A stretch of 9,703 nucleotides of DNA from an uncultured Flavobacteriales bacterium (GTDB taxonomy: Bacteria; Bacteroidota; Bacteroidia; Flavobacteriales; CALTNV01). Below, piece by piece: positions 1 to 9,703 of this stretch (position 1 is its first letter; every line of letters begins with the position of its first letter). Below the pieces are notes generated by a model. It saw only the letters and a list, made by a program, of their open reading frames with translations, did not search any database and was not told the origin of the DNA. The stretch covers positions 1-9,703 of the forward strand of contig CALTNV010000011.1 in assembly GCA_943845485.1 (NCBI GenBank), given 5' to 3'. The translations under genes and the position numbers were made by a program.

Positions 1-113
1 GAATCGTATTTAGTCATCTCAAATTCCCATTCCCAAAACTCTTGAGGCTCTTGAGCAAATATTGAACTGATAATGGAACTCAAAAAGAATAATGTGAGCA
101 GTCTTTTTTTCAT
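1..113 (-). CDS. N-terminal part of a secreted protein (runs off the window)
   Basis: Reading leftward from the ATG at 113-111, an open frame continues to the window edge without a stop and gives about 37 residues. It begins MKKRLLTLFFLSSIISSIFA, a textbook Sec signal peptide: a charged KKR start, a hydrophobic core of about 14 residues, and a small-residue end at FA-Q with likely cleavage before QEP. The mature part seen so far is acidic and aromatic (QEPQEFWEWEFEMTKYD). The function cannot be told from this. The start is only 9 nt after repeat R1, with no obvious Shine-Dalgarno sequence. It is in the same orientation as the glycan operon, but R1 separates them, so co-transcription is uncertain. 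Confidence 0.72.
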   Translation of the reverse strand, partial: MKKRLLTLFFLSSIISSIFAQEPQEFWEWEFEMTKYD

Positions 114-121
114 ATGTATGG

Positions 122-182
122 CAACGTTCTGTGTATGGTGTCGTAGCATCCCGAAGGGTGCTATGCACTATACATATTGTTG
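122..182 (-). repeat. Palindromic attC-like repeat R1 (short form)
   Basis: This is a 61-nt imperfect inverted repeat between the last operon gene and the secreted-protein gene. The plus-strand left arm starts CAACGTTCTGTGTATGGTG and the right arm ends CTATACATATTGTTG. The arms pair along nearly their full length, with a few mismatches and at least two unpaired bases. The apex at 150-158 is CCC GAA GGG, which on the transcribed (minus) strand reads CCCTTCGGG and contains the C(UUCG)G tetraloop. The outer ends match those of R2 and R3 (AACAAY-type end and ACGTTG-type end). No U-tract follows, so it is not a typical intrinsic terminator. The function is unknown. Confidence 0.75.
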
Positions 183-200
183 GGGTGTCGTTGTTTTATT

Positions 201-917
201 TTAAAATTTTAACAACCCATATTTAATAATGCAATATATCGCACGAACACCATCTTTCCAATTAATCTTTTTGCCTTCAGAATAGGTTCTCCCGTAATAA
301 GAAATACCTACTTCATAGATTCTTATATTAGCTATTCTAGAAATTTTTGCTGTTACTTCTGGCTCAAAACCAAATCTTTTTTCATGGAGATTTATATTTT
401 GTATTAATGATGTATCAAACATTTTATAACATGACTCCATATCAGTCAAATTTAAATTTGTGAATGCATTTGACATAAAAGTAAGAAATTTGTTTCCAAT
501 GGAGTGCCAAAAAAATAATACTCTATGTGGATTACTGCCTTTAAATCGAGAACCATAAACTACATCGGCAACCCCTTTTAAAATAGGATTTAATAATATA
601 TTATATTCTTCTGGATCATATTCCAGATCTGCATCTTGTATTATTAAATACTCTCCAATAGCTAACTTAATACCACTATGTATAGCAGCACCTTTGCCTT
701 TGTTTACTTTATGTGATGTAAGTCGAATATTTAACTCTTTGTTATTATCAATATAATTTTTAATAATATTACAAGTGTTATCTGATGATCCGTCATCAAT
801 AACAATAATATCTTTTGTTAAATTACAGAGTAACTTTACCTCCTTTATTTTATCTAACAATAAAGCTATCGTATTACTTTCATTAAAAACAGGTATTATT
901 ATAGATAATGTAGTCAT
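201..917 (-). CDS. GT2 glycosyltransferase, polyprenyl-phosphate sugar synthase (DPM1)-like
   Basis: This 238-residue cytosolic GT-A fold protein probably transfers a sugar from a nucleotide donor to a polyprenyl phosphate. Visible motifs are the N-terminal SIIIPVFNES (5-14), the nucleotide-binding DDGSSD (41-46), NKGKGAAI (72-79), the metal-binding DAD (95-97) within QDADLEYDPEEY, GSRF (122-125), TDMESCYK (158-165) and a C-terminal GRTYSEGKKINWKDG (209-223). All are typical of the DPM1-like GT2 subgroup. There is no C-terminal transmembrane pair, so it is the soluble or peripheral form. It is the last gene of the operon, 11 nt after the previous stop. By family it should make a lipid-linked sugar for one of the GT-C enzymes upstream. 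The sugar cannot be predicted. Confidence 0.9.
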   Translation of the reverse strand: MTTLSIIIPVFNESNTIALLLDKIKEVKLLCNLTKDIIVIDDGSSDNTCNIIKNYIDNNKELNIRLTSHKVNKGKGAAIHSGIKLAIGEYLIIQDADLEYDPEEYNILLNPILKGVADVVYGSRFKGSNPHRVLFFWHSIGNKFLTFMSNAFTNLNLTDMESCYKMFDTSLIQNINLHEKRFGFEPEVTAKISRIANIRIYEVGISYYGRTYSEGKKINWKDGVRAIYCIIKYGLLKF

Positions 918-928
918 TTTATTTATTT

Positions 929-1666
929 TTAAAATCTTTTTGATCTAATGATTTTCCATTTATGCAGACGATATTCAAATGATACCATCATACAACCTAA
1001 ACCATATATAATGCTTCTTTTAAAATTGATAGAAGAAGCTTGTTTAAAATATTTTGTAGGACATGTTATCTCTCCAATTTCATAGCCTTCCATGAATATT
1101 TGCGTTAACATCTGATTGTCAAAAACAAAATCATTAGAATTTATTTCAAAATTGATTTTCTTCAAAACTTCGGAAGAAAAAGCTCTATAGCCTGAATGGT
1201 ATTCTGATAATTTTTGGTTAATTATTATGTTTTGAGCTAATGTCAAAAGACGATTAAAAAAATATTTATATAGAGGCATGCCTCCTTTTAAAGCTCCTTT
1301 TCCTAAAATTCTAGAACCTAATACAACTGGATAAATATCATTAGCAATAATATATGAAATTGATTGAATTAATTTAGGAGTGTATTGATAATCAGGATGG
1401 AGCATTATAACAATGTCTGCATTAAGTTCAAGGGCTTTTTGGTAACATGTTTTTTGATTTGCACCATACCCTAAGTTAGAGGCATGTTTAAAAATATATT
1501 TTAAACCATATGATTTTGCTACTTCAATAGTTTTATCAGAACTACAATCATCTACTAGAATAATATCATCCACTATATCAAAAGGGATTTCATTTAGTGT
1601 GTTTATTAATGTTTTTTCAGCATTATATGCTGGTAAAACAACGATTATCTTTTTATTGTTTATCAT
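929..1666 (-). CDS. GT2 glycosyltransferase with HPDYQY motif
   Basis: This is a GT-A family 2 enzyme of 245 residues from the preferred start. It shows KKIIVVLPAYNAEKTL at the N-terminus, VDDCSSD (38-44), an LGYGANQ segment, HPDYQY (90-95) where most relatives have a DxD motif, LGSR (116-119), and SEYHSGYRAFS (154-164). It most resembles the polyprenyl-phosphate mannose/glucose synthase branch, and no membrane segment is evident. I chose the ATG at 1666 because the family's first strand starts there and it leaves a 10-nt gap after the preceding stop. The ATG at 1702 would add a 12-residue tail (MDHYGHSLNHIY) that lies mostly over the end of the previous gene. The replaced DxD suggests a subfamily with its own metal or donor binding. 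Confidence 0.88.
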   Translation of the reverse strand: MINNKKIIVVLPAYNAEKTLINTLNEIPFDIVDDIILVDDCSSDKTIEVAKSYGLKYIFKHASNLGYGANQKTCYQKALELNADIVIMLHPDYQYTPKLIQSISYIIANDIYPVVLGSRILGKGALKGGMPLYKYFFNRLLTLAQNIIINQKLSEYHSGYRAFSSEVLKKINFEINSNDFVFDNQMLTQIFMEGYEIGEITCPTKYFKQASSINFKRSIIYGLGCMMVSFEYRLHKWKIIRSKRF

Positions 1667-1676
1667 ATAAATGTGA

Positions 1677-3029
1677 TTAAGGGAATGGCCATAATGGTCC
1701 ATGTAATTGATTTACAGAAACTCCTAAATAGACTGAAATACTAATAACAAGAATAATCCCATAAAATATATTCAGAGCAATCATAAATCTACCCAATTGT
1801 TGAGCCAGAGAATTTTGTTTTATTAGACTCCCTAGAGTTATAAGTAATAGGATAATGCCAGGGAGCATAAACATTGATTTCATACTTGAAAAATAAGGAG
1901 ATCGTAATGTTTGTATAAATGGGACCAAAAAATATAAGAATGCTAAAAATAGAGGAACTATTTTATAGGCAATTGTGTGCCAATCTACCTGCAAGTTTAT
2001 TTTTTGATATTGTTTTTTACAAGATAATAAAATAACGATAAAAAATAGCCCCCAAATTAAGCCCAATGAATACGCTATATAACCAAGAGTGGTTGCCCAT
2101 GGAATCTTAGGACTAATAAATCGCCATTCATAGTCATAAAATGTTCTGGCGAACAATTCTGTAAAAAAAGAAGCTGAAGTATAATCAGAAATAAAAGGGT
2201 TTTGATATAATTTAAAAATTCTAAAGGTGAAAAATTCAACCTTTTCTAATGAGCCAGGGAATTGATTTTTCGCATAATCAAAGTAGTGCTGATTACTTAC
2301 TAAAAACTTCCCTGTCTGATTATATTTCCATGCTTCTTCTGATAGGGAGAGTAAAACCCCTAATATTAAAATTGGAATGGCACAGTATAATTTTTTGCGT
2401 TGAGCTTTTCTAAACAATAATAAAAATATTATACCAGGAAATAAAAGGAGTAATAGACCGTGCTGCTTTGTGAGACTACCCAGGATTACAGCTAAAACTA
2501 AAGCACACAACCATCCCAAAAATCTTTTCCCTTTATTTAATGCAGTTACTGTTTCAAGAAACAAGTAGAAAGCAAGTACTGCGAAAAAAACCAACATATA
2601 GTCGTTACCTAACATAGCGGAGGTAAATATATCTCTAGGTAGTACAATGATAAAAGATAGAGTTATAGCGACTGATAGTTTTTGTAGTTTAAATAGCATC
2701 AAAATTTTATACGTAATTAAGAGTAAAAATATTGAAAGCAATGGGTTAATAGCCTGAACCATTTTCCAACAAACTACTTGACTTCCTCCTAACAATTTTG
2801 TTATCTTATAGACTGTAGCGCCAGTGTAATAATATAAGGGCGGCTGATAGCACTCCCAACACTGAAAAGGAGCTGGACGATTAAAGTCTTCTGCATAGAT
2901 GTTTACCACCTCTAAATGGTCATCATATGCGTTGTTAGCTGGGCTTACCCAAAAAACAGTTAATCGCAGAATACCTCCAAGGCAAATTAGTGCAATAAGT
3001 AGATATTTATTTGAATTCTCTTTTGACAT
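1677..3029 (-). CDS. Polytopic GT-C-type glycosyltransferase (ArnT/GT39-like)
   Basis: This is a 450-residue integral membrane protein with roughly nine to eleven hydrophobic segments. After the first membrane helix (about 10-28) there is a periplasmic loop with the acidic motif YDDHLE (35-40) and then CYQPPLYYY (60-68). The same arrangement occurs in ArnT and GT39-type enzymes, where the acidic residue is catalytic and the sugar donor is a polyprenyl-phosphate sugar. GNDYM (141-145) lies before another helix, and SPYFSSMKSMFMLPG (377-391) resembles the late conserved loop of these enzymes. The C-terminus ends soon after the last helix (HGPLWPFP), so there is no large periplasmic domain. It overlaps the preceding gene by 23 nt. 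The acceptor and sugar are unknown. Confidence 0.82.
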   Translation of the reverse strand: MSKENSNKYLLIALICLGGILRLTVFWVSPANNAYDDHLEVVNIYAEDFNRPAPFQCWECYQPPLYYYTGATVYKITKLLGGSQVVCWKMVQAINPLLSIFLLLITYKILMLFKLQKLSVAITLSFIIVLPRDIFTSAMLGNDYMLVFFAVLAFYLFLETVTALNKGKRFLGWLCALVLAVILGSLTKQHGLLLLLFPGIIFLLLFRKAQRKKLYCAIPILILGVLLSLSEEAWKYNQTGKFLVSNQHYFDYAKNQFPGSLEKVEFFTFRIFKLYQNPFISDYTSASFFTELFARTFYDYEWRFISPKIPWATTLGYIAYSLGLIWGLFFIVILLSCKKQYQKINLQVDWHTIAYKIVPLFLAFLYFLVPFIQTLRSPYFSSMKSMFMLPGIILLLITLGSLIKQNSLAQQLGRFMIALNIFYGIILVISISVYLGVSVNQLHGPLWPFP

Positions 3030-4488
3030 ATTTAAATAACATAAAAGCTCCTATCAAGCCGAAAATCAACACTAAAACTGAAAAGACCTTACTAACTAAC
3101 GAAAATTTCCAATGAAAAATTCGAACCCACCAAAAATTAATAGAGTTTTTCTCTATAGATGAACTTATTACCTTAGCATTCGAAGCAGTTCTAATCTCTT
3201 TCTTCCAAGGAGAATTAGGTTGATAGTTATATAACTCACCTAAGTTTTTTGGTAAAATGATTACTAACTGTTTTGCTTGAACTAAATGAGGTTCCTTTTT
3301 TAGACTATAAAGATATTCCATATCCGAAAGACTGTTGTAGGTTATGTAATCATTAAGAACATCTCTTTTATAATTCACTGTAATTAGTTCTACTTGCAAA
3401 ATAAATGCAAGAAGCATTGCAATGAATACCCATTTCTGAGGCTTTACATATATAATGGGTAGATAAAGGAAAGGTATAATAGGCAGTATATAACGAGGAC
3501 CATAAGACCATATACTGCCATGCCAAGCAAAATTCATTGAAAAGATGCCAAGATAAGTTGCGGATATCAAAATAATAGAATAGGATATTAATCTCTGCTT
3601 TTTCCAAAATGTTTTCATTCCCCAAAAAGCAATCACAATAGTTGTGGAGAAAAAAATAAGACCCTTCCCTGGAGAAAATAGAAAGCCAAATAAAGCAATA
3701 GGAATTCGTGATAATGACCAAAAATCAAATTTATCTGAATGAGCTAAAGACCAAGCCAATGAATATCCAGATTCTAAAGGATTTCCAAAACGATAATAAT
3801 TATATAGTAAAACAAATACTACTCCAATAGCAAGAGTTGTTAAAGCTTTTAATCTTTCTTTATTATTACTTTGTATCAGTAAAATAGCAGGAACGGCTAG
3901 AATTGTTGTAGTTCTGAAAACCAACCCCAATGACAACATTAAGCCAGAGTAAAGACCTGAATTTTTTGTATTCTTTTTTAAAGCATAGTAAGTACTTATT
4001 AAAATGAAAAACATTTCAAAATGATGTTCATACGTACTTTGCGCAAAAACGAAAGAATAAGATGTTATTCCAAAAAATGCACTTGCTAAATATGCTTGCT
4101 TTTTAGAAGCTCCAATAAGTAGAACAATCTTAAATAGCAGAAAAGCACAAAGAGCATGTACCATGTAATTTAGAAACGACACAAAATATGCTGAATAATA
4201 GTAGGCATTAACTTCATCTGAACAAAGAAGTTTAGCAATAAAATATATTGGAATAAAAACAATCGTTTGTCCAGGGTTATAAACCATATACCTCTGTCCA
4301 TTTTGATTTATTGCTATATTCCCATGCATGTCCTCTCCAACATCATCCGCTAAACCAAACTGTCCTTCTTGCACTATAATTCTAGTTTGACTCAATCTTA
4401 AGTGTGTATCTGGGTTTTCTATCTGACCAGATGAAAAAAGAATGCTTAGAATAATCCCAAAAAATAAATATATATATAATTGTCGCAT
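3007..4488 (-). CDS. Polytopic GT-C-type membrane glycosyltransferase
   Basis: This protein has 493 residues and about ten hydrophobic segments. A first helix (about 3-19) is followed by the acidic loop ENPDTHLRLSQ (24-34), where D27 is the likely catalytic acid, and by VYNPGQTIVFIPIY (69-82). Later come FGNPLESGYSL (234-244), FSPGKGLIFF (271-280) and YGPRYILPIIPF (329-340). I recognise this combination from bacterial membrane mannosyltransferase-like proteins annotated as GT39 or GT-C. A soluble stretch (about 375-450) precedes a last helix near 465-486 and a basic tail. I chose the ATG at 4488, one base after the preceding stop. The ATG at 4515 would add MWEYFYTNN, read over the end of the upstream gene, before the first helix. 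The substrate is not predictable. Confidence 0.8.
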   Translation of the reverse strand: MRQLYIYLFFGIILSILFSSGQIENPDTHLRLSQTRIIVQEGQFGLADDVGEDMHGNIAINQNGQRYMVYNPGQTIVFIPIYFIAKLLCSDEVNAYYYSAYFVSFLNYMVHALCAFLLFKIVLLIGASKKQAYLASAFFGITSYSFVFAQSTYEHHFEMFFILISTYYALKKNTKNSGLYSGLMLSLGLVFRTTTILAVPAILLIQSNNKERLKALTTLAIGVVFVLLYNYYRFGNPLESGYSLAWSLAHSDKFDFWSLSRIPIALFGFLFSPGKGLIFFSTTIVIAFWGMKTFWKKQRLISYSIILISATYLGIFSMNFAWHGSIWSYGPRYILPIIPFLYLPIIYVKPQKWVFIAMLLAFILQVELITVNYKRDVLNDYITYNSLSDMEYLYSLKKEPHLVQAKQLVIILPKNLGELYNYQPNSPWKKEIRTASNAKVISSSIEKNSINFWWVRIFHWKFSLVSKVFSVLVLIFGLIGAFMLFKYVKREFK

Positions 4489-4489
4489 A

Positions 4490-5950
4490 TTATTTGTATA
4501 AAAATATTCCCACAAAAGGAATAAAATCTAATTTTTCTTGTTGTTTATGATGGAATTTGTTTTCACGGAATGCTACTCCTAGCATCTCGTCTATATAAAC
4601 TGCGGAGTCGCCTAAATTATTAGCAGCCTCGTTGGCAGGAATTAATTTAAAATTGTTTTGCAAATAATATGCGATTCCAACTATTAGAGGTCCTTTTGGT
4701 TCAAAAACTAGTATCCTGGTCTTCGAATCTACTTGATTATCAACAAAGCTAGCTACTTCTCTAAACATTTGCTTTGGGGTTCTATCTAGTCTATATAATT
4801 GAAATAGAATAGTACTTGTCAGGACAGCATAAATTACAGGGATTGACAAAGAAAAGATTTTGTTTGGGAATCTATCTATCATTTTATACAAGCCCCAATA
4901 TATAAATATCAGTACAAAGATATAGTATCTTGGTACTAAGATTGAGTGATGTCCAACCAGTTGATCAAATACATATATTTGGATACCATAGATTAAAATA
5001 GAACTTAACAAAATCAATGTGAATTTCCATTCTTTTAACAAAAGAAAAGCTATTGCCAGTAAAATTATCACAATGGTAATACCCCATTCATAAAATAATG
5101 GATCAATCATTGGTGATATCAAAAGGTGTAAAATTCCATCCAAGTATCCGATTGTTGATTCCCCAAAAGAAATAATACCATCAGTCCAATGTATATCATG
5201 GAAGTTTAATTGTTTTCTTATAGCAATGCCCCATGGTAGAAAGAACAATACGGCTAAACCATGATTCAATATTGATTTTTTAAATCCGTATTTAAGTAAC
5301 TCAAAAAAGGCTAAAGAGGAAAGGAAAAATAACCCATAATAGTGGGTATACAATAAAGCTATAGATGATAAACAAAAATATAGAAATGCAGAAGACTTGA
5401 TTTTTCTATGCTCTTGATAATCTAACCAATACCGAAAACTTAATGTGGCAAATAATAGGGCTAAAGCATACATCCTTGCCTCAGTGAAAAAGTAAAACAA
5501 AAATGGATTAAACATCAGCATAGCAAGAATTAGCCAGGGAGTAGACTTTCGTTCTGATCTGTGCCAAAAAAGATTAAATAGTATTAGAAAAACAAATAAT
5601 CCACTACACAAAGAAAAGCTCCTTAGTGCAATTTCTGAAGTTCCAAAAACAGAAGACCAAAGCTTTAATATAATAAAATATAAAGGCGGATGGCCCTCAT
5701 GTAAAATCTGAGTCGAAAAATTAGAATAGAAATTATCTTCTGCCAATAAGTGTTTGAAGTAATTGACATCATAAGGAATATCTTGCTCTGACCACACACT
5801 ACCTTCAAAGTCATATACACTTACACCTTTTAAGAAAGTTAAAGTATATATCTCATCATGCCAAAAACCTTGCTGTGCACTGTGACTTATGCCTAAGAAG
5901 AGGTAAAGCAATAGTACTAATGCAATTGTGGATTTATTAAAATGATTCAT
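4490..5950 (-). CDS. Polytopic GT39/PMT-like glycosyltransferase
   Basis: This 486-residue integral membrane protein has the clearest GT-C signature in the operon. Helix 1 (about 8-24) is followed at once by FWHDE (29-33), the DE-type catalytic loop of GT39/ArnT enzymes. Then come HEGHPPLYF (84-92), TEARMYALAL (156-165), YTHYYG (201-206), and late VPRYYIF (339-345). About ten hydrophobic helices can be traced, and the last roughly 95 residues form a soluble domain. By family it should take a sugar from a polyprenyl-phosphate carrier and transfer it on the periplasmic face to a glycan or lipid. Its ATG overlaps the stop of the preceding GT2 (ATGA, 4 nt), which fits a GT2/GT-C functional pair. 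Confidence 0.88.
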   Translation of the reverse strand: MNHFNKSTIALVLLLYLFLGISHSAQQGFWHDEIYTLTFLKGVSVYDFEGSVWSEQDIPYDVNYFKHLLAEDNFYSNFSTQILHEGHPPLYFIILKLWSSVFGTSEIALRSFSLCSGLFVFLILFNLFWHRSERKSTPWLILAMLMFNPFLFYFFTEARMYALALLFATLSFRYWLDYQEHRKIKSSAFLYFCLSSIALLYTHYYGLFFLSSLAFFELLKYGFKKSILNHGLAVLFFLPWGIAIRKQLNFHDIHWTDGIISFGESTIGYLDGILHLLISPMIDPLFYEWGITIVIILLAIAFLLLKEWKFTLILLSSILIYGIQIYVFDQLVGHHSILVPRYYIFVLIFIYWGLYKMIDRFPNKIFSLSIPVIYAVLTSTILFQLYRLDRTPKQMFREVASFVDNQVDSKTRILVFEPKGPLIVGIAYYLQNNFKLIPANEAANNLGDSAVYIDEMLGVAFRENKFHHKQQEKLDFIPFVGIFLYK

Positions 5951-6645
5951 TTTTTTAGTGATTTTAGGAGCGTCATCATATAAAGTTTGAAGTTCTTAGT
6001 CAATTTTAGTTTTGAAACACCTGCTTTTCGTTGTGTCCACGAAATAGGAATGATAGCAATTTTCTGTTTTCTATTGAAGGCTTTTAAACTCATTTCTAAC
6101 CCAATACTAAACCCGGTGGAATTTAGAGGCGATATTGCATCTATTGAACGCCTATGGTAAATCTTAAAAATATTTGTAAAGTCATTATACTTATTCCCAG
6201 AAAGTATTCGTACCCATGTATTAAAAACCCTATTTAAAATTAACTTTATTATTGGATAATCCTTTACTCTTCCCCCCTTTATAAATCTTGATCCAAAAAC
6301 ACAATCATACCCCATTTTACTGATCTTTTTATATGATAATAGGATGTCTTCTGGAGAATCAGAACCATCTGCCATACACAAAGCTACAATATCTCCTTGC
6401 CATTTAGATAAACCATAACGGATTGCATTACCAACACCACTATCCCATTCATTAGATGTATATTTAAGATTAGAATACTTTGAAGCTAAGTTTGCTAACA
6501 ACTCTATTGTTCCATCATTAGAATGGTCGTTAATAATCAGAATGGAAAACGGAATTTTTACATTCAGCTTTTTTTGAAGATTTTCTATTGTTTTAGTCAA
6601 AGTAAGCTCTTCATTTTTAGCCGGTATAATAATGCATAGCTCCAT
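5947..6645 (-). CDS. GT2 glycosyltransferase with ADGSD motif
   Basis: This is a compact 232-residue GT-A enzyme. Motifs are LCIIIPAKNEELTL (3-16), NDHSNDGT (39-46), MADGSDSPED (91-100) in place of the usual DAD motif, FGSRF (117-121), NDFTNIFKIY (154-163), and QRKAGVSKLKL (205-215), the R..G.SK segment of polyprenyl-phosphate mannosyltransferase-like GT2s. No C-terminal membrane helices are present. It starts at a TAATG junction with the preceding gene (1-nt overlap) and ends in an ATGA overlap with the next, so it is probably translationally coupled on both sides. The likely role is charging a polyprenyl phosphate for the adjacent GT39-like enzyme. The sugar is unknown. Confidence 0.9.
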   Translation of the reverse strand: MELCIIIPAKNEELTLTKTIENLQKKLNVKIPFSILIINDHSNDGTIELLANLASKYSNLKYTSNEWDSGVGNAIRYGLSKWQGDIVALCMADGSDSPEDILLSYKKISKMGYDCVFGSRFIKGGRVKDYPIIKLILNRVFNTWVRILSGNKYNDFTNIFKIYHRRSIDAISPLNSTGFSIGLEMSLKAFNRKQKIAIIPISWTQRKAGVSKLKLTKNFKLYMMTLLKSLKK

Positions 6646-7649
6646 TATCTATATAAATTTACATTTTCTTTTTGCCAGATACTAAATTCCTTTTTTGGTT
6701 GCCCATGTTTATCCAAAAGTCCAATTTTATCCGACCAAGATTTATCCTGTGCAGCATCAATTATAGACCCCCAAATAATAAACTTCAAATCCAACTCACT
6801 GACTTTTTGAAATATATTCTTAACATACACTTTCCGCTGATCTTTATTATACAATTTGCTGCTTACAGCAGTTTCAGAGATACCGATGGGAATAGAATAA
6901 GCCTTACTTAAACTATCAAGATATTTTGTAGAAAATAACACATCGAGTTGTTTTCTTTCTGATACCATATTGGGATAAGTAGAGACTCCTAAATAATCAA
7001 TATCTCCAAGCATATTGTCCAAAGTTGTAAATGTCTGCGATTGCTCCCATTCATTATGATGGCCATAAAGTAATTCAAGTTGATATGATAGTCCTACTTT
7101 TAATTTCGGCTTCAATTGTTTAATCTCGTGCTTTAGTTCTCTGAATATGGAAGCAAAAGCCCTAAAGCCACTAGAAGAGGTCAAAGCGTAGTAATTTACC
7201 TCAACTCCTAGATTCATATAGTCAGGATTATAAGTTTCCACTAATTTCAACATATCTTTCTTAAATAAACTAGAAGTTTTACTATCTGCAAAGCTCCATC
7301 CGCCTTTAGTTCCTGTTCGGTCAACTTCTTGCCAATCAATAGCAATCATAAAACTCTTACCATGATCCTTTGCCAATGAAAAATACCAAGCGGTATTATT
7401 AAAAAAGCTACTGTCATTAGGGCTCCATGAGATCTGAGCTACAATAATTGACGAATTCTCCAAGGTATGCTCAATAGCACTTTTTATAGCCCTATCCTCA
7501 TGTCTACCATCCACCCAAAGAAGTGTTCCACCTTCTTTAAAGTACCAATTGCCTGATACAGAACAAGATAAAACGATACTACTCAGAAAACATATAATTA
7601 AATAGGCTCGCTTATTGGATATTTTGAATAGTCTGTTTTGTATTTGCAT
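6645..7649 (-). CDS. Exported TIM-barrel glycoside-hydrolase-like protein (probable lipoprotein)
   Basis: This is a 334-residue protein. The N-terminus carries K/R residues, a hydrophobic run (about 15-28) and Cys29 in IVLSCSVS, an imperfect lipobox, so it is probably an exported lipoprotein. The rest reads like a clan GH-A (beta/alpha)8 barrel: ISWSPND near strand 2, MIAIDWQEVD (101-110), MNLGVEVNYY (145-154) with E150 where the acid/base would lie, YLGVSTYPN (219-227), IPIGISETAVS (253-263) with E259 as candidate nucleophile, and IIWGS (291-295) at strand 8. GH53-like endo-galactanases have a similar layout, but the usual Asn before the acid/base Glu is Val here, so activity is uncertain. 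It overlaps the epimerase gene by 38 nt, and no later start would keep the signal sequence. It may trim or bind the glycan made by the operon. Confidence 0.75.
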   Translation of the reverse strand: MQIQNRLFKISNKRAYLIICFLSSIVLSCSVSGNWYFKEGGTLLWVDGRHEDRAIKSAIEHTLENSSIIVAQISWSPNDSSFFNNTAWYFSLAKDHGKSFMIAIDWQEVDRTGTKGGWSFADSKTSSLFKKDMLKLVETYNPDYMNLGVEVNYYALTSSSGFRAFASIFRELKHEIKQLKPKLKVGLSYQLELLYGHHNEWEQSQTFTTLDNMLGDIDYLGVSTYPNMVSERKQLDVLFSTKYLDSLSKAYSIPIGISETAVSSKLYNKDQRKVYVKNIFQKVSELDLKFIIWGSIIDAAQDKSWSDKIGLLDKHGQPKKEFSIWQKENVNLYR

Positions 7650-8682
7650 AAATATCAGTTATTATCTCCTCTAAATCAATAGTAATAGACCAGTTGGGAT
7701 ATTGAGAAATAAATTTACTATTATCTGTAATCCACCAAATATGATCGCCTACTCTAGGGCTATCAATAAGTTTAAAGTCAACCTTTTTATCCAATACATT
7801 ATCAACAAGTTCTATTGCTTCTATTATAGAGCAACTATTAGCTCTACCACCTCCTAAATTATATACCTCTCCTGCTTTGGGGCTTAAATAAAACTCATAG
7901 AATGCTCGAACTAGATCATGCGCATGAATGTTATCTCTAACTTGTTTCCCTTTATATCCAAAGATATTATATGTAGTATTACACTTAACTAGATAAGAAA
8001 GGAATCCATGTAACTCAACCCCCGAATGTGGACCTCCTGTGATACAGTTTGGTCGAAAAATTCCAATGTTTAAACCATAATACCTGGCATACTCTTGACA
8101 CATTACATCTGATGATAACTTACTAACACCATAAGGAGAATGGAGAGACTGATCCACAAACATATCTTCTCTAAAACCGGTATAGTAAGTATGGTCTTTA
8201 GGGAGCTCATAACGACTTCCTATTTCCTCATACCCAAAGTCATTCAATGCATTTCCATATACTTTACTTGAAGAACATTGAATAAAAACTGCTTTATGGC
8301 ATTGACATCTCATCTCTTCCAGAAGAATTACAGAGCCCAAAGCATTAATTTCAAAATCCTCAAAAGGGAATTTCCCAGACCAATCATGACTAGGCTGAGC
8401 AGCGGCATTCACAATTAGTTTAATATCATCTCCATATTTTGTGAAAAGTCGCCTAATACGTTCTCGATCTCGAATATCAATTGGATAGTGCTTATAATTT
8501 TCAACATCTTGCTCTAGCTTATCGATGTTTTTCGCAACGGACCCACCTTTACCAAAAAAATAGCCTCTAGAATCATTATCAATTCCAATGATCAAATCAA
8601 AATGCTGTGAAAGAAATTTCACAGATTCTACACCAACTAGTCCTCCTGATCCTGTAATTATTGCAATTTTTGTTTCCTTCAT
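7612..8682 (-). CDS. NAD-dependent sugar-nucleotide epimerase, CDP-paratose 2-epimerase-like
   Basis: This 356-residue extended-SDR enzyme is cytosolic. The Rossmann motif is TGSGGLVG (10-17), with D35 in GIDND positioned to bind the NAD ribose. It also has NAAAQPSHDW (92-101), SSSKVYG (137-143), the catalytic pair Y184 and K188 in SPYGVSK, LHGFLSYLVKC (224-234), FGYKGKQVRDNIHAHDLV (241-258), YNLGGGR (274-280) and GDHIWWITD (312-320). These longer segments are highly characteristic of CDP-paratose 2-epimerase (CDP-tyvelose epimerase, RfbE-like), which inverts C2 of CDP-paratose. Relatives often sit in gene sets that lack CDP-paratose synthesis, as here, so the true substrate may differ. It is the first gene of the operon, with its start 50 nt past repeat R2. 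Confidence 0.9.
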   Translation of the reverse strand: MKETKIAIITGSGGLVGVESVKFLSQHFDLIIGIDNDSRGYFFGKGGSVAKNIDKLEQDVENYKHYPIDIRDRERIRRLFTKYGDDIKLIVNAAAQPSHDWSGKFPFEDFEINALGSVILLEEMRCQCHKAVFIQCSSSKVYGNALNDFGYEEIGSRYELPKDHTYYTGFREDMFVDQSLHSPYGVSKLSSDVMCQEYARYYGLNIGIFRPNCITGGPHSGVELHGFLSYLVKCNTTYNIFGYKGKQVRDNIHAHDLVRAFYEFYLSPKAGEVYNLGGGRANSCSIIEAIELVDNVLDKKVDFKLIDSPRVGDHIWWITDNSKFISQYPNWSITIDLEEIITDIYANTKQTIQNIQ

Positions 8683-8731
8683 TTATTATAAATTTATCTT
8701 TTTATTCATCTTACTTCACTAAAATGCACCC

Positions 8732-8856
8732 CAACGGTTTTGTGCGATGATTTGTTGCGTAAAAATAGCAAAAAGAAACATAAAACTAAAGACTTTTACG
8801 TTTGCGAGGTTTTTCGCAAGAAAAACCAATTAAGCAATAAATTATGCACGTTGTTG
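8732..8856 (-). repeat. Palindromic attC-like repeat R2 (long form)
   Basis: This is a 125-nt imperfect palindrome between the orphan membrane-protein gene and the operon. The outer ends are CAACGG (8732) and CGTTGTTG (to 8856). The inner arms GTGCGATGATTTGTTGC (8742-8758) and GCAATAAATTATGCAC (8834-8849) pair with one bulged base and two G-T-type mismatches. The apical part holds two sub-hairpins: CGTAAAA (8758-8764) with TTTTACG (8794-8800), and GGTTTTTC (8808-8815) with GAAAAACC (8820-8827) around a GCAA loop. Its coding-strand ends, ACAACGTGCATAAT and CGCACAAAACCGTTG, align with those of R3. No target-site duplication is seen. Confidence 0.8.
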
Positions 8857-8915
8857 TAATTTAGTTGTGAAACATTTGAGTAAGTAGTTTTTAATTCATT
8901 TTTCAAAGTTTTCAT
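8796..8915 (-). CDS. Small ORF of 39 codons reading into repeat R2 (doubtful)
   Basis: An ATG at 8915-8913 opens a frame of 39 codons (starting MKTLKNELKTTYSNVSQLNY) that ends at a TAA at 8798-8796, inside R2. A purine-rich AAGGAAA lies about 11 nt upstream and is a possible weak ribosome site. The second half is simply the repeat translated (NNVHNLLLNWFFLRKTSQT). No domain or signal is recognisable. It may be a real short peptide, the relic of a gene that once ended in the repeat, or chance. The first 18 nt up to its sixth codon duplicate part of the neighbouring gene, which favours a relic. Confidence 0.22.
   Translation of the reverse strand: MKTLKNELKTTYSNVSQLNYNNVHNLLLNWFFLRKTSQT
8897..8914. 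repeat. 18-bp direct repeat, copy A (intergenic)
   Basis: The sequence CATTTTTCAAAGTTTTCA occurs here just past the stop of the orphan membrane-protein gene and again, identical, 131 bp away within that gene. On the coding strand this copy can be read Y-E-N-F-E-K-stop in one frame, close to the Y-F-E-N-F-E-K-W of the gene. It may be a scar of a lost related gene end or a small duplication. Confidence 0.6.
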
Positions 8916-8936
8916 ATTTCATTAATTTCCTTTTTC

Positions 8937-9443
8937 CTAAATATTTAAGCTCCATATGAGAGAAAGAAAAACTAAAATAATAAATATAAAAGACAAAAAA
9001 ACATTCACTCTTTTTCTAGATAAAGACCATTTTTCAAAGTTTTCAAAATAATCTAAGTATGTATCGTTTTTGTAAACTAAAAGATTACTAACCATATAAG
9101 CAATAATTCCTAAAATTATTAAGTAGTAATTCTCAAAATCTAAATTCAATTGAAACAGTTTATTCGTAAGAATGCAAAAAGTCAAAAGAATTACTAATAT
9201 TATTCCGAAAAATGCTCCAAAAACAAACCTTTGACTAAAACCATATTCTTTATTTAAAAAAAAGTCATTATAATATTCTAAAGGATTTTCAATTCCATAT
9301 TTATTTTTCATTCTTCTTTTTATAAATGGTATTTTATATAAAAGTAAAAAAATGTTTATTTTATTGAAAGCAAAATGCATTGTCCTTTCAGTAAGATAAA
9401 GACAAAAATAAAGTGCATTTATTTTAGATTTTAGCAATTCCAT
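8937..9443 (-). CDS. Uncharacterised membrane protein, three predicted membrane segments
   Basis: This protein of 168 residues belongs to no family I can name. The first 70 residues are basic and partly amphipathic and contain KNKYGIENPLEYYNDFFLNKEYGFS (46-70). Hydrophobic segments follow at about 72-93, 106-124 and 147-166. Between the last two is a polar loop YKNDTYLDYFENFEKWSLSRKR (124-145). The C-terminus ends right after the last helix. I have an unverified recollection of Bacteroidota orphan proteins with a similar pattern: a YFxxFEK-type loop, a basic stretch, then a final helix. It lies between two repeats of the same family (R3 upstream, R2 downstream) and shares no junction with the glycan operon, so it looks like a stand-alone cassette gene. 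The start at 9443 is the first ATG after R3; Met22 is an alternative. Confidence 0.75.
   Translation of the reverse strand: MELLKSKINALYFCLYLTERTMHFAFNKINIFLLLYKIPFIKRRMKNKYGIENPLEYYNDFFLNKEYGFSQRFVFGAFFGIILVILLTFCILTNKLFQLNLDFENYYLIILGIIAYMVSNLLVYKNDTYLDYFENFEKWSLSRKRVNVFLSFIFIILVFLSLIWSLNI
9028..9045. repeat. 18-bp direct repeat, copy B (inside the membrane-protein gene)
   Basis: This is an identical copy of CATTTTTCAAAGTTTTCA at 8897-8914. Here it encodes part of the loop F-E-N-F-E-K-W of the membrane protein, before its last helix. An exact 18-bp match this close is hard to explain by chance, even in AT-rich DNA. Confidence 0.6.
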
Positions 9444-9509
9444 TTAAGTTAAAATTCTTTTCAAATAATTTTTTCTTTCAGAAGTTAGATTTTCCTGAGC
9501 AATTAATTA

Positions 9510-9633
9510 CAACGTTTTTGTATAGGCTTTGTTGTGTTGTTTAAGCAATGAATTTACTAAATTAAACACGAACGGTGAAATTCCGAAGGAATTTCCCAAG
9601 TGAGCTAAAACTAGCAATAAAGTTTATACGTTG
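9510..9633 (-). repeat. Palindromic attC-like repeat R3 (long form)
   Basis: This is a 124-nt imperfect palindrome upstream of the orphan membrane-protein gene. The outer ends are CAACG (9510) and CGTTG (to 9633). The arms GTATAGGCTTTGTTGTG and CTAGCAATAAAGTTTATAC pair imperfectly and extend inward to TTTAAGC/GCTAAAA. The apical part again has two small inverted repeats: AATTTACTAAATT (9551-9563), and GAAATTCC (9577-9584) with GGAATTTC (9588-9595) around GAA. On the transcribed strand the latter reads CCTTCGG, a C(UUCG)G tetraloop as in R1. Ends and arm sequences align with R2 (coding strand ACAACAAAGCC...ACAAAAACGTTG against GCAACAAATC...ACAAAACCGTTG). Confidence 0.8.
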
Positions 9634-9703
9634 TTAGCTTTTAGTGCTTTTTTGTCAGCGTAACAATTCATTCCAAATTTCTGTTTTCCGAGTTTGAGTA
9701 AAT
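9624..9703 (-). CDS. C-terminal end of an unidentified gene reading into R3
   Basis: From the window edge a minus-strand frame is open for 25 codons and stops at TAA (9626-9624), just inside R3. It reads LLKLGKQKFGMNC then YADKKALKANNV. Its last residues (A-N-N-V) are encoded by the conserved end of the repeat, so the gene would use the repeat to supply its stop codon. A second frame ending ...TEIWNELLR at a TGA near 9657 is also open from the edge, so the choice of frame is not secure. The function cannot be assigned from this fragment. Confidence 0.4.
   Translation of the reverse strand, partial: LLKLGKQKFGMNCYADKKALKANNV

What the first reader, a model, noticed from the sequence alone, without database searches (positions are those of the whole stretch)
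122..9633. Three co-oriented palindromes with conserved ends, each closing a gene unit: cassette-like architecture
R1 (122-182), R2 (8732-8856) and R3 (9510-9633) differ internally but share ends. On the coding strand they start CCAACAATATGTATA, CAACAACGTGCATAA and TAACAACGTATAAA, and end TACACAGAACGTTG, CGCACAAAACCGTTG and CTATACAAAAACGTTG. Each forms a long stem with mismatches and bulges, each lies 3' of a coding unit, and all point the same way as the genes. That is the layout of attC sites in an integron cassette array. However, the GTTRRRY/RYYYAAC core is only partly matched and no integrase is in the window. They may belong to a separate family of mobile or recombining palindromes in Bacteroidota.
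Basis: partly seen in the sequence, partly recalled or inferred. Interest (0 to 1): 0.72.

Follow-up and report, generated by a model that had tools for sequence, protein, structure and literature searches.

The report
Integron-like gene cassettes in flavobacteria
The three palindromes look like joining sites between movable gene cassettes, part of an integron-like system common in flavobacteria that seems to run on an unusual recombinase; one cassette here appears to carry a whole eight-gene operon for making a sugar polymer.

Summary
The palindromes are real and end the cassettes of an integron-like system. On the coding (minus) strand the six bases after GTT of one site are the reverse complement of the six before AAC of the next: GTAATT for R3 to R2, GGGGTG for R2 to R1. 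Each unit thus carries matching ends of its own, as a circularised cassette should. In public loci 217 of 276 neighbouring pairs match in at least 6 of 7 bases, against 7 to 10 of 276 in three shuffles. A covariance model built without R1 finds R1 (E 0.007). Sites occur in 84 of 100 sampled Flavobacteriaceae genomes. Arrays, one about 164 kb long, lie downstream of a roughly 390-residue tyrosine recombinase, with an attI-like site after its stop codon. Cassettes 92-97% identical have unrelated neighbours in other species or genera. The recombinase lacks the IntI-specific domain, and GTTRRRY is met at 19 of 384 ends. So it works like an integron but is not filed as a canonical one. The window holds a 778-bp cassette and an apparent 8,610-bp, eight-gene cassette. 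No recombination was tested.

The parts
9510..9635 (-). R3, attC-like site (AAC 9633-9635, GTT 9511-9513)
   Evidence: covariance model E 1.5e-24, but R3 is among its training sequences; 82% identical over 125 bp to a site on a Tenacibaculum plasmid
9505..9510 (-). start arm of cassette A, GTAATT after the GTT of R3
   Evidence: exact reverse complement of 8856-8861
8736..9513 (-). cassette A, 778 bp
   Evidence: bounded by the GTT of R3 and the GTT of R2; arms match
8937..9443 (-). 168-aa ORF of cassette A, function unknown
   Evidence: no Pfam hit; 22 relatives including itself, none with a functional name
8856..8861 (-). end arm of cassette A, AATTAC before the AAC of R2
8732..8855 (-). R2, attC-like site (AAC 8853-8855, GTT 8733-8735)
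   Evidence: covariance model E 2.6e-19, but R2 is among its training sequences
8727..8732 (-). start arm of cassette B, GGGGTG after the GTT of R2
   Evidence: exact reverse complement of 182-187
126..8735 (-). apparent cassette B, 8,610 bp, eight genes
   Evidence: arms match; no further minus-strand site with E below 0.91; genes overlap or lie 11 bp apart
7612..8682 (-). NAD-dependent epimerase/dehydratase family gene
   Evidence: Pfam PF01370
6645..7649 (-). 334-aa ORF
   Evidence: no Pfam hit
5947..6645 (-). glycosyltransferase family 2
   Evidence: Pfam PF00535
4490..5950 (-). 486-aa ORF, membrane-like by eye
   Evidence: no Pfam hit
3007..4515 (-). 502-aa ORF, membrane-like by eye
   Evidence: no Pfam hit
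1677..3029 (-). 450-aa ORF, membrane-like by eye
   Evidence: no Pfam hit
929..1702 (-). glycosyltransferase family 2
   Evidence: Pfam PF00535
201..917 (-). glycosyltransferase family 2
   Evidence: Pfam PF00535
182..187 (-). end arm of cassette B, CACCCC before the AAC of R1
122..181 (-). R1, short attC-like site (AAC 179-181, GTT 123-125)
   Evidence: found by a model built without it, E 0.007

Best explanation
The palindromes are recombination sites (attC-like) at the 3' ends of mobile gene cassettes of an integron-like platform of Flavobacteriaceae. Proposed working: a tyrosine recombinase of about 390 residues, encoded upstream of the array and pointing the same way, joins a cassette circle, at GTT, to an attI-like site TATAAC-N-AGTT just behind its own stop codon, or to other cassette ends. 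Each cassette has an arm of about 7 nt of its own after GTT at its start and the complementary arm before AAC at its end. In the array these arms are apart; in a circle they pair and complete the hairpin. The recombinase lacks the IntI-specific domain and has an extra N-terminal domain that I suggest helps to read the folded DNA. Shown by sequence: sites, orientation, closure, recombinase position, attI-like site, exchange of whole cassettes. Inferred: that this enzyme acts on these sites, that a folded single strand is the substrate, the role of the N-terminal domain, and that the 8.6-kb operon moves as one cassette.
For: Closure: 217 of 276 neighbouring pairs match in 6 or more of 7, shuffles 7, 10 and 10 of 276, skip-one pairs 11 of 204, the two flanks of one site 17 of 384; ten further stretches, some overlapping earlier loci, 78 of 109 against a shuffled mean of 3.1. 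Orientation: 81 of 82 loci with more than one hit; longest ORF on the site's strand in 169 of 216 closed cassettes, opposite in 5, none of 50 aa in 42. Recombinase: 13 of 25 loci from a sample of 100 genomes have a site within 1.5 kb, each downstream and on its strand. attI-like motif within 150 bp of the stop in 25 of 32, continued by the arm of the first detected site in 8 of 10 (counted by eye). Exchange: 36 of 40 homologous cassette pairs have a non-homologous neighbour, with identity starting at the GTT. The bottom strand folds better in 287 of 297 sites, beyond shuffles in a subset of 100 (difference 2.92 against 1.21 kcal/mol). Joining the ends of each window cassette as in a circle strengthens the fold: A -19.0 to -23.6, B -13.3 to -21.4 kcal/mol, bottom strand.
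Against: 59 of 276 neighbouring pairs do not close. In the family sample 62 of 75 genomes without this recombinase type still have sites, and 3 of 25 with it have none found. Two of 32 recombinase loci, L138 and L142, show no attI-like motif within 150 bp. L053 and L093 hold a site in the opposite direction. In phages P12002L and P12002S the sites lie opposite to the annotated genes. In 4 of 20 pairs with similar cassette ends the site differs at background level. Shuffled sites also fold better as the bottom strand in 77 of 100, so part of the strand bias is composition. No recombinase is in the window, whose genome is not held.
Confidence: 0.88

Rival explanations
1. Canonical integron or CALIN: ordinary attC sites, merely divergent, served by a true IntI.
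For: Same layout and cassette logic as integrons. The recombinase matches the integron-integrase model TIGR02249 at 203-213 bits in the three proteins scanned. One P12002L attC was recombined by IntI1 (PMC9892861, section 13 read), and that phage holds sites of this model, though I could not tell which site was tested.
Against: None of 14 genomes reaches the integrase cut-off of 265 bits. The IntI-specific domain is missing: 16 residues where VchIntI4 has 59. GTTRRRY 19 of 384, RYYYAAC 29 of 384.
Confidence: 0.2
2. Static repeats: terminators or REP-like palindromes that spread behind genes without a recombinase.
For: They are hairpins, lie 3' of genes and are common.
Against: The flanks of neighbouring sites match each other, not the two flanks of one site; identical cassettes sit in different surroundings with borders at GTT.
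Confidence: 0.03
3. Ends of IS91-like rolling-circle elements that carry a tyrosine recombinase.
For: In Tenacibaculum plasmid locus L001 two pairs of recombinase and IS91-family genes abut such sites, and in L002 one annotated recombinase does.
Against: The identical stretch ends at the AAC of the site, so the element looks inserted beside it. In most of the loci I looked at the arrays close without such an element; I did not search all loci for it.
Confidence: 0.04
4. The sites are cassette ends, but the 8.6-kb operon is not one cassette: it entered a small cassette by another route.
For: Closed cassettes have a median of 699 and 703 bp in the two sets, and the longest other closed one is 4,775 bp. 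R1 is an unusually short site. Arm agreement is 6 of 7.
Against: Both arms match, no further site lies inside, and the overlapping genes leave no remnant of a smaller cassette.
Confidence: 0.15

Closest known systems
Sedentary chromosomal integrons (superintegrons, as in Vibrio)
   Same: Recombinase gene, attI-like site, long array of mostly promoterless-looking single-gene cassettes in one direction, hairpin sites at the 3' ends
   Different: Recombinase lacks the IntI-specific domain and has about 95 extra N-terminal residues; its gene points the same way as the array; the arms are cassette-specific instead of GTTRRRY. That Vibrio intI points the other way is recalled.
CALIN (attC clusters without integrase)
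   Same: The window is a stretch of array without a recombinase
   Different: Whether the recombinase lies elsewhere in its genome is unknown; sites differ as above
CALIN of Polaribacter phage P12002L (PMC9892861)
   Same: The phage region searched holds sites of this model, E 4.8e-10 and 1.6e-7
   Different: Published as attC sites of ordinary integrons; one of two tested recombined with attI1 through IntI1 (section 13); I could not match it to my coordinates
Complete integron of Salinibacter ruber M1 and In0 elements in Bacteroidetes (PMC9024848, passages)
   Same: Same phylum
   Different: Found by IntegronFinder, which needs the IntI-specific domain (PMC9668308, passages); not compared here in sequence
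XerA / archaeal Xer recombinases
   Different: Extra N-terminal domain and array-linked position

Membership tests
Integron | Tyrosine recombinase with catalytic R, K, H, R, H, Y | tested here: met
   invariant in 11 aligned proteins; PF00589 in the three scanned
Integron | IntI-specific additional domain near patch III (named as defining in PMC9668308, passages) | tested here: not met
   16 profile positions stand where VchIntI4 has 59 residues; no genome of 14 over the TIGR02249 cut-off
Integron | attI next to the integrase gene, where the first cassette begins | tested here: met
   TATAACNAGTT within 150 bp of the stop in 25 of 32; arm of the first detected site follows in 8 of 10
Integron | Array of cassettes in one direction, each ending in a site | tested here: met
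Integron | Cassettes are exchanged as units | tested here: met
   36 of 40 homologous pairs have a non-homologous neighbour; borders at GTT
Integron | Recombination of the sites by the cognate integrase; cassette promoter | not testable with these tools
   needs bench work
attC site | R' GTTRRRY and R'' RYYYAAC | tested here: not met
   19 of 384 and 29 of 384; GTT kept by construction, fourth base purine in 374 of 384
attC site | Imperfect hairpin with unpaired spacer and paired inner box | tested here: met
   12 predicted pairs, 3 with changes on both sides
attC site | Bottom strand folds better | tested here: met
   287 of 297; in 100 sites the difference is 2.92 against 1.21 in shuffles
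attC site | Recognised by HattCI or IntegronFinder | not tested
   programs not available
CALIN | Two or more attC sites and no integrase nearby | tested here: inconclusive
   three sites and no recombinase in the 9.7-kb window; its genome is not held
IS91-family element | IS91 transposase with the site as its own end | tested here: inconclusive
   genes abut sites in two plasmid loci; shared sequence stops at the site; none in the window; not counted in other loci

The most novel reading that the evidence does not exclude
A second way to build an integron: a recombinase without the IntI-specific domain, perhaps using a HARP/XPB-like N-terminal domain to read folded DNA, runs superintegron-sized arrays in Flavobacteriaceae, gives each cassette a private pair of complementary arms of about 7 nt, and can carry a whole eight-gene operon (8.6 kb) as one cassette.
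Probability: 0.5. Interest if true: 0.92.

Novelty: new variant of a known kind. Interest (0 to 1): 0.86.

Why it matters
Only In0 elements and one complete integron were reported in Bacteroidetes proper by IntegronFinder 2.0 (PMC9024848, passages). That program asks for the IntI-specific domain (PMC9668308, passages), and a Tenacibaculum genome checked with it was reported to hold no integrons (PMC10013915, passages; that genome was not examined here). If my reading holds, a major marine family has its own large reservoir of mobile cassettes (sites in 84 of 100 sampled genomes; one array of about 164 kb), and a domain described as necessary for integron recombination can be done without. The paired arms also offer a simple test for cassette borders.

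Tried and rejected

Rows dropped: of 449 profile hits 384 could be anchored, and the 65 others are left out of the closure counts. One search gave one orientation in 72 of 72 loci because an opposite hit in L053 was not anchored; without that filter it is 81 of 82. The covariance model also finds L093 mixed. Ten of the 131 loci then held, judged chance matches, were not given. The first alignment cut the GTT off the window sites and was replaced. Genome counts of sites are minima: searches scored at most 150, 35 and 17 candidates per genome and list only part of the matches.

The statement that I found no paper on this system rests on nine searches of open PMC papers, judged from their listings and the passages named; subscription journals and preprints were not covered.
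Full report
OBSERVATION. The window codes almost wholly on the minus strand. Reading that strand: R3 (9635-9510), a 168-aa ORF, R2 (8855-8732), eight tightly packed genes (an epimerase family gene, three family 2 glycosyltransferases, three long ORFs that look like membrane proteins by eye, and a 334-aa ORF without a Pfam hit), R1 (181-122), and the start of another gene (by eye). Folded alone, the three are only moderately stable (z -1.94, -1.51, -2.43). The observation gains its weight from relatives.

RELATIVES. R3 matches two Tenacibaculum plasmids. By title most are Flavobacteriaceae; about ten belong to other phyla and look like chance matches. An alignment of 22 copies predicts 12 pairs, 3 of them with changes on both sides. 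The covariance model from it scores R3 at E 1.5e-24 and R2 at 2.6e-19, both training sequences, and R1, which was not, at 0.007. In 121 of the 131 loci then held it finds 267 and 239 sites at E up to 0.05.

CASSETTE LOGIC. In the window the six bases after the GTT of R3 (GTAATT) are the exact reverse complement of the six before the AAC of R2; the same holds from R2 to R1 (GGGGTG). Among anchored sites 217 of 276 neighbouring pairs match in at least 6 of 7 bases, against 10, 10 and 7 of 276 in three shuffles, 11 of 204 for pairs that skip a site, and 17 of 384 for the two flanks of one site. Ten further stretches, some overlapping earlier loci, give 78 of 109 against a shuffled mean of 3.1. 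In many printed pairs one mismatch follows the seventh base and pairing then resumes. Many of the failures are long gaps, where a site may have been missed; I did not check each. In 216 closed cassettes the longest ORF lies on the strand of the site in 169, opposite in 5, and none reaches 50 aa in 42. Of 449 profile hits one opposes its locus. In shuffled pairs a run of 6 or more occurs in 11 of 828; the window shows such a run at both of its junctions.

FOLD. The bottom strand is the more stable in 287 of 297 sites. In 100 of them the mean difference is 2.92 kcal/mol, against 1.21 in dinucleotide shuffles, where the bottom strand also wins 77 times. Joined as in a circle, the ends of the two window cassettes fold better than in the array: bottom strand -19.0 to -23.6 for A and -13.3 to -21.4 for B.

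EXCHANGE. Of 40 homologous cassette pairs, same-locus pairs included, 36 have at least one non-homologous neighbour and 2 a homologous one. A 709-bp cassette is 97.3% identical between an Algibacter and a Polaribacter locus; a 560-bp cassette of two Polaribacter species 95.9%; a 510-bp stretch of Polaribacter and Mesoflavibacter 92.0%. Identity begins at the CGTT and is 28-34% (gapless) in the stretch upstream of the preceding site. In 16 of 20 pairs with similar cassette ends the site went along (identity 0.92 or more); in 4 it is 0.61-0.80, near the background median of 0.72.

RECOMBINASE AND attI. Fourteen genomes behind such loci were searched with the integron-integrase model. All have some match, but so do all 14 control genomes, and none passes the cut-off. 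Eleven of the 14 have a recombinase with an open frame of 382-408 residues that the model hits in two pieces with a stretch missing between; in Lacinutrix neustonica the gene is interrupted by stops; the best hits of the two others look like a different type. For nine of the eleven I found sites downstream on the same contig and strand, at up to about 7 kb; the other two genes lie near contig ends. In Polaribacter sp. BM10 the gene is at 1,753.5-1,754.7 kb and sites run from 1,755.8 to 1,812.9 kb. In Lacinutrix neustonica sites run from about 836 to 1,001 kb behind the interrupted gene at 834.6-835.4 kb. In a MAG sites lie at 541-582.5 kb and the gene at about 584 kb, all on the minus strand. 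Of 25 recombinase loci from a sample of 100 genomes 13 have a site within 1.5 kb, each downstream and on the same strand. Just behind the stop codon stands TATAACNAGTT in 25 of 32 loci; five more show near variants by eye, and L138 and L142 none within 150 bp. The motif occurs 60 times in 2.83 million bases of all loci and strands, these cases included. In 10 loci with a parsed stop the bases behind it match the arm of the first detected site in 6 or more of 7 in 8, and in 5 of 7 in 2 (by eye). That is what an attI should look like.

DISTRIBUTION. Sites at E up to 0.001 occur in 84 of 100 sampled Flavobacteriaceae genomes, and at E up to 0.0001 in 30 of 198 sampled over the phylum. The recombinase type (E below 1e-130, with a gap to 1e-113 and weaker) is in 25 of 100 and 5 of 198. 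Of the 25 carriers 22 have sites; so have 62 of the 75 others. All 5 carriers in the phylum sample have sites; G001 is in both samples. Many arrays may thus have lost the gene, lie apart from it, or use the second group noted below.

WINDOW VERDICT. Cassette A (778 bp) is of ordinary size. Cassette B (8,610 bp) would be far larger than the rest (medians 699 and 703 bp; longest other closed unit 4,775 bp). Its genes leave no room for hidden sites, so one large cassette is the simplest reading; I give it about 0.8.

LITERATURE. [quoted passage not shown] PMC9668308 (passages): the IntI-specific domain as a defining trait, and the IntegronFinder criterion. PMC10013915 (passages): a Tenacibaculum genome checked with IntegronFinder, no integrons present. 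PMC9892861 (passages and section 13): P12002L_attC2, not attC1, recombined through IntI1; PMC8618304 and PMC8946536 (passages). Nine searches listed no paper that I recognised as describing flavobacterial superintegrons or an integron recombinase without the IntI-specific domain.

Noticed in passing
L001 668-2652 and 3892-5915; L002 5007-5915: In Tenacibaculum finnmarkense plasmids, tyrosine recombinase genes (in L001 with an IS91-family transposase gene each) abut the AAC side of array sites, as if such an element inserts beside them.
   Followed up: partly
L182 (Polaribacter sp. BM10, G001:C1:1750000-1769999): Six cassettes of 495-496 bp with the same arms lie in one 20-kb stretch and are the ones that close poorly; two copies compared are 100% identical and a third 86%.
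   Followed up: no
cassette pairs L016/L100, L076/L100, L007/L114, L025/L039: Similar cassette ends but different attC-like sites (4 of 20 pairs); in L016/L100 the change begins right after AACA. The site itself may be swapped.
   Followed up: partly
G046, G063, G020, G098, G101, G231: A second group of recombinases (E 1e-112 to 1e-90 with the alignment of the first), some interrupted by stops, also lies upstream of sites on the same contig and strand, at about 0.5 to 13 kb.
   Followed up: no
Polaribacter phages Danklef_1 to Danklef_5, P12002S, P12002L; Tenacibaculum phage JQ; L122-L131: Related sites occur in flavobacterial phages and viral contigs; in P12002L and P12002S they point against the annotated genes.
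   Followed up: partly
L145 (G002:C1:834586-835378): The longest array seen follows a recombinase gene interrupted by stops, so it may be frozen.
   Followed up: no
window 8937-9443: The cassette A protein has 22 relatives including itself, most from metagenomes and none with a functional name.
   Followed up: no
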